DNA of 64,000 nucleotides from Cognatishimia activa (GTDB taxonomy: Bacteria; Pseudomonadota; Alphaproteobacteria; Rhodobacterales; Rhodobacteraceae), in NCBI RefSeq assembly GCF_017798205.1, contig NZ_CP060010.1:1240001-1304000 (forward strand). Direction: 5' to 3'. Position 1 is the first letter of the stretch; each line of letters begins with the position of its first letter. Below, piece after piece: positions 1-64,000 of this stretch. The translations under genes were made by a program, and so were the position numbers. The notes below the pieces were generated by a model. It saw nothing but the letters and a program-made list of their open reading frames with translations, was not told where the DNA came from and did not search any database.

Positions 1-878
1 ACCTTGGCGGTGCCATAGGCTGCATCCACACCCTTAACGGAAACCACCGGAGTCGTCCCGGTGTGAACCGCAGGCTGTTGCGGACGCTGGAAGCTGCGAA
101 CCGCCCAAAGCGACTTGGTGTAGTCCTCTTGCGGATCAGACAGCATCTTGCGCGTCTCGGCCTCTTCGACCTCATCGCCTTTCAGCATGACTTTCACTTT
201 ATCCGCCATCTGCGCCACAACCGCGAGGTCGTGCGTGATATAGATCGCAGCGGTGTCGAATTCCTCAACGATCTCGCGGATCGACGCCAGAACCTCGATC
301 TGCGTGGTCACATCCAGAGCCGTAGTCGGTTCGTCAAAGATGATCAGCTCGGGACGACAAGACATCGCCATCGCGGTCATCGCCCGTTGCAGCTGACCCC
401 CAGACACCTGGTGCGGATAGCGGAAGCCAATTTCGTCCGGGTTCGGCAGACGCAGCTTGCGATAAAGCTCGATCCCATCCGCTTCGCTTTCAGACTTTGA
501 CATGACGCCATGCTGAACCGGTGCTTCGGTGTGTTGATCCATCAGGCGATGCGCCGGGTTAAAGCTCGCCGCAGCGGACTGCGCCACATAGGCGATACGC
601 TTGCCAAGCAGGCCGCGCTTGACCGCCGCCGAAGCCGTGACCAGATTGACGCCGTCAAATTCGACTTTGCCGCCCGTGATCTTACAGCCGTCCCGCGTAT
701 AGCCCATTGCCGCCAGACCCAGCGTGGATTTGCCCGCACCGGATTCCCCGATCAGACCCATCACCTCACCTTTGCGCAGCTCAAAGCTCGCGCCTTTGAT
801 GATCGGATGCCAGACCTCATCAGAGCGGCCATCAATGTAGATATCAGAAACCTTCAGAAGGAGATCTTTTTCAGCCAT
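1..878 (-). CDS. Peptide-type ABC transporter ATP-binding protein (partial, probably dual-domain)
   Basis: ATPase subunit that powers import of peptides or similar solutes through the adjacent DppB/DppC-type permeases. The C-terminal part lies outside the window. The first domain has Walker A GESGAGKST (about residues 38-46), signature VSGGQLQRA and Walker B IIFDEPTTALD. Near the window edge a second ABC domain appears to begin (VVSVKGVDAAYG), so this is probably a fused DppD-DppF-type protein. The ATG at 878 is preceded by AAGGAGA and starts 10 bp after the stop of the permease gene, in the same operon. The substrate cannot be read from the sequence. Confidence 0.9.
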   Translation of the reverse strand, partial: MAEKDLLLKVSDIYIDGRSDEVWHPIIKGASFELRKGEVMGLIGESGAGKSTLGLAAMGYTRDGCKITGGKVEFDGVNLVTASAAVKRGLLGKRIAYVAQSAAASFNPAHRLMDQHTEAPVQHGVMSKSESEADGIELYRKLRLPNPDEIGFRYPHQVSGGQLQRAMTAMAMSCRPELIIFDEPTTALDVTTQIEVLASIREIVEEFDTAAIYITHDLAVVAQMADKVKVMLKGDEVEEAETRKMLSDPQEDYTKSLWAVRSFQRPQQPAVHTGTTPVVSVKGVDAAYGTAK

Positions 879-888
879 GTCTATCTCC

Positions 889-2088
889 TTATTCTTTCAG
901 GCCCGAGGATGCGTGCAGCATCCAGTCGACAACGAAGTTAACGGCCACGGTGAGCAAAGCAATCGCTCCGGCTGCCAGCAGCGGCGCTGTCGCCACCTGC
1001 GGGGCAAAGGCCGCAAAGTTGATGAATTGTGCAAGGTCACGCACCATTGTGCCCCAGTCGGCGAGCGGAGGTTGGATCCCCACACCCAGGAAAGACAGAG
1101 ACGCAATCGTGAGGAACACAAAGCAGAAGCGCAGACCGAATTCCGCCAGCAATGGCGCGACGGCGTTCGGCAGGATCTCGCGGAACATCAGATAGCCCAG
1201 ACCCTCACCGCGCAGCTTGGCCGCTTCGATATAGTCCATAACCACGATGTTCAGACCGACCGCACGGGCCAGACGGAACACGCGGGTTGAGTCAATCACC
1301 GCAATGATGATCACCATATAGAAGGTCAGCAGGCCTTTTTCCGACCCCGCCCAAGCGGACGCGATTGTCATCAGCAACAGCGCAAAGATCAGCGACGGGA
1401 TTGCCATCAGAACATCGACACCGCGAGACAGAAGCTGATCAAGCCAGCCCTGCAAAACAGCTGCGAGGAAACCAAGGCTCGCCCCAATGAAGAACGCCAG
1501 ACATGTGGTCGCAAATGCGATGCCGACCGTGTTCTGCGCACCGTAGATCAGGCGGCTTAGAATATCCCGACCGATCTGGTCCGTGCCCAGAGGATAGTCC
1601 GGATTGCCGCCCATCGCTGGATTGCCACCTGGCACCACATTCGCAGCGCCTAGAATTTCTTCCTGACCATAGGGCGCGATGGCACCCGCAAAGATCGCCA
1701 CGAAGGCATAGATCAGGATCATCATGACGCCAAAGCTGGCCGTCAAAGGCATGCTGCGGAACACTTTCCGCGACCCCGCGGTACCGACCGTGCGGCCCAG
1801 AAGACGGAAAAGCCAAGCCGCGATACCAAAGAGGATGAAGCCATCTACTGCCACTCGGAAGAAGAAGTATTTATTGGCAATCGCCGGATCCGCCGTACGC
1901 GCCAGATAATATGTCCACACGGCCCAAACCAAGCAGACCGCACCCAGAACATAGCCAAAAGCAACTCCCGTCGGCATATCGCGGAAGAACGGAGCATTCG
2001 ACGTCGCCTTCTGCCCAACAAAGCGGAACACCCAGCCAGCGGCCCAAAGACCCACGAAAAAGAGAATAATTTGGATCCAGATATTCAT
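889..2088 (-). CDS. DppC-type ABC transporter permease with N-terminal extension
   Basis: Inner-membrane permease of the peptide/opine/nickel importer family. The usual DppC core begins near residue 120 with a transmembrane segment, and the EAA-type loop (EAAKLRGEGLGYLMF) contacts the ATPase. About 110 residues precede it, with three likely membrane segments (from IWIQIILFFVGLWAAGW onward), making 399 residues against roughly 280-300 for typical DppC. The ATG at 2088 overlaps the stop of the dppB-like gene as ATGA, indicating translational coupling. A longer in-frame opening upstream to 2181 would overlap the preceding gene and is not needed. Confidence 0.9.
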   Translation of the reverse strand: MNIWIQIILFFVGLWAAGWVFRFVGQKATSNAPFFRDMPTGVAFGYVLGAVCLVWAVWTYYLARTADPAIANKYFFFRVAVDGFILFGIAAWLFRLLGRTVGTAGSRKVFRSMPLTASFGVMMILIYAFVAIFAGAIAPYGQEEILGAANVVPGGNPAMGGNPDYPLGTDQIGRDILSRLIYGAQNTVGIAFATTCLAFFIGASLGFLAAVLQGWLDQLLSRGVDVLMAIPSLIFALLLMTIASAWAGSEKGLLTFYMVIIIAVIDSTRVFRLARAVGLNIVVMDYIEAAKLRGEGLGYLMFREILPNAVAPLLAEFGLRFCFVFLTIASLSFLGVGIQPPLADWGTMVRDLAQFINFAAFAPQVATAPLLAAGAIALLTVAVNFVVDWMLHASSGLKE

Positions 2089-3083
2089 TTCGGATGCCTC
2101 AGACGTGGGTTGGAGATGATCGACAGAATATCCGCCGTCAGGTTCAGAAGGATGTAGGCCGTCGCAAAGATCAGACAGCATGCCTGCACAACCGGAATGT
2201 CGCGGATCTTCACACTATCCACAAAGAGCTGCCCGATGCCCGGATAGACAAAGACCACCTCGACGACCACAACGCCGGTGATCAGATAGGCGAGGTTTAG
2301 CGCGATGACGTTAATGATCGGAGCCAGCGCATTCGGCAGCGCGTGTTTCACGATCACCCGCGCCGGAGACATGCCCTTGAGACGCGCCATCTCGATGTAA
2401 GGCGACGCCAAGAGGTTAATAATCGCCGCCCGCGTCATCCGCATCATATGCGCTGTCACCACCAAGGTCAGCGTCAGCGCCGGCAGCAGCGTTTTTTCCA
2501 ACCGATCCGAAAACGCCATATCCGCGTAAATGTTAGACAGCGACGGCAGGATCGGGTTCAAAACCGCCAGGAACAGGATCAGCACATAGGCCAGAAAGAA
2601 CTCTGGCGAAGAAATCGAGCTGAGGGTGAAGATATTGGCGCCTCGGTCAAACAGTGAGTTCCGATAAAGCGCTGCCAAAAGACCCAAGATGATGGAAAAC
2701 GGCACCGCGATCATTGCGGTCACGCCGGCCAGGAACATCGTATTGGCAAAACGTGGGGCCACCTGAGCCGCCACCGATCCAAGTCCGCTTCCGGTGTCAG
2801 ACCCCGCAAAGCTCGCAAAGTTCGCTTGGGCAAAGCTATTGCCAAGATCACCCTGCACCGCCCCGCCGAGCCATTCAAAATAGCGCGTCACCGGAGGCTT
2901 ATCGAGCCCAAGATCCTGACGGATTGCCGCGACCGCTTCGGGCGTCGCCCCCTGGCCCAAGATGGCCTGCGCAAAGTCTCCGGGCAGCATATTGACCGCT
3001 GCAAAGATGACGATGGACACAACAAACAGCGTAAGCACACCAAGGGCTAAACGCTGTGCGATAATTCGTAAAATAGAGGCCAA
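2085..3083 (-). CDS. DppB-type ABC transporter permease
   Basis: First permease of the importer, 332 residues, the normal length for DppB/OppB. It opens with the family pattern (ILRIIAQRLALGVLTLF membrane segment, then NMLPGDFAQAILG and LGLDKPP). The EAA loop is EMARLKGMSPARVIVKHALP, and about six membrane segments are visible. The only upstream start in frame is TTG at 3083, with a good ribosome-binding site (AGGTGAGGACC), so I take TTG as the start. No periplasmic binding protein gene precedes it, so the solute receptor must be encoded elsewhere or beyond the left edge. Confidence 0.9.
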   Translation of the reverse strand: MASILRIIAQRLALGVLTLFVVSIVIFAAVNMLPGDFAQAILGQGATPEAVAAIRQDLGLDKPPVTRYFEWLGGAVQGDLGNSFAQANFASFAGSDTGSGLGSVAAQVAPRFANTMFLAGVTAMIAVPFSIILGLLAALYRNSLFDRGANIFTLSSISSPEFFLAYVLILFLAVLNPILPSLSNIYADMAFSDRLEKTLLPALTLTLVVTAHMMRMTRAAIINLLASPYIEMARLKGMSPARVIVKHALPNALAPIINVIALNLAYLITGVVVVEVVFVYPGIGQLFVDSVKIRDIPVVQACCLIFATAYILLNLTADILSIISNPRLRHPK

Positions 3084-3279
3084 TGGTCCTCACCTGGTTG
3101 GGTCTTGTTTTTTGTTAAGAACCATCGTGAGTTGAGGATGTCTGGCTGTAAAGCGTGTAAATATGAAATCAGAGAAGATCTTGTGTGTTGACCACTTTTT
3201 AACCGCAACAGCTTGCTTCGCTTGTACAATTTAGACAAATTCGCCTAATTTTTGGACATATACATTGCTAAATCTGGAC
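3084..3279. other. Intergenic region between pip and the ABC importer operon
   Basis: This 196-bp AT-rich gap follows pip and precedes the importer operon, both on the minus strand. It must carry any promoter of the importer. I see short palindromic elements such as TTGTACAA and GGACTTATGTCC but no convincing terminator or operator. Confidence 0.4.
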
Positions 3280-4251
3280 TTATGTCCGGGCAAGGGAATC
3301 CATAGTTCTGACCAATTCCGCACTGATGCCAGGTTCCGACAGCGCATGGCCTGCATCGCGGATAATGCTAAGATGCGCGCCGGGCCAAAGATCTGCGATT
3401 TTCTGCGCCGTATGTGGCGGGCAGATCATGTCATAGCGCCCCTGAACGATATAGCCGGGGATATGTGCGATACGATCCATGTTTTCAAAGATCTGTCCGT
3501 CTTGTTCGAGAAAACCAGCGTTTATGAAATAGTGGTTCTCAAGACGCGAGAAAGCATGCGCATATTCTGCCGGAGGCGTTGCTGTGCTGCCATCCGAATA
3601 AACCGACGCCAAAGCATTTTCCCAAGCGGCCCAAGCACGTGCATAAGCAACCTCGGTGGTACGATTTCCGCTAAACAATCGCTTGTGATAGGCGGCAATC
3701 ATGTCGACCCGCTCGTCTTCTGGAATCATATTCGCAAATTTCGTCCAGGTTTCCGGGAAAAACTGCGCGGCCCCTCCGCCATAGAACCAATCTAGTTCAG
3801 CGCGGGTCATCGCGAACACACCGCGTAGAACAAGCGCCGTCGGCCGGTCTGGATGCGCTTGGGCATAAAGCAAAGCAAGCGTTGCCCCCCAGCTTCCGCC
3901 AAACACCACCCATTTCTCAATACCCAGCGCGGCACGGATCCGTTCGATATCCGCGATCAAATGCCAAGTCGTGTTGTTCTCGATCGAAGCTTGGGGTTTT
4001 GACCGCCCACAGCCTCGCTGATCAAACAGCACCACGCGATAGACCTCGGGATCGAAATAGCGCCGCATCGTCGGGCTGCATCCGCCGCCGGGGCCTCCGT
4101 GAAACACCACAACAGGTGTGCCATTTGGGTTGCCAGATTGCTCGACATAGATCTGATGACCATCGCCCATATCCATCATGCGCTGATCGAAAGGCTCGAT
4201 CAGCGGGTAAAGGAAAGAAACTGCGCGCTTTTGACCTGAATGTTTGTCCAT
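3280..4251 (-). CDS. pip: Proline iminopeptidase (alpha/beta hydrolase, S33)
   Basis: Cytoplasmic exopeptidase that removes N-terminal proline from peptides. The 323-residue length is typical. Visible motifs are the oxyanion-hole loop [10 protein letters not shown] (about 51-60), the nucleophile elbow GGSWGAT with Ser120, an Asp in GRYDMICPP and the catalytic His in DAGHAL near the C terminus. It lies upstream of the peptide importer on the same strand, separated by 196 bp, so a shared role in peptide use is plausible but inferred. It is divergent from ubiG, with 49 bp between the chosen starts. Confidence 0.95.
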
Positions 4252-4300
4252 ATTGACACTATATAGTAACCCGCGCCCAAAAGATCATATGGAGATCAGA

Positions 4301-5047
4301 ATGCAACCCGAGTTGAACACCGTCGACCCAGCGGAAGTCGCCAAATTTGAAGCCATGGCCGCGGAATGGTGGGACCCCAAGGGCAAGTTCAAACCGCTGC
4401 ATATGCTGAATCCCTGCCGTCTGGATTATATCACATCGCAAATCGCCGCGGAGTATGGTCGCGACTTGGGAACCGAGCGCCCGTTCGAAGGCCTCACGAT
4501 CCTCGACATCGGTTGCGGCGGAGGTCTGCTCAGCGAACCCATGGCCCGCCTTGGTGCCACCGTCGTCGGCGCAGATGCCGCCGAGCGCAACATTCCCGTC
4601 GCCAAGGTACATGCCGAGCAGTCCGGCCTGACCATCGACTACCGTCACACAACCGCCGAAGCCATCGCCGAAGCGGGCGAGCGCTTTGACATCGTTTTGA
4701 ACATGGAAGTCGTCGAGCATGTGGCCGACCCGCAGGAATTCCTGACCTGCTGTCAGACCCTGTTGAAACCAGGTGGGATCATGATTTGCTCCACTCTGAA
4801 CCGCAATCCCAAGAGCTTTGTCATGGGCATCATTGGCGCGGAATATGTCATGCGCTGGTTGCCCAAGGGCACACATGAATGGAGCAAGTTCATCACGCCG
4901 GATGAACTCTATGACTTTCTGGAAAAAGGCGGGCTGACGCCTGTGGATCGCAAGGGCTTTGTGTTCAATCCGATCACCTGGGGCTGGTCGATCTCTGATC
5001 GAGATCTCAGTGTGAACTACGTGACTACAAGCCAGAAACCGGCTTAG
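4301..5047 (+). CDS. ubiG: Ubiquinone biosynthesis O-methyltransferase
   Basis: SAM-dependent methyltransferase that carries out both O-methylation steps of ubiquinone synthesis. It has 248 residues. The Rossmann fold begins with [14 protein letters not shown] (about 67-80), followed by the acidic motif VVGAD, and [11 protein letters not shown] lies where motif II is expected. I chose the ATG at 4301 because GGAG at 4291-4294 is correctly spaced. Longer in-frame starts (4244, 4289) would overlap pip or lack a ribosome-binding site. It is monocistronic and is followed by a terminator. Confidence 0.95.
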
Positions 5048-5079
5048 GGATCTGTTGGCGAGACCGATCCGAACTGTTT

Positions 5080-5114
5080 GGCCCAGCGCAACACAACTGC
5101 GATGGGCCTTTTTT
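5080..5114 (+). terminator. Rho-independent terminator of ubiG
   Basis: GGCCCAGCGC and GCGATGGGCC form a ten-pair stem with one mismatch around an 8-9 nt loop, followed by six T residues (5109-5114). It lies in the 68-bp convergent gap between ubiG and the CbiM-like gene. Confidence 0.8.
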
Positions 5115-5115
5115 G

Positions 5116-5796
5116 TTAAGAATTTGCGAGGTGCAAACGGCGCGAGAAAATGCCTCGTTCTGAAAGACCTTTTAGGTTTTTACCAATGGCCAGTGCGCCC
5201 AAATCAATCACAGGCTCGATCAGGATGACGGATAGATAGGCCAGACCAAAGCTTGTCACGGCACCAAAGTTTTCCGCGCCAAACCCCTGCCCGTAAAAGG
5301 CCCAAAACGCGACCCAGGCGACGACACCGCCCTGATAAACAGCCGACATTTTCAGGACGTCCACGTAGCGCAGGTCAAAATAGGCCGTCGACGCAGGCAC
5401 AATGCGTTTTGCCAAAGCATCCACCGCAAACAAAGGAAACAACAGCGTCGAGACATTGACGAAATACATCGGCACATCACTTGGCGCAAAGAAAAGCCCC
5501 TGAACAGCCAAGCCGCCCGCAAGACCAATCGCAGCAGGCGCAGCCCCCAAGAGCAAAAACAGCGTCGTGCCCAAAATGAAATGTACTTCAGAAATACCAA
5601 CCGCGAAATGTGGCATCAGCTCAAAGAAAACAAAAACTCCGGCGACAGCAAGAACGCTGCGCAGACCAAAGGACACAACAGAGTGGTCTTTCAGATCATC
5701 GGCCAGAAGTTTCAGGCTATAGCCCGCCGCAGCGGCAGCCGTGCCTTGGGCCAGGATCATTTTGGCGCCATCAACAACGCCCGGTTCAATATGCAT
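5116..5796 (-). CDS. CbiM-like energy-coupling factor membrane protein
   Basis: Probable substrate-specific membrane component of a cobalt-type ECF transporter, 226 residues with six or more hydrophobic segments. It starts MHIEPG; CbiM/NikM proteins use the N-terminal Met-His to bind the metal, so conservation of MHI is informative. ATG at 5796 is preceded by AGGAGC. A cobalamin riboswitch lies immediately upstream, linking it to B12/cobalt supply. No cbiN, cbiQ or cbiO genes are adjacent, so its partners are elsewhere or it acts alone. Cobalt rather than another substrate is inferred. Confidence 0.8.
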   Translation of the reverse strand: MHIEPGVVDGAKMILAQGTAAAAAGYSLKLLADDLKDHSVVSFGLRSVLAVAGVFVFFELMPHFAVGISEVHFILGTTLFLLLGAAPAAIGLAGGLAVQGLFFAPSDVPMYFVNVSTLLFPLFAVDALAKRIVPASTAYFDLRYVDVLKMSAVYQGGVVAWVAFWAFYGQGFGAENFGAVTSFGLAYLSVILIEPVIDLGALAIGKNLKGLSERGIFSRRLHLANS

Positions 5797-5810
5797 AATA
5801 TGCTCCTATA

Positions 5811-5825
5811 GCGTCCACCCGACGC
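5811..5825 (-). promoter_or_regulatory. Candidate expression-platform hairpin of the cobalamin riboswitch
   Basis: GCGTC and GACGC pair around a five-base loop directly beside the AGGAG ribosome-binding site of the CbiM-like gene (complement of 5802-5807). This position suggests that ligand binding controls translation initiation. The pairing is seen in the sequence; the switching is inferred. Confidence 0.45.
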
Positions 5826-5985
5826 CGGTTTTGGCCGAGACTATTCGGCAGTTACGGGGCGACGGCTGGTATCCTGACTTGCTGCTCAGATCCGAAGGGC
5901 TCTGCAAGGCTTACAGTTGCGGGGGCAGTCCAAGATTCTCACTTGGTTCCCAATTAAGGCCTCCTTTCGAAGACCGCCATCTATG
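5826..5985 (-). promoter_or_regulatory. Cobalamin (B12) riboswitch
   Basis: On the minus strand the leader of the CbiM-like gene has the class signatures in order: a GGGAACCAAGTGAGAATC-type segment (complement of about 5934-5952), the core GACTGCCCCCGCAACTGTAA (complement of 5911-5930), and a downstream box AGTCAGGATACCAGCC (complement of about 5863-5878). This matches the established AdoCbl-riboswitch core. It should repress the downstream gene when adenosylcobalamin is plentiful. The outer limits are approximate. Confidence 0.88.
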
Positions 5986-6120
5986 ACTGTTTTAGGGAAG
6001 TTACGCGGTTTGGATGCATCAATTGCGACGCTTTTCAACAGATATGCGCAAATCTTTAAGCAGAAAAAAATTAATATTTATTAATGCCTTAAGGCGTGAA
6101 ATCCCGAAAACGCTCCGCGA
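5986..6120. other. AT-rich intergenic region upstream of the riboswitch
   Basis: This 135-bp stretch lies between the riboswitch and the stop of the small membrane protein gene. It should hold the promoter of the riboswitch transcript. It contains the palindrome GCCTTAAGGC and the AT-rich run AATTAATATTTATTAAT. No gene is visible. Confidence 0.4.
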
Positions 6121-6288
6121 TCACTCCACCTCACAACTGCCCGTGTCTGAATTCAACCGCCCACCCTGCTCGACGCAGGCGTCTACAGCGGCAGTGTGCT
6201 GAATTGTCGGGATCGTATAGACAAGAATAAAGACCACCGCGGCCCCAACCGCGACCAGGTTCATCGATTTCTTACGTGAGGGAGTCAC
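6121..6288 (-). CDS. Small single-span membrane protein, hypothetical
   Basis: I do not recognise a family. With the GTG start at 6288 the product has 55 residues: a basic N terminus (TPSRKKS), one membrane segment (LVAVGAAVVFILVYTIP), and a short tail with two cysteines (DACVEQGG and GSCEVE), which could form a disulfide if periplasmic. The GTG overlaps the marR stop as GTGA and has GAGGA upstream, so translation is probably coupled to the regulator. An internal ATG at 6264 would give 47 residues but has a poorer ribosome-binding site. Confidence 0.6.
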   Translation of the reverse strand: MTPSRKKSMNLVAVGAAVVFILVYTIPTIQHTAAVDACVEQGGRLNSDTGSCEVE

Positions 6289-6737
6289 CCGTTTTCCTCG
6301 AGTTTGACGCGCAATTCGCGCAGGATCGGTAGAGCGGAACGCACGCGGTGTTCTCCGATGTCTTTGACCACTTCGGAAATGATCGGCGCGATATTCGCGA
6401 GCGCTGCGTCCCGCGCGCGCCGTCCCGCCGGGCTGATCGTCACCAGTTTGCGCCGCGCATCGTCCCAATCGGGCCTGATATGTACATTGCCCGCCGCCTC
6501 AAGCTTCGCGAGCGTATTGGTCATCGCTCCGCGCGTCACATGGAAACTTTTCGCCAGTTGCGCCGGAGTCCGCTCGCTGCCCGAATGCGCCAGATGGTTC
6601 AACACAGAAAAATGCGACAGCTCCATACCCTTAGGCAGCGCCTTAGACAGACGGTTGCGCGCCAATTGGTCGGCCATCAGGATCTCGCTGAATAGCGAAA
6701 CCGCCAGCGCGTCGGTGTCATTCTGCGATTGGGCCAT
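6285..6737 (-). CDS. MarR-family transcriptional regulator
   Basis: Winged-helix DNA-binding repressor of about 150 residues. The recognition region is TPAQLAKSFHVTRGAMTNTLAKLE, and the wing follows at RPDWDDARRKLVTISPAGR, a typical MarR pattern. The ATG at 6737 has an AGAG-type site upstream; an earlier ATG at 6752 lies deeper inside the nitrilase gene and lacks one. The gene overlaps the nitrilase gene by 20 bp and the small membrane protein gene by 4 bp. Its ligand and targets are unknown; autoregulation of this operon is possible. Confidence 0.85.
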   Translation of the reverse strand: MAQSQNDTDALAVSLFSEILMADQLARNRLSKALPKGMELSHFSVLNHLAHSGSERTPAQLAKSFHVTRGAMTNTLAKLEAAGNVHIRPDWDDARRKLVTISPAGRRARDAALANIAPIISEVVKDIGEHRVRSALPILRELRVKLEENG

Positions 6738-7545
6738 CGAACTCTGTCTCATGGGTCAGCGAAGGCACGCGGCGCCGCGCCTCGGATACTTGGTTGCGGT
6801 CAAGTTCCACATATAGGGTCACCGGATCAACCCCTGCCTCGGCCACAATCTCTCCCCAAGGTGAAATAGCCAGAGAATGCCCATAGGTCTTGCGCTTTGG
6901 CGCGTTTTCTCCGCATTGCCCGGGCGCGAGGATCCAGCATCCGGTTTCAATTGCACGCGCCCGAAGCAAGGCATGCCAATGCGCAGCCCCAGTCACCTGC
7001 GAGAATGCGGCTGGAACGGTGATCACCTCAGCACCCGCTTTCGCCAAACGATTGAAAAGATGCGGAAACCGGAGGTCATAACAGATGGTCAGGCCGATCT
7101 TGGCAAAAGGCGTGTCCGCCAAAACCGCACGCGCGCCCGGCCTGTAACCGGCGGATTCGCGATATGTCTCTTCGGGCGTTACCTGCACATCAAACATATG
7201 GATCTTGTCATAGCGTGCGCGGATCTCGCCCTGCGGGTCGATCAAAAACTGCCGATTGGCAAAGCGCCCGTCGGCATCACCGGTTTTCAGCGCCAAAGAC
7301 CCGACGGTCAGCCAAATCCCATGCGCCTTGGCAGCCTCTCGCAAACCCACAAGCGTGCGATCTTCAGCCTCTAGCTGCAACACCGCATTTTGATGTGACC
7401 GACTGGCCGACACGCAATTGGACACTTCGGGCGTAAGAACATATCCCGCACCCTGCCCCGCAGCCTCGGCGATCCGCTCTTGCAACATGGCAAGATTGGC
7501 CGCCGGATCCTCAGACGAGGTGATCTGCAACAGGGCGGTTTTCAT
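6718..7545 (-). CDS. Carbon-nitrogen hydrolase, Nit/deaminated-glutathione amidase type
   Basis: Nitrilase-superfamily amidase of 275 residues. The catalytic triad is visible as Glu in LTPEVSN, Lys in YDKIHMFDV and Cys in TICYDLRFP. The DKIHMFDV and CYDLRFP strings are those of the Nit1/NitC branch, whose known members hydrolyse deaminated glutathione. Position directly after a glutaredoxin gene (2 bp apart) suits a glutathione-related repair role. The exact substrate remains inferred. Confidence 0.85.
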   Translation of the reverse strand: MKTALLQITSSEDPAANLAMLQERIAEAAGQGAGYVLTPEVSNCVSASRSHQNAVLQLEAEDRTLVGLREAAKAHGIWLTVGSLALKTGDADGRFANRQFLIDPQGEIRARYDKIHMFDVQVTPEETYRESAGYRPGARAVLADTPFAKIGLTICYDLRFPHLFNRLAKAGAEVITVPAAFSQVTGAAHWHALLRARAIETGCWILAPGQCGENAPKRKTYGHSLAISPWGEIVAEAGVDPVTLYVELDRNQVSEARRRVPSLTHETEFDGPIAE

Positions 7546-7547
7546 GG

Positions 7548-7802
7548 TTAGGCCAGCATCCGATCCAACTTGCCGCTGTGCTCAAGCGCCATCAGATCGT
7601 CGCATCCGCCGATATGTTCGCCGTCGATAAAGATCTGCGGAAAGGTGCTGCGGCCACCCGAGCGCTGTATCATCTCGGGTTTGCGTTCAGGGTTGTCCCA
7701 GACTTTCACCTCGACATAAGCCACTGATTTACGGTCCAACAAAGACTTGGCGGCGGAACAGAACCCGCAAAGCGGGCGCGTATATATCTCAACGTTTTTC
7801 AT
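7548..7802 (-). CDS. grxC: Glutaredoxin 3
   Basis: Small cytoplasmic thiol-disulfide oxidoreductase, 84 residues, the normal GrxC length. The redox site is CGFC (residues 13-16, after YTRPL). The glutathione-binding elements are TFPQIFIDGEHIGGCDD. ATG at 7802. It sits between comF and the nitrilase gene in a tightly packed minus-strand operon. Confidence 0.93.
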   Translation of the reverse strand: MKNVEIYTRPLCGFCSAAKSLLDRKSVAYVEVKVWDNPERKPEMIQRSGGRSTFPQIFIDGEHIGGCDDLMALEHSGKLDRMLA

Positions 7803-7837
7803 AAGTCGTCATCCTAGCTGACATGTGTCTGCGCGAT

Positions 7838-8566
7838 TTAAGGATCCAATGCAACGCGCGCCAGAGTGATAACGTCAATTTTCCGTGGGCTTGCGGGTGC
7901 CAAGGCCAAAGTACAGGCCTCAAGAGTGGCCCCAGTGGTCATGACATCATCAACAAGCAAGACCGGCCTTCCTTCAATTCGGGCGATCCGCTTCTCGTTC
8001 AAAGCAATCGCATCTTTCATCGTTTCAAGGCGCACATCGCGCTCTCCTTTCATCGGCGCGGTTGCCGTCTTCCGGATCAAAGCGTCGGGGCAATGGGATA
8101 CCTCGAGCCGCGCGGCCAATCTCTCTGACAACAAAGCCGCCTGATTATAGGTTCGCTTGAACAGGCGCTTCCAATGCAACGGCACAGGCACCAAAATCGT
8201 ATCCGGCCGGGCAAGATCCCGCGCCTTTCGCTCCATCCAACCCGCCATAGGCCGCGCCATATCCGTGCGATCTCCGTGCTTCAGGCGCATGACCAACTTC
8301 CGCGACAGGCCGTCATATTCCAAAACGGCCCTCCCCCTGTCCCATGGCCGCGCCGACAAGAGACAGGCGTCGCAATGGGCAATCTCAGTGGGGTCCGGCC
8401 CCAGCAAAGGCACGCCGCAAGCATCGCAACTAAGACCCGTCACAAAGGGCGTGTCCCGCCAACAAGTGCCACAGAGGCCAAAGTCCCCCTCCACCAAATC
8501 GCCACATCCGACGCAACGCGCGGGATAGATCATTTTCAGCAAGGTTTGTGCTTGGCGAAATTTCAT
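7838..8566 (-). CDS. comF: ComF-family phosphoribosyltransferase-like protein
   Basis: A 242-residue protein with an N-terminal zinc-binding region (CVGCGD, CGTCW, CDACGVPL, CDAC) and a C-terminal type I phosphoribosyltransferase fold with PRPP loop VLLVDDVMTTGATLEAC. ComF proteins are linked to DNA uptake in competent bacteria, but many alphaproteobacterial homologues have no assigned role. I chose the ATG at 8566. A longer frame to 8602 would overlap the divergent methyltransferase gene, which starts only 14 bp away. Confidence 0.82.
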   Translation of the reverse strand: MKFRQAQTLLKMIYPARCVGCGDLVEGDFGLCGTCWRDTPFVTGLSCDACGVPLLGPDPTEIAHCDACLLSARPWDRGRAVLEYDGLSRKLVMRLKHGDRTDMARPMAGWMERKARDLARPDTILVPVPLHWKRLFKRTYNQAALLSERLAARLEVSHCPDALIRKTATAPMKGERDVRLETMKDAIALNEKRIARIEGRPVLLVDDVMTTGATLEACTLALAPASPRKIDVITLARVALDP

Positions 8567-8580
8567 CCTAGATACCGCCC

Positions 8581-9402
8581 ATGACCAAAACGCCCCCAAC
8601 ATTGACCGACCGCGTAGCCCTTATGCGCAATCGCCAGCGCGCGGATCTGGACCGGGGCATGTTCCTGCAAACCCTCGTGGCTGACGACATCGAAGATCGC
8701 CTCGCCATGGTTAACAGGGACTTTACAGACATCGCGATTGTGACCGGCTTCCCTGACATCTGGCGCGCGCGGCTGCCCAAGGCCACGATTGTCCATGATA
8801 CCGACACGCTCGCGCTCACAGCCAAAAGCCACGACCTGATCATCCACGCCCTCGCCCTGCATTGGGCCAATGATCCCGTTGGCCAGCTCATCCAATGTCG
8901 CCACGCGCTGAAGGACGACGGCCTCTTGCTCACCGCCAGCTTCGGCGGCCAAACCCTGCAAGAGTTACGCGCCTGCTTGGCCCAAGCCGAGTCCGAACTC
9001 ACCGGAGGCCTCAGCCCCCGCATCCTCCCGATGGGAGAAATCCGAGACCTCGGCGCCCTATTGCAACGCGCTGGCTTTGCCCTTCCTGTTGCGGACAGCC
9101 TGCCTTTGGATGTCAGCTACGAAACCTCACTGGACTTGATGAAAGACCTGCGCGCCATGGGCGAAAACAACGCGCTTTTCGCGCGCCGCAAAACGCTCTC
9201 TACAAAGGCGCTTTTTGCCCGCACCGAAGATCTCTATCGTCAGTCTTTCACTGAAAATAACCGCCTCAAAACCACCTTCGAGATCATTTTCATGACCGGC
9301 TGGGCCCCCGACGAAAGCCAGCCGAAACCCCTGCGCCCGGGATCCGCCAGCGCGCGCCTCGCGGATGCGCTTAAGACCAGCGAGACCAAGCTGAAACCGT
9401 AA
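8581..9402 (+). CDS. Methyltransferase-like protein, BioC/NDUFAF5-related
   Basis: A 273-residue protein resembling the NDUFAF5 (complex I assembly) and BioC methyltransferase group. The N terminus (LTDRVALMRNRQRA), the segment HDLIIHALALHWANDPVGQL and HALKDDGLLLTASFGGQTLQELR fit that family. The first SAM motif is degenerate: IVTGFPDIW replaces a DxGxGxG loop, so activity is uncertain. It is divergent from comF across 14 bp. Rhodobacterales have complex I, so an NDUFAF5-like arginine hydroxylation role is possible but unproven. Confidence 0.72.
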   Translation: MTKTPPTLTDRVALMRNRQRADLDRGMFLQTLVADDIEDRLAMVNRDFTDIAIVTGFPDIWRARLPKATIVHDTDTLALTAKSHDLIIHALALHWANDPVGQLIQCRHALKDDGLLLTASFGGQTLQELRACLAQAESELTGGLSPRILPMGEIRDLGALLQRAGFALPVADSLPLDVSYETSLDLMKDLRAMGENNALFARRKTLSTKALFARTEDLYRQSFTENNRLKTTFEIIFMTGWAPDESQPKPLRPGSASARLADALKTSETKLKP

Positions 9403-9412
9403 TCCTATTTCT

Positions 9413-9433
9413 CTTGCCATAAATATCCAACCT
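9413..9433 (-). repeat. Degenerate copy of the dispersed GAGTATTTTTGGCAAGATGA repeat
   Basis: TCTTGCCATAAATATCC resembles, in reverse orientation, the repeat at 14608, 17955 and 21787, but with several differences. It lies just after the stop of the methyltransferase gene. It may be coincidence. Confidence 0.35.
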
Positions 9434-9530
9434 TGGGACACAGCCCCAAAATGCCGCATTGGATCACTTCGCGATTGACCCATCTCGCCAAGAGACTATC
9501 TCTGCTGAAATCCAAACCGATGAGAAGCCA

Positions 9531-10583
9531 ATGACCGATTTAGCCACCCGCCCCGAGCACGCCCCTGCTGACCACCCAAAGGTCGCGCGCGGCAAAACCG
9601 GCATCCTTCTCGCCAACCTCGGCACGCCGGATCACTACAGCTATTGGCCCATGCGCCGCTATCTAAACGAGTTTCTGTCAGATCGCCGTGTCATCGACTA
9701 TGCGCCTTGGAAATGGCAGCCCCTGTTGCAGCTGATCATCCTGACCAAACGCCCTTTCACGTCAGGTGAGGCCTATAAATCCATCTGGAATCACGACAAG
9801 GGCGAGAGCCCTTTGATGACGATCACCAAAGACCAAACCGCCAAATTCGCAGACCTCATGGCCGCGCGTCACGGCGATCAGGTCATGGTTGATTTCTGCA
9901 TGCGCTATGGCAATCCTTCCACCGAATCCAAAGTGCGTGAGATGGTCAAAGCGGGCTGCGAACGCATCCTGTTCTTCCCGCTCTATCCGCAATACGCGGG
10001 CGCGACCTCGGCGACGGCCAACGACCAGTTCTTCCGCGCTTTGATGAAAGAAACCTGGCAACCTGCGTCGCGCACGATTGAGCCTTACTACGACGACCCG
10101 CGCTATATCGACGCCTTGGCCAATTCGGTCGAAGAGGCATACGGCCAACTTGAAAAACGCCCCGATATCCTCGTGGTCAGCTACCACGGTATGCCCCTGC
10201 GCTATCTGATGCAGGGCGATCCTTACCACTGCCAATGCGCCAAGGTCACGCGGCTGTTGAAAGAACGTCTGGGTTGGAAAGACACCGATCTCGTCACCAC
10301 CTTCCAATCCAAATTCGGCCCCGAAGATTGGCTCCAGCCTTACACGGTCGAAGAAGTCGCGCGTCTGGCCGAAGAGGACGGCAAGAAAAACATCGCCGTC
10401 ATCGCGCCTGCTTTCTCTGCCGATTGCATCGAAACGCTCGAGGAAATCAACGAAGAGATCAAAGAAAGTTTTGAGGAAGCTGGCGGCGAGCATTTCACCT
10501 ATATTCCGTGCCTCAACGACCGCGACGATCACATTCAGGTTCTCGCAGATATCGCGACGGAAAACTTGCAGGGCTGGCTCTGA
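9531..10583 (+). CDS. hemH: Ferrochelatase
   Basis: Inserts ferrous iron into protoporphyrin IX, the last step of protoheme synthesis. It has 350 residues from the ATG at 9531; a frame to 9459 is open but lacks support. The catalytic His is in SYHGMP, and the acidic metal path is in PAFSADCIETLEEI. The N-terminal KTGILLANLGTP and PLYPQYAGAT segments are typical. Other heme genes (hemW, hemJ) lie elsewhere in the window. Confidence 0.96.
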   Translation: MTDLATRPEHAPADHPKVARGKTGILLANLGTPDHYSYWPMRRYLNEFLSDRRVIDYAPWKWQPLLQLIILTKRPFTSGEAYKSIWNHDKGESPLMTITKDQTAKFADLMAARHGDQVMVDFCMRYGNPSTESKVREMVKAGCERILFFPLYPQYAGATSATANDQFFRALMKETWQPASRTIEPYYDDPRYIDALANSVEEAYGQLEKRPDILVVSYHGMPLRYLMQGDPYHCQCAKVTRLLKERLGWKDTDLVTTFQSKFGPEDWLQPYTVEEVARLAEEDGKKNIAVIAPAFSADCIETLEEINEEIKESFEEAGGEHFTYIPCLNDRDDHIQVLADIATENLQGWL

Positions 10584-10628
10584 CCCATAAGCTCCGCGAT
10601 CAGAAACCCCTTGAACGCGGAGACCTTC

Positions 10629-11060
10629 ATGTCACTTCAAATCTTTCTACAACCGGTTGTTGCTCTGATCCTTTGGACCTTGGTGATTTGGTGCTGGCTC
10701 TATGCCACCCGCATTCCGGCCATGAGCAAAGCCCATGTGCACCCGCAATCCGCCCAAAGCCCTCGCGGAGACTGGCGGCAAAAACTACCGGAAAATGTGA
10801 ATTGGGTGGCAGACAATTATAACCACCTGCATGAACAGCCGACCGTGTTTTACGCGCTTATGGGAACCATCGCCCTGACGGGTCTGCAATCCTCGGCTGC
10901 GCTTGGTCTTGCTTGGGCCTATGTCGGGTTTCGGATCCTGCATTCTCTTGTGCAGATCCTAGGGAACCGTGTGATCGTGCGATTTACCTGTTTCGCGCTC
11001 GCAAGCCTTGCGTTGATTGCTTTGGCAATCGCAACGGTGCTCGCGATATTTAGCGCTTAA
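10629..11060 (+). CDS. MAPEG-family membrane protein
   Basis: A 143-residue protein with four hydrophobic segments and the MAPEG fingerprint (NYNHLHEQPTVFYAL and AWAYVGFRILHSLVQ). MAPEG members include glutathione S-transferase-like and leukotriene synthase enzymes; bacterial members are mostly uncharacterised. The ATG at 10629 has GCGGAGA upstream; an in-frame TTG at 10611 precedes that site and is rejected. It follows hemH by 45 bp and ends at a bidirectional terminator. Confidence 0.83.
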   Translation: MSLQIFLQPVVALILWTLVIWCWLYATRIPAMSKAHVHPQSAQSPRGDWRQKLPENVNWVADNYNHLHEQPTVFYALMGTIALTGLQSSAALGLAWAYVGFRILHSLVQILGNRVIVRFTCFALASLALIALAIATVLAIFSA

Positions 11061-11075
11061 CGAAGAGACTAGCGC

Positions 11076-11113
11076 AAAAGAAAAGAGGCGCTGCCAGAGC
11101 AACGCCTCCTTTT
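11076..11113. terminator. Bidirectional terminator between the MAPEG gene and the small exported protein gene
   Basis: GAGGCG (11085-11090) pairs with CGCCTC (11103-11108) around a 12-base loop. On the plus strand it is followed by CTTTTG, and on the minus strand by TTTTCTTTT, so it can serve both convergent genes. Confidence 0.75.
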
Positions 11114-11141
11114 GTAAAAAGCAGGGTGACCTGCCTTATAC

Positions 11142-11321
11142 TTAGTTGTTCATAGCTGCCGCCAGGATCGCCAGAACCAACAGAGGAACAACGATGTTGG
11201 AAGAAGAAGACGCTGCGTCTTCAACAACAACTTCTGGTTCCATCATTGCTTTGTCCATGCCGCCTGCGAATGCGGTGGAAGCTGCTGCAGTCAATGCTGC
11301 TGCGAGAACGAGTTTTTTCAT
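11142..11321 (-). CDS. Small exported protein with C-terminal membrane segment (59 residues)
   Basis: A short open frame with clear gene features: GGAGGG before the ATG at 11321, a signal peptide (MKKLVLAAALTAAASTAFA, cleavage after AFA), a short acidic middle (MEPEVVVEDAASSSS) and a C-terminal hydrophobic helix (IVVPLLVLAILAAAM). The product would be a tiny envelope protein anchored by its C terminus. I know of similar short proteins in Rhodobacterales but no function for them. It lies convergent to the MAPEG gene, near hemH, with its own hairpin-bearing leader and terminator. Confidence 0.85.
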   Translation of the reverse strand: MKKLVLAAALTAAASTAFAGGMDKAMMEPEVVVEDAASSSSNIVVPLLVLAILAAAMNN

Positions 11322-11341
11322 AGTAGTACCCTCCAGTATCA

Positions 11342-11373
11342 GCTTGCGCCAAAATTAAAGAATGAGCGCAAGC
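11342..11373 (-). repeat. Inverted repeat in the leader of the small exported protein gene
   Basis: GCTTGCGC (11342-11349) and GCGCAAGC (11366-11373) are perfect 8-bp arms around a 16-base AT-rich loop. The hairpin would sit about 20 bases before the start codon, just upstream of the ribosome-binding site. It could stabilise the mRNA or regulate translation; that is inference. Confidence 0.6.
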
Positions 11374-11469
11374 GCGTAAGACTTACCTCGTGATTCCTGT
11401 GTAATGTCTTGAAAGCGATCTTTGCAAACCTAATCACACACTTATCTCAGGCTCAGCGCCATAATGTGG

Positions 11470-12072
11470 TCAAATTAGCAACACTTGGGTGCCAACTTTG
11501 GCCAATTCGAACAGTTCTGCGATGTGCTCATTGTACAGGCCAATGCAGCCATTAGACGATCTGCGCCCAATTTTGCGTTCATCATGGGTGCCGTGGATTC
11601 GGTAATAGGTCCAACTCAGATAAAGTGCATGAGTCCCCAAGGGGTTATCCGGTCCGGGGCCTACGAATTCTGGCCATTCTGGATTGCGTTCCAGCATCGC
11701 TGGCGTCGGTCGCCAACTTGGTCCCTCGACCTTGCGTACAACCTTAGTGCGACCCAATCTTGTGAGATCTTCGGTCAGTGGAACAGAGGACGGATAGAGC
11801 TTGTAAGTGTTTCCATCCTGGCTCCAATAATGCAATGCGCGGCTTGTTGTATCGCAAAGTATCGCGCCATTTTTCAGATTCTTAAAATATGGCTCCCAAG
11901 AAAGACCCCGAAAGCTCGACGCATTTCGGCGCACAGTTTCGATATCTGCTTCGATTTCTGTAGTCGAATCCGCGTTCACATCATCCTGCGCCAAAGCAGG
12001 CGCGCCGATGAAGGCCGTACTCGTTGCCAAAAACGTGCGTCGACTGACGCGGTCAAACGGCGATTTACTCAT
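11470..12072 (-). CDS. L,D-transpeptidase (YkuD) with Tat-type signal
   Basis: Periplasmic L,D-transpeptidase that cross-links peptidoglycan or attaches proteins to it. It has 200 residues. The N terminus carries a twin-arginine signal (SRRTFLATSTAFIGAPALA). The catalytic motif is HGTHDERKIGRRSSNGCIGL, with the active-site Cys in NGC. ATG at 12072 has GAGGGG upstream. It is divergent from a CAP-domain lipoprotein gene, with a second L,D-transpeptidase gene beyond that. Confidence 0.9.
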   Translation of the reverse strand: MSKSPFDRVSRRTFLATSTAFIGAPALAQDDVNADSTTEIEADIETVRRNASSFRGLSWEPYFKNLKNGAILCDTTSRALHYWSQDGNTYKLYPSSVPLTEDLTRLGRTKVVRKVEGPSWRPTPAMLERNPEWPEFVGPGPDNPLGTHALYLSWTYYRIHGTHDERKIGRRSSNGCIGLYNEHIAELFELAKVGTQVLLI

Positions 12073-12241
12073 GATATGCCCCTCAATGACATAAGTTTGG
12101 CGGCAATTTATGGCGCTAAAGCCGCAGTCGCAAATCAAACAAGCGTCATCTTGCCGTGGTCACGGGAATGTGGGCTTTCAACGCAACGATACACCCGCTA
12201 AAGATCTCTGCATGCGAAAGACAGAGCCAAGAGGGGGTCTC

Positions 12242-12790
12242 ATGCGCATTCTTGCCCTGATGATGAGTGTTGTTCTGGCCGTATCCGGCTGCACGCTTGG
12301 CGCGCCATCCGAGCCCACTTTAGGCGCCGACGGCAAACCTTTGCCCCGCCTTTACCGGATCAAGGATCGCGATGTTGGCATGATCCAATTGCGTATGCTG
12401 GATTCTGTCAACGCGCTGCGCAGCGCCACCGGCGTTGAAGCAGTTGAGATGGATGCCAATCTGATCGCCGCTGCCGCCACACACGCGCGCGACATGTCGA
12501 TCCAAAACCGCCCGTGGCACTTCGGCTCTGACGGCTCGTCGCCCATCGAGCGTGTGGCGCGGTCTGGCTATGTTGGTACCCTTGTAGGCGAAAACATCTC
12601 CGAGACCTACGAGACGGAACTCGAAACCCTCGCCGCCTGGATGGAAGAACCCGGCTCTCGCACCGTGATCATGGATCCAGCTGCGACTGATATGGGGTTT
12701 GCTTGGCTGCAAGAAGCGAACGGCAAGATCTGGTGGGTGCTGGTTCTGGGTGCTGAAACCGAAGCAGAGCTGGTTGCGGAACTGCAATAA
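12242..12790 (+). CDS. CAP-domain (SCP/PR1) lipoprotein
   Basis: Probable outer-membrane or periplasmic lipoprotein of 182 residues. The signal peptide ends in a lipobox (VLAVSGC), and the CAP domain follows (MLDSVNALRSATGV, AATHARDMSIQNRPWHFG, GYVGTLVGENIS). Bacterial CAP-domain proteins are poorly understood. The ATG at 12242 follows GAGGGGG at ideal distance. Its stop codon abuts the stop of the convergent L,D-transpeptidase gene, and another L,D-transpeptidase lies divergently upstream, suggesting an envelope role. Confidence 0.85.
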   Translation: MRILALMMSVVLAVSGCTLGAPSEPTLGADGKPLPRLYRIKDRDVGMIQLRMLDSVNALRSATGVEAVEMDANLIAAAATHARDMSIQNRPWHFGSDGSSPIERVARSGYVGTLVGENISETYETELETLAAWMEEPGSRTVIMDPAATDMGFAWLQEANGKIWWVLVLGAETEAELVAELQ

Positions 12791-13279
12791 TCACTCGCGA
12801 ATTATGATCTTGGTGCCGGTTCCGACCATGGCATAGATCTCACGCATCTCGCGGTTGGTGACGGCGATACAGCCCAGCGTCCAATCAATCAGATCGCTTT
12901 GGTATTTCTTGGGCCGCCCGTGGATAAAGATATCGCCCCCGGGATCGACGCCCAGCGCCTTGGCCTCGGCAATGTCTTTTTCGTTGGGATAAGAAATCCC
13001 TAAAGACAGGTAGAACTGGCTCTGCGGATTGCGCCGGTCAATTTCATAGACACCTTCCGGCGTGCGCCCGTCGCCCTCTTGGACCTTATCGCCAATCGGC
13101 GCGAAGCCTAGCCCGACGTCATATTCGCGCAGCACAATTGGGCCATGCATCAGATACATTTTGCGCTCGGCCTTCTCGACCACAATGCGTGTCACTTTTG
13201 GCCCCTTATAAGAGCCATAACTCTGGCCACAGGCCGCAAGAAACAGCCCCGCCACGAAAATGAGAAAAAGCGCCCGCAT
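12791..13279 (-). CDS. L,D-transpeptidase lipoprotein (ErfK/YbiS-type)
   Basis: A 162-residue envelope protein with a lipoprotein signal (FVAGLFLAAC) followed directly by a YkuD domain. The catalytic stretch is FIHGRPKKY with DWTLGCIAVTN, containing the nucleophile Cys. The preceding segment RTPEGVYEIDRRNPQSQFYLSLGISYP is typical of the family. It is tail-to-tail with the CAP lipoprotein gene with zero spacing. Confidence 0.9.
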   Translation of the reverse strand: MRALFLIFVAGLFLAACGQSYGSYKGPKVTRIVVEKAERKMYLMHGPIVLREYDVGLGFAPIGDKVQEGDGRTPEGVYEIDRRNPQSQFYLSLGISYPNEKDIAEAKALGVDPGGDIFIHGRPKKYQSDLIDWTLGCIAVTNREMREIYAMVGTGTKIIIRE

Positions 13280-13348
13280 TTGATGCTCTGTTTGTTGTTT
13301 TGGCGGACCATATCACGAAAGCGCGGTGCGGCCCAGCTCACAAATCTG

Positions 13349-14566
13349 TCAGCGCGCGAATGCGCCGACCAGCTCAACGTGGCTTGACCAGCGGAACTGA
13401 TCAACCACCTGCACCCAGTCCAGACGATAGCCCGCCTCCACCAAGATCTTGGCGTCCCGCGCGAATGTCACCGGATTGCAGGACACAAAAGCGACCCTCG
13501 CCAAATCCGACCGCGCCAATTCCACCGTTTGGGCCAAGGCCCCTGCCCGCGGCGGATCAATCACCGCAGCGTCATAGCGCAGATCCTCCGCCATCAACGG
13601 ATTGCGAAACAGATCCCGCGTCTCAACCGAAACCCGTTTCAGCCCCTGCGCCTCGCGCCACCCACGATCCAAGGCCTTCATCATCGCAGCCTCGCCTTCA
13701 GTCGCATGGACCTCAGCAGTCTCGGCCATGGGCAAGGAAAACGTCCCGCAACCAGCAAAGAGATCCACAACGGATTGCGCATCCCCCACAATCTCTTGCG
13801 CTGCCGCAACCAAAGCTGCCTCACCCTCGCGCGTCGCCTGCAAAAACGCCCCCGGAGGCGGCACAACCCGCGCCCCGCCAAAGCGCTGCACCGGAGGCAC
13901 CAAGGTCGCGATCACCTCACCATCCCAGGTCAGCCGCGCCACCTTCAAGCGCTGCGCCTCTTGACCCAACTGCGCCTCAAACGCTCCATCCAAAGGCTTG
14001 CCACCTGAAACGGCAATATCCAGACCGCCCTCAGAAAGCGTCGCCGTGACCGACAATTCGCCCTTCCGAGACGCACCTAAAACCGCCAACTCGCGCGCAA
14101 TATCCAAAGCGGGCATCAAATCTGGGTGCAACACATCGCAGTCCGAGATCTCTGCGATCACAGAACTCGCCCGCATGTGAAATCCGGCCATCGCCCCTTT
14201 TTTCGTGCGCCGCGCCGAGATCACCGCCCGCCGCCGACTGCGCACCGGAGAGGTTTTGATCGGGCGAAATACGGTCTCAAGCCCTACCGCCGCGAGAGCC
14301 TGCCGCACCACATCCACTTTCCAAGCTGCAACAAACGCGTCAGACGCGTGCTGCAACCCACAGCCACCACAGGATTTGAAATGACCACAGGGCGCTTTCA
14401 CCCGATCCTCGGACGGCGTCACAACCCGCAAGTCCTGCAGCCGATCGCCGTCCAAAACGCCACTGACGGTCTCTCCCGGCAAAGACAAAGGCGCAAAAAC
14501 TGGCCCCGCAGCGATCCCGTCGCCATGGTGCCCAAGTCTCTCAATTTGATGGTCTGTCCGTGTCAT
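13349..14566 (-). CDS. TrmA/RlmD-family RNA (uracil-5-)methyltransferase
   Basis: A 405-residue class I SAM-dependent RNA methyltransferase. The N-terminal region carries an iron-sulfur cluster motif (CGHFKSCGGC with a further Cys at CDVLHP). The SAM-binding loop is VVDLFAGCGTFSLPMAE, a catalytic NPP-like motif is DPPRAGA, and the nucleophile Cys is in VSCNP. The TRAM domain seems short or absent. The family methylates U in 23S rRNA or tRNA; which site this one modifies cannot be told here. Confidence 0.88.
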   Translation of the reverse strand: MTRTDHQIERLGHHGDGIAAGPVFAPLSLPGETVSGVLDGDRLQDLRVVTPSEDRVKAPCGHFKSCGGCGLQHASDAFVAAWKVDVVRQALAAVGLETVFRPIKTSPVRSRRRAVISARRTKKGAMAGFHMRASSVIAEISDCDVLHPDLMPALDIARELAVLGASRKGELSVTATLSEGGLDIAVSGGKPLDGAFEAQLGQEAQRLKVARLTWDGEVIATLVPPVQRFGGARVVPPPGAFLQATREGEAALVAAAQEIVGDAQSVVDLFAGCGTFSLPMAETAEVHATEGEAAMMKALDRGWREAQGLKRVSVETRDLFRNPLMAEDLRYDAAVIDPPRAGALAQTVELARSDLARVAFVSCNPVTFARDAKILVEAGYRLDWVQVVDQFRWSSHVELVGAFAR

Positions 14567-14607
14567 CCCGCGCCTTTAGCCCGAGGCCTACCCCAAAGCC
14601 AAGCCTC

Positions 14608-14634
14608 TTCATCTTGCCAAAATACTCAAATCCC
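14608..14634 (-). repeat. Dispersed repeat, copy 1
   Basis: On the minus strand this reads GGGATTTGAGTATTTTGGCA followed by AGATGAA. It matches the copy at 17955-17983 except for one T in the T-run. It lies 23 bp outside the 14658 stop of cca, in the short gap before the RNA methyltransferase gene. Confidence 0.8.
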
Positions 14635-14657
14635 ACGCGCGCGGCGGGATGGAACGC

Positions 14658-15812
14658 CTAGAGGGAGCGCAACAGGTCGTCTTTGGACAGAGTAAAACCC
14701 GAGGCAATCCACGACGCTTCAAGGGTTTTCAAAGCCTCGCCCAAATTCTCGCCCTCAAACTCTGGCATCAGATCAGCTGCTTTCACCGGGAACTCCGCCC
14801 CCGCGCCCAGCGCGATGTCTGTCCTCATTTCGGGATGCAAAGGCGTCTCAAAAACCGCAGCGCGTAAAAGCGCAACCGAATAGGCCACATCCGCTCCACG
14901 CCGATAGGCCACCGCGGCCAAAGCCTCCATCGACCCTGTCTCTTCGCGCAGAATACCAAGCGTTTCGGTCTGTTTCTTGGAAAGGCGCAGCCTCTCTGAA
15001 AACCCGTCCCCACCCAAACTGGCGAGACGACGCAACGCGTCCGGCGCAAGCCCCGCCTCACCTTCCAAATGCACCAAAGGCGCAAGCGCGCGGTCTTCAG
15101 CGCCGGGCAGGACTTGTCCCAAAACTCCAGTCTGCCGCATCGCCGCGACAGAGGGTGCAGGATCTGTGGCAGCCAACAGCTTTATAAGCTCCGAACCGAT
15201 CCGTTCTTTCGAAATCTGTGCAAGGCCCTCAAAGGTCTCGGCAATCGCGGCCAAAGCCGCTGGATCCATGCCCGCCGCTGGATCCCCGTACCACGCATGA
15301 AAGCGAAAATACCTAAGGATCCGTAGGTAATCTTCGCGAATGCGCAGTTTCGGATTGTCGATGAACCGCAAAATACGCGCCTCAAGATCGGCCATCCCGC
15401 CCAGAGGATCCAAGACCTCTCCGTCCCGACCCACATAAAGTGCGTTCATCGTGAAATCCCGACGCCGCGCGTCATCCCTCACGTTCGTGGAAAAGGCAAC
15501 GGTCGCGCGGCGACCATCCGTGGCCACGTCTTTGCGAAAGGTGGTGATTTCGTGCGGGATACCGCCACTCACGACAGTGATGGTGCCGTGATCGATGCCT
15601 GTTGGAATGGCCTTCAGCCCCGCCGTTTTCGCCAATTGCACAACCTGATCCGGCGTCGCGTCGGTGCTCATGTCCACATCGGACACAGCGACGCCCATCA
15701 ACGCATTACGCACGCAGCCGCCCACCGCATAGACCTGATATCCGGCGTCTGAGAGCATCGCGAAAACAGCCTGCGTTTGTGCGCGTGTCAGCCAGTCGCC
15801 AGAGATCTTCAA
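14658..15812 (-). CDS. cca: CCA tRNA nucleotidyltransferase / polyA polymerase-type enzyme
   Basis: Adds or repairs the 3' CCA end of tRNAs. It has 384 residues. The nucleotidyltransferase head shows VYAVGGCVRNALMG and the metal-binding DVDMSTDA; RRRDFTMNALY and RILRFIDNPKLRIREDYLRILRY-type motifs follow. I place the start at the TTG at 15812 (MKISGDWL), which overlaps the preceding stop as TTGA and has AGAGG upstream. The longer open frame to 15917 lies inside the Nudix gene and has no family-like residues. Confidence 0.9.
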   Translation of the reverse strand: MKISGDWLTRAQTQAVFAMLSDAGYQVYAVGGCVRNALMGVAVSDVDMSTDATPDQVVQLAKTAGLKAIPTGIDHGTITVVSGGIPHEITTFRKDVATDGRRATVAFSTNVRDDARRRDFTMNALYVGRDGEVLDPLGGMADLEARILRFIDNPKLRIREDYLRILRYFRFHAWYGDPAAGMDPAALAAIAETFEGLAQISKERIGSELIKLLAATDPAPSVAAMRQTGVLGQVLPGAEDRALAPLVHLEGEAGLAPDALRRLASLGGDGFSERLRLSKKQTETLGILREETGSMEALAAVAYRRGADVAYSVALLRAAVFETPLHPEMRTDIALGAGAEFPVKAADLMPEFEGENLGEALKTLEASWIASGFTLSKDDLLRSL

Positions 15813-16405
15813 GAGGACATCCTCTCGGCCAACCCCCGCAATATACGCGCGGTCGCGCCCCAGATGTAATAGGGACCGAAAGGCACCGTATAATAGTGAC
15901 GACGCTGACCAAGCCATCGACGGCCCTGCACCGAAAAATTCGATTTATCCGTCACATGACTGAGTGGCACCCGAAAGACCTCTTCGACCTCTCCTCGTTC
16001 CGGCGTGATCGTGAAATCGCGCTCAATCAGGCCAATCACAGGCGTCACCGTAAAGCTCGTCACGGTTTCATGCGTCGGCAAAACACCCAGAACCCGCACC
16101 GCATCTTCGGGCAACCCGATCTCTTCGCGCGCCTCGCGCAGAGCGGCGGCGGTGACATCCGCGTCGCTGTCTTCTTGCTTGCCGCCGGGAAAAGCGATCT
16201 GACCCGGATGGTGCTTCAAATGACTCGCGCGTTTGGTCAGCAGGACCTGGGCCACGCCGTCGATCACCTGTACCGGCATCAAAACCCCAGCAGGACGCAG
16301 CTTGCGCCCCTCGGGCAACACAACGCCAGGGTTCAGATCGAAATCAGACGAGCTCGCGGACTCCCGCGCCAAAGCCGCAAGCAAAGGCGCGAGAGGATCG
16401 CTCAT
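15809..16405 (-). CDS. Nudix hydrolase, CoA pyrophosphatase type
   Basis: A 198-residue hydrolase probably cleaving CoA and its derivatives to phosphopantetheine and 3',5'-ADP. The branch signature LLTKRASHLKHHPGQIAFPGG-like stretch (about 56-76) precedes the Nudix box containing AALREAREEIGL. ATG at 16405 overlaps the hslO stop as ATGA, and its own stop overlaps the TTG of cca. These three genes are therefore translated as a coupled unit. Confidence 0.9.
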   Translation of the reverse strand: MSDPLAPLLAALARESASSSDFDLNPGVVLPEGRKLRPAGVLMPVQVIDGVAQVLLTKRASHLKHHPGQIAFPGGKQEDSDADVTAAALREAREEIGLPEDAVRVLGVLPTHETVTSFTVTPVIGLIERDFTITPERGEVEEVFRVPLSHVTDKSNFSVQGRRWLGQRRHYYTVPFGPYYIWGATARILRGLAERMSS

Positions 16406-17403
16406 TGTTCTGACGCCTTGCGGGCCTTTTCGGCCTCGAGCCCGACGGTTTTTGGATCAAGCTGGTAGTGCGTGCCGCAGAACTGACAATCCGCCGTCAC
16501 CCAGCCCTCGGCCGTTGTCATCTTTTCGATGTCGCGCGAGGAATAGATCGACAAAGACTGACGCACCTTGTCCTCAGAACAGCTACAGCCAAATTTTACC
16601 GCCTGCGCATCAAAAACCCGCGGCGCCTCTTCGTGGAACAAACGCACCAGGAGGTCCGCCGGCGTGACCGATGGGCCGATCAGCTCCAGCTCTTCCACAG
16701 AGTTCAACAGGATATTGGCGCGGTTCCAGTTTTCCTCGTCGTCCTCAAACAACAGGTCCGAGGCCGTCAAAGTGCCACCTTCACCAGACCCACCTTCGCC
16801 GGACGCAAAAGGCGAGGCCTTTGGCATATGCTGCAGCATAACGCCGCCCGCGCGCCAATGCTCTTCGCCGCCAGCTTCGGTGGATTTCCCAAACTTCAGA
16901 GAGAAGCGCGTTGGCAGCTGTTCGGACTGCGCAAAATAGCCTTCGGCACTTGCGGCCAAAGACCCACCAACAAGTGGCGCGATCCCCTGATATGGTTGCA
17001 TGCCTTCGCCCTGATCGATCAGGACCGCGAAATAGCCATTACCGAGCTGCGCAAAGCCATCGCCGTCGGTCAGGCGCTCTTCGTCAAAACTCGCATATGC
17101 ACGGATACGCGCAGGCTCGCCCTCTTCAGAAGGACCATAGTAGTCGGTCGCAATCATCCGCACCGGACCATTTGTCTGCACCTGCAAGGACAGTTTCCAG
17201 CGCAGCTTGATCGATTGACCGATCAAAGCCGTCAGCAAAGCCATCTCGGCGACCAGAGCCTCGACCACCGGAGGATACGCGTGTTGTTTCAGGATGCCAT
17301 GCAGCACCCCGTCCAGACGCGCGACGCGGCCACGGATGTCAGAATTGTCCAGTTGGAACGGCAATACGGTGTCGTCCCATGCGATTTTATTTCCAAGAGT
17401 CAT
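16402..17403 (-). CDS. hslO: Hsp33 redox-regulated chaperone
   Basis: Cytoplasmic holdase activated by oxidative unfolding. It has 333 residues. The C-terminal zinc/redox centre is present as CSCSEDK followed by CQFCGTHY (CxC and CxxC). The N-terminal LPFQLDNSDIRGRVARLD and the GEGMQPYQGIAPL segment are typical. It heads the hslO-Nudix-cca coupled set. Confidence 0.94.
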   Translation of the reverse strand: MTLGNKIAWDDTVLPFQLDNSDIRGRVARLDGVLHGILKQHAYPPVVEALVAEMALLTALIGQSIKLRWKLSLQVQTNGPVRMIATDYYGPSEEGEPARIRAYASFDEERLTDGDGFAQLGNGYFAVLIDQGEGMQPYQGIAPLVGGSLAASAEGYFAQSEQLPTRFSLKFGKSTEAGGEEHWRAGGVMLQHMPKASPFASGEGGSGEGGTLTASDLLFEDDEENWNRANILLNSVEELELIGPSVTPADLLVRLFHEEAPRVFDAQAVKFGCSCSEDKVRQSLSIYSSRDIEKMTTAEGWVTADCQFCGTHYQLDPKTVGLEAEKARKASEQ

Positions 17404-17494
17404 GATCTGTCCTTGGGGGTTTTAGAAAGCGCCCAGAATTGGCATACCGCAGCTATATAGGTGCGACAAGACGCGTGAAAAGGCCCCCTATCTT

Positions 17495-17938
17495 ATGATC
17501 AGACGCTTTGGAACCCCTCCTGACGGCGCGCGGCGCTATAAACGCCGGCCCGGTGCTTATGTGGCGCTTTTACGGGGCGATGACATCTTGGTAACGCGCC
17601 AGTATCTGCCAGAGACAATGGATGCGCCGGAAATTCAGCTACCAGGTGGCGGAATTGATCCGGGTGAGTCGCCCATCCCTGCCCTGCATCGTGAAGTCTA
17701 TGAAGAGACCGGCTGGCATATGACACCCCCGCGCCGGTTGGGAGCGTTTCGGCGGTTTACCTATATGCCGGAGTACGGGTTTTGGGCCGAGAAACTCTGC
17801 ACGATCTATGCGGCACGGCCGACAGTGCGGCTTGGGCTTCCGATTGAGGCGGGGCATGAGGCGATTTGGATGCCGAAGTCAGTGGCTTTGCGCGTTTTGT
17901 TCAATGAGGGCGACGCGCATTTCTTGTCCCAGCTTTAG
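17495..17938 (+). CDS. Nudix hydrolase
   Basis: A 147-residue Nudix protein. The box is GGGIDPGESPIPALHREVYEETGW, matching GX5EX7REUXEEXGU. Residues before it (VALLRGDDILVTRQYLP) resemble ADP-ribose pyrophosphatase-like members, but the substrate cannot be assigned. It stands alone, divergent from hslO and convergent with ilvA, with a dispersed repeat in the convergent gap. Confidence 0.82.
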   Translation: MIRRFGTPPDGARRYKRRPGAYVALLRGDDILVTRQYLPETMDAPEIQLPGGGIDPGESPIPALHREVYEETGWHMTPPRRLGAFRRFTYMPEYGFWAEKLCTIYAARPTVRLGLPIEAGHEAIWMPKSVALRVLFNEGDAHFLSQL

Positions 17939-17954
17939 GCTTGGTCGCGCGCTC

Positions 17955-17983
17955 GGGATTTGAGTATTTTTGGCAAGATGAAA
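17955..17983 (+). repeat. Dispersed repeat, copy 2
   Basis: GGGATTTGAGTATTTTTGGC followed by AAGATGAAA on the plus strand, nearly identical to copy 1 in reverse complement. It lies in the 50-bp convergent gap between the stops of the Nudix gene and ilvA. Confidence 0.85.
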
Positions 17984-17988
17984 CCACG

Positions 17989-19227
17989 TCAGATCACAAA
18001 CTGCGCCAGCGTTTCGTCCTGCGTGATGTCGGTATAGGCCATGCCCAGCGCGTCAATCGCCGCGAAGAGGCGTTCGAAGTTCGCGGGGTCTTTGGTTTCG
18101 ATCCCGATTAGAACCGAACCAAAGTTGCGGGCAGATTTCTTGAGATACTCAAACCGCGCGATGTCATCATCGGGGCCAAGAATGCCGAGGAATTCTTTGA
18201 GCGCGCCGGGGCGCTGAGGCAGCCTGAGTATAAAGTATTTCTTCAGGCCTTCGTAGCGCTGGGAGCGTTCTTTGACCTCATTCAATCGTTCAAAATCAAA
18301 ATTGCCGCCAGAGGTGACACAGACCACGAACTTGCCTTTGATGTCGTCTTTAATGTCGCGAAGGATATCAATCGCAAGCGCGCCGGCGGGTTCAAGCACG
18401 ATGCCCTCAACGTTGAGGATCTCGAGGATAGTCGAGCAGATCCGGTCCTCGGGGGCGGCGCGCACATCGCTTGGATCAATGCCTTTTAGAACATCAAACG
18501 TCGTCGCCCCAATCCGCGCCACGGCCGCGCCGTCAACGAAACTGTCGACGTGCTCGAGCGTCGTGGGGGCACCTTCGGCCAAGGCTGCGGCAAGACTTTT
18601 GCCGCCTTCGGGCTCGACCAATGTGTAGGCGCATTCCTCGCCGAAATATTGCGTGACACCCGCCGACAAGCCTCCGCCCCCAACCGGCAAAACCACACGA
18701 TCCGGCATGCGACGCAACTGGTTTTCGATTTCAACGCCAATGGACGCCTGCCCCTCAATCACATCAGGATCATCAAACGGCGGCAGGAAGGTCCCGCTTG
18801 CCCTAACACAATACTCCTGTGCTGCTGCCAGAGTGTCGTCGAAGTAGTCTCCGATCAGGCGCACTTCGATGGAGTCGCCACCAAAAACCTCTGTCTTAAA
18901 GACCTTCTGCTGCGGCGTGGTCACCGGCATGAAGATCACACCGCGCACCCCGAAATGGCGACACATATAGGCCATGCCCTGCGCGTGATTGCCAGCCGAG
19001 GCGCAAACAAAGAGGTCTTTGGTCGGATCCGACGCCAAAACCTTGCGCATCGCATTGAACGCCCCGCGCAGTTTATAAGACCGCACCGGGGTGAGGTCTT
19101 CGCGTTTCAGATAAATCTCAGCCCCGTATTTCTGGCTGAGATGATCATTGCGCTGCAAAGGCGTCGGCTCAAAGACGCTACGCATAGCGGTTTCGGCGAC
19201 TTTGGCGAAGGTGCGGAAATTGGTCAT
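17989..19227 (-). CDS. ilvA: Threonine ammonia-lyase (threonine dehydratase)
   Basis: PLP enzyme converting threonine to 2-oxobutanoate for isoleucine synthesis. It has 412 residues. The PLP lysine is in VRSYKLRGAFN, and the glycine-rich phosphate loop is LPVGGGGLSAG. The C-terminal part (YFILRLPQRPGALKEFLGILG) is an ACT-like regulatory domain, so feedback control is likely. The ATG at 19227 (MTNFRTFAKV) is chosen over an open frame to 19275. Confidence 0.93.
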   Translation of the reverse strand: MTNFRTFAKVAETAMRSVFEPTPLQRNDHLSQKYGAEIYLKREDLTPVRSYKLRGAFNAMRKVLASDPTKDLFVCASAGNHAQGMAYMCRHFGVRGVIFMPVTTPQQKVFKTEVFGGDSIEVRLIGDYFDDTLAAAQEYCVRASGTFLPPFDDPDVIEGQASIGVEIENQLRRMPDRVVLPVGGGGLSAGVTQYFGEECAYTLVEPEGGKSLAAALAEGAPTTLEHVDSFVDGAAVARIGATTFDVLKGIDPSDVRAAPEDRICSTILEILNVEGIVLEPAGALAIDILRDIKDDIKGKFVVCVTSGGNFDFERLNEVKERSQRYEGLKKYFILRLPQRPGALKEFLGILGPDDDIARFEYLKKSARNFGSVLIGIETKDPANFERLFAAIDALGMAYTDITQDETLAQFVI

Positions 19228-19296
19228 TCCGCTTTGGTGACGCAAGCCATCGCAGAGAGCAAGCCTTCGCGTCAAAGAATACCAATGAATACTGCG

Positions 19297-20055
19297 CTAA
19301 AGAGCCCTGTTTTCCACAGTAACTCCGTAAATTGTCGTCAGGATGCTCACGCCAACCATAACCGTGAACCAAATTTGTATCGACGACAGCGCAAGGTAAA
19401 TTGGGCCAGAAATGTACTGAATTGGCTCAATCACGACCACCAAAACAAAGGACAAAACACCAAGCAACAACACCATGACCAGAATTGCGCCGGACAGACT
19501 GCGGGTCACATTCCAAGCGCCTCTGATCGAGGCCTGTGTGTCCAATGCAGCGGCCGGAAGAACAGGTGAGAGCCTGTAGAAAACCCAAAATGCGCCGACA
19601 ATGACCGATATGACGATAAGAGCCGAAGCGCTTTCTCCGGCCGACGAACTGCCAAGCACAGCCAGAAGGATCGCCGTCAAAATACCTCCGCAAAGCAGCA
19701 GCAGAAAGATCTTTAGTCCCTGAGTGACGTAAGCAACGATCCTCGCCGCGTTTAGCGGAGGTATCAGCGCCCCGCTGTCTTCTTCCACCAGGACATACCT
19801 GTGCCACGCAACCGCCACCCAGAGACCCGCAAGAAATTGTAGCAATCCTTCGATCGTGGACGATGCGCCGGATGTGTTGCCCAAAGCGTCACTGTCTGTT
19901 TGCTGCAGGTAATCGACGCCAAACACGATGGGCGACAGGACAAGCAAGAGCACCAGTGGCGATGAGAAGCGAAGGGCAACCCTCCAATTCCGCAAAATCA
20001 GGCGCACTGAATGCAGAAGTATCTTAAAACCCAACAAAACCGGCTCCAAATGCAC
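19297..20055 (-). CDS. Multi-pass membrane protein, hypothetical
   Basis: I do not recognise a characterised family. From a GTG at 20055 the product has about 252 residues with five or six hydrophobic segments (for example LRFSSPLVLLLVLSPIVFG, GLKIFLLLLCGGILTAILLA and ILVMVLLLGVLSFVLVVVIE). The motif ARIVAYVTQGLK and RGAWNVTRSLSG resemble glycerophosphodiesterase-type membrane domains and DUF975-like proteins. The start is uncertain: GTG at 20064 is also possible, and the open frame extends to 20325 across the argG start, which is unlikely to be coding. Confidence 0.65.
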   Translation of the reverse strand: MHLEPVLLGFKILLHSVRLILRNWRVALRFSSPLVLLLVLSPIVFGVDYLQQTDSDALGNTSGASSTIEGLLQFLAGLWVAVAWHRYVLVEEDSGALIPPLNAARIVAYVTQGLKIFLLLLCGGILTAILLAVLGSSSAGESASALIVISVIVGAFWVFYRLSPVLPAAALDTQASIRGAWNVTRSLSGAILVMVLLLGVLSFVLVVVIEPIQYISGPIYLALSSIQIWFTVMVGVSILTTIYGVTVENRAL

Positions 20056-20175
20056 ATCGATCACTACGTTGATCGACTTTTTCTTTCGACTCAGCAACCC
20101 CGATAGATCACACCGCTTGCCCCCTTGCGCAAAACGCGTTATCGGCCCTTCGTTGCTCGTCTGAAGGGAATGAAT

Positions 20176-21402
<1,227 letters not shown>

Positions 21403-21433
21403 GCTTCCCCAAGTCATCATTGAATCCATTTCC

Positions 21434-21462
21434 AAAGCCCGCCTACCCATGGCGGGCTTTCG
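21434..21462 (+). terminator. Rho-independent terminator of argG
   Basis: AAAGCCCGCC and GGCGGGCTTT are perfect 10-bp arms around TACCCAT. It lies 31 bp after the argG stop and just before the SCP2 gene. Confidence 0.82.
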
Positions 21463-21478
21463 TGTTAGGAGCCTCCAA

Positions 21479-21757
21479 ATGGATCAAATCGCAGAAAAAA
21501 TCGGCGCGGGCCTATCGGGCAAAAACTTCGACGGCTCGCTGAAATTCGACTGCGGTGAGGACGGTGTGATCGTTCTGGCGGATGGCGAGGCCAGCACCGA
21601 TGACCAAGACACAGATTGCACCATCAGGATCAGCCAGGACAATCTGGTGAAGCTCCTGACCGGCAAACTCAACCCGATGACCGGCGTGATGATGGGCAAG
21701 CTCAAAGTCTCGGGCGACATGGGCGTTGCCATGAAACTCGGCAAACTGCTGGGCTAA
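21479..21757 (+). CDS. SCP2 sterol-binding-domain protein
   Basis: A single SCP2-type lipid-binding domain of 92 residues. The typical core (TDCTIRISQDNLVKLLTGKLNPMTGVMMGKLKVSGDMGVAMKL) fills most of the protein. Such stand-alone SCP2 proteins are common in alphaproteobacteria and may bind lipids or acyl-CoA. The ATG at 21479 follows AGGAG at 21468-21472. A longer in-frame opening to 21449 runs into the argG terminator and is rejected. Confidence 0.88.
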   Translation: MDQIAEKIGAGLSGKNFDGSLKFDCGEDGVIVLADGEASTDDQDTDCTIRISQDNLVKLLTGKLNPMTGVMMGKLKVSGDMGVAMKLGKLLG

Positions 21758-21786
21758 ACGCGGGCGCTCTTTATTGCCCGCATCGC

Positions 21787-21813
21787 TTTCATCTTGCTAA
21801 AAATACTCTGGGG
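21787..21813 (-). repeat. Dispersed repeat, copy 3
   Basis: On the minus strand it reads GAGTATTTTTAGCAAGATGA, one base different from the core of copy 2. It lies in the 89-bp convergent gap between the SCP2 gene and the sulfotransferase-like gene. A GC-rich inverted region (GGGGGAATTGG and CCAAGGGGG) follows it. Confidence 0.75.
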
Positions 21814-21846
21814 GAATTGGCGCAAGCCAAGGGGGCAACGCCCCGA

Positions 21847-22572
21847 CTATAGCTTCACCGCCGCGAGTTTTTCATAATAGGGCAATGCTGCCTCAAGCAC
21901 GGGCTGCAACGCGTCGGGAACCTCGGGCATCTCACCTTCTGCTCCAGCAAATGTTTCAGAATTCCAGACAGCGCCATACCAATGCGAGGCCCAAACCCCG
22001 TCGTTTGGATGCCCACCACGGGCCCAAGACATCATATTCGGCGAAAACCCGATCCCAATCGCCTCGCAAAGTGCCTCAAGTTTCTCCTGTGGCGCGTCTC
22101 TCAGATCGCTGCTGTCCAGAACAACCGGCACCTGCCCCCAGCCACTGACCAGATCGAACAATTCGGCCTGTTGGCGAAACCCGATATCTTCAAGCGTCGG
22201 GTTCTCGCGCTTGGCGGCATAGCTCGCGATGACCCGCGCCGGATGGCGGATCAGGAACACATTGACGACATCCCGCATCCAGTCACGCGGCACGCCGTCG
22301 ATCATATGTTGGGTCATATGCTTTTGATAGTAATAGGGTTTTTGACCCGGATTGTCCCCCATCAGGCAGTCGGCAACTTTCTGAGGATCCCTGCTTTGGC
22401 TCGCCAGAATTTCATCGCGCATCGGATGATCCAACCCTGTCATGTCCAGATAAGCCGCGTAAAACGGCTCATCCACCACCGCACAATCCGCGCGGCTACC
22501 AAAGCTGTACATCATCGCCGTCGACAGATTTCGCGGCCCGCTCCACATGGCGATCTTCTTGGGGGTTTGCAT
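21847..22572 (-). CDS. Sulfotransferase-fold P-loop protein
   Basis: A 241-residue protein of the sulfotransferase-like family. The 5' phosphosulfate-binding loop is MWSGPRNLSTAMMYSF (about 9-24), and VFLIRHPARVIASY matches the 3' phosphate-binding region. Homologues are often mislabelled as aminotransferase or HAD proteins. The acceptor is unknown. ATG at 22572. It is divergent from msrA across 168 bp. Confidence 0.8.
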   Translation of the reverse strand: MQTPKKIAMWSGPRNLSTAMMYSFGSRADCAVVDEPFYAAYLDMTGLDHPMRDEILASQSRDPQKVADCLMGDNPGQKPYYYQKHMTQHMIDGVPRDWMRDVVNVFLIRHPARVIASYAAKRENPTLEDIGFRQQAELFDLVSGWGQVPVVLDSSDLRDAPQEKLEALCEAIGIGFSPNMMSWARGGHPNDGVWASHWYGAVWNSETFAGAEGEMPEVPDALQPVLEAALPYYEKLAAVKL

Positions 22573-22740
22573 CGCTACCTCGCTCGTTTTGCGCGGACGT
22601 TATGCGCCAAACCTCGGAAATCCAAGACTTAAACAAACTTCACCAAGCTGTGACGTCACGGGCCTGTGACTTGGCCGAAAAGCCCCTCTCGGGCAAGGTG
22701 CCCGCAAATCTTCGCCATCACGGTTTGAAAGGACAGGAAT

Positions 22741-23409
22741 ATGACGCGCATGGTCGCTTTGAAATATTGGCTGCTGGCTGGCTTTATCGCCATCGGCGCT
22801 TCTCTGCATCACGCGCCGGCTCAGGCAGGTACGGAAAAACTCATTGTGGCCGGCGGCTGCTTTTGGTGTGTCGAAAGCGATTTTGAATCGGTGAACGGCG
22901 TGAAATCCGTCGTTTCTGGCTACACCGGCGGGACCCTCGCGAACCCGACCTACAAGGACGTCAGCAAAAAAGGTTCCGGCCACTATGAGGCCGTCGAGAT
23001 CCGTTTTGACAACAACAAAGTCACCCGCGACGAGCTGCTGTATAAATTCTTCCGCTCTGTTGATCCCACCGACGCTGGCGGTCAGTTCTGCGACCGAGGC
23101 GCCCCCTATCGCACAGCGATTTTCTACAAAAACGACGCGCAAAAAGCAGCCGCTGAGTCCGCCAAGGCCAAAGCCGCCTCAGATCTTGGCCGCAAGATCG
23201 TGACCCCAATTCTGCCAGCTAAAGAATTCTACAAAGCCGAAAAGGTTCATCAGGATTATTACAAAGGTACCAAGCTGGTTCTGACCCGCTTTGGTCCGAA
23301 AAAACAATCCGAGGCCTATAAACGCTATCGCCTTGCCTGCGGTCGAGATGCCCGCGTTCAGGAACTCTGGGGCAGCGACGCGCCTTTCGCTCATAAACTA
23401 CTGAACTAA
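22741..23409 (+). CDS. msrA: Exported peptide methionine sulfoxide reductase A
   Basis: Reduces methionine S-sulfoxide in damaged proteins. It has 222 residues. The active site GGCFWCVESDFE is intact, with the later motifs GSGHYEAVEIRFD and YYKGTKL. An N-terminal hydrophobic segment (YWLLAGFIAIGASLHHAPAQA) looks like a signal peptide, so this copy should act in the periplasm. A C-terminal Cys (RLACGRD) could be the resolving residue. The ATG at 22741 has AAGGACAGGA upstream. Confidence 0.93.
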   Translation: MTRMVALKYWLLAGFIAIGASLHHAPAQAGTEKLIVAGGCFWCVESDFESVNGVKSVVSGYTGGTLANPTYKDVSKKGSGHYEAVEIRFDNNKVTRDELLYKFFRSVDPTDAGGQFCDRGAPYRTAIFYKNDAQKAAAESAKAKAASDLGRKIVTPILPAKEFYKAEKVHQDYYKGTKLVLTRFGPKKQSEAYKRYRLACGRDARVQELWGSDAPFAHKLLN

Positions 23410-23426
23410 TTCAGCAAAACTCGCAT

Positions 23427-23457
23427 GAAAAAAGGGGGCCGAGTGGCCCCCTTTTTG
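23427..23457. terminator. Bidirectional terminator between msrA and maeB
   Basis: AAAAAAGGGGGCC and GGCCCCCTTTTT pair around GAGT. The A-run and T-run on either side make it effective on both strands, serving the convergent msrA and maeB genes. Confidence 0.88.
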
Positions 23458-23472
23458 TGAGTCCTAAGGTCG

Positions 23473-25728
23473 TTACCCGATCTTACAGGCCGCCAAGATC
23501 GCCATGTTCACGATGTCATTGGCAGTCGAGGCCGTAGAGCAAATCTGAATGTTCTGATCGATACCCGCCAAAATAGGGCCGATCACAGTGGCATCCGCCA
23601 TTTCCTGCATAAGCTTCGTTGAAATGCTCGCTGAGTGGCGCGCAGGAACAACCAGGATATTTGCGGGCCCGGTCAGGCGCTGGAACGGATAGGCTTCTTG
23701 CTGAGATGGGTTCAACGCCACATCCACAGTCATTTCGCCCTCATATTCGAAGTCCACGCCGCGTTTGTCCAAGACTTGCGGTGCAATGTGCATTTTCTCG
23801 GCGCGCTCAGAAACCGGATACCCAAAGGTAGAGAAGCTGACGAAGGCAACACGTGGCTCAAGACCGATATGACGCGCGACACCAGCGGCGCGCTCTGCGA
23901 TATGCGCCAGATCATTTTCATCCGGCCATTCATGCACCAGCGTGTCACCAATCAGAACGATCCGCCCCTTGTGCAACAGCGCCGTCACACCAACTGCCCC
24001 CGCCTGGGCATTGGCATCAAACACGTGGTTGATCAGTTCCATCACATGCGCCGACTTGCGTGTCGCACCGGTCACCAGACCATCGCCGTGACCATGTGCC
24101 AACATTAGGGACGCAAAGACATGACGATCCCGCGACGCAAGACGGTGAACGTCGGTGCGGTTGAAGCCCTTACGTTGCAGGCGTTTGTAAAGGAATTCCT
24201 TGTAGGTTCCCAAATGCAGCGTGTTCGCCGCGTTGACCACTTCGATCTCGGAAACCGCGTCTCCCAGACCTGCCGCTTCAAGTTTTTCGGCCACGTCGGC
24301 TTCGCGTCCAACCACAATCGCACGGCCCAAACCGCTGCGGGAATAAGTCACCGCCGCACGCAGAACGCGAGGATCGTCGCCCTCAGCAAAAATCATCCGC
24401 GCCTGTGCAGACCGCGCCCGCGCGTTCAGGCTGCGCAGGATGTTCGCAGTCGGATCCATCCGCGACTTGAGGCTTTCCTCATAGGAATTCATGTCGATGA
24501 TCGGACGACGCGCAACGCCGGTATCCATACCAGCCTTCGCGACCGCCGGCGGAATGATGTGGATCAAACGTGGGTCAAATGGCGTCGGGATAATGTAATC
24601 CCGACCGAAGGTCAGCTTGCGGCCATAGGCCATCGCGACCTCATCAGGCACATCCGCCCGCGCGAGTTCCGCCAGAGCGCGTGCGCAAGCGATCTTCATC
24701 TCGTCATTGATGGCACGCGCGTGAATATCCAGAGCGCCGCGGAACAGATATGGGAAAGCCAGTACGTTGTTCACCTGGTTCGCGTAATCCGAACGGCCAG
24801 TGCCGACGATGGCATCGGGCCGCACTTTTTGCGCTTCTTCCGGAGTGATTTCCGGATCCGGGTTCGCCATTGCGAAGATAAGAGGATCCGGCGCCATGGT
24901 TTCAACCATCTCAGGTGTCACAGCACCCTTCACCGAAACGCCCAGGAAGACATCCGCGCCCTTCATGGCTTCTTCCAAAGTGCGCAGATCGGTATTCGCC
25001 GCATGCGCCGATTTCCACTGGTTCATACCCTCGGTACGACCCTGATAAATCACGCCTTTGGTGTCACAGACGATGCAATTGTCGTGTTTCGCACCCATGG
25101 CTTTCACGAGCTCGATACAGGCAATGCCCGCCGCGCCTGCGCCGTTCAGCACGATCTTCACGTCTTCGATTTTCTTACCGGAAATCTTCAGCGCATTCAG
25201 AAGACCTGCCGCACAGATCACCGCCGTGCCGTGCTGGTCGTCGTGAAAGACCGGAATGTCCATCTCTTCTTTAAGGCGCTGCTCGATGATGAAACACTGA
25301 GGCGCTTTGATGTCCTCAAGGTTGATGCCGCCAAAGGTCGGCCCCATCAGACGCACCGCGTTGCAGAACTCATCGGGGTCTTCGGTGTCCAGCTCGATAT
25401 CGATCGAGTTCACATCGGCAAAGCGCTTAAACAGAACCGCTTTACCTTCCATAACCGGCTTGGAGCCCAGCGCACCAAGGTTGCCCAATCCCAAAACCGC
25501 CGTCCCGTTTGAGATCACGGCAACCAGGTTGCCCTTGTTGGTGTAATCATAAGCCGTCGAAGGATCTTCGGCGATGGCCTCACACGGCACCGCCACACCC
25601 GGAGAATAGGCCAGTGACAGATCGCGCTGCGTGGTCATTGGCACCGTGGCGTTGATTTCGAATTTACCCGGCGTGGGTTCCAAATGGAATGCGAGCGCTT
25701 CTTCAGAAGTTACTTTGGTCTTTGGCAT
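23473..25728 (-). CDS. maeB: NADP-dependent malic enzyme with phosphotransacetylase-like domain
   Basis: Oxidatively decarboxylates malate to pyruvate. It has 751 residues, as expected for the fused MaeB type. The malic domain covers about residues 1-430 (SLAYSPGVAVPCEAI, the metal-binding FHDDQHGTA and the nucleotide-binding LNGAGAAGIACIEL). The phosphotransacetylase-like domain fills the rest (DPRVLRAAVTYSRSGLG, TGATRKSAHVMELINHVFD) and is regulatory in studied enzymes. The ATG at 25728 follows GGAGGA. It is divergent from mutS across 146 bp. Confidence 0.95.
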   Translation of the reverse strand: MPKTKVTSEEALAFHLEPTPGKFEINATVPMTTQRDLSLAYSPGVAVPCEAIAEDPSTAYDYTNKGNLVAVISNGTAVLGLGNLGALGSKPVMEGKAVLFKRFADVNSIDIELDTEDPDEFCNAVRLMGPTFGGINLEDIKAPQCFIIEQRLKEEMDIPVFHDDQHGTAVICAAGLLNALKISGKKIEDVKIVLNGAGAAGIACIELVKAMGAKHDNCIVCDTKGVIYQGRTEGMNQWKSAHAANTDLRTLEEAMKGADVFLGVSVKGAVTPEMVETMAPDPLIFAMANPDPEITPEEAQKVRPDAIVGTGRSDYANQVNNVLAFPYLFRGALDIHARAINDEMKIACARALAELARADVPDEVAMAYGRKLTFGRDYIIPTPFDPRLIHIIPPAVAKAGMDTGVARRPIIDMNSYEESLKSRMDPTANILRSLNARARSAQARMIFAEGDDPRVLRAAVTYSRSGLGRAIVVGREADVAEKLEAAGLGDAVSEIEVVNAANTLHLGTYKEFLYKRLQRKGFNRTDVHRLASRDRHVFASLMLAHGHGDGLVTGATRKSAHVMELINHVFDANAQAGAVGVTALLHKGRIVLIGDTLVHEWPDENDLAHIAERAAGVARHIGLEPRVAFVSFSTFGYPVSERAEKMHIAPQVLDKRGVDFEYEGEMTVDVALNPSQQEAYPFQRLTGPANILVVPARHSASISTKLMQEMADATVIGPILAGIDQNIQICSTASTANDIVNMAILAACKIG

Positions 25729-25874
25729 GTAAATATTCCTCCGGTGAAATCGGTGATATCCACAGAAAACGGCGTCCACAACCTGTTAGCGACGAAAGCG
25801 TTATAGAATTCGTCTTCCACCCTATAGTCAGATTTTGCTACACCTTCGGGACGAAACCTTGGGGGGTTCCAGCA

Positions 25875-28517
25875 GTGAACGCAGCAAAGCCTGCCGTGAC
25901 GCCAATGATGGCGCAATACCTAGAGATCAAAGCCGCGCATCCGGACGCCTTGCTGTTTTACCGGATGGGGGATTTCTATGAGATGTTCTTTGACGATGCG
26001 GTCGCAGCGGCTGAGGCTTTGGACATCGCGCTCACCAAACGGGGCAAACACGACGGAGACGAGATCCCCATGTGCGGCGTGCCGCATCACGCCGCCGAAG
26101 GGTATTTTCTGACGCTGATCCGAAAGGGATTTCGCGTGGCGGTTTGCGAGCAAATGGAAACCCCGGCCGAAGCGAAAAAACGGGGATACAAGGCCGTCGT
26201 CCGTCGCGAAGTCGTGCGGCTTGTGACACCCGGAACCTTGACCGAAGACTCCCTTCTGGACGCGCGCCGCCACAACTTTTTGGCCGCATTTTCACAAGTC
26301 CGGGACGAGGCTGCTTTGGCTTGGGCGGACATCTCGACGGGCGCATTGAATGTGATGGTTCTGCCACGCGTTCGGCTGAGCGCAGAGCTGGCTCGGCTGG
26401 CCCCATCAGAGCTTTTGGTGGCTGAAGGCTCAGAAGGCGTTTTAGGTGAATTAGTCTCTGATATGGGCGTTCCTTTGACCTCTGTGTCGCGTGGTGCGTT
26501 CGACAGTACATCGGCAGAAAAACGGGTGGCGGGCCTTTTCAACGCGGCCTCTTTGGACGCCTTCGGCAGCTTCACCCGCCCCGAAATTGGCGCGCTTGGA
26601 GCGATCGTCGACTATTTGGAAATTACCCAAAAAGGGAAACTCCCACTTCTGCGTCCACCGCATCGAGAAACCCTTGGCGGCACCATGCAGATCGACATGG
26701 CGACACGTCGAAATCTGGAACTAACGCAAGCGCTCAGCGGAGGTCGCGCGGGATCCCTTTTGGCGACTGTTGACCGCTCCGTGACCTCGGCCGGTGCTCG
26801 GCTATTGGAGCGTCGGATTTCCTCGCCCGCTTTGTCGCTGGATCCGATCCACGCACGGCTGGATGCTGTGAGCTATTTTTCGGAACACGCGTCCCAATCC
26901 CGCGACTTGCGCGAGATTTTGAAGCGTGTCCCCGATCTTGATCGCGCACTTTCGCGCCTGTCGCTGGACCGCGGCGGTCCACGTGACCTTGCGGCCATTC
27001 GAAACGGGCTCATTCAAGCGACTGAGCTTGCCGAGCGCGGGTTACCCGATGCGCCTCACCTTCTGACGGAAGCATTGAATGCGCTGACGGGTCATGACGC
27101 TTTGGTCGATCTGCTCGATGCGGCGCTCGTGGCCGACCCGCCCCTGCTTGCCCGCGATGGTGGTTTCATCGCACCCGAGTACGACGAAGCCCTCGACGAG
27201 GCGCGCAAGCTGCGCGACGAAGGGCGTGGGATCATCGCTGGGATGCAGGCCGAATTTGCGGAACTGACCGGCATCCAGTCCCTCAAGATCAAACACAACA
27301 ACGTCTTGGGGTATTTCGTAGAGACCACCGCGAAACACGCCGAAGCGATGATGTCGCCGCCCTTGTCTGAGACCTTCATTCATCGTCAAACAACCGCCAA
27401 TCAGGTGCGGTTCACAACGGTGGAACTGTCCGACCTGGAAACCCGCATCCTGAACGCAGGCAATACGGCGCTAGAGATCGAAAAGCGGCTCTATGACACC
27501 TTAAAGGCGGCTGTTTTAGACGCATCAGCGCAGATCTCGACCGCCTCGCGTGCGCTCGCTGAGCTCGATGTTCAGTCTGCTTTTGCTGATCTCGCGGCGT
27601 CGGAAAACTGGGCGAGGCCCGTGGTTGATGACAGCCATGATTTTACGATCACAGGTGGACGCCATCCGGTCGTCGAAGCCGCCCTTCGCCAACAAGGCGG
27701 AGCGCCTTTCGTGGCCAACGACTGCGATCTCTCGCGATCCGGCGACGCGCATATCTGGCTTTTGACCGGTCCCAACATGGCCGGTAAATCCACCTTCCTG
27801 CGCCAAAACGCTTTGATCGCCCTTCTCGCCCAGGTCGGCAGTTTTGTTCCGGCGGACGCCGCCAAAATCGGCCTTGTCAGTCAGCTCTTTTCCCGCGTTG
27901 GCGCGTCGGATGATCTGGCCAGAGGCCGGTCGACATTCATGGTCGAGATGGTCGAGACCGCCGCGATCCTGAACCAAGCCGATGACCGAGCCGTGGTGAT
28001 CCTTGACGAAATCGGTCGAGGCACTGCGACCTATGACGGGCTGTCGATTGCCTGGGCGACGCTCGAACATTTGCACGAGGTCAACAAATCCCGCGCACTC
28101 TTTGCCACGCACTATCATGAAATGACCGCGCTGGCCGGCAAGCTTGACGGTGTCGACAACGCCACGGTCAGCGTTAAGGAATGGGACGGCGAGATCATCT
28201 TTCTGCACGACGTGAAGCGCGGCGCGGCGGATCGCAGTTACGGCGTGCAAGTCGCGCAACTGGCGGGCCTGCCGCCGTCTGTCGTTGAACGCGCGCGCAA
28301 CGTTTTGGAGATGCTCGAGAAGAACGAGCGTGATGGCGGCGAAACCAAGGCCTTGATCGACGACCTACCCCTCTTTGCCGCAACACCTGCGCCCGCGCCA
28401 AAGCCTTCCGCGCCGTCGCCTGCGGTTGAAATGCTTCAGTCGATGAATCCAGACGACCTAACACCTCGCGAAGCCTTGGAATTAATCTATGAATTGAAAG
28501 GCTTAGCGCAGGACTAA
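25875..28517 (+). CDS. mutS: DNA mismatch repair protein MutS
   Basis: Recognises mismatched bases and starts repair. It has 880 residues from the GTG at 25875 (MNAAKPAVTPMMAQYLEIK), preceded by a G-rich site (25860-25866); the frame stays open to 25689 but that part is not MutS-like. The mismatch-contact motif is LLFYRMGDFYEMFFDDA, Walker A is LTGPNMAGKSTF, Walker B is VVILDEIGRGTATYDG, and the helix-turn-helix end ILELIYELKGL-like stretch closes the protein. Its stop abuts that of the convergent TPM gene. Confidence 0.96.
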   Translation: MNAAKPAVTPMMAQYLEIKAAHPDALLFYRMGDFYEMFFDDAVAAAEALDIALTKRGKHDGDEIPMCGVPHHAAEGYFLTLIRKGFRVAVCEQMETPAEAKKRGYKAVVRREVVRLVTPGTLTEDSLLDARRHNFLAAFSQVRDEAALAWADISTGALNVMVLPRVRLSAELARLAPSELLVAEGSEGVLGELVSDMGVPLTSVSRGAFDSTSAEKRVAGLFNAASLDAFGSFTRPEIGALGAIVDYLEITQKGKLPLLRPPHRETLGGTMQIDMATRRNLELTQALSGGRAGSLLATVDRSVTSAGARLLERRISSPALSLDPIHARLDAVSYFSEHASQSRDLREILKRVPDLDRALSRLSLDRGGPRDLAAIRNGLIQATELAERGLPDAPHLLTEALNALTGHDALVDLLDAALVADPPLLARDGGFIAPEYDEALDEARKLRDEGRGIIAGMQAEFAELTGIQSLKIKHNNVLGYFVETTAKHAEAMMSPPLSETFIHRQTTANQVRFTTVELSDLETRILNAGNTALEIEKRLYDTLKAAVLDASAQISTASRALAELDVQSAFADLAASENWARPVVDDSHDFTITGGRHPVVEAALRQQGGAPFVANDCDLSRSGDAHIWLLTGPNMAGKSTFLRQNALIALLAQVGSFVPADAAKIGLVSQLFSRVGASDDLARGRSTFMVEMVETAAILNQADDRAVVILDEIGRGTATYDGLSIAWATLEHLHEVNKSRALFATHYHEMTALAGKLDGVDNATVSVKEWDGEIIFLHDVKRGAADRSYGVQVAQLAGLPPSVVERARNVLEMLEKNERDGGETKALIDDLPLFAATPAPAPKPSAPSPAVEMLQSMNPDDLTPREALELIYELKGLAQD

Positions 28518-29567
28518 CTACCAGCTGCCACTTGCGCCCCCACCGGAAGAAGACCCGCCCCCAAAGCTCCCGCCCGAAGACGACGAGCTGCTTTTGGACT
28601 TCTTGGGGATCGTCACATGAGTCGAATAGCTGTCGTCGCAGTGCTTGCAATGATAGTCGACGCGTTTCAGCCCCTCCGAGCTGGTCGTCGCGTGCTCAAT
28701 GATCGTCGTCGTCCCCGCCAAAGTCCGGTAATTGCAGGTACGACAAGCGCCATAACTGCTGAACCAGCTTTTATAGGCTTCGATTGTGCGATGGTCGCAT
28801 TGATCGCAGAGCCAAACATCATAGTCGACGCTTTGAAGCTTTTCCTCGATCTTTTCGCCATCTTTTAGGTATTTGTCGTCCTCTAGCTCATCCACCCGGC
28901 GCATGAGCGACCCATCTTCTGGACAAACCCGCGGCTTGTTGCGTTTCCACTTGCGATACTGGCGATACGCAAGCCCCGCAAGGAAGGCATAAAGAACAGC
29001 GATCCAATCGCCGACAATCTGCCGCCCCCAAACGATCCGGTTCCACAGTCGCTCTAGAAACGTGGTGTTGAATTCTCCGGGCCAGGTGCCGCTGACCTCG
29101 TGTATGATCGCATCGACGCCGCGCTCAATTCCGCGAAAGTAATCGCCGTCGCGAAAATTCGGGATAATCTTGTCGTCAATGATCGCAGCCATCGCATCGT
29201 TCTTGTCATCGCCATAGCCCGACCCCACTTCGATCCGCAGCACGCGATCCAGACGCGCGACCAGCAACATGACGCCATCGTTTCGTGTCGCATCCCCGAC
29301 ACCCCAGGTATTGAAGAGCCCCGTCGCGAAAGGTTCGATTGCGCCCTCATGACCGTAGTCCGACATATTGTCGATCACCACGACCGTGAACTCGATGTCG
29401 GTTTCCCGGCGGAGCTCTTTCAGTTTTTCTCGCAGGACCTCTTCTTGTTCGACGGAAAGCAGGTAGGCGAAGTCGTTGACATAGGGCTCGGTGTACTCGG
29501 GGAAGGACTGCGCGCCGAGGCTCAGGGGAATGAGCGCAAAACAGAGCGCTGCGAGACGTCTAAGCAT
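28518..29567 (-). CDS. TPM-domain protein with cysteine clusters and Gly/Ser tail
   Basis: A 349-residue envelope protein. A signal peptide (LAALCFALIPLSLGAQS) is followed by a TPM (YgcG-type) domain (about 25-160: YVNDFAYLLS, IEFTVVVIDN, DGVMLLVARLDRVLRIEVGSGYG). A membrane segment comes next (IVGDWIAVLYAFLAGLAY). The C-terminal third contains four Cys pairs (CPED, CDQCDH, CRTCN, CKHCDD) that look like zinc ribbons, and a Ser/Gly-rich tail. TPM proteins have been linked to photosystem repair and membrane proteins; the role here is unknown. ATG at 29567 has a G-rich site upstream. Confidence 0.78.
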   Translation of the reverse strand: MLRRLAALCFALIPLSLGAQSFPEYTEPYVNDFAYLLSVEQEEVLREKLKELRRETDIEFTVVVIDNMSDYGHEGAIEPFATGLFNTWGVGDATRNDGVMLLVARLDRVLRIEVGSGYGDDKNDAMAAIIDDKIIPNFRDGDYFRGIERGVDAIIHEVSGTWPGEFNTTFLERLWNRIVWGRQIVGDWIAVLYAFLAGLAYRQYRKWKRNKPRVCPEDGSLMRRVDELEDDKYLKDGEKIEEKLQSVDYDVWLCDQCDHRTIEAYKSWFSSYGACRTCNYRTLAGTTTIIEHATTSSEGLKRVDYHCKHCDDSYSTHVTIPKKSKSSSSSSGGSFGGGSSSGGGASGSW

Positions 29568-29978
29568 GTGGACTTCACCCCCGATCAAACCGTTAACGCA
29601 CCCATCATTCCTTAATTTTCGAGCCTTAGGTAGCTTTGGTTCAGTGATTTTTGGAAAAATCAGACGGTTTGGGCGTCTGAGAAGGGGACTTTCTCGAAAA
29701 TCGCATAGTAAAAATCGAATATTGAAATAGGTGCATTTTTGGAAATTGCGGAAAATCGCTATCAGAATCCGAACATTTCCGCGTTTTCACCGTCAAACGC
29801 TGAATTGTCGCTTAATTTCAAACAGTTATCGAGCGAATTTACCGACTGTTGCCGCTAGTAGAGTATATTTGGCCGCCTGAAGCACGAATGCGGATTTTCC
29901 CAGAAATTGCCATTTTCTGGTGAAATAGAGTCTAATATTGTCCTTCTAGAGCCGAATTGCGTTTCTGAAATCCATAAC
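29568..29978. other. AT-rich gene-free region between the TPM gene and grpE
   Basis: About 410 bp with stops in all frames and a base composition clearly more AT-rich than the flanks. It contains several inverted repeats: TGATTTTT/AAAAATCA at 29645-29662, CAGACG/CGTCTG at 29661-29679 and CCAGAAA/TTTCTGG at 29900-29920. GAAAATCGC occurs twice (about 29696 and 29751). It must hold the promoter of the TPM gene. A small RNA gene is possible but not shown. Confidence 0.5.
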
Positions 29979-30010
29979 GAAAAAACCCCAGCTCTCTCGA
30001 GCCGGGGCTT
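29979..30010 (-). terminator. Rho-independent terminator of grpE
   Basis: On the minus strand AGCCCCGGCTC and GAGCTGGGGT pair around GAGA with one mismatch, followed by TTTTTT. It lies 27 bp after the grpE stop. Confidence 0.88.
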
Positions 30011-30037
30011 TCGCAATTCATCGATGTGGTGTTGGGG

Positions 30038-30598
30038 CTAACCGACGTTTGAACTCACACCAACCTGCGCCGGACGCAGCAGGCGATCATGCAGCATAAA
30101 GCCCTCGGCCGAAACCTGAATGATCTCACCAGCCTTGGTACCAGGCACCGGCGCTTCGAACATCGCTTCGTGCTGGTTCGGGTCAAACTTGTCGCCAACT
30201 TCGGGGCGGATCATTTCCAGCCCGTGCTTTTTGAAGACGTTCAGCAACTCGCGCATGGTCAGCTCGATACCAGTGATCACGCCTGATGCGCTTTCTTTCT
30301 GCTCGTCCGTGATCGACTCAATCGCGCGTTTCATGTTGTCGTAGACCGGCAGCATATCCCGCGCCAGCTTGGACCCACCATAGTTCTCGGCATCGCGACG
30401 GGCTTTGTCGGCCCGCTTGCGGGAATTCTCGGCGTCCGCCAAGGCGCGCATCCAGCGATCTTTGTATTCGTCCCGCTCGGCTTTCAGCTCGTCCAGCTCA
30501 ATTGCTTCGTCTTCAAGCTCGTCCAGGTTTTGCAGAAACTCTTCGGCCTCCGCATTCGCAACGTCATCCAGAAACTCTTCTTCTTTCGGCTCTGCCAT
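30038..30598 (-). CDS. grpE: GrpE nucleotide exchange factor
   Basis: Exchanges ADP for ATP on DnaK. It has 186 residues: an acidic N terminus, a long coiled coil (ELDELKAERDEYKDRWMRALADAEN) and the C-terminal beta-domain (PNQHEAMFEAPVPGTKAGEI, GFMLHDRLLRPAQVGVS). It lies 9 bp after hrcA in one operon. dnaK and dnaJ are not in the window. Confidence 0.95.
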   Translation of the reverse strand: MAEPKEEEFLDDVANAEAEEFLQNLDELEDEAIELDELKAERDEYKDRWMRALADAENSRKRADKARRDAENYGGSKLARDMLPVYDNMKRAIESITDEQKESASGVITGIELTMRELLNVFKKHGLEMIRPEVGDKFDPNQHEAMFEAPVPGTKAGEIIQVSAEGFMLHDRLLRPAQVGVSSNVG

Positions 30599-30607
30599 GT
30601 CTCACCT

Positions 30608-31672
30608 CTATGTCCGGTCAGAAATCAATTTCCCGACCAGCTGCGCCGTATAGTCCACGATGGGAACGATCCGTCCATAGTTCAGACGTTTGGGCCCAAT
30701 GACCCCGACCGCACCCACAATCTTTCGATCAGCGTTCATATATGGAGACACCACCAAAGAGGAACCCGAAAGTGAAAAAAGTTTGTTCTCTGAGCCAATA
30801 AAAATGCGTACGCCCTCACCTTGATCGGCCAATTCCAGAAAACCTGCGATATCCCGCTTGCGCTCGAGGTCATCAAAGAGGGTTCGAATCAGATCAAGGT
30901 CGCCTTCGGATTGCCCCGTGTCCAACAGATTGGAGCGCCCGCGGACGATCAGACGTTCCGGCGAGTCTCCGTCGTCGGCCCATGCGGCGAGGCCCTGGTC
31001 GATCAGAGTCCGCGACAGGACGTCGATTTCCTGCTGACGTCTTTCAATTTCGCCGCGCATCACGGTCTGCAACTCTGATAGGGTTTTGCCTTCAATCAGA
31101 GCGTTCAGGAAATTCGCGGCCTCTCGCATAGAGCTTGGCGTTTGCCCGGGCGGTGGCGTGAAAAGGCGGTTTTCCACATGACCATCAGCCATCACCAAGA
31201 CCACCATCGCGCGGTCATGTCCCAGGCTCACGAATTCAATATGGCGGATCGGAGCTTCGTGTTTCGGCGCCAACACCAAAGATGCGCCACGTGTTACACC
31301 CGACAGCGCGGACCCCACACGATCCAACATCGCACCGACGTCGCCTGCGTTGTCGCCGAGCGTTGCGTCAATCTTCTGCTGATCGGATTGGTCGAGATCC
31401 TGAACCTCGAGCAGCCCATCTACGAACATCCGCAAGCCCTGTTGCGTGGGCACGCGTCCAGCGCTGACATGAGGGGAATCCAGCAGGCCTAGATACTCCA
31501 GATCCTGCATCACATTGCGGATCGTCGCCGCCGAAACCTTTTCGGACAACTCGCGCGTCAGCGTCCGCGACCCGACGGGTTCGCCGGATTCCAGATAGCC
31601 TTCGACCACGCGACGAAACACCTCGCGCGACCGATCGTTCAGCTCATTCAGGATATCGCTTTGCTGGCTCAT
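30608..31672 (-). CDS. hrcA: Heat-inducible transcription repressor HrcA
   Basis: Repressor that binds CIRCE elements upstream of chaperone operons. It has 354 residues. The winged-helix N terminus is NDRSREVFRRVVEGYLESGEPVGSRTLTRE, followed by SAATIRNVMQDLEYLGLL, HVSAGRVPT and the C-terminal VVSPYMNADRKIVGAVGVIGP. The ATG at 31672 is chosen; the frame stays open to 31834 but overlaps rph. I see no CIRCE inverted repeat in the hrcA-rph gap, so this operon may not be self-regulated. Confidence 0.94.
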   Translation of the reverse strand: MSQQSDILNELNDRSREVFRRVVEGYLESGEPVGSRTLTRELSEKVSAATIRNVMQDLEYLGLLDSPHVSAGRVPTQQGLRMFVDGLLEVQDLDQSDQQKIDATLGDNAGDVGAMLDRVGSALSGVTRGASLVLAPKHEAPIRHIEFVSLGHDRAMVVLVMADGHVENRLFTPPPGQTPSSMREAANFLNALIEGKTLSELQTVMRGEIERRQQEIDVLSRTLIDQGLAAWADDGDSPERLIVRGRSNLLDTGQSEGDLDLIRTLFDDLERKRDIAGFLELADQGEGVRIFIGSENKLFSLSGSSLVVSPYMNADRKIVGAVGVIGPKRLNYGRIVPIVDYTAQLVGKLISDRT

Positions 31673-31788
31673 GCTTATTAATCTATGCGCGATGGCCCGA
31701 GGCGCAAGCGGAAAGGGCAAAGAGGGTTGCGCTTGCCGCCCCGCCGCCTGTATCCCGTGGCTAAGCTTACTATGCAAAGGATTTCCCC

Positions 31789-32502
31789 ATGCGCCCTTCC
31801 GGACGTCAACTCGATGAAATGCGCGAGGTTTCAATCGAGACCAATGTGACCAAACACGCCGAAGGCTCTTGCCTGATCAAAATGGGCGACACGCATGTGC
31901 TTTGCACGGCGACTTTGGAAGATCGCGTGCCGCCGTTCATAAAAGGCTCGGGTCTAGGCTGGGTCACAGCAGAATACGGCATGCTGCCGCGCTCCACGTC
32001 CTCGCGCATGCGTCGCGAAGCTGCGGCTGGCAAGCAAGGCGGTCGCACGGTTGAAATCCAACGCCTGATTGGCCGGTCTTTGCGCGCGGGCGTAGATCGC
32101 GTCGCCTTGGGCGAACGCCAGATCACCGTGGACTGCGACGTCATCCAAGCTGACGGCGGTACCCGTTGTGCATCCATCACCGGCGGTTGGGTTGCCCTGC
32201 GCCTCGCGGTCAACAAATTGCTGAAAGCTGGTGATATAGTATCTGATCCTCTTGTGGATCCAGTCGCCGCGATTTCTTGCGGGATCTATGCGGGTCAGCC
32301 TGTTCTGGACCTTGATTACCCAGAGGATTCTGAGGCTGGTGTGGATGGTAATTTCATCATGCTGGGCAACAAGAACCTCATCGAAGTCCAGATGAGCGCG
32401 GAAGGCTCTGTCTTCTCTCGCGACCAGATGAACCAGCTGATGGACCTCGCGGAAAAAGGCGTTTCTGAGCTGGCCGCCGCGCAATTGGCAGCCACTGCAT
32501 GA
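31789..32502 (+). CDS. rph: Ribonuclease PH
   Basis: Phosphorolytic exoribonuclease for tRNA 3' trimming. It has 237 residues. The N terminus [12 protein letters not shown], the [16 protein letters not shown] stretch and [19 protein letters not shown] are diagnostic. It is divergent from hrcA, and the stop overlaps the rdgB start as ATGA. It leads the rph-rdgB-hemW-DUF454 operon. Confidence 0.96.
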
Positions 32503-33110
32503 CCCGCAAGTTCGAGGGCAGTAAACTTCTGGTCGCCACGCATAACGCGGGCAAGCTGACCGAGATCTCTGAGATCCTCGCCCCTCACGGTGTTACAGTC
32601 GTGGGGGCCGGTGATATGGACCTGCCAGAGCCCGAGGAAACCGAAGACACTTTCGTTGGCAACGCGCGGATCAAAGCCCATGCCGCCGCGCAAGCCACCG
32701 GCCTCCCTGCCCTCGCGGATGACAGCGGCATCACCATCGACGCACTCGGCGGCGCGCCCGGCGTCTATACGGCGGATTGGGCCGAGACCGGTAATGGTCG
32801 CGACTTCATGATGGCGATGACCCGCGCCAATGATGAAATCACCGCAATGGGTCTGGGTGCGCCTCGCACCGCGCAGTTTCGCTGCACACTCGTAATTGCT
32901 TGGCCCGACGGGCACGACGAAGTCTTCGAGGGCGTCATGCCCGGCTCCCTCGTCTGGCCAATCCGCGGCGCAGGCGGGTTCGGCTACGATCCGATGTTTA
33001 TGCCCGAAGGCTATGACATCACCTGCGGGGAAATGGACAAAGCCGAGAAAAACAAAATCAGCCACCGAGGCCGCGCCCTCGCGCAATTCGTTGCGGGCTG
33101 TTTTGGCTGA
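32499..33110 (+). CDS. rdgB: dITP/XTP pyrophosphatase (RdgB/HAM1)
   Basis: Removes non-canonical purine nucleoside triphosphates such as dITP and XTP. It has 203 residues. Motifs include [14 protein letters not shown] (about 10-23), [26 protein letters not shown] and [13 protein letters not shown] at 32499 overlaps the rph stop. Confidence 0.95.
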
Positions 33111-34260
33111 GGACTGGCAAAACGGAGGCTTCGGCCTCTATATCCACTGGCCCTTCTGCCAGGCCAAATGCCCCTATTGCGACTTCAACTCTCACGTTTC
33201 TGCTCAGATTGATCAGGCCCGATGGTGCAATGCGCTATTGGCGGAACTGGATCGCGTCGGCGCGGAAACCCAAGGGCGCGTTCTGAATTCGATTTTCTTC
33301 GGTGGCGGCACACCTTCGCTCATGGATCCCGATCTTGTGGCCGCCCTGATCGATCGCGCTGCGCAGCTTTGGCCGCAAGCCAATGACATGGAAATCACGC
33401 TTGAGGCCAATCCAACTTCGGTTGAGGCCGGTCGCTTTGCCGCCTATCGCGCCGGCGGCGTCAATCGCGTGTCGATGGGCATTCAGGCACTCAACGACGA
33501 AGACCTTCGCCGTCTGGGTCGCCTCCACTCTGTGGCCGAGGCCCGCGCCGCTTTTGATGTCGCGCGTGGCCATTTTGATCGCGTGAGTTTTGATCTGATC
33601 TACGCACGCCAAGACCAAACCCTAGAGGCTTGGGAGGCCGAGCTGCGCGAGGCACTGTCGATGGCGATTGATCATCTCTCGCTTTACCAATTGACGATCG
33701 AATCCGGCACCGCCTTCGGAGATCGCTACGCCAAAGGCAAGCTGCGCGGTCTGCCGCACGACGATTTAGCCGCGGATATGTACCAGCGCACCGGAGAGAT
33801 TTGTGCGGAGGCAGGGCTCGAGGGTTACGAAGTCTCGAACTACGCCAAGCCAGGATCTGAAAGTCGGCACAATCTGATCTATTGGCGCTACGGCGATTAT
33901 GCGGGCATCGGTCCCGGTGCGCATGGTCGTCTCACCCTAGAAGGTCAACGTCACGCGACGGAACAATGGCGCAATCCCAATAAATGGCTCGAGGCCGCAG
34001 AAGCCGGTGGTGCAGAAAGCCAAAGGCGCGCCATTTCCCTTGCGGATCAGTCCGACGAAATGATGATGATGGGTCTTCGCCTTGCATCAGGTATCGACTT
34101 GAATCGTTGGGGGTCGTTATCAAGGCGAAGCCTGAACGAGGATCGCATCTCCCATATGGAAGCAATCGGCATGTTGCGCCGGGAAGGTTCGCGGCTGTTC
34201 GCAACCCAGGACGGGCGTATGGTTTTGAATACTCTTCTCGCCGAGATATTGGTGGACTAG
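33103..34260 (+). CDS. hemW: Heme chaperone HemW (coproporphyrinogen III oxidase-like radical SAM protein)
   Basis: Radical SAM protein that binds heme and is thought to deliver it to target proteins. It has 385 residues. The cluster motif is CQAKCPYC (CxxxCxxC), followed by FFGGGTPSLM and MGIQALNDEDLRRLGRLH. HemW has Cys at CDFN rather than the extra Cys of HemN. I choose the TTG at 33103 ([17 protein letters not shown]), which overlaps the rdgB stop by 8 bp. An open frame to 32896 lies inside rdgB and is rejected. Confidence 0.88.
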   Translation: MAEDWQNGGFGLYIHWPFCQAKCPYCDFNSHVSAQIDQARWCNALLAELDRVGAETQGRVLNSIFFGGGTPSLMDPDLVAALIDRAAQLWPQANDMEITLEANPTSVEAGRFAAYRAGGVNRVSMGIQALNDEDLRRLGRLHSVAEARAAFDVARGHFDRVSFDLIYARQDQTLEAWEAELREALSMAIDHLSLYQLTIESGTAFGDRYAKGKLRGLPHDDLAADMYQRTGEICAEAGLEGYEVSNYAKPGSESRHNLIYWRYGDYAGIGPGAHGRLTLEGQRHATEQWRNPNKWLEAAEAGGAESQRRAISLADQSDEMMMMGLRLASGIDLNRWGSLSRRSLNEDRISHMEAIGMLRREGSRLFATQDGRMVLNTLLAEILVD

Positions 34261-34264
34261 GCAT

Positions 34265-34618
34265 ATGCGGTATATTTGGACGAGTGTTGGCCTAATCTGT
34301 GTAGGGCTCGCCCTTTTGGGAATACCCCTGCCCCTTCTGCCAACGGTCCCTTTCCTGTTACTCGCCGCATTTTGTTTCGCGCGGGGGTCCAAGCGGCTGC
34401 ATGTCTGGCTTACGACCCATCCGAAACTTGGCCCTCCTATCGAAGACTGGAACCAAAGTGGGGCTATTCACACTAAGGCGAAGCTGCTTGCCACTCTATC
34501 TGTTGTTCTGGTTTTTGGTGTTTCCTTGGTCTTTGGAGTTCCAAACCATGTGCTCGCGATACAAGCTGTCACACTCGGATTGGTCATGCTGTTCATCTGG
34601 ACGCGCCCTAGCCAATAA
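34265..34618 (+). CDS. DUF454 (YbaN-type) inner-membrane protein
   Basis: A 117-residue membrane protein. It has the DUF454 layout: an N-terminal membrane segment (SVGLICVGLALLGIPLPLLPTVPFLLLA), then CFARGSKRLHVWLTTHPKLGPPIEDW, then a second pair of membrane segments. Function is unknown. It starts 4 bp after hemW and ends the operon. Confidence 0.88.
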   Translation: MRYIWTSVGLICVGLALLGIPLPLLPTVPFLLLAAFCFARGSKRLHVWLTTHPKLGPPIEDWNQSGAIHTKAKLLATLSVVLVFGVSLVFGVPNHVLAIQAVTLGLVMLFIWTRPSQ

Positions 34619-34623
34619 CGCAA

Positions 34624-34655
34624 AATAAAGGGGCACACTTTAAAAGCGGCCCCTA
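34624..34655 (-). terminator. Rho-independent terminator after parB
   Basis: On the minus strand AGGGGC and GCCCCT pair across a 14-base loop and are followed by TTATTTTG. It ends the trmE-to-parB operon. parS1 lies between it and the parB stop. Confidence 0.65.
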
Positions 34656-34671
34656 TATCTTGGTACAGAGA

Positions 34672-34687
34672 TGTTTCACGTGAAACA
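34672..34687. promoter_or_regulatory. parS site 1
   Basis: TGTTTCACGTGAAACA, the exact 16-bp ParB-binding palindrome. It lies 5 bp outside the parB stop, between parB and its terminator. Confidence 0.95.
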
Positions 34688-34692
34688 GAAAG

Positions 34693-35589
34693 CTAGGTCG
34701 CAGAAAGTATCCTGCAAAGCTCGTCCAGCTGATCCATGTCCTTATACTTGATCGTGATCTGGCCAGAATCGGACCCGGACTTGTGATCAATAAAGACCTT
34801 CATGCCTAGGTTCGCGGACAGATCGCCCTCAAGCGCCTTGGTGTCCGCATCCTTCTCGACCTTCTTTGGCTTCGGCTTGTCGCGCTCTCCAGAGGCAAAC
34901 TTCTTGACCATGTCTTCGGTTTGACGCACCGACAGGCCATCGGAGACAATCTTGCTCGCAATCTCATGAGCATGGTCAGAGGTGATCAAAGCGCGTGCGT
35001 GACCGGCGCTGAGCTTTCCTTCTTCGAGCAGGCTTTGAATATCACCCGGAAGATTAAGCAAACGCATGAGGTTCGCGATGTGGCTGCGGCTTTTGCCCAG
35101 CGCCTTCGATAGCTCTTCTTGGGTATGGCCAAAGCGGTCCATCAGCTGCCGATACCCTGCCGCTTCTTCCACAGGGTTAAGATCAGAGCGCTGGATGTTT
35201 TCGATGATCGCGATCTCAAGAACTTCGGTGTCGTTGAATTCACGCAGGATGACAGGCAGCTCATGCAGTTGCGCTTTCTGCGATGCGCGCCACCGGCGTT
35301 CACCAGCTACGATCTCGTAGATCCCAGCTTCATCAGGCTTTTCGCGCACGATCAGAGGCTGGATCACGCCCTTCTCTCGGATCGAGTTCGACAGGTCCTC
35401 CAAGTGCTCGGGATCGAAACGGCGACGGGGCTGATCAGGATTCGGCACAATCTTTTCGATTGGAACCATCATATCTGGGCGGCGGGCGCCCTCTTCTGAC
35501 GGATTCGCAGCCGGAGCTTCGTTCACATCTGCCATTAACGCGGACAAGCCGCGACCCAAACCCCTTGATTTCATCCTGTTTTCGGCCAT
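34693..35589 (-). CDS. parB: Chromosome-partitioning protein ParB
   Basis: CTPase and parS-binding protein that spreads on DNA and is moved by ParA. It has 298 residues from the ATG at 35589 (MAENRMKSRGLGRGLSALM), with AAGGAG at good distance; the frame stays open to 35619. The arginine-rich box is GERRWRASQ, the N-terminal box is IVPNPDQPRRRF, and the helix-turn-helix is in LSKALGKSRSHIANLMRLLNLP. It lies 16 bp after parA. Confidence 0.97.
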   Translation of the reverse strand: MAENRMKSRGLGRGLSALMADVNEAPAANPSEEGARRPDMMVPIEKIVPNPDQPRRRFDPEHLEDLSNSIREKGVIQPLIVREKPDEAGIYEIVAGERRWRASQKAQLHELPVILREFNDTEVLEIAIIENIQRSDLNPVEEAAGYRQLMDRFGHTQEELSKALGKSRSHIANLMRLLNLPGDIQSLLEEGKLSAGHARALITSDHAHEIASKIVSDGLSVRQTEDMVKKFASGERDKPKPKKVEKDADTKALEGDLSANLGMKVFIDHKSGSDSGQITIKYKDMDQLDELCRILSAT

Positions 35590-35605
35590 GCCAAGCTCCT
35601 TATCG

Positions 35606-36418
35606 TTATTGTGCGGCAACCATCATGTGTTTTTGCAGCAGCTCCTGCGCCAAATCGCGATATGCCATCGCACCCTTTGACTGCGGATCATACTGCAAGA
35701 CCGACTGCGCAAAAGACGGGGCTTCGGAGACCCGTACATTTCTAGGTATTTTCGTTTGGAAAACCAGATCGCCCAGATTGTCCCGCGCGTCCTCTTCGAC
35801 CTGTTGCGACAGGTTATTGCGCGCATCAAACATTGTCAGAACAACGCCCTCAATCCGAAGATTTGGGTTCGCGGTCTGACGTACCTCTCGCACTGACAGC
35901 ATAAGCTGAGACAAGCCCTCTAGAGCAAAGAACTCTGACTGCAGCGGGATCAGCACGGAATGTGCCGCGACCATCGCGTTGACCGTCAAAAGGTTCAACG
36001 ACGGTGGGCAATCGATCAGGATGTAATCCAATTCATAGCGGTCCATATCGGGTTGCCGCAAAGCGTCATGCAAAAGGAAGCTGCGCTTTTCCGTCGCCAT
36101 CAACTCAATATCCGCAGAGCTGAGGTCGACTGTTGCCGGAACAATGAAAAGATCTGAGGATTCCGTGGGCAAAATCACCTCTTCCAAAGAGACGTCGCCC
36201 ACCAAAAGATCATAGGTCGTGAACCCCCGATCTTCGGGATCCACCCCAAGACCGGTAGACGCATTGCCTTGCGGATCCAAATCGACAACCAGAATGCGAG
36301 CGCCCTTCTCGGCCAAAGCTGATGCCAGGTTGATGGTCGTGGTTGTCTTGCCAACCCCACCCTTTTGGTTCGCAATTGCGATAATTTTCGGTGTATTGCC
36401 TCGGATAGGATCAGACAC
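35606..36418 (-). CDS. parA: Chromosome-partitioning ATPase ParA
   Basis: Walker-type ATPase that binds nucleoid DNA and drives ParB-parS segregation. It has 270 residues. The deviant Walker A is QKGGVGKTTT (18-27); Walker A' is LVVDLDPQGNAS, and LDYILIDCPPSL follows. The start is the GTG at 36418, preceded by GGAGAT, and it overlaps the rsmG stop by 8 bp. Confidence 0.97.
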   Translation of the reverse strand: MSDPIRGNTPKIIAIANQKGGVGKTTTTINLASALAEKGARILVVDLDPQGNASTGLGVDPEDRGFTTYDLLVGDVSLEEVILPTESSDLFIVPATVDLSSADIELMATEKRSFLLHDALRQPDMDRYELDYILIDCPPSLNLLTVNAMVAAHSVLIPLQSEFFALEGLSQLMLSVREVRQTANPNLRIEGVVLTMFDARNNLSQQVEEDARDNLGDLVFQTKIPRNVRVSEAPSFAQSVLQYDPQSKGAMAYRDLAQELLQKHMMVAAQ

Positions 36419-37034
36419 GACGTATATCTCCGATCTTTAAAATAACTGCGCCCTCTTGCGTATTACTTGTAATCGCCTCGCAGCTGAAAGACCACGATTC
36501 CTCTGCGGCCAAGACTTCTTTTTTCCAGTTCACACCCTTGGGAAAAATCGCCGTTCCGCCGGTGCGCAGGTGCAATTCCGAAAACTCTAACAATTTTGCG
36601 AGGTCACTGAGGGCTCGAGCGGACAGAATATCAGCATTTTGAGCGTCTGCGCTTTCAATTCTCTGACAAATAACTTGCCCAGGAACCCCCATTTCGCGCA
36701 AAGCGCTTCGCAAAAACGAACATTTTCGGATGTCGCTCTCAATCATGGTCATTTTCAAATCAACATCTAGGTCCGGCGCGCAGGCCGCGATCACCAATCC
36801 CGGAAATCCTCCACCGCTCCCGATGTCCACCCAATGTGTGAGTGACTGCAACGAAATGCAGCTTAGAATTTGAGCAGAATCAACGATGTGTCGCTCCCAA
36901 AGATTTGGGATGGTTTGGTTTGACACGAGATTAATGCGCTTGTTCCACTTGACCAACAAGGCTGAAAGAACTTCCAATCTTTCGAATGTTTCACGTGAAA
37001 CATTGAGATCGGCAGGTGAGTAGCTGGAACTCAC
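36411..37034 (-). CDS. rsmG: 16S rRNA (guanine(527)-N7)-methyltransferase
   Basis: Methylates G527 of 16S rRNA. It has 207 residues. The SAM motif is [17 protein letters not shown], and [14 protein letters not shown] and AIFPKGVNW are typical. The GTG at 37034 overlaps the mnmG stop as GTGA and has AGGAGA upstream. Codons near residues 12-17 (NVSRETF) are written by parS2, so the site is embedded in the reading frame. Confidence 0.95.
36987..37002. promoter_or_regulatory. parS site 2
   Basis: TGTTTCACGTGAAACA, a perfect palindrome inside the rsmG coding sequence, encoding part of NVSRETF. Confidence 0.95.
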
Positions 37035-38899
37035 GCGGACTTCTCCTGCCTTCTGGAGTCTTGACGTAATTTCGCAAGAAGTAGCGTCAAGGCAGCGGGC
37101 GTCATGCCATCAACACGGGCTGCCTGCGCTAGGTTACCTGGCCTCGCGCGCGAAAGTTTCAGCTTCAACTCATTCGAGAGCCCATCCAATCCGTCATAGG
37201 AAAAGTCTGACGGGATCTTCTGCGCTTCATCTTTCCGCAGAGACGCGACTTCTTTGTTTTGCCGTTCGATATAGTTCGAATAGAGGGCATCCTTCGAAAG
37301 CTGATCCTGAATTTCTGGCTCCAGACGTGACAGGCCAGAAATCAGTGGTTCGAGATCTGCCATCTCTACATTCGGAAAGGCCAAAAGCTGAAATCCACTA
37401 CGTCGATTGCCGTCACTATTAACTTCGATACCGACAGCTTGTGCCTGCTTTGGAGTGAAAGTTTGATCGGACAAGAGAGACTTTCCTTCATTCAGAGCAT
37501 CCATCTTGCGACTGAAAGCACTTTTGCGCTCTTCTCCAACGAGGCCGATTTCAATACCCATTCCGGTCAATCTCTGGTCCGCGTTGTCAGCACGGAGTGA
37601 CAGTCGGAATTCGGCGCGAGACGTAAACATTCTATATGGCTCGGTCACGCCGCGCGTGACGAGGTCGTCAATCATAACACCAATATAACTGTCCGCTCGA
37701 CTGAATAAGAGTGGATCGTGCCCCATTGCTTCCAATGCGGCATTGGCACCCGCAACCAGACCCTGAGCCGCAGCTTCCTCGTATCCGGTGGTTCCGTTGA
37801 TCTGTCCGGCCAGGTAAAGTCCTGGCACGTCTCGCACAGACAACCGCATGTCGAGGGATCTGGGATCTACATAATCGTACTCAATCGCATAGCCAGGCTG
37901 AAGGATCTTAGCGTCCTCAAGGCCATAAATCGAATGGACGTATTGTTCCTGAACATCGGCAGGCAGCGACGTTGAAATTCCGTTCGGGTACACTGTGTGA
38001 TCTGATAATCCTTCAGGCTCTAGAAAGACCTGATGGGAGTCCTTATCGCCAAACCTCACGATCTTGTCTTCGATAGAGGGGCAGTACCTTGGTCCTACTC
38101 CGTCAATATGCCCACCGTACATCGCGGAACGCTCCAGGTTCGTGCGGATGATGTCGTGAGTGTTCGAATTTGTATGGGTGATACCGCAGTTTACCTGCCG
38201 AGCCTCTGGCGTTTTGTTCAGAAATGAAAACATAACTGGGTCGTCATCGCCCGGCTGGGATCCCAAAATGTCCCATTTTATCGTGCGACCGTCCAGCCTA
38301 GGAGGCGTCCCGGTCTTTAAACGCCCCAATGGAAGTTCAAAACCATCGATCCGCTCGGCCAACTTCACAGATGGCGCATCCCCCATGCGACCGCCGGGTT
38401 TGGACACGTCTCCGATATGGATGACGCCACGTAGGAAAGTTCCAGTCGTCAACACCACTGCTGACGCGTGAATGTCTGAGCCATCAGCCAAACGAACACC
38501 CCGAACGGCTTCGCCCACCATCAAGAAGTCAGCGACCTCACCCTCTACGATGTCCAAACCGGTCTGTGCTTCCATTTCCTGAAGCATCCGCTCGCGATAT
38601 ATCTTTCGGTCTGCCTGAGCACGGGGCCCCTGAACCGCAGGGCCTTTTCTCCGATTTAGCAGGCGGAACTGGATACCAGCCGCATCCGCGACACGTCCCA
38701 TAACTCCATCAAGTGCGTCGATCTCGCGAACCAAGTGGCCTTTACCCAATCCGCCGATCGCAGGATTGCAGGACATGACACCAATGCCTGATCGTTTCAA
38801 CGTAACAAGCGCCGTCCTCGCGCCCAATCGCGCAGAGGCCGCAGCAGCGTCACAACCGGCGTGACCCCCGCCAACAACAATGACATCAAAATGTTTCAC
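37031..38899 (-). CDS. mnmG: tRNA uridine-5-carboxymethylaminomethyl modification enzyme MnmG (GidA)
   Basis: FAD enzyme that modifies the wobble uridine of tRNAs together with MnmE. It has 622 residues. FAD is bound through [18 protein letters not shown] at the N terminus; [22 protein letters not shown] and [16 protein letters not shown] are diagnostic. The start is the GTG at 38899 (MKHFDV), with AAGGAG eight bases upstream. A GTG at 38908 (MFHVKH) is also possible but nearly touches that site. parS3 covers both starts. Confidence 0.95.
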
Positions 38900-38907
38900 G
38901 TGAAACA
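38892..38907. promoter_or_regulatory. parS site 3, overlapping the mnmG start
   Basis: TGTTTCACGTGAAACA, perfect palindrome. The central GTG of the site is the preferred start codon of mnmG, and AAGGAG lies just outside it. The site lies 4.4 kb outside the trmE-distal end of the probable oriC. Confidence 0.95.
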
Positions 38908-38911
38908 CTCC

Positions 38912-40210
38912 TTACTTTCCGATGCAGAAACTCGAGAATATTTCATCCAGGAGATTTTCGACATCAATACGGCCCACAATCGAATCCAAAGCCCAAACGG
39001 CCGAACGCAAATCATCCGCGCCAAGGTCGTAAAATTCTTCGCCATTCGAGATATGACCCATGGCTGAAAGGATGCTCTGTTCTGCAGACTTCATAGCTAC
39101 TCTATGGCGTTCGCGAGATGCAACTCCGGAACGCGCGGATCTCTGCGCAAGTGTGTCGGATATGCGCTCGACCAATTCAGACACGCCCTGCCCTGTCACC
39201 GCAGAGATCGCCGACCCCGTTGCGCCTGACAGATCCGACTTGGACCGCAAAAGAATATCATCGGCCGCTAGCGAGACTTCAACGTCCTCGTCGCCTGCGA
39301 CAAGATACACACGCAAATCAGCCTGCTCCGCGCGTTGTTTTGCCCGCTCGATTCCGATGCCCTCAACGACATCTTCCGTCGCCCTCAAACCCGCTGTATC
39401 CAAGACAGTCACCGGCAGACCGTTCAGGTCCATCCTGACCTCAATCACATCCCGCGTGGTTCCGGCGATTTCAGAGGTAATCGCAGCGTCTCGACCGGCT
39501 AAGGCATTAAGAAGAGTAGACTTACCGACATTAGGCGCGCCAAGAATCGCCACTTCAAAACCACTGCGGATCCGCTCTGCGACGGAAACACCGGCTATCT
39601 CGGAGCGCAGTTTCTCTACGGTTTTCTCTAGTAAAAAATTAACCTCGGGCGTTACGTCGACGGGCACATCTTCGTCAACGAAATCAATCGTCGCCTCGAT
39701 CAAAGCTGCCGCGCGGATGAGATCCTGACGCCAGACCTCTGCAGTTTTTCCCAGATCACCAGACAGAACGCGCAAGGCCTGACGACGTTGCGCTTCGGTT
39801 TCCGCCTCTATCAAATCCGCAAGGCCTTCGACCTGAGCCAAATCCATGCAGCCGTTTTCCAAAGCCCGCCGCGTGAATTCGCCTGGCTCTGCCAAGCGAA
39901 GCCCCTCGATGTCCGAAAGAACCCGCAGCACCTGATTCACAACCGCGACCGATCCATGCAGTTGGAGCTCTAGGACAGCCTCGCCGGTAAATGACGCTTT
40001 CTCTGGGAAATAGAGCACGAGGGCCTCGTCCAGTCGGACTCCGGTGGGATCCCGCAACACCCGAAGCTGCGCGACTCGCGGCTTGGGCATCTCACCAAAC
40101 AGAACTTCAGCGGCATCAAAAATGCCAGCACCAGACAGCCGAACGACAGCGACCCCCGCTTTACCGGGGGCCGTGGCCAGTGCAAAAATTGTGTCGGATG
40201 CGACAGTCAT
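38912..40210 (-). CDS. mnmE: tRNA modification GTPase MnmE (TrmE)
   Basis: GTPase partner of MnmG in wobble uridine modification. It has 432 residues. The N-terminal folate-binding domain contains [21 protein letters not shown]; the G domain shows [14 protein letters not shown], the switch [18 protein letters not shown] and RSKSD. The C terminus ends in FCIGK, with the catalytic Cys. The ATG at 40210 shares one base with the rho stop (TAATG). Confidence 0.96.
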
Positions 40211-41481
40211 TAGGCATTCATGGAATCAAAGAACTCGCCGTTAGTCTTGGTCTGTTTCAGCTTACCCAACAGGAATTCGATGGCATCCGTGGTGCCCATC
40301 GGATTGAGGATCCGGCGCAGAACGAAGGTTTTCTGCAGGTCTTTCGGATCGACCAAGAGGTCTTCTTTCCGGGTGCCGGACTTGAGAATATCAATCGCTG
40401 GGAAGACACGCTTGTCGGCGATCTTACGATCCAGAACGACTTCAGAGTTACCGGTGCCTTTGAATTCCTCAAAGATAACTTCGTCCATCCGAGAGCCTGT
40501 ATCAATCAGTGCGGTCGAGATGATGGTCAACGAACCACCCTCTTCGATATTCCGCGCAGCACCAAAGAAACGCTTAGGACGTTGCAGCGCGTTTGCGTCC
40601 ACACCGCCGGTCAGAACCTTACCCGAGGACGGCACGACGGTGTTAAACGCCCTACCAAGTCTTGTGATCGAATCAAGCAAGATCACAACATCTCGTTTAT
40701 GCTCGACCAAACGCTTGGCTTTTTCGATGACCATTTCGGACACAGCAACGTGACGTGTGGCAGGTTCGTCAAAGGTCGATGAAATCACTTCGCCCTTCAC
40801 AGAGCGCTGCATGTCGGTGACTTCTTCGGGGCGTTCGTCGATCAAGAGAACGATCAAATAGCACTCGGGATGGTTGGCTTCGATCGAATGCGCGATGTTC
40901 TGCAGGATCACGGTTTTACCGGTCCGCGGCGGCGCCACGATCAAAGACCGCTGACCTTTACCAATCGGCGCGACCAGATCGATCACACGCGCGGATTTAT
41001 CCTTGATGGTCGGATCTTCGATCTCCATCTTCAGACGTTCATCCGGATAGAGCGGCGTCAGGTTATCAAAGGCAATCTTGTGCTTCGCCTTCTCTGGCGA
41101 TTCAAAATTGATCTGCGTGACCTGCGTCAGCGCGAAATAGCGCTCGTTGTCATCCGGCGCTTTGATGACACCGTCGATGGTATCGCCCGTGCGCAAAGAA
41201 TGCTGGCGGATCATCTCTGGGCTGACATAGATGTCATCGGGACCTGGCAGATAGTTCGCTTCGGGTGAGCGCAGGAAACCAAAGCCATCCTGCAAGACCT
41301 CAAGCACACCATCGCCCGAGACTTCCCATCCCTCATCCGCACGCTCGCGCAGAATTTGGAACATCATCTCGCCCTTACGCATGGTCGAGGCGTTTTCGAT
41401 TTCCAGCTCTTCGGCCATTGCGAGCAAGGCTTTGGGGCTTTGCGCCTTCAGATCGGAAAGCGCGAGTTTATTCTCGGACAT
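40210..41481 (-). CDS. rho: Transcription termination factor Rho
   Basis: Hexameric RNA helicase that ends transcription. It has 423 residues. An N-terminal RNA-binding domain ([22 protein letters not shown]) precedes the ATPase with Walker [12 protein letters not shown] and Walker [17 protein letters not shown]; the Q-loop and R-loop regions ([36 protein letters not shown]) are present. ATG at 41481. Confidence 0.97.
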
Positions 41482-41606
41482 AGAGACACCCTAGACAGCC
41501 TCACGTGAGGCCAGATTAGATTTTCATTTCATCAGGAAACACATGGCCCGGACGGGCCTGTTGGAACCTTAGATATAGGTTTTCACGTGTGAGTCAAATC
41601 ACCGCG
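41482..41606 (-). promoter_or_regulatory. rho leader with two perfect palindromes
   Basis: This 125-bp gap between hemJ and rho contains CCTCACGTGAGG (41499-41510), 18 bases before the rho start, and GGCCCGGACGGGCC (41545-41558). The second could be a hairpin after hemJ, but no T-run follows. TTTCACGTGTGA at 41581-41592 resembles half a parS. Rho genes are often autoregulated; a role here is inference. Confidence 0.4.
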
Positions 41607-42056
41607 TCAGAATTTCACCACCACAGAGAGCACGATCAACACCATCAGCAAGGTCGGCACTTCGTTCATCATGCGGTACTGACGACCAGTCAGCTTATTT
41701 TCGCCCTTCTCAAAGTCTTTGCGCCGGGCCATCAGCCAATGGTGAAACCAGGTCATTCCAAGAATACCGACAAGCTTCGTATAGGGCCACACAGCGCTCC
41801 AATCCACGATCCCCGGGGTAAGCGCCAAAAGAAGACCAAAGAGCCATACAGCCCCGCTTGCAGGCCCTATGATCACTTTCAGGAGCTTGTACTCCATGAT
41901 CTGGAAAGTCTCATCAAGTTGATCCCCCTTCTTAGCCCGCTCCACGTGATACACATAGAGACGCGGCAAATAGAAAAGACCCGCCATCCAGGCGATCACA
42001 GACATAATGTGAAAGGCTTTGATCCAAGGATAGGAAATAGCCAGGATATCGGACAT
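41607..42056 (-). CDS. hemJ: Protoporphyrinogen IX oxidase HemJ
   Basis: Membrane enzyme oxidising protoporphyrinogen IX to protoporphyrin IX, the usual form in alphaproteobacteria. It has 149 residues with four membrane segments. Visible conserved stretches are WIKAFHIMSVIAWMAGLFYLPRLYVYH and TWFHHWLMARRKDFEKGENKLTGRQYRMMNEVPT. His17 and an Arg/Lys cluster match the family. ATG at 42056, next to the probable origin. Confidence 0.93.
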   Translation of the reverse strand: MSDILAISYPWIKAFHIMSVIAWMAGLFYLPRLYVYHVERAKKGDQLDETFQIMEYKLLKVIIGPASGAVWLFGLLLALTPGIVDWSAVWPYTKLVGILGMTWFHHWLMARRKDFEKGENKLTGRQYRMMNEVPTLLMVLIVLSVVVKF

Positions 42057-42082
42057 GTCTTGGGGCCTGCTCTGATCACTCT

Positions 42083-42118
42083 CAATAATAATAAATATAT
42101 ATAGAAAGAAAGATGATT
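42083..42118. promoter_or_regulatory. AT-rich block, candidate DNA unwinding element
   Basis: CAATAATAATAAATATATAT followed by an AGAAAGAAAGATGATT tail. It is the most AT-rich stretch in the origin region and is bordered by DnaA-like boxes on its maf side. Confidence 0.55.
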
Positions 42119-42137
42119 TGGTAGTGCGACAATTTTC

Positions 42138-42146
42138 TGTGGATTA
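42138..42146 (-). promoter_or_regulatory. DnaA box-like 9-mer
   Basis: Reverse complement TAATCCACA, one mismatch to TTATCCACA. Confidence 0.6.
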
Positions 42147-42162
42147 TCGAGTTTTACGGACC

Positions 42163-42171
42163 TTACCCACA
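42163..42171 (+). promoter_or_regulatory. DnaA box-like 9-mer
   Basis: TTACCCACA, one mismatch to TTATCCACA. Confidence 0.6.
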
Positions 42172-42278
42172 GGGGTATAAAAAGCATCTCAAATTGGAAT
42201 TCTCACGGGGAAACCATTAGAATCCACAATTAAACTCATAAATTCAATAGCTTATGAATTGTGGCAGAAATGTGGCCG

Positions 42279-42287
42279 TGTGGATAA
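42279..42287 (-). promoter_or_regulatory. DnaA box, perfect
   Basis: TGTGGATAA, the exact reverse complement of TTATCCACA. It is the strongest box in the region. Confidence 0.8.
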
Positions 42288-42333
42288 TTCCTTGTATAAA
42301 AATTGCAGTCGCCCGGTTTTCACATATAGACAG

Positions 42334-42342
42334 TTATCCATA
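42334..42342 (+). promoter_or_regulatory. DnaA box-like 9-mer
   Basis: TTATCCATA, one mismatch to TTATCCACA. Confidence 0.6.
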
Positions 42343-42461
42343 TCCAGCGCGGAGAAGATTGGAATATCACCCCCGAAATATCCTCTATCGCGGGGATGCT
42401 TTATCTGTCACTGACTCCTCAACAAAGAATACACGCAGACTTGCACGGTTTTTGCACCAAG

Positions 42462-42470
42462 TTACCCACA
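42462..42470 (+). promoter_or_regulatory. DnaA box-like 9-mer at the maf start
   Basis: TTACCCACA, one mismatch to the consensus, overlapping the maf ATG at 42470 by one base. DnaA binding here could repress maf; that is inference. Confidence 0.5.
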
Positions 42471-43069
42471 TGACCCAAAGTTTGATCCTTGCTTCATCTT
42501 CCGAGATCCGCGCGCAGCTTTTGCGCAATGCGGGCGTATCTTTTGACGTAAAACCCGCCCGTGTGGATGAAGAGCTTATCAAGCAAAGTCTCATTGCCGA
42601 AGGTCACACACCACGGGATATCTCGGATGCTTTGGCCGAAGCAAAGGCTTTGCGCGGCAGTGCGAAATCGCCGGGGGCTTTGGTTGTGGGCTGCGATCAG
42701 GTGCTTGATCTCGAGGGGCGGCTCTTGTCTAAACCCGCGTCCGTTGATGAGGCCCGTGCACAGCTTCTTGCCCTGCGGAATAAACGACATACGCTTTATT
42801 CGGCCGCGGTGATTTGCGAGGACGGCAAGCCGATCTGGCGGCATATTGGTCAGGTAAGATTGTTCATGCGGGACTTTTCTGAGGCCCATCTGGACGGATA
42901 TCTCGCGCGCAACTGGGACTCTGTTCAGTATTCGGTCGGAGGCTATAAATTGGAAGAAGAAGGCATCCGTTTGTTTGCGCGGGTGGATGGCGATTATTTC
43001 AACGTGCTTGGCTTGCCGCTATTGGAACTTTTGTCCTTCCTGACTCTCAGAGGAGATCTGCCCAAATGA
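42470..43069 (+). CDS. maf: Maf-family nucleoside triphosphate pyrophosphatase
   Basis: Hydrolyses non-canonical or modified nucleotides. It has 199 residues. The phosphate loop is LILASSSEIRAQLL at the N terminus; KALRGS, VVGCDQVLDLEG and the C-terminal GLPLLELLSFL are typical. The ATG at 42470 is chosen; the open frame to 42254 lies in the origin. It starts the coupled maf-aroE-coaE-dnaQ operon. Confidence 0.94.
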   Translation: MTQSLILASSSEIRAQLLRNAGVSFDVKPARVDEELIKQSLIAEGHTPRDISDALAEAKALRGSAKSPGALVVGCDQVLDLEGRLLSKPASVDEARAQLLALRNKRHTLYSAAVICEDGKPIWRHIGQVRLFMRDFSEAHLDGYLARNWDSVQYSVGGYKLEEEGIRLFARVDGDYFNVLGLPLLELLSFLTLRGDLPK

Positions 43070-43899
43070 GTGATCCAAAGATCCCACTGGCCGGCGTAAT
43101 CGGTCATCCGATCGCCCATTCCAAATCCCCGAAACTGCACGGGTACTGGCTGAAGGAACATGGGCTTGAGGGGCATTATGTGCCGATCGATGTGGCGCCA
43201 GAAAACCTCGAGGCCGTTCTGCGTATGATGCCCAAGATGGGGTATGTCGGCGCGAATGTGACCATTCCTCACAAAGAACGCGCCTTGGAAATTGCGGATC
43301 AAGTGACCGACCGCGCGACATTGATCGGGGCGGCAAATACGCTGATTTTCCTCGAGGATGGAAAAATTCTTGCCGATAATACAGATGGTTACGGGTTTAT
43401 TCAAAACCTCAGGAATGGTGCACCTGATTGGGATCCAACCGCAGGCGCGGCTGTTGTTCTGGGCGCAGGTGGTGCCGCGCGGGCGGTTTTGGCCTCGCTT
43501 TTGGACGTTGGTGTTCCTGAAATTCTGCTGTCCAACAGAACCCGCGCCCGCGCAGAGCAATTGCGCGATGATTTCGGCGCGCGCATCAAGGTGATCGAGT
43601 GGGTGCAGGCCGGCAATGTCATGGAAGACGGGGCGACCGTTGTGAACACGACCTCGTTGGGTATGATCGGTAAACCCGAATTGCGGGTGCCTTTGGATGG
43701 ATTGAACGCGGATGCTGTGGTGACCGATTTGGTTTACACGCCTTTGATGACAAACTTCCTGGAAACCGCACAGGCAAAAGGATGCACGACCGTCGATGGT
43801 TTGGGCATGTTGCTGCATCAGGCGGTTCCCGGTTTTGAGCGTTGGTTCGGCCCGCGTCCCGAAGTGACGGATGACGTGCGCCGAGTGATGCTGAGATGA
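43066..43899 (+). CDS. aroE: Shikimate 5-dehydrogenase
   Basis: Reduces 3-dehydroshikimate in aromatic amino acid synthesis. It has 277 residues. The substrate site is GHPIAHSKSPKLH with NVTIPHK and NTDGYGF; the NADP loop is VLGAGGAARAVLASL. The ATG overlaps the maf stop as ATGA, with AGAGGAGA upstream. Confidence 0.96.
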   Translation: MSDPKIPLAGVIGHPIAHSKSPKLHGYWLKEHGLEGHYVPIDVAPENLEAVLRMMPKMGYVGANVTIPHKERALEIADQVTDRATLIGAANTLIFLEDGKILADNTDGYGFIQNLRNGAPDWDPTAGAAVVLGAGGAARAVLASLLDVGVPEILLSNRTRARAEQLRDDFGARIKVIEWVQAGNVMEDGATVVNTTSLGMIGKPELRVPLDGLNADAVVTDLVYTPLMTNFLETAQAKGCTTVDGLGMLLHQAVPGFERWFGPRPEVTDDVRRVMLR

Positions 43900-44489
43900 C
43901 TTTTAAACTGGGATTGACCGGCTCCATCGGTATGGGGAAATCCACCACGGCCAAGATCTTTGCTGATCTGGGTTGCGCGGTCTGGGATGCGGATGCGGCA
44001 GTGCATCGGTTATATTCCAAGGGTGGCGCGGCTGTTGCGCCTTTGGCAGATTTGTTCCCGTCGGCCGTGCAGGACGGCGCTGTGTCTCGCGATGTGCTAA
44101 AGTCCCTGATTTCAGAGGATTCCACCGTTCTGAGCGCTCTGGAAAAGATCGTGCACCCGTTGGTGGCTCAGGACCGGGCAGATTTCATTGCGCAGAGCAA
44201 CGCGGATGTAACAGTTTTGGATATTCCATTGCTGTTTGAAACCGGATCAGAAGGGACAATGGACGCGGTTGTCTGCGTTTCCGTGCCGCCTGACGTCCAG
44301 GAAGCGCGGGTTTTGGCGCGTGGCACTATGACCAAAGAGACATTTGAGGCAATCCGCGCAAAGCAAATGCCCAACGATGACAAATGCGCCCGTGCCGATT
44401 ACGTTGTGATCACCGACACTTTGGATCACGCCAAATCGCAGGTGGACATGATCCTAAGCACCATCAGAAAAGGCCTAAATGATGCGTGA
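43896..44489 (+). CDS. coaE: Dephospho-CoA kinase
   Basis: Last step of coenzyme A synthesis. It has 197 residues. The P-loop is LTGSIGMGKSTTAKIFADLG, the acidic WDADAAVHRLY motif follows, and LDIPLLFETG is present. The ATG overlaps the aroE stop as ATGA. Confidence 0.95.
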   Translation: MTFKLGLTGSIGMGKSTTAKIFADLGCAVWDADAAVHRLYSKGGAAVAPLADLFPSAVQDGAVSRDVLKSLISEDSTVLSALEKIVHPLVAQDRADFIAQSNADVTVLDIPLLFETGSEGTMDAVVCVSVPPDVQEARVLARGTMTKETFEAIRAKQMPNDDKCARADYVVITDTLDHAKSQVDMILSTIRKGLNDA

Positions 44490-45213
44490 AATCGTATTGG
44501 ATACGGAAACCACCGGATTTGACCCCGAATCTGGTGATCGCATCGTGGAAATCGGCTGTGTTGAGCTGAATAACCATATGCCGACGGGCGAGACCTATCA
44601 CGTCTATATCAATCCCGAACGGATGATGCCCGAAGAGGCTTTTGGCGTGCATGGCATTGGCCCGGACCTGCTGGAACCGCCGCGAGATCCGGAACCTGGA
44701 CAGGTCTTGCTGCGCGACAAGCCGGTCTTTGCCAAAGTGGGCCAGAGCTTTCTGGATTTTGTCGGCGACGCGAAGCTCGTGATCCACAATGCCGCCTTCG
44801 ACATGAAGTTCCTGAACGCGGAACTAAAATGGATGAATCTGCCGCAACTGCCGTGGGAACGGGCGGTCGATACGCTGGCGATTGCGCGCAAAAAATTCCC
44901 GGGCTCTCCGGCGTCATTGGACGCTTTGTGCCGTCGTTTTGGTATCGACAACAGCAACCGGACTTTGCACGGCGCGCTTTTGGACTCCGAAATTCTCGCC
45001 GAAGTTTATCTAGAGCTGATCGGCGGGCGTCAGCCGGATTTCGCTCTGTCAAATGTGGCTGGCGCAGGTGGAACAGGCCCCGCAGCAGACGACTGGCGGC
45101 CGCAACCGCGCAGCACTCCCTTACCGTCTCGGATCACAGACGAAGAGCGTGCCGCGCACAGTCAATTCGTTGAAAAGATGGGAGAAGATGCGCTCTGGGC
45201 GAAACTGTCCTGA
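44482..45213 (+). CDS. dnaQ: DNA polymerase III epsilon subunit
   Basis: Proofreading 3'-5' exonuclease of the replicative polymerase. It has 243 residues. The DEDDh motifs are visible as IVLDTETTGFDP, VIHNAAFDMKFLN and the HGALLDSEILAEVYL stretch. I use the second of two tandem ATG codons (MREIVLDTET); the first at 44479 would add one residue. It overlaps the coaE stop by 8 bp. Confidence 0.95.
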   Translation: MREIVLDTETTGFDPESGDRIVEIGCVELNNHMPTGETYHVYINPERMMPEEAFGVHGIGPDLLEPPRDPEPGQVLLRDKPVFAKVGQSFLDFVGDAKLVIHNAAFDMKFLNAELKWMNLPQLPWERAVDTLAIARKKFPGSPASLDALCRRFGIDNSNRTLHGALLDSEILAEVYLELIGGRQPDFALSNVAGAGGTGPAADDWRPQPRSTPLPSRITDEERAAHSQFVEKMGEDALWAKLS

Positions 45214-45224
45214 CGCGCGGAACC

Positions 45225-45245
45225 CGGAAATTTTGAAAATTTCCG
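45225..45245. repeat. Perfect 21-bp palindrome after dnaQ
   Basis: CGGAAATTTT and AAAATTTCCG flank a single G. It lies 12 bp after the dnaQ stop in the convergent gap with secB. Confidence 0.75.
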
Positions 45246-45250
45246 ACGTC

Positions 45251-45269
45251 GATGTCTTTGAAAGACATC
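45251..45269. repeat. Perfect 19-bp palindrome after dnaQ
   Basis: GATGTCTTTGAAAGACATC, five bases after the previous palindrome. AAAGACATC is repeated directly at 45275-45283. Function is unknown. Confidence 0.75.
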
Positions 45270-45274
45270 GTCTC

Positions 45275-45311
45275 AAAGACATCATAGAGGGCGCTCCGAT
45301 CAGGAACGCCC
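45275..45311 (-). terminator. Weak terminator-like hairpin after secB
   Basis: On the minus strand GGGCGTTCC and GGAGCGCCC form a nine-pair stem with one G-U pair around TGATC. The following stretch (TCTATGATGTCTTT) is only moderately T-rich. Confidence 0.5.
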
Positions 45312-45320
45312 GCCAATTGC

Positions 45321-45815
45321 TTAAGCGTCGAGCTTCTTCTCGCCAGCCGCCGCCTGTGCCGCCGCCAATTGCTGACGATAAAGCGCAACAAAGTCGATTT
45401 GATCTAGGTTCAGCGGCGGGAAGCCACCGTCGCGCGTGATGTCGGACACGATCCGGCGCACGAATGGGAAAATCTGACGTGGGCATTCGATCAACAGGAA
45501 CGGATGTAGCTGTTCCTGTGGTACGCCTTCAACTTGGAAGATGCCGACATAATCCAGTTCCAGCACGAAAAAGACATCATCGCCCTCTTTCGCCTTCGAG
45601 GTGATGTTCAGCTTCATGCTGATGTCGAACTGATGCTCGGTCGGACGCTTCTTCGCGTCCAAAGTCACCTGCACCTGAATGTCAGGCTGAACTTCACCCG
45701 TCACACCCTTTTGAGCGAGGATGTTTTCAAAAGAAATGTCGCGGATGAACTGACCCAGCACGTTCATCTTGACTTGCGGCGCCTGTGGCGCGGCTGCGCC
45801 TTCGGTCTCTGCCAT
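45321..45815 (-). CDS. secB: Protein-export chaperone SecB
   Basis: Keeps precursor proteins unfolded for SecA. It has 164 residues. Typical stretches are LGQFIRDISFENI, EHQFDISMKLNITSK, LELDYVGIFQVEGVP, LLIECPRQIFPFVRRIVSD and DGGFPPLNLDQIDFVALY. The ATG at 45815 has GGAGACGA upstream; the open frame to 45827 uses GTG and is less likely. Confidence 0.95.
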   Translation of the reverse strand: MAETEGAAAPQAPQVKMNVLGQFIRDISFENILAQKGVTGEVQPDIQVQVTLDAKKRPTEHQFDISMKLNITSKAKEGDDVFFVLELDYVGIFQVEGVPQEQLHPFLLIECPRQIFPFVRRIVSDITRDGGFPPLNLDQIDFVALYRQQLAAAQAAAGEKKLDA

Positions 45816-45870
45816 ATTCGTCTCCACTGTTAAAACTTGCGCGGAGGCTTAGCAGGTCCGCGAGGGACCC

Positions 45871-46380
45871 TCAATGCTTGGTCCAGCCAGAAGGCGGATG
45901 CGTTGGTTTTTTGCCAGAGTCTGTGTCGACATCCACGTCCATATCCATGAATTCGCCGTCAATCACGTCATCCTTGCCGGTGCGCGCCCGGAAATGCATG
46001 GAATTACCGTCGCCCATGGTCTGAAACCCCTGCACATGCGCGCGGGTCTTGGCGTAATTGATGATCGCCAGCCGCACGGGCGGCATCAACAGGGCAAAAC
46101 CCACCGCATCGGTGAAAAACCCGGGCGTCAAAAGCAAGGCGCCAGCAAAGAGGATCATCGCCCCATGGGCCAGATGTTCCGTCGGATCACTCAGTTGTGA
46201 AAAGCTCTGACGCAGGTTTGCAAGTGCTGCGAATCCCTGCGCGCGCACCAGATATGTGCCCAGAATCGCCGTGATAATCACGATCGCCAAAGTTGGAAAA
46301 AGTCCAATGGCCCCGCCGACTTGCACGAAAAGCGCGATCTCGACCAACGGAACGGCCAAAAAGGCCACAAACAACCACAT
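45871..46380 (-). CDS. fxsA: FxsA-family membrane protein
   Basis: Cytoplasmic-membrane protein of 169 residues. The family segment LFVAFLAVPLVEIALFVQVGGAIG and TILGTYLVRAQGF-like stretch are followed by LLTPGFFTDAVGFALLMPPVR. An Asp-rich C-terminal tail follows. I choose the ATG at 46380, nine bases after AAGGAG; an ATG at 46386 is too close. FxsA was named for its effect on phage T7 exclusion, but a general role is unknown. Confidence 0.88.
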   Translation of the reverse strand: MWLFVAFLAVPLVEIALFVQVGGAIGLFPTLAIVIITAILGTYLVRAQGFAALANLRQSFSQLSDPTEHLAHGAMILFAGALLLTPGFFTDAVGFALLMPPVRLAIINYAKTRAHVQGFQTMGDGNSMHFRARTGKDDVIDGEFMDMDVDVDTDSGKKPTHPPSGWTKH

Positions 46381-46483
46381 TTTCATCCACTCCTTGGCGG
46401 TTTCGGCTAAGGTGGACTTGATTGCCCACCTGACCTACATAAGTCCCCTAGGACACAGTTTAAATAGTCTACATGAGGACCGC

Positions 46484-47140
46484 ATGAATTCGCCGATTAT
46501 CCAGCTTTTGGTGCTAGCAGGCATTGCCATCTTTTTGATCCTGCGCCTGCGCAACGTGCTGGGCACACGTGATGGCTATGAGCCGCCACGCGAAATGTCG
46601 GCGCCTGCTGCGCGTCGCACCCCTGATTTCGAAGTGATCGAAGGCGGGCCGGATCTTGATATCGTCGATCACGTCCCAGAGGACAGCGATGCGGCCAAAG
46701 CCCTCGCGAGCATGAAGGCCGCCGAGCCAAGCTTTGGCGTGAGCGATTTCCTTGGCGGCGCGAAGGGTGCTTATGAGATGATCCTCATGGGCTTTGAAAA
46801 CGGCGACATTGATCAGATCAAGCCGTTCATCTCTGAAGAGGTTTATGAGGCCTTCCTCAGCGTGATCGCCGCCCGCGAAGATCAGGGCCTGACTGTCGAT
46901 GCGCAATTCATCGGCGTGCGCGAGACCACTCTGGTGGATGCAACTTTTGATGACGCCTCGCGAATGGCCGAAGTCACTGTGCGTTTTGTGGGTGAACTGG
47001 TCTACGCCGTCCGCAATGAGGCCGGCGAGATCGTTGAAGGCGACGAAAAGCAAAGCAAGAAACAAAAGGACGTCTGGACCTTTGCGCGCAGCATGGGCTC
47101 GGATGATCCAAATTGGCAGCTGGTCGCTACATCCGAGTAA
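46484..47140 (+). CDS. Tim44-like domain protein
   Basis: A 218-residue protein with an N-terminal membrane anchor (IIQLLVLAGIAIFLILRLRNVLG) and a C-terminal Tim44-like/mtTim44 domain (FLGGAKGAYEMILMGFENGDIDQIKPFISEEVYEAF, TVRFVGELVYAVRN). These alphaproteobacterial proteins are related to the mitochondrial import motor subunit. Nearby secB suits a transport-linked role. ATG at 46484 has GAGGACC upstream. The stop lies inside mltA. Confidence 0.88.
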   Translation: MNSPIIQLLVLAGIAIFLILRLRNVLGTRDGYEPPREMSAPAARRTPDFEVIEGGPDLDIVDHVPEDSDAAKALASMKAAEPSFGVSDFLGGAKGAYEMILMGFENGDIDQIKPFISEEVYEAFLSVIAAREDQGLTVDAQFIGVRETTLVDATFDDASRMAEVTVRFVGELVYAVRNEAGEIVEGDEKQSKKQKDVWTFARSMGSDDPNWQLVATSE

Positions 47141-48174
47141 CCCTTGCCGCGTGGCTTGGGGTTGTGCTTTGGGGCGCTGGTGATCCGCGCCCCGCACAGG
47201 CTGAAACGGACTATCAAATTCTGGATTTTGACGACCTGAACGGGTGGGCGGCAGACGATCATCGCGCCGCCCTTTCTGCCTTTATGGAGACCTGTCCAGA
47301 CCTTAAGGACCAGGACTGGCGCACGCTCTGCGCCATTGCGCCGAGTTTTGGGGATGCGACGCTTTTCTTTGAGCTCTTGTTTCGTCCGGTGGAGATTTCC
47401 GACAAACGCGCGGCTCTGTTCACTGGATATTTTGAACCGGAAATGAATGGGTCGCGCGTGCAAACCGCGCGTTTCCGCTATCCGGTCTATCGCAAGCCCC
47501 CTGAGGTGCGGGAAGGCACGCTCTGGAAATCCCGGCGCGAGATCGAAACCACGGACATCATGAAAAACCGTGGCCTCGAGATTGCTTGGGTGGATGATCC
47601 GACCGCCTTGTTTTTCACCCAGATCCAAGGGTCAGGGCGCATCCGTTTGCAGGATGGCAGCTACATCCGTCTGGGATATCGCGCCTCAAACGGGTTCCGC
47701 TATCGCTCGGTTGGCGCGGAATTGGTGCGGCGGGGGATTTACCAGCCGCATCAGGTCTCAGCCAAAGTCATTGGCAATTGGGTGCGTCGCAATGGTGCCG
47801 CCGGAGAAGAACTATTGCGTCACAATCCGGGTTATGTGTTTTTCCGTGTGATCCGCAATGTGCCCGCCGAAAAGGGACCGCTGGGTGCGATGAACCGCCC
47901 CCTGACAAAACTCCGGTCTGCTGCTGTGGACCCGCGCTATGTGAAACTCGGCGCGCCGGTTTGGATCGAAAAGCGTGGTGCCGATCCGATCAATCAGCTC
48001 TTTATCGCGCAGGACACCGGATCCGCGATCAAAGGCGCGCAACGGGCGGATATCTTTTTCGGCACCGGCGAGGCGGCAGGCCAGGCCGCAGGACGCTTGC
48101 GTGATCCGGGGCGGATGATAGTACTGCTGCCGATTCAGCGCGCTTATGCGTTGTTGCCCGAGACGGTGATGTGA
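47113..48174 (+). CDS. mltA: Membrane-bound lytic murein transglycosylase A
   Basis: Cleaves peptidoglycan glycan strands to anhydro-muropeptides. It has 353 residues. The MltA domain (FTGYFEPEMNGSRV, IAWVDDPTALFFTQIQGSGRIRLQDG) is followed by a 3D domain (APVWIEKR, FIAQDTGSAIKGAQRADIFFGTG) with the catalytic Asp residues. The start is the TTG at 47113, giving a signal peptide (YIRVTLAAWLGVVLWGAG) and overlapping the Tim44 gene by 28 bp. No lipobox is visible, so the product may be soluble and periplasmic. Confidence 0.92.
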   Translation: MAAGRYIRVTLAAWLGVVLWGAGDPRPAQAETDYQILDFDDLNGWAADDHRAALSAFMETCPDLKDQDWRTLCAIAPSFGDATLFFELLFRPVEISDKRAALFTGYFEPEMNGSRVQTARFRYPVYRKPPEVREGTLWKSRREIETTDIMKNRGLEIAWVDDPTALFFTQIQGSGRIRLQDGSYIRLGYRASNGFRYRSVGAELVRRGIYQPHQVSAKVIGNWVRRNGAAGEELLRHNPGYVFFRVIRNVPAEKGPLGAMNRPLTKLRSAAVDPRYVKLGAPVWIEKRGADPINQLFIAQDTGSAIKGAQRADIFFGTGEAAGQAAGRLRDPGRMIVLLPIQRAYALLPETVM

Positions 48175-48764
48175 CCAAACGCAAACTCAGCAAAGACGAA
48201 CAGGACCTTTGGCAGAAAGTGGCAAAGACCGCAGATCCTCTGCATGATCTGCCGCCCAACTTCGCGCCAAAGACAGCCCTGCCAAAACGCATCGAGGTCT
48301 CAAAACCCGAGGCCCAAGCGTCTTTATCAAAGTTCAAGATCGGCGCGAAGTCCCGCGGTGCGACGCCTGGAAACAACCTCGCCCCAACCCTGTCCGAGCG
48401 TCTGGCCGAGGAACCGGTCCGTATGGACCAAAAAGCCTTTCAACGCCTGAAACGTGGTCGCCTCTATCCCGAAGCGCGCATCGACTTGCACGGGATGACT
48501 TTGGATCAGGCCCACCCTGCCCTCACTGGCTTCGTGATGCGATCCTACGCAGAAGGCATGCGGCTGGTTCTGGTAATCACAGGCAAAGGAAAAGCGCGCG
48601 ATGACGGAGGCCCGATCCCCGTGCGCTTTGGCGTTTTGAAGCATCAGGTGCCGCAGTGGCTGAAGATGGCGCCTTTGGGCCCAATCGTTTTGCAAGTGAC
48701 CGAGGCGCATCAAAAGCACGGTGGGTCTGGCGCTTACTACGTCTACCTCAGACGCGTGCGTTAA
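48171..48764 (+). CDS. Smr-domain protein
   Basis: A 197-residue protein with a charged N-terminal half and a C-terminal Smr domain (ARIDLHGMTLDQAHPALTGFV, LVLVITGKGKARDDGGPIPV, HGGSGAYYVYLRR). Smr domains are nucleases linked to DNA or RNA handling. The GTG at 48171 overlaps the mltA stop as GTGA. Its stop overlaps the convergent hydrolase stop by 3 bp. Confidence 0.88.
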   Translation: MTKRKLSKDEQDLWQKVAKTADPLHDLPPNFAPKTALPKRIEVSKPEAQASLSKFKIGAKSRGATPGNNLAPTLSERLAEEPVRMDQKAFQRLKRGRLYPEARIDLHGMTLDQAHPALTGFVMRSYAEGMRLVLVITGKGKARDDGGPIPVRFGVLKHQVPQWLKMAPLGPIVLQVTEAHQKHGGSGAYYVYLRRVR

Positions 48765-49882
48765 TCCGACGCCCGCTGCGGGAACAAGATCCATTGAACC
48801 GCGTTTTCCGCCCGCTTCAGAGTAGACCCCAGCAACTGCCCACTCGCGCGCAGCTCAGTGTTGCCAAAGACCTGCGAATTGATTGCCTGTTCAAGCTGCG
48901 GGTCGCTCAGAAACTCCATCAACTCAGCGGATGATCCGACGGTGAAATGATCCCCTCCGCGTCCATTGCTAAACTCGGTCACATCAATCACGAGGATCGG
49001 GTAATCCCGCAACTGCTCAATGTCGCTTTCTCGGCCCAGACGTTGAGGGCGGCCGTTGACCAGCTCTGAAATCTCCAACGCGCGGTCGCGTTGCGAGACA
49101 AACACAACAAAGGGTTGCGGCAGGTTCGGGATCCGCGCGAGCTGGCTGTGGAAGACGTCGATATCAATGTCAGGCGAGATCAGTACGACGCCTTGTAGGT
49201 TGCGTTTAGACCAACCCGGGCGTTCGATTTCAATCTGACGCAAGGTCTCCATCGTCAGCATGGCGCCCATGGAGTGCGCTACCAAGAGCGTGCGTTTTGG
49301 GGCGACTTGGCTTACCGAAAACAACGTATCTTGCAGAGCATCCCGGCTGAAAATCATACTGTCGTGGTCATTGGCATAGCCCACAATCTGCGCGGCACTC
49401 GGCCAGGAAAACAACACGGATACGCCGGGTGGTTGCATGTCGTGATCGACTTGCGCCAGGCGGAACAGGCCTTCGGAATAGCTGGTGTTATAGCCGTGCA
49501 CAAAAAGCGTCACATCGCGATCTGCAGAAGGGTGAGACGCAAGAGATTTCCGCAGTTCGCTTTGGAAGGTGGGTTTCGATCTCAGTTCCGTCTGCGCCGC
49601 GATTACAAAATCCCGCTCTGGATTTGGGTTACGCGCGTTTGTCTGGGTTCTGCCCGCTTCATGACTCGGCGGAACAGAGACCTGCGCTTTCAGAAAGCTT
49701 GTTGTTTCAGACCGGCTTTCATCAAATGCACCGTCCTCAGCGCGCCGCCCACGGTTGGTTGCCACATAGATCTCATGGATCGTACCGACCTCTTTGGCCT
49801 CAGGCAGGACATGAAGCGTCGCGCGATCTGCGCAGGCGCCAAGCAGTAAGATAGACGAAATCAAAAGGGCTGACGGGCGCAT
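48761..49882 (-). CDS. Alpha/beta hydrolase lipoprotein (DUF900-type)
   Basis: A 373-residue envelope protein. The signal peptide ends in the lipobox LLLGAC. The domain shows IYVATNRGR near the start, VTLFVHGYNTSYSEGLFR, FSWPSAA and the nucleophile elbow LLVAHSMGAMLTMETLR, plus DHFTVGSS near the C-terminal His. Substrate unknown. It is minus-strand, 39 bp after the MFS gene. Confidence 0.85.
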   Translation of the reverse strand: MRPSALLISSILLLGACADRATLHVLPEAKEVGTIHEIYVATNRGRRAEDGAFDESRSETTSFLKAQVSVPPSHEAGRTQTNARNPNPERDFVIAAQTELRSKPTFQSELRKSLASHPSADRDVTLFVHGYNTSYSEGLFRLAQVDHDMQPPGVSVLFSWPSAAQIVGYANDHDSMIFSRDALQDTLFSVSQVAPKRTLLVAHSMGAMLTMETLRQIEIERPGWSKRNLQGVVLISPDIDIDVFHSQLARIPNLPQPFVVFVSQRDRALEISELVNGRPQRLGRESDIEQLRDYPILVIDVTEFSNGRGGDHFTVGSSAELMEFLSDPQLEQAINSQVFGNTELRASGQLLGSTLKRAENAVQWILFPQRASD

Positions 49883-49921
49883 GGCACTCTCCTAAAGGGC
49901 AGGGCCACTATGTGGATTGCG

Positions 49922-51154
49922 TCACGCGGGATCAACCGAGCTTTGGATTTGGTCACGCAACTTTCGTATTCCGACATAAAGCGCTGCCGTGACACAGGCA
50001 AAAAACACCGCAATGCCGAGGTACTGGGCTTCAAGACCGATCCCAAGGTCGATCAACCCACCCGTCAGCCCCGGCCCAACCGCCGATCCAAACACCATGG
50101 CCGCCGCCGCCAAAGCCTTGATCGCGCCGATATGTTTGGTGCCATAGACCTCGGCCCAAAAGGCGGGAACGAGCGTGGTTGAGGCCCCTGCCGTGACGCC
50201 AAAGAACAAGAGACCCAGCCAGATCATCGGCAGCCCCGAGGCCAATGCAAAGCAAATGAAGGCCAGCGCGATTGGGAGTTCATAGAAGGGCAAGATCCGC
50301 GTCACACCAAAGCGATCCAGCGCCCAGCCGAAACAGGTCATTGAAGCGACGGTCACTGCGGTGAAAAACGGAAAGCTTGCGACAAGCGACAGATGCGACA
50401 GGGCTTTGACCTCGGCGAAATGCACCTGATGAAAGAAAAACGCCGTGCCAAAGGCCGACTGGCCGACAATCGCGGGGAACATGAGCCAGAAAACCCAGTG
50501 TTTCAGGGTTTCCCCACGGGTCCAATGGCGCTGATCAAGGCCAAGTGTGACGGTTGTTTCTGCCAGCTCATTGGGGCTGCGTTCGGATTTCAAAAGCTGG
50601 CGAAGCGCGGGGATCCCGAGCGCCGCCATGACCGCAGCGGCCACCCACAGAAGTCGCCAATCGAGCCAGCCCATCAACAGGACGAAACTGATCGGTAGGA
50701 TGATCTCGGCTGTTGAAAACCCGAATGACGCAATGGCAATCGCCCGCCCGCGCATCTTGGAAAACCACCGGCTCATGATCACGATGCCAAGGTGGCTCGA
50801 CATGCCTTGGCCGGTGAACCTAAGGGCAAAGATGGCGAGGGGCAGCAAAGCCGCATAGGGGTTGGCGGCCATAAAGAGGCAAGCGATGACAGAGCCGATC
50901 AGGATGATCGTTCCCAAAGTCCGCGCGCGAAACCGATCTGCCAGCGCCCCAGCCCAGACCATCACGACCGCCGAGGCCGTGGTCCCCATGGCATAAATTG
51001 CGCCCCATTCGCCGTGGCTGAGGCCAAACTCGGCGCGGATTTCACCAGCGAAAATCGAGATGAAAAAAGTCTGCCCGAACCCCGACATAAACGTCAAAAG
51101 CGCGCCAGCCGCCAGCCAGCGCGCATTGTCGATCAGGAAACGGGCAAAGCCCAT
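49922..51154 (-). CDS. Major facilitator superfamily transporter
   Basis: A 410-residue inner-membrane transporter with about 12 hydrophobic segments. The MFS loop motif between segments 2 and 3 is GALADRFRARTLG, and a second copy is GWALDRFGVTRIL. Substrate cannot be inferred. It begins 3 bp after the hslU stop and so lies in the hslVU operon. Confidence 0.85.
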   Translation of the reverse strand: MGFARFLIDNARWLAAGALLTFMSGFGQTFFISIFAGEIRAEFGLSHGEWGAIYAMGTTASAVVMVWAGALADRFRARTLGTIILIGSVIACLFMAANPYAALLPLAIFALRFTGQGMSSHLGIVIMSRWFSKMRGRAIAIASFGFSTAEIILPISFVLLMGWLDWRLLWVAAAVMAALGIPALRQLLKSERSPNELAETTVTLGLDQRHWTRGETLKHWVFWLMFPAIVGQSAFGTAFFFHQVHFAEVKALSHLSLVASFPFFTAVTVASMTCFGWALDRFGVTRILPFYELPIALAFICFALASGLPMIWLGLLFFGVTAGASTTLVPAFWAEVYGTKHIGAIKALAAAAMVFGSAVGPGLTGGLIDLGIGLEAQYLGIAVFFACVTAALYVGIRKLRDQIQSSVDPA

Positions 51155-51157
51155 GGT

Positions 51158-52468
51158 CTACAGAACGTAGCGGGAAACATCCGCGGATTTCGTGAGCTCG
51201 CCGAGGTTCTTTTCAACGAAAGCCGCGTCGACGGTGATTTCCTGGCCGCCCTGGTCCGGTGCGTTGAAGGACAGTTCCTCGAACACACGTTCCATGACGG
51301 TATAAAGCCGCCGCGCACCGATGTTTTCGACCGATTGGTTCACATCCGCCGCGATCTTCGCCAGCTCGGCGATGCCCTCATCGGTAAACGTGACCGTAAC
51401 CTCTTCGGTCGCCATCAGAGCGGTGTATTGGCGGGTCAGGGCGTTGTCGGTTTCGGTCAGGATGCGCACGAAGTCATCCTCGGTCAGCGCGCGCAGCTCG
51501 ACGCGGATCGGCAGACGACCTTGAAGTTCCGGCAAGAGGTCAGAAGGCTTCGCGATATGAAACGCACCGGACGCGATGAAGAGGATGTGGTCGGTTTTCA
51601 CTGGACCGTGCTTTGTGGACACCGTGGTGCCTTCGATCAAGGGCAGCAGATCACGTTGCACCCCTTCGCGGCTGACGTCGCCACCCCGCGCATCGGAACG
51701 CGCGCAGACCTTGTCGATCTCGTCCAGGAATACGATGCCGTTTTCCTCAACCGAACTCAGCGCGTTCTTGGTGACAGTCTCGTCATCCAAAAGCTTGTCC
51801 GCTTCTTCGCCGATCAGAACCTCATAGCTTTCCGCCACAGTCAGCTTTTTGCGCGTGGTGCGCCCGCCCATGGCTTTGCCAAAGATATCGCCAAGGTTCA
51901 TCATGCCCATCTGGCTGCCGGGCTGGCCGGGAATATCGAACATGCCACCCATGGGGTTTGAGGTATCGGCGACCTCAAGCTCGATCACTGTGTCATCGAG
52001 CTCTCCGGCCAGGAGTTTCTTGCGGAACATCTCGCGGGTGCCTTCGCGCGCGTCCTCACCAGCAATCGCAGTGATCACCCGCTCCTCGGCGGCGGAGCGC
52101 GCATTCGCCTTGACCTCTTCTCGCATGTGTTCGCGAGTCTGCAAGATCGCCGCATCCACCAGATCGCGCACGATCTGTTCCACGTCACGGCCGACATAGC
52201 CGACCTCGGTGAATTTCGTCGCCTCAACCTTCAGAAACGGAGCCTTCGCAAGTTTCGCCAGACGCCGGGAAATCTCTGTTTTGCCGACACCAGTGGGGCC
52301 GATCATGAGGATATTCTTAGGATAAACTTCGTCGCGCAGATCGTCAGACAGCTGCTTGCGCCGCCAGCGGTTGCGCAGCGCGACAGCAACAGCACGTTTC
52401 GCGTCCTTTTGGCCGATAATGAAACGGTCCAGCTCCGAGACAATCTCGCGGGGGGTTAGGTCGGTCAT
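51158..52468 (-). CDS. hslU: ATP-dependent protease ATPase subunit HslU
   Basis: AAA+ unfoldase of the HslVU protease. It has 436 residues. Walker A is [17 protein letters not shown], the pore motif GYVGRD follows, Walker B is [11 protein letters not shown] and sensor 2 is [13 protein letters not shown]. It lies 15 bp after hslV. Confidence 0.96.
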
Positions 52469-52483
52469 GGTGGTTCCTTTACC

Positions 52484-53041
52484 TTACGCCGAGATCGTTT
52501 CGACCGTCAGCCGGCCATTCGTGTAAACGCAGATGTCGGCGGCAATTGCCATCGCATCGCGTGCGATAGTTTCGGCATCCTTGTCGCTGTCCATCATGCC
52601 GCGCGCCGCCGCCAGCGCAAAGTTGCCGCCAGAGCCGATCGCGGTCACGTCATGCTCGGGCTCCAGAACGTCCCCTGCCCCGGTGATCACTAAAAGATCG
52701 CTGCCATCCGTCACGATCAACATGGCTTCGAGCTTTTGCAGGTATTTGTCGGTGCGCCAGTCCTTGGCGAGCTCGACCGAAGCCCGCGCCAATTGGCCTG
52801 GCGTTGCTTCGAGTTTCGCTTCCAGCCGTTCCAACAAAGTAAACGCGTCCGCTGTGGATCCCGCAAACCCAACCACAACCTCATGTCCACCGGGCTTAAG
52901 CCGACGCACTTTGCGCGCGGTGCCTTTGATGACGGTTTGGCCAAGGCTGACTTGCCCGTCGCCAGCAATCACGACCTCGCCGCCCTTTTTGACGCCAATG
53001 ATGGTTGTTCCATGCCAACCGGGGAAACTGTCCTCTGCCAT
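52484..53041 (-). CDS. hslV: ATP-dependent protease peptidase subunit HslV
   Basis: Threonine protease of the HslVU complex. From the ATG at 53041, with AGGAGG upstream, it has 185 residues. The short propeptide [11 protein letters not shown] precedes the catalytic Thr12 (TTIIGVKK); [20 protein letters not shown] is diagnostic. The open frame to 53107 is not needed. Confidence 0.96.
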
Positions 53042-53265
53042 AGTGGCCTCCTGCATTCGGTGTTCATATATGGGACGCCCCCCAAAAAGACACAAGCCCG
53101 CGGGCAAAATTGCGTAGAATCCCCGAATCTCTTCCCCAACGACAAGCTATGCAGCGCGCGCAAACCGGGGCTGTCGAACTGGCATTTGTAAAGTTCTCAA
53201 ACTGCCTGTTATTTGCGCACAACAACCGACACAAGGTCGGCTGTCCCATTCAAAGGAATACTGAA

Positions 53266-53448
53266 ATGGCAACTATCGCTCTGACCGCACAAGCGCCTTT
53301 CAAGGCAGCTGGCTCTCTCTTTTCTTTTGTAGGCACCGCAGTCGCGGCTGTCGTCGCATGGAACGAAAAACGCAATGACCTGCGTGTACTTTCCAGCCTG
53401 AGCGACGCTCAGCTGGATGACATCGGTCTGTCCCGCGGCGATTTCTAA
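53266..53448 (+). CDS. DUF1127 small protein
   Basis: A 60-residue protein. A hydrophobic N-terminal half (FSFVGTAVAAVVAW) precedes the DUF1127 motif (LRVLSSLSDAQLDDIGLSRGDF). Small DUF1127 proteins in alphaproteobacteria have been linked to RNA and phosphate regulation. The ATG at 53266 has AAAGGAA upstream. A strong terminator follows, and the leader includes CCGAC/GGTCGG. Confidence 0.88.
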   Translation: MATIALTAQAPFKAAGSLFSFVGTAVAAVVAWNEKRNDLRVLSSLSDAQLDDIGLSRGDF

Positions 53449-53479
53449 TCCCGCACCCTAAAGTACCCTCCCCAAAAAG

Positions 53480-53506
53480 CCGTCTGACCCCGTCAGGCGG
53501 TTTTTT
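53480..53506 (+). terminator. Rho-independent terminator of the DUF1127 gene
   Basis: CCGTCTGAC pairs with GTCAGGCGG (one G-U pair) around CCC, followed by TTTTTT. Confidence 0.88.
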
Positions 53507-53563
53507 CTTTGGCAGGGGCGGTCTATGTTTGGCTTGATATAGGTTTACATCGGCTGAACACTT

Positions 53564-54469
53564 ATGCCCGCGCCGCGCATCACACGGTTCTATTTACCCC
53601 CACCTCGGATCAAGAAGGTGCGCGCGGGTCAGGATCGATACATTTCGCGACTTATGAATGTGCTGCGCGAAGACGGGTTTGACGTCGAGCTGCACGACAA
53701 CAAGACCGCCCGCAGCAGCTATGAAGGCTATTCCATCTTTAGCATGGAACCCGCAAATGCCGAACGATCCGTCACGATTCGCGAGGCCTATCACCCCTCA
53801 TTCCATCGTATCGAAGTCGAGAAAAAGCGTTGGCTTTGGGAGGTCGCACAGGCAGAGTTTGACCCTTCGCGTGTCAATCCGGATCGCGCTGCGAAATTCT
53901 ATGCCGATTGGCGCGCGCGATTGTTCGGAGACGCAGCGACCCAAACCCAGCGCGATGGGTCAATCCTGATCCCCTTGCAGGGAAAACTGACGCGCCACCG
54001 CGTTTTTCAGACCTGCAGCCCGGTCGATATGATCGCCAAAACAGCGTCGCATTTCCCTGACCGACCCATCCATGTGACCCTGCATCCTCGCGAGGTTTAT
54101 ACGGGGCAAGAAACCCGAGCACTTGAGGATCTCGCGGGCCAATTTTCAAATGTGAACCTCTCGACCCGTCCGTCGTATGAGATCGCCAAGACCTGCGATT
54201 TCATCGTGACCCAGAATTCGTCCGTCGCGTTCATGGCGAATTTCTTTGCCAAACCGTCGGTGCTTTTTGGAAAGATCGATTTTCATCACATCGCGTTGGA
54301 TGTGTCTCGGATGTCTTCTGACATGGCCTTTGACCAGATCGCCGAACACCGCCCCGACTATGCCGCCTATGTTTGGTGGTTCTGGCAGCGACATTCGATC
54401 AACCTGCGTCGCAAGAACGCCGACGACAAGATCCGAGCTCGTCTGCGTAAATTCGGCTGGCCGCTCTAA
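53564..54469 (+). CDS. Kps-like polysaccharide-related protein, hypothetical
   Basis: A 301-residue cytoplasmic protein. The stretch FIVTQNSSVAFMANFFAKPSVLFGK near the C terminus resembles the conserved region of KpsC/KpsS capsule enzymes, and VTLHPREVYTGQE resembles the HPRE-type motif of glycosyltransferase folds. The remainder is unfamiliar. It is single, with no other capsule genes nearby, so the role is uncertain. Confidence 0.62.
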   Translation: MPAPRITRFYLPPPRIKKVRAGQDRYISRLMNVLREDGFDVELHDNKTARSSYEGYSIFSMEPANAERSVTIREAYHPSFHRIEVEKKRWLWEVAQAEFDPSRVNPDRAAKFYADWRARLFGDAATQTQRDGSILIPLQGKLTRHRVFQTCSPVDMIAKTASHFPDRPIHVTLHPREVYTGQETRALEDLAGQFSNVNLSTRPSYEIAKTCDFIVTQNSSVAFMANFFAKPSVLFGKIDFHHIALDVSRMSSDMAFDQIAEHRPDYAAYVWWFWQRHSINLRRKNADDKIRARLRKFGWPL

Positions 54470-54471
54470 CG

Positions 54472-54496
54472 AAAAAAGCGCCCCAATGGAGCGCCT
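54472..54496 (-). terminator. Rho-independent terminator of trxA
   Basis: On the minus strand GCGC arms separated by CTCCATTGG-type loop sequence are followed by TTTTTT. It sits 24 bp after the trxA stop. Confidence 0.7.
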
Positions 54497-54520
54497 TTCC
54501 AAGAAATCTGTCAGATCTGC

Positions 54521-54841
54521 TTAGATCGAGTCTTCGATCCAGCTTTGCAGCGCCGCTTTAGGGGCCGCGCCCGCGCGGTTCGAAATCACCTGACCGTCCT
54601 TAAAGATGAACAGCGCCGGAATGCCGCGAACGCCCATGGACGCAGCTGCGTTCGGGTTGCTGTCGACATCGACTTTGGCGATCTTGACCTTGCCTTCCAT
54701 CTCGGAAGACAGCTCTTCGAGAGCTGGGCCAATTTGTTTACATGGGCCACACCATTCCGCCCAGAAATCGACGACGACTGGGATAGAGGAATTTTTGACT
54801 TCGGCGTCAAAAGTGGCATCGGTGACAGCAACGGTTGCCAT
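54521..54841 (-). CDS. trxA: Thioredoxin 1
   Basis: General cytoplasmic protein disulfide reductase, 106 residues. The active site is [14 protein letters not shown] (WCGPC, about 27-34), with [11 protein letters not shown] carrying the cis-proline. It starts 60 bp after addA and is followed by a terminator, so it may be read from the addBA operon and from its own promoter. Confidence 0.96.
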
Positions 54842-54901
54842 GATTTTCTCCTAAAGAGGGAAGTGAGTTGGTTAAGAACCTAGGTACGAGATGCTGGGGC
54901 G

Positions 54902-57900
54902 TCAAGCAGCTAGCGCCCTATGGAGTGCGTCATTCACCAATTCTTGAGGCAAAAGCATGAGTTCGGTTGATTTCGTCCACAAAAGCGCGGTCTCGATGCG
55001 GCGATCAGGATAGACCTGCGCAAGGGCGTGGGCATAGGCGCCCATCTGACGCATGAGGCCTTCGGGCACCGTGTCCACGCTTTGTGGCACGACCGCATTT
55101 GTCTTGAAATCGATCGCGAGAATGCGGTCCGGCGTGACGATCAAACGGTCGATTGTGCCGTGCAGTCGGTTTGACCCCAGATGTGCAGAAATGGAAACCT
55201 CGACCAGGGCATCTTCGGCAAATACATGGGTCAGATGTTCGCTTTTGAGAACACGCGCCGCCTCTGTCAGCAGGGTGGTATCTGCTGGGTCCGCATCCGT
55301 GAGGTCGAGGATGTGCTGTGCGGCACATTCCCAGTCCTCTGGCGGGTGATTTGGGAGGTTTTCCAGCAATGCATGGATAGCAGACCCTCTTGCTTTGGCC
55401 GTTTCTTCGTCTAATCCGGCCTCTCCGGCCAAAGCCTTGGCGCCACCCAGCTCAGAGGGGCTGAGTGTCTTGGAAGGTGTAGTCACCATCGGGGCATCTT
55501 GGGCAAAAACAGGCTCTAATTCACCAGAATTCGCTATTTTGGCCGAAGGCGCGTCCTCGATGGGTCCACCCCAATCCCCATGCGAATACCGAAGCCCCTG
55601 CCCGATCAAAAAATCCTGCGGAACCGCTCCCGCCGATTTCATCCCCGCTTCGATGGTCTGGTACCAAGTCTCGCCAGATTTATCCAAATCCCCGGCGGCC
55701 GCCACGACCAGCCATTTCTCTGCGCGGGTCATGGCGACATAAAGCAGCCGTTGCCGTTCCTCCATCTGACGATCCGCCAAGGCCACTCTGCGCTCGGAAA
55801 CCGCCTCGGGCATCTCGGCACTTGGTCCGGTCCACAACGGCACCCCATCTGCATCAAGGATCGCCGGCGCGCTGGGCCGGTTGCGCTTGCCGGTGTCGGG
55901 CAGAATTACAATCGGCGCTTCAAGCCCTTTAGAGCCATGCACCGTCATCACGCGAATACGGTCTTCGGCGGAATCCATCTGACGTTTGATTTCCAGATCA
56001 TCTGTTTCCATCCAAACCAGAAAGCCGGTCAGACTGGGCACGGAAGACCGCTCATAAGCCAGCGCCTGACTCAAAAGCGAATTGATCCCGTCCTCAGCCT
56101 CGGACCCCAGCCGTGACAAGAGTTTCGCACGGCCTTTGTGGCGGGTCAGAATGCGCTCGATTAGGTCGTAAGGCCGCAAGAAATCGGTTTGCCCCATGAG
56201 ATCGCCGAGGATCTCCATGGTTTCCGGAAACTCGTCGCCTCGATCGCGCAGCGCTTGCCACAATAACGGCACCTCACGACGGTGCGCGAGGTCGAACAGC
56301 GCCTGCTCGCTCCAGCCAAAGAGTGGTGACCTTAGCACCGTTGCCAAAGAGAGGCTGTCTTCCGGCGTGGAGAGGAAGCTCAACAAGGCTGCTAGGTCGC
56401 GCACCGCGAGCTCGGCTCCGACTTTCAGCCGGTCTGCCCCCGCGATGGGCAGGTCCGCGGCTTTGCAGGCGCGGATGATTTCTTGGAACAGGTCAGAGCG
56501 GCGTTGCACGAGGATTAGAAAGTCTCCAGCCCGCACCCTGCGTTGGCTGTAGACCCCGGTTTCATCCTTGCCAGCGGGAATTGTAGCGCCCGTCGCGATC
56601 ATGCGTTTGATTTGATCCGCAATCATGCGCGCCAAGTGAACCGTGTGATGCATTTCCGAAAGTCGGTCGACGGGATCGAACCAGTCGCCCTCTTCCGCTT
56701 TTGCTGTAGGTTCAATCACAGGCCACAGATCGACCCGCCCCGGCATGTCGCTGTTAAACGCAATGTGCTGCTCGAAATCCGTGTCCGCGCGCAGCTTAAA
56801 GCATTCATCGACCACCCGAAGGATTGCATAGGACGACCGAAACGAATGTTCGAGTTCGGATTTCTGCAACGGCGTTCGCGAGCCATCCAGCCGCGCCGCG
56901 AACTCTTCGCGCATGCGATCAAACTCGGCGGGGTCGGCCCCCTGGAAGGAATAGATCGACTGCTTCTTGTCCCCGACGACGAAGATCGTACGCGGATGCT
57001 CTGCGTCATGCGCGCCTTCGCCAGACGTGAATTCTTGCGCCAAGCGCTCGATGACCTGCCATTGCTCGGGGCTGGTATCCTGCGCCTCGTCGACCAGAAT
57101 GTGATCGATGCCACCGTCCAAACGATACAGAACCCAAGCGGCCACGGCTGGATCATTCAGCAAATCACGTGCCCGTAAGATCAGGTCGTCAAAGTCCAGC
57201 CAACCCAATTTTTGCTTTTGATTTTCATACCTTTTGACGAAGGCATGACCAAAGCGCCAAAGCGCTAAGGATCGTTGGGCATTTGCCAGGGCCAACCGCT
57301 TGGGACGCGCCTCTTCGACCCGCGCCATTAACTTGTTCAGTTTTTCCGTCAGGTCGGGGTAGTCCGACTGCAATTTCTTGGTTGGTATAGACCCTATCTT
57401 AGCAGAAAACGGCGTTTTCTTGATAAGACACACGTCTTCGAGGATACTCAAATCCCCATAGTCGAAATCAGAGACTTTTTCGAGTTTGGACGCATTTTTC
57501 TGATCAGTTACACTCCCTGTTTTCATCGCAGCGATGAGGGCACTAAAGAGCGACGCCTCGTCGCCCAAAAACACCTCAGAGGCGATGACATTTTCGGACA
57601 TTTGAGGATCGATCCCCAATGCTGCACAGATTGCTTCCCAGGATGGATCCTGCACAAAGGCCGCGCTGTGTTTCGCGATATCCGCCGAGATCTGTTGGAA
57701 ATCCGTTCCAGTAAAGACCTGAGCAAATTGCGCCACAAGTTCCGCGTCATCCCCCCCTGCCAACTCTTCGACAATCGACTCGCGCAAGAGCGTTGCCGCG
57801 CGATCCTCCATCTCTCGAAACAGAGGCGACACACCGGCCTCTAACGGAAACCGGCGCAGCAACGACGCGCAGAAAGAATGGATGGTTTGGATCTTCAGCC

Positions 57901-58249
57901 CGCCCGGCGTTTCAATCGCGCGCGCAAACAACGTCCGAGCATCCCGCAGTCTGGCGCGGTCTACGGGGCCATCGATGCCCAGCTCTTCCAGCTCATGCCG
58001 CAGCTCGCGATCATCCTTCATGGCCCAGGCACCAAGACGTTTGAACAGACGGTTCTGCATCTCGGATGCAGCGGCTTTGGTGTAGGTCAGGCAGAGAATA
58101 TGCTGAGGCTCGACCCCTTGCAGCAAAAGCCGTGCCACGCGATCCGTTAAAACCCGCGTCTTACCGCTGCCCGCGTTTGCATTCAGCCATGTCGAGGCCC
58201 GTGGCTGGGCCGCTTGGACCTGTCGGCGTGTTGCATCGTTCATCTTCAC
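54902..58249 (-). CDS. addA: Double-strand break repair helicase AddA
   Basis: Helicase/nuclease subunit of AddAB, which processes DNA double-strand ends for RecA-dependent repair. It has about 1115 residues. Walker A is ANAGSGKTRVLTDR, helicase motifs VDEAQDTSPEQW, VVGDKKQSIYSFQGADP, VMTVHGSKGLEA and RLLYVAMTRAEKWL follow, and the C-terminal nuclease has AIDFKTNAV. The start is GTG at 58249, six bases after GGAGGA and overlapping the addB stop as GTGA. An ATG two codons later is the alternative. Confidence 0.95.
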   Translation of the reverse strand: MKMNDATRRQVQAAQPRASTWLNANAGSGKTRVLTDRVARLLLQGVEPQHILCLTYTKAAASEMQNRLFKRLGAWAMKDDRELRHELEELGIDGPVDRARLRDARTLFARAIETPGGLKIQTIHSFCASLLRRFPLEAGVSPLFREMEDRAATLLRESIVEELAGGDDAELVAQFAQVFTGTDFQQISADIAKHSAAFVQDPSWEAICAALGIDPQMSENVIASEVFLGDEASLFSALIAAMKTGSVTDQKNASKLEKVSDFDYGDLSILEDVCLIKKTPFSAKIGSIPTKKLQSDYPDLTEKLNKLMARVEEARPKRLALANAQRSLALWRFGHAFVKRYENQKQKLGWLDFDDLILRARDLLNDPAVAAWVLYRLDGGIDHILVDEAQDTSPEQWQVIERLAQEFTSGEGAHDAEHPRTIFVVGDKKQSIYSFQGADPAEFDRMREEFAARLDGSRTPLQKSELEHSFRSSYAILRVVDECFKLRADTDFEQHIAFNSDMPGRVDLWPVIEPTAKAEEGDWFDPVDRLSEMHHTVHLARMIADQIKRMIATGATIPAGKDETGVYSQRRVRAGDFLILVQRRSDLFQEIIRACKAADLPIAGADRLKVGAELAVRDLAALLSFLSTPEDSLSLATVLRSPLFGWSEQALFDLAHRREVPLLWQALRDRGDEFPETMEILGDLMGQTDFLRPYDLIERILTRHKGRAKLLSRLGSEAEDGINSLLSQALAYERSSVPSLTGFLVWMETDDLEIKRQMDSAEDRIRVMTVHGSKGLEAPIVILPDTGKRNRPSAPAILDADGVPLWTGPSAEMPEAVSERRVALADRQMEERQRLLYVAMTRAEKWLVVAAAGDLDKSGETWYQTIEAGMKSAGAVPQDFLIGQGLRYSHGDWGGPIEDAPSAKIANSGELEPVFAQDAPMVTTPSKTLSPSELGGAKALAGEAGLDEETAKARGSAIHALLENLPNHPPEDWECAAQHILDLTDADPADTTLLTEAARVLKSEHLTHVFAEDALVEVSISAHLGSNRLHGTIDRLIVTPDRILAIDFKTNAVVPQSVDTVPEGLMRQMGAYAHALAQVYPDRRIETALLWTKSTELMLLPQELVNDALHRALAA

Positions 58250-61176
58250 GTCAGATCCTCCGGCTTGGGCGCGTCGGTCACTTCCCATTCCCCAAATCGC
58301 GCGAGCTGGTCATAGTCACCGATGTCCGTATCCTTGCGCAGCGCGCGGCGGGCCGTGTAGCCCTGCTCGGGATCCTGGTATTTCGTGATCAATTGCTCGA
58401 ATTCGGTCCAGATCTGCGCAGGCGGCGTGTCAACCAAAGGCGCAGCAACGTCCTTCGGAGTATTCCCAAGACCAAGGTAAATCGCGGCCACCACTTCGGA
58501 CGGGGTGATGCCCTCAAACCCGCCGCGTTCTGCCATCGCAGCCTCAAGCAACAGCTGCTTGTCAAAGAACTTTTGTTCCTCGGGCGACGGGGGTGTTCCG
58601 GTCTTGTAGTCATAGATCAGCAGATTGCCGTTTTCATCACGGTCGATCCGGTCGGCCGTGCCACTCAGAGTGAATCCCAGATGGGGGATTTCTGACCGAG
58701 CACGGGTTTCAAACCCGGCGGGTTTGGCGTGTTTGCGACGAGAGGTTTCGCCCGCGATAAAATGCCCAGAGACGCGTTCCATGCGGGAAATCCAGAGGGC
58801 GCGAGCCGCGTTCCAGGGTACGTTTTCTGCAAGAATAGTCTCTGAAATCTGCATCAAATGCGCGTGGGTCAGATTGTTTGGGTCTGCGTCTACGTCTTTG
58901 ACGAATTGCTCCAGGACCTCATGCACCACGATGCCACGCAGCAGGGCATCAGGCAGCTTCATGAGTGGATCCAAGGTACGCAAGCTTAGGACATGTTTTG
59001 CGTAAATAGCATAGGGGTCGCGGATCAGCCGTTTGATCTCTGTCACGGACAATCGTGTCGGCCGCGCGCTGACAGGCGGCCGCGGGGCGGGGCGGTGCGC
59101 CGGCTCAGTTTGTGCGACGGCTTCGAGTTGCGCCACGCGGTCAAGCCAAGTGGCGCCACGTGATCGCATAGCCGTCAGAGCATCCGGTCCGCCTTGCTCC
59201 CTCAGACCGGACAAAAGGTTGGCGAGGCGGTTGATCCAGCGCGAAGGAACGGTTTCCGCCTCATCTGAACGGATAGAGCGCGTCAACCAGACCTCTTTCG
59301 CGCCAATTGCCTGCTGGAAGTCATGTGCGGACAGGCCAATACGACGCTCCGGCAGCAAAAGCCCTGCGTCATGGCGCATTTTTCGGTTGAGCCACGGGTC
59401 AGGTGATGGGCTTTCGGGCCAACTGCCCTCATTGAGCCCACCAAGGATTAAAAGTTCCGCACCCTGCACCCGCGCTTCGAGGGTGCCCCAGATCAGGATA
59501 TATGGATGCGGTGCGTCACGATCCCGAACTTCGCCGCGCGACAAGACCGCGCCAAACAGGTCGGCATAATCGCCCGCCGTCATCTCGCCAGCATAGCCCG
59601 CGTTGGACTGTAGTTGCGAGACAATGCGGATCGCCTCGCGACCGGCTTTCTCGTCCCAAAGACCGCCGCTGCCGTCCGCTGCGGTAGATCCCCGCGCGAT
59701 CCGTTCAGCCAAATCGAGGTGTGCTGTGACGCGAGCGTCCAGCGAAATCTCTTCGAGCGAAACCTGATCGCAGAAATGCGATGCAAGCCACTGCAACCAG
59801 TCCGAGGCATCTTTCTGTCCGGCACCGAAAGCCGTGAGCTTTTCGGCCGTCGGAAAGGTGATCCCCTTGCGGCGAAGGTAAAGTTCGAGGTCTCGCGTCA
59901 AACGAAGGTGCGTATTGCGGTCAGAACCCGAATGCGTCAGTGGGTGCTTAAGCAGGGTCAGCAAAGCCTCTGACGTCAATTCCTGCTGAAACAGAGCCGA
60001 AACATGCCGTAAAAACCGCCCCGGAGGAGACAATTGCAAAGGCGTACCCGCCGAGTCATCTGGCAAGATATTCCAACGATCCAATGCGGCTGTGACCTGG
60101 CGGGTTAGCATCCGGTCGGGCGTGATCAAAGCCGCAGTCACGCCATCCTCGGCAGCTTGCCTTAGTCGCATGGCAATGGCGAGGGCTTCATCGCGCATTG
60201 ATCCCGCTTCGACCAAAGTGATGTCTTCGCAGGCCGCGTGCAGATCAGTCAGACTTGGGCCTTCTGACAGCCATTGGTCTGTGACCGGCGCTGGGCGAAG
60301 GGCCAGCGACACAAGCCGATTACGCGCGGGGCTTGGCGCTTGGATCTCGGTCCAGGGTTGAACATCCATGGGCGACATGTCCAAACCACGCAGGATTTTG
60401 TTGAACCGATATTGCGGGTGATCCTCTGCCGAGAGTGCATCCCCAAGCGTCGCCCAAACAGAGGCCGGGGTATCAAAATCGAACCCGGGCAGGATCAATG
60501 CCCCCTGCGGCAGCCGCGCGATAGCCTGCATCAGCAACATTGTCGTGCCCCGCGAACCTGTTGAGCCCGCCAAAATCACCGGATGATCCGGTGGCGCGAC
60601 CTCCCACTGGGCGATTAGCGCCTCGACGATCTGTCTTTGGCGGGATTCGGCGTCTGGTTCTTCTGCGACGGTGGCTAGAAACCGACGCGCAATGCCAAAG
60701 AATTGCTGCGCCCGTTCCCAATGGCCCGATTGATCGCTGATATCCAACGCGGCAATGGCGTCCGGCGACACACCCTCGCCGTTCATTTCATCCATGAGCG
60801 TCGCAAGACTGTCAGCCAGATCAAAAAGCGACGCGCGCGGAGCGAGGTCGGGTTGTTGCTCCAAAAGCCGTGCGATGATCTGGGTCAGTTCGAACCGTCG
60901 ACGCAAAGGATTGACCGCGGGCGGCAAAGGGGTCTTGAGCGACTGCCCAAGGCTGGTCAGCAGCTTGACCCGCGGCAAGAGCATCGGCGGACCCTGATCA
61001 AACAATTGCCGCATCCGCCGCGCCATCCGCTGGGTGTTAACGATGACCTCAACACGCGCCATAGCCTCGGGGGGGTGGGACTGCATCCGCGCCTTGAGAC
61101 CCTCGATCAGAGCACGCGGAAAATCGACGCCGGGCGCGACGCCAAAGACGTTCGGCTTGCCTGTGATTTCAAACAT
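58246..61176 (-). CDS. addB: Double-strand break repair protein AddB
   Basis: Partner of AddA, 976 residues. It keeps a UvrD-like fold with a degenerate P-loop region (LAGSTGSRGTTMLLMQAIA) and a C-terminal PD-(D/E)XK nuclease (LLIYDYKTGTPP). The proteobacterial AddB lineage often lacks the iron-sulfur cysteines of Bacillus AddB, and I do not see them here. ATG at 61176 overlaps the murU gene by 8 bp. Confidence 0.92.
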   Translation of the reverse strand: MFEITGKPNVFGVAPGVDFPRALIEGLKARMQSHPPEAMARVEVIVNTQRMARRMRQLFDQGPPMLLPRVKLLTSLGQSLKTPLPPAVNPLRRRFELTQIIARLLEQQPDLAPRASLFDLADSLATLMDEMNGEGVSPDAIAALDISDQSGHWERAQQFFGIARRFLATVAEEPDAESRQRQIVEALIAQWEVAPPDHPVILAGSTGSRGTTMLLMQAIARLPQGALILPGFDFDTPASVWATLGDALSAEDHPQYRFNKILRGLDMSPMDVQPWTEIQAPSPARNRLVSLALRPAPVTDQWLSEGPSLTDLHAACEDITLVEAGSMRDEALAIAMRLRQAAEDGVTAALITPDRMLTRQVTAALDRWNILPDDSAGTPLQLSPPGRFLRHVSALFQQELTSEALLTLLKHPLTHSGSDRNTHLRLTRDLELYLRRKGITFPTAEKLTAFGAGQKDASDWLQWLASHFCDQVSLEEISLDARVTAHLDLAERIARGSTAADGSGGLWDEKAGREAIRIVSQLQSNAGYAGEMTAGDYADLFGAVLSRGEVRDRDAPHPYILIWGTLEARVQGAELLILGGLNEGSWPESPSPDPWLNRKMRHDAGLLLPERRIGLSAHDFQQAIGAKEVWLTRSIRSDEAETVPSRWINRLANLLSGLREQGGPDALTAMRSRGATWLDRVAQLEAVAQTEPAHRPAPRPPVSARPTRLSVTEIKRLIRDPYAIYAKHVLSLRTLDPLMKLPDALLRGIVVHEVLEQFVKDVDADPNNLTHAHLMQISETILAENVPWNAARALWISRMERVSGHFIAGETSRRKHAKPAGFETRARSEIPHLGFTLSGTADRIDRDENGNLLIYDYKTGTPPSPEEQKFFDKQLLLEAAMAERGGFEGITPSEVVAAIYLGLGNTPKDVAAPLVDTPPAQIWTEFEQLITKYQDPEQGYTARRALRKDTDIGDYDQLARFGEWEVTDAPKPEDLT

Positions 61177-61861
61177 CTTGCCCCCTCAAAAGCCCTTCGG
61201 CCAACGCGATCCCGTCCGGGTGTCCGACGTCGCACCATCGTCCAGGGTAGTCCAGCCCAAAGAGCCGCTTGTCCTGCGCAATCTGATCCCAGATTTCATT
61301 CAGCGAGAATGTTCGATTTGGATGGGCTTTTACGCGGTCTGTTTTAATGATCTGAACGCCACCATAGACGAATTCGCCTTTTCGGGAAATCATGCCATTT
61401 TCGTCAATACTGAAGTCCCCAGGAGAGACTCTACCAAGGCAATTTTCGACCCTAATACACACTAAAAGCGCATCCATGCGTTTCGGGTTCCACGACTCTA
61501 ACAAAAGACGAAACGGATTGGGACCGTCCCAGATACAATCACTGTTACTGGTGAAAACCGGGGATTGTTTCAAAAATGGCAACGCCGCCTTCAAGCCTCC
61601 TCCGGTATCCAAAATGTCCGGTTTTTCGATGCTGATTTTGACGTCTTTTTCCGCCAAATGATCGACGATTTGATCGGCCAGATAGTGGGCATTTACAACT
61701 GTGATCTCGGGCGAAATGCCGTCAACCAAGTCCAGAGTGTGGTCGATGAGGCCTTTGCCATTTACCTTGATCAAGGGCTTGGGAGTCGAGCGGGTCAGTT
61801 CGCCCATGCGTGTTCCAAAACCAGCGGCAAATATCATCACTGAGGTGGGGGTGTCAGGCAT
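61169..61861 (-). CDS. murU: Nucleotidyltransferase, MurNAc-1-phosphate uridylyltransferase (MurU) type
   Basis: Probable enzyme making UDP-MurNAc from MurNAc-1-phosphate in peptidoglycan recycling. It has 230 residues. The NTP-binding motif is IFAAGFGTRMGELT with TPKPLIKVNGK; DTGGGLK and SNSDCIWDG follow. The neighbouring kinase is AmgK-like, and the amgK-murU pair forms a known recycling bypass in Pseudomonas. It overlaps amgK by 25 bp. Confidence 0.88.
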   Translation of the reverse strand: MPDTPTSVMIFAAGFGTRMGELTRSTPKPLIKVNGKGLIDHTLDLVDGISPEITVVNAHYLADQIVDHLAEKDVKISIEKPDILDTGGGLKAALPFLKQSPVFTSNSDCIWDGPNPFRLLLESWNPKRMDALLVCIRVENCLGRVSPGDFSIDENGMISRKGEFVYGGVQIIKTDRVKAHPNRTFSLNEIWDQIAQDKRLFGLDYPGRWCDVGHPDGIALAEGLLRGQDV

Positions 61862-62844
61862 TCGGTTCTCAGAAAATTCAGGTGAGTCTCGGCGGGAAAT
61901 GGAAGTGTCTCATCCACAATCTTCCGTAGGTCATTGAGGTCCGGATGCGCCAAATCGCGCTCCAGATACGCCCAGACTCGCGGAATGAAATCGACATAGC
62001 TGGGCCGGTGCAGCAGACGCGACAGACGCGCAAACATACCGATGATGCGCAGGTTGCGAATGGCTCCGAGGGCTGCATAGGTTGTGGTAAACTCATCCTC
62101 ACTGATCGAGGCGCGTTTTCGAAAGTAGGTGCACATCTCCAGTTCGAAATCAGGAGAAATATCCCGCCGCGCATCTTGCAACAGAGACACCACATCGAAG
62201 GCGGGGTGCCCCAGCATTGCATCCTGGAAATCCAACAGACCGGCTCTTGATGTGCCGCTACGCTGGGGAAGCCACATAATGTTCTCTGCGTGAAAGTCTC
62301 GTAGCATCAAGCAGCTTGGCTTCGGGAGCAGGTTGTTTGCGAGCGCCTCAACCAAGTCCACAATCGACTGCCCCAAGGCGTCGCGTTCTCCGGTACTGGC
62401 GGGCGCGTACCATTGCCATGCTGTGGCGGCGAGCTCTCCGAGATGCGCCGCGTCACAAATGGGTAAGCCTTGCGGCGCTGGATGTGCCTGCAGATGCAAC
62501 ACAGCATCAAGAGCTATCGGATAGCGACTGCCTTGATCGCCGGGCATGTCCGCGAAACGCAGGTCACCAAAGTCCTCCAGGACCAAAAAGCCTGGGGCTT
62601 CTGCATAGATTTCTGGAGCAGACAGGTGGATCTTCCGTAAATGGCGGCCGATCTTCAGGAATCGTGCCATTTCATCTGACGGAGCTTGGGATGCATCCAT
62701 CAAAATGGCCGTGTCCCGGGTCTGCTTGGTCAGACGAAAGTATTTACGCGCGGATGCGTCTTGGGTCAGCGCGGCTATTGCGGCCGAAGCCCAATCGGAG
62801 TTCGCAAGAAAGCGCGCACCCTCGGGGTGAAGATCAGAGGTCAT
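61837..62844 (-). CDS. amgK: Aminoglycoside phosphotransferase-fold sugar kinase, AmgK type
   Basis: Probable anomeric MurNAc/GlcNAc kinase feeding MurU. It has 335 residues. The kinase catalytic loop is MLRDFHAENIMWLP (with Asp and Asn) and the metal motif LLDFQDAMLGHP. The ATG at 62844 (MTSDLHPEGARF) overlaps the tsaE stop by 11 bp; the open frame to 62901 is less likely. Assignment rests on the adjacent murU. Confidence 0.86.
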   Translation of the reverse strand: MTSDLHPEGARFLANSDWASAAIAALTQDASARKYFRLTKQTRDTAILMDASQAPSDEMARFLKIGRHLRKIHLSAPEIYAEAPGFLVLEDFGDLRFADMPGDQGSRYPIALDAVLHLQAHPAPQGLPICDAAHLGELAATAWQWYAPASTGERDALGQSIVDLVEALANNLLPKPSCLMLRDFHAENIMWLPQRSGTSRAGLLDFQDAMLGHPAFDVVSLLQDARRDISPDFELEMCTYFRKRASISEDEFTTTYAALGAIRNLRIIGMFARLSRLLHRPSYVDFIPRVWAYLERDLAHPDLNDLRKIVDETLPFPAETHLNFLRTECLTPPPQ

Positions 62845-63310
62845 CCAGACCTGCGAGTTTTTCGTCCCATTTCGCAGCCTCCCATGTGAAGGTGAGCGCA
62901 CGTTGGCCGGGATGTTCTGTCATACGCATGGATACCGAAAGGGCCGAGGACGGCGCAAGCTCCGCCAGACGGTCGGGCCATTCGACCAGACATAGCGCAT
63001 CGCTGAACGCGTCAATCAGGCCCAGTTCGACCACCTCGTCCGGACTGGTCAACCGATAGAGATCCGCGTGCCAGATTTCGAATTGATACACCTCATAGAT
63101 CTGGACCAGAGTAAAGGTCGGCGACGGAACATCCTCTGGCTCTGGCAAAAGGCTTTGGATCAGTGCGCGTGCAAAATGGGTTTTTCCAGCGCCGATATCA
63201 CCGGTGAACAGCAGCACGTCGCCCGCACTCAGACGCGGTGCGATGGTTTTTGCCAGCTGGGTGGTGGCATCCGGTTCGGTTAAGTCGAGCGAAAAATTGC
63301 GCTGGGTCAT
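62834..63310 (-). CDS. tsaE: tRNA threonylcarbamoyladenosine biosynthesis protein TsaE
   Basis: ATPase required for t6A modification of tRNA. It has 158 residues. The P-loop is FTGDIGAGKTHFARALIQ, and VPSPTFTLVQIYE and the HADLYRL and VVEWPDR motifs are diagnostic. It leads the operon with amgK, murU, addB and addA. Confidence 0.95.
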   Translation of the reverse strand: MTQRNFSLDLTEPDATTQLAKTIAPRLSAGDVLLFTGDIGAGKTHFARALIQSLLPEPEDVPSPTFTLVQIYEVYQFEIWHADLYRLTSPDEVVELGLIDAFSDALCLVEWPDRLAELAPSSALSVSMRMTEHPGQRALTFTWEAAKWDEKLAGLDDL

Positions 63311-63355
63311 AGTGCAAAGATACTACGCCCTGCCTCACCTGCAACCAGCAAGCGC

Positions 63356-64000
63356 CTAGTTGGTTGTGAGTTTTTTTGCGTCGATTGGGACCGGCACGGT
63401 GCCTTCGTGAAATGTCAGAATAGTGTAACCACCCATGATCGGATCCGCTTGAATTCGCAAGATCTTGCCGGACTCCTGATTCAACTCGCGAACCCAGCCA
63501 TGTCGATCGTGATATAGGCGCAAATAGTTACTGAGGCTCCCGATTATCAGAGTCTCTTTCACCTTATCTTGCCAAATCTTCTCGAAATCGACCCAGGTGA
63601 AATTTGCGATGGAGCTGTCAGGGTCGACATGCCACATCTTTTGGAAAGCGGCATTGGTCATCGAGAAACTCCCTCCGGGGGAGACAACGGCGATTGCTGA
63701 GGGAAGATTGTTGATGACGGCTTTTGTGATGTCCAATTGCGCACGAAATCGCCTCTCCAGAGACAGTTCGGCGCTGATGTCTTCGAACAGAAACGCCACT
63801 GCGCCATTTGGATGCGGGCGTCCAGTAACACGAAAAGTTTCGCCCGATGGCAGTGGCCAGATTTCGCGGTAGCGGTCGTCAGTGGCATCCAGCACCATAT
63901 GCATGATGCGCTCACGCCAAGATCCATAATTGCGTGGCTCGGGGATCATGCGGTCTTGGCGAAGCTTGTCAAAGAAGGCGTTTAGTGTGGGTTCGCCACT
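63356..64000 (-). CDS. PAS-domain protein, partial
   Basis: The frame is open to the window edge (about 214 residues visible), and the N-terminal part is cut off. A PAS domain is evident (WPLPSGETFRVTGRPHPNGAVAFLFEDISAE, then AVINNLPSAIAVVSPGGSFSMTNAAFQKMW), preceded by FFDKLRQDRMIPEPRN. It ends after the second PAS region without a histidine kinase core. It may be a signalling protein or part of a two-component system. An internal ATG at 63949 is not the start. Confidence 0.72.
   Translation of the reverse strand, partial: SGEPTLNAFFDKLRQDRMIPEPRNYGSWRERIMHMVLDATDDRYREIWPLPSGETFRVTGRPHPNGAVAFLFEDISAELSLERRFRAQLDITKAVINNLPSAIAVVSPGGSFSMTNAAFQKMWHVDPDSSIANFTWVDFEKIWQDKVKETLIIGSLSNYLRLYHDRHGWVRELNQESGKILRIQADPIMGGYTILTFHEGTVPVPIDAKKLTTN

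Follow-up and report, generated by a model that had tools for sequence, protein, structure and literature searches.

The hemJ–maf intergenic region as the probable chromosomal replication origin of Cognatishimia activa

Where does the replication of the Cognatishimia activa chromosome start? We have addressed this question in a stretch of 64 kb, hereafter the window, that covers positions 1,240,001-1,304,000 of one contig of 3,252,335 bp (window coordinates are used unless marked as genome). A gene-free and AT-rich region located in it, between hemJ and maf, had been proposed as a probable chromosomal origin from inspection of the letters. The description given then of the site was accurate. 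The gap has a G+C of 0.41 vs. 0.56 for the window, the two flanking genes are divergent and transcribed away from it, and the five DnaA 9-mers of the original prediction (one perfect and four with a single mismatch, on both strands) were all located, as were the AT block and, on the left, parAB with three parS sites, all of them perfect (Table 1). Judged from the sequence, the proposal itself is strongly supported by the GC skew, the parS sites, a dif-like site, a stability minimum and the conservation of the locus, and we consider that the hemJ–maf gap is very probably the oriC of this chromosome. The box cluster, a conserved IHF slot and the dnaA gene also speak for it. The points against are the weakness of the sampled skew, the presence of one perfect box only, the distance to hemE, four of 79 related gaps devoid of boxes and five of 25 family loci without a short gap.

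Table 1. Sites and genes discussed in the text (window positions, unless marked as genome)
Feature	Position	Strand	Remarks
Putative oriC region (intergenic, hemJ–maf gap)	42057..42469	.	genome 1,282,057-1,282,469
hemJ (PF03653), left flank	41607..42056	-	
maf (PF02545), right flank	42470..43069	+	
parB	34693..35619	-	
parA	35606..36418	-	
parS, perfect palindrome	34672..34687	.	
parS, perfect palindrome	36987..37002	.	inside rsmG
parS, perfect palindrome	38892..38907	.	at mnmG start
Putative AT-rich DNA-unwinding element	42084..42123	.	nearest-neighbour stability profile; conserved A/T block
Conserved element AGAAAGATGATTTGGTAGTG	42107..42126	+	4 mismatches to consensus AGGATGATGATTTTGTAGGG
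DnaA box TAATCCACA	42138..42146	-	one mismatch; adjoins putative unwinding element
DnaA box TTACCCACA	42163..42171	+	one mismatch
IHF-like site ATTCAATAGCTTA	42242..42254	+	1 mismatch to WATCAANNNNTTR; conserved slot
DnaA box TTATCCACA	42279..42287	-	perfect; sole perfect of five
DnaA box TTATCCATA	42334..42342	+	one mismatch; slot weakly conserved
DnaA box TTACCCACA	42462..42470	+	one mismatch; overlaps maf start codon
Four TTWTCCACA boxes in 173 bp, intergenic	genome 2,133,404-2,133,576 (L002:9905-10077)		

The window contains 15 DnaA sites at one mismatch or less, and the densest cluster, of 405 bp, is the one in the hemJ–maf gap. Four boxes are wholly inside the gap, the fifth extending one base beyond its end with a final A that is shared with the ATG of maf. 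Such a number was reached by none of 5000 first-order Markov sequences modelled on the gap itself (mean 0.16, maximum 3), indicating a cluster beyond chance. In 560,901 sampled bases, three or more boxes per 413 bp were found only here and in a cluster beside uvrB, which had been put into the sample deliberately for its boxes. No plasmid replication initiator (RepABC or similar), the gene expected beside a plasmid-type origin, was detected when 17 proteins encoded between 32.9 and 48.8 kb were scanned with Pfam. At Rfam gathering scores there was no structured RNA at the gap, and no tRNA was found in the window. The sole Rfam match of the window was a cobalamin riboswitch (RF00174) at 5847-5996 on the minus strand, with 78 bits.

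At the scale of the genome, a search for the parS palindrome retrieved three perfect sites only (genome 1,274,672-1,278,907), which lie on the left side of the gap at a distance of 3-8 kb. Any other site differed from the palindrome by at least two mismatches. The gap is thus near parABS, as is usual in Rhodobacteraceae. GC skew, proposed originally as a check, was measured in 44 pieces amounting to 17% of the genome, and on this sample the sign changes near the gap. It was positive in 20 of the 23 pieces of the right arm and negative in 20 of the 21 of the left arm. With a score that assumes a terminus exactly opposite, the best single switch was at 1.30-1.31 Mb (1.63), closely followed by 1.28 Mb (1.59), the gap being at 1.282 Mb; the highest score in 2000 permutations, done on a coarser 40-kb grid, was 1.18. 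Against the gap it must be said that the skew is weak, that the best-scoring switch is 18-28 kb to its right and that a piece 11-22 kb to its right has negative skew. Besides, the values were slightly negative in two pieces near the terminus and slightly positive in one left piece. At fourfold sites, using rough ORFs from 20 stretches outside the window, six of nine left stretches were negative and eight of eleven right ones positive, a less clear picture than that of plain GC skew, and the T-A skew had no clean switch in the sampled pieces. The largest skew among the 44 pieces, +0.197, was found at genome 2635001-2647000 (L159).

The other end of the replichores points to the same place. Searching the whole genome with a dif-like pattern, we obtained one match (2899595-2899616, two mismatches, zero control matches). 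It is some 9 kb away from the point opposite the hemJ–maf gap, and the arms would measure 1,617 and 1,635 kb. The dnaA gene, coding for a protein with three Pfam DnaA domains, is 296 kb from the gap. The usual origin marker in Alphaproteobacteria is hemE. In C. activa this gene is at genome 844,716-845,738, some 436 kb from the gap, and the marker fails for this organism.

We have examined whether the arrangement is found in relatives. A search with HemJ gave 406 loci, of which the best 80 were retained; the closest relative among titled records was a Cognatishimia metagenome bin with 99% protein identity. In 78 of these best 80, maf, the gap, hemJ and rho appear in that order, and in the two exceptions (L108 and L115) the contig begins just before hemJ. 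Adding the gap of the window itself, we had a set of 79, with lengths of about 359-452 bp (median 413, with starts inferred from tblastn) and a G+C of 0.45 vs. 0.57 for the loci. In a second, unselected set, the 25 family loci among 30 returned by another search, the short gap (363-426 bp) was present in 20. Among the remaining five, maf had no match in L034, L044 and L045, hemJ had none in L035, and L039 was long. In this last family member (G023) hemJ and maf are separated by about 1.2 kb, compared with the usual 0.4 kb or so. In five loci from other families maf was not found beside hemJ.

The boxes themselves are also maintained. The 79 gaps have on average 2.56 boxes at one mismatch or less, vs. 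a mean of 0.083 in control stretches of 420 bp (n=660); four of them have none, the box at the maf ATG being outside that count. In the alignment, allowing two mismatches, the slot at 42138 is occupied in 63 of the 79 gaps, that at 42163 in 51 and that at 42334 in 23, while for the slot at 42279 the count is 41 out of 71 sequences, those with an ungapped alignment. A box running into the maf start is present in at least 39 of 79. Among nine genomes of the genus, C. activa included, the boxes at 42163 and at the maf start (one mismatch or less) are found in all nine, that at 42138 in eight and that at 42279 in seven. The IHF-like slot, at one mismatch or less, is found in 49 of the 79 gaps vs. 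one elsewhere in the gap and four in local shuffles, so that DnaA and IHF slots are in register across many of them. In L064 and L100 a second DnaA box (one mismatch or less) abuts the one on the element side, making a tandem pair in two of the 79 gaps.

According to the nearest-neighbour profile, the AT block at 42084-42123 is the least stable stretch of 40 bp in the 64-kb window. It adjoins the first DnaA box (42138), as would be expected of an easily opened element, and overlaps the hemJ leader. This minimum leads into the most conserved stretch of the alignment, nine columns that are part of the consensus AGGATGATGATTTTGTAGGG. The consensus is found at five mismatches or less in 43 of the 79 gaps and in none of 79 shuffles, a comparison that controls composition only, as the consensus was derived from those same gaps. 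Both this GATGATGAT…GTAGGG element and the TAATCCACA box (two mismatches or less) could be placed in 39 of the 79 gaps, where they are separated by 11 bp (33 cases) or 12 bp (six cases), with a SD of 0.36. In those same gaps the distance from the element to the hemJ start varies between 46 and 71 bp (SD 5.5). Because the spacing to the box is fixed and the distance to hemJ is variable, the element appears to be linked to the DnaA box more than to hemJ.

These spacings bear on two readings in which transcription is the reason for the sites. One is that the boxes are regulatory, DnaA acting on the promoters of the divergent genes hemJ and maf, with the origin at some other nearby place. One box does cover the maf start codon, the AT block overlaps the hemJ leader and the consensus element, on the strand of hemJ, contains in our reading a -10-like TACAAA; however, the element keeps its distance to the box and not to hemJ, and the stability minimum, the IHF slot and the skew switch all coincide at this gap, so that we find this reading very improbable. 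Regulation of hemJ and maf by DnaA may of course occur besides the origin function. The narrower alternative, that the GATGATGAT…GTAGGG element is a hemJ promoter only and takes no part in opening, has a real chance of being correct, even if we lean away from it. The element is upstream of hemJ, with the same -10-like sequence in our reading, and a fixed spacing between element and box is what would also be expected if the box sat in the hemJ promoter. What argues against a promoter only is that the element stays at a constant distance from the DnaA box rather than from hemJ and that, again in our reading, no TTGACA-like -35 is found at 17 bp from TACAAA, that place being occupied by the DnaA box.

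With the gap taken as the origin, the sites can be arranged in a plausible order of events. ATP-DnaA would load on the perfect box at 42279 and on the weaker boxes of both strands, and IHF would bend the DNA at about 42242, bringing the two groups of boxes together. DnaA would then extend leftward from the TAATCCACA box at 42138 to the GATGAT…GTAG element and the AT block, the helix opening at 42084-42123. The helicase would be loaded there and forks would depart in both directions, after which ParB, on the three parS sites, would move the new copy away.

The site is of an ordinary kind, as origins of this type have already been predicted with Ori-Finder in 101 strains of Rhodobacteraceae, and the passages of that work that we draw on use features that the gap shares: DnaA boxes, a local minimum of G+C, and proximity to parAB and to the GC disparity minimum (PMC6699656). 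Those passages give no architecture at the level of sites, unlike the plan presented here; what is added to the earlier predictions is the support at genome scale, the site plan and a candidate opening module. Like in the case of Caulobacter crescentus Cori, as described in part of PMC1914354, the gap has DnaA boxes, an AT-rich region and an IHF site. The flanks are different, hemJ and maf instead of hemE and COG1806, and, unlike in Caulobacter-type origins, hemE is far away (at 844.7 kb of the genome) and no CtrA site (TTAA-N7-TTAA) was found at one mismatch or less in the gap of the window; perfect CtrA sites are present in 13 of the 79 gaps. Escherichia coli oriC is arranged as unwinding element, DnaA box, IHF site and further boxes, and the same order is found at hemJ–maf. 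The spacing is different, and the GATGATGAT…GTAGGG element is in place of the 13-mers that the E. coli unwinding element has.

The box beside the element deserves attention. At its position 2, the 79 gaps have A in 60, G in seven, C in six and T in six, while at the other slots T is maintained at this position (66 of 79 at 42163, 46 of 71 at 42279 and 58 of 79 at 42334). Position 2 is also the one that is changed in the G-boxes of Caulobacter Cori. According to the relevant part of PMC4468827, the change there is from T to G and lowers the affinity; in both cases one T is replaced, by G in Cori and by A at the 42138 slot in 60 of the 79 gaps. It is likely that this box, TAATCCACA, has been tuned to be weak by its T-to-A change. 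In open-licence PMC papers we found no report of TAATCCACA together with DnaA, and searching it alone gave none on bacterial replication among the matches listed. A DnaA-related match for GATGATGAT was a primer, in the portion seen of PMC12547741.

In the same way, we have compared the element with the basal unwinding system (BUS), for which the rule, as worded in the available section of PMC8287927, is a DnaA box and at least three DnaA-trios, 3'-NAN-5', starting within 16 bp. Like in the BUS, the element of the hemJ–maf gap adjoins a DnaA box. In our own version of the rule, the window has at most two consecutive central-A triplets within 16 bp, a run of four trios beginning 20 bp from the 42138 box, and the family complies in 21 of 76 gaps vs. 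43 of 76 with shuffled flanks (L057, L063 and L125, with no box within two mismatches, were dropped from the 79). The standard DnaA-trio reading was rejected accordingly. In 33 of the 76 gaps a 5'-TAG-3' triplet (3'-GAT-5') is present at a distance of precisely 13 bp from the box, on the side and strand that agree with Bacillus subtilis.

The conserved motif beside the origin may be the spot where the strands first open. We would go further only tentatively, with a proposal that we regard as doubtful when taken as a whole: that the oriC of Rhodobacteraceae is opened by a module proper to this lineage, working like the DnaA-trios with a different sequence code, in which an element of G[A/T]T periodicity with GTAGGG at its end is kept 11-12 bp away from a TAATCCACA box that is weak by design, and that the DnaA-box cluster on the side of uvrB buffers initiation in one genus. 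The pattern GATGATN{2,8}GTAGN{9,17}GTGGAT was found in 37 of 198 family genomes, C. activa included, vs. two of 198 for the reversed pattern, counting matches genome-wide irrespective of a place beside hemJ. A sample of the alphaproteobacterial class gave 15 of 289 (control, two of 289), made up of two of four family members and 13 of 285 others. In 11 of these 13 GTAGGG is absent, and a motif of wider distribution in Alphaproteobacteria was rejected. The site-by-site plan is found again in many representatives of this large marine family, and with the conserved element and its altered box, opening could be assayed directly in a species other than the standard models.

The cluster beside uvrB is the other place in the genome that could be taken for the origin. 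It is located 0.85 Mb from the hemJ–maf gap, between a universal-stress-protein gene and uvrB that are convergent, in intergenic DNA that has a G+C of 42%. The four TTWTCCACA boxes, packed into 173 bp, are tighter and match the consensus better than those of the gap. Counting perfect boxes alone would indicate this wrong locus. Actually, the skew is positive at the cluster and in the sampled pieces at either side, its distance is 0.85 Mb to the perfect parS sites and 0.77 Mb to the dif-like site, and outside the genus there was no conservation: each of the 21 loci examined had zero or one box in the 800 bases that follow uvrB (a shorter stretch in three of them). That the true origin is there is hardly credible to us, and it was rejected on these grounds, leaving the hemJ–maf gap as the preferred site.

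The uvrB cluster may instead be a young locus similar to datA or DARS, acting in DnaA titration or reactivation. In E. coli DARS1 adjoins uvrB. The passages seen of PMC5010248, PMC5742627 and PMC12371093 give no confirmation of that adjacency; those of PMC5742627 place the datA core in an intergenic position, downstream of the neighbouring genes, and also give an intergenic location, between oriC and terC, for DARS1 and DARS2. Within the genus (nine genomes, C. activa included) the box spacing of 37-44-83 bp is identical in two; among the other genomes, the locus at uvrB retains an inverted pair at a spacing of 44 bp in two, three boxes in one and a single box in another, and has no box in the remaining three. 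In G006, of the same genus, a 189-bp part of the cluster aligns at 70% and the spacing of the boxes is kept.
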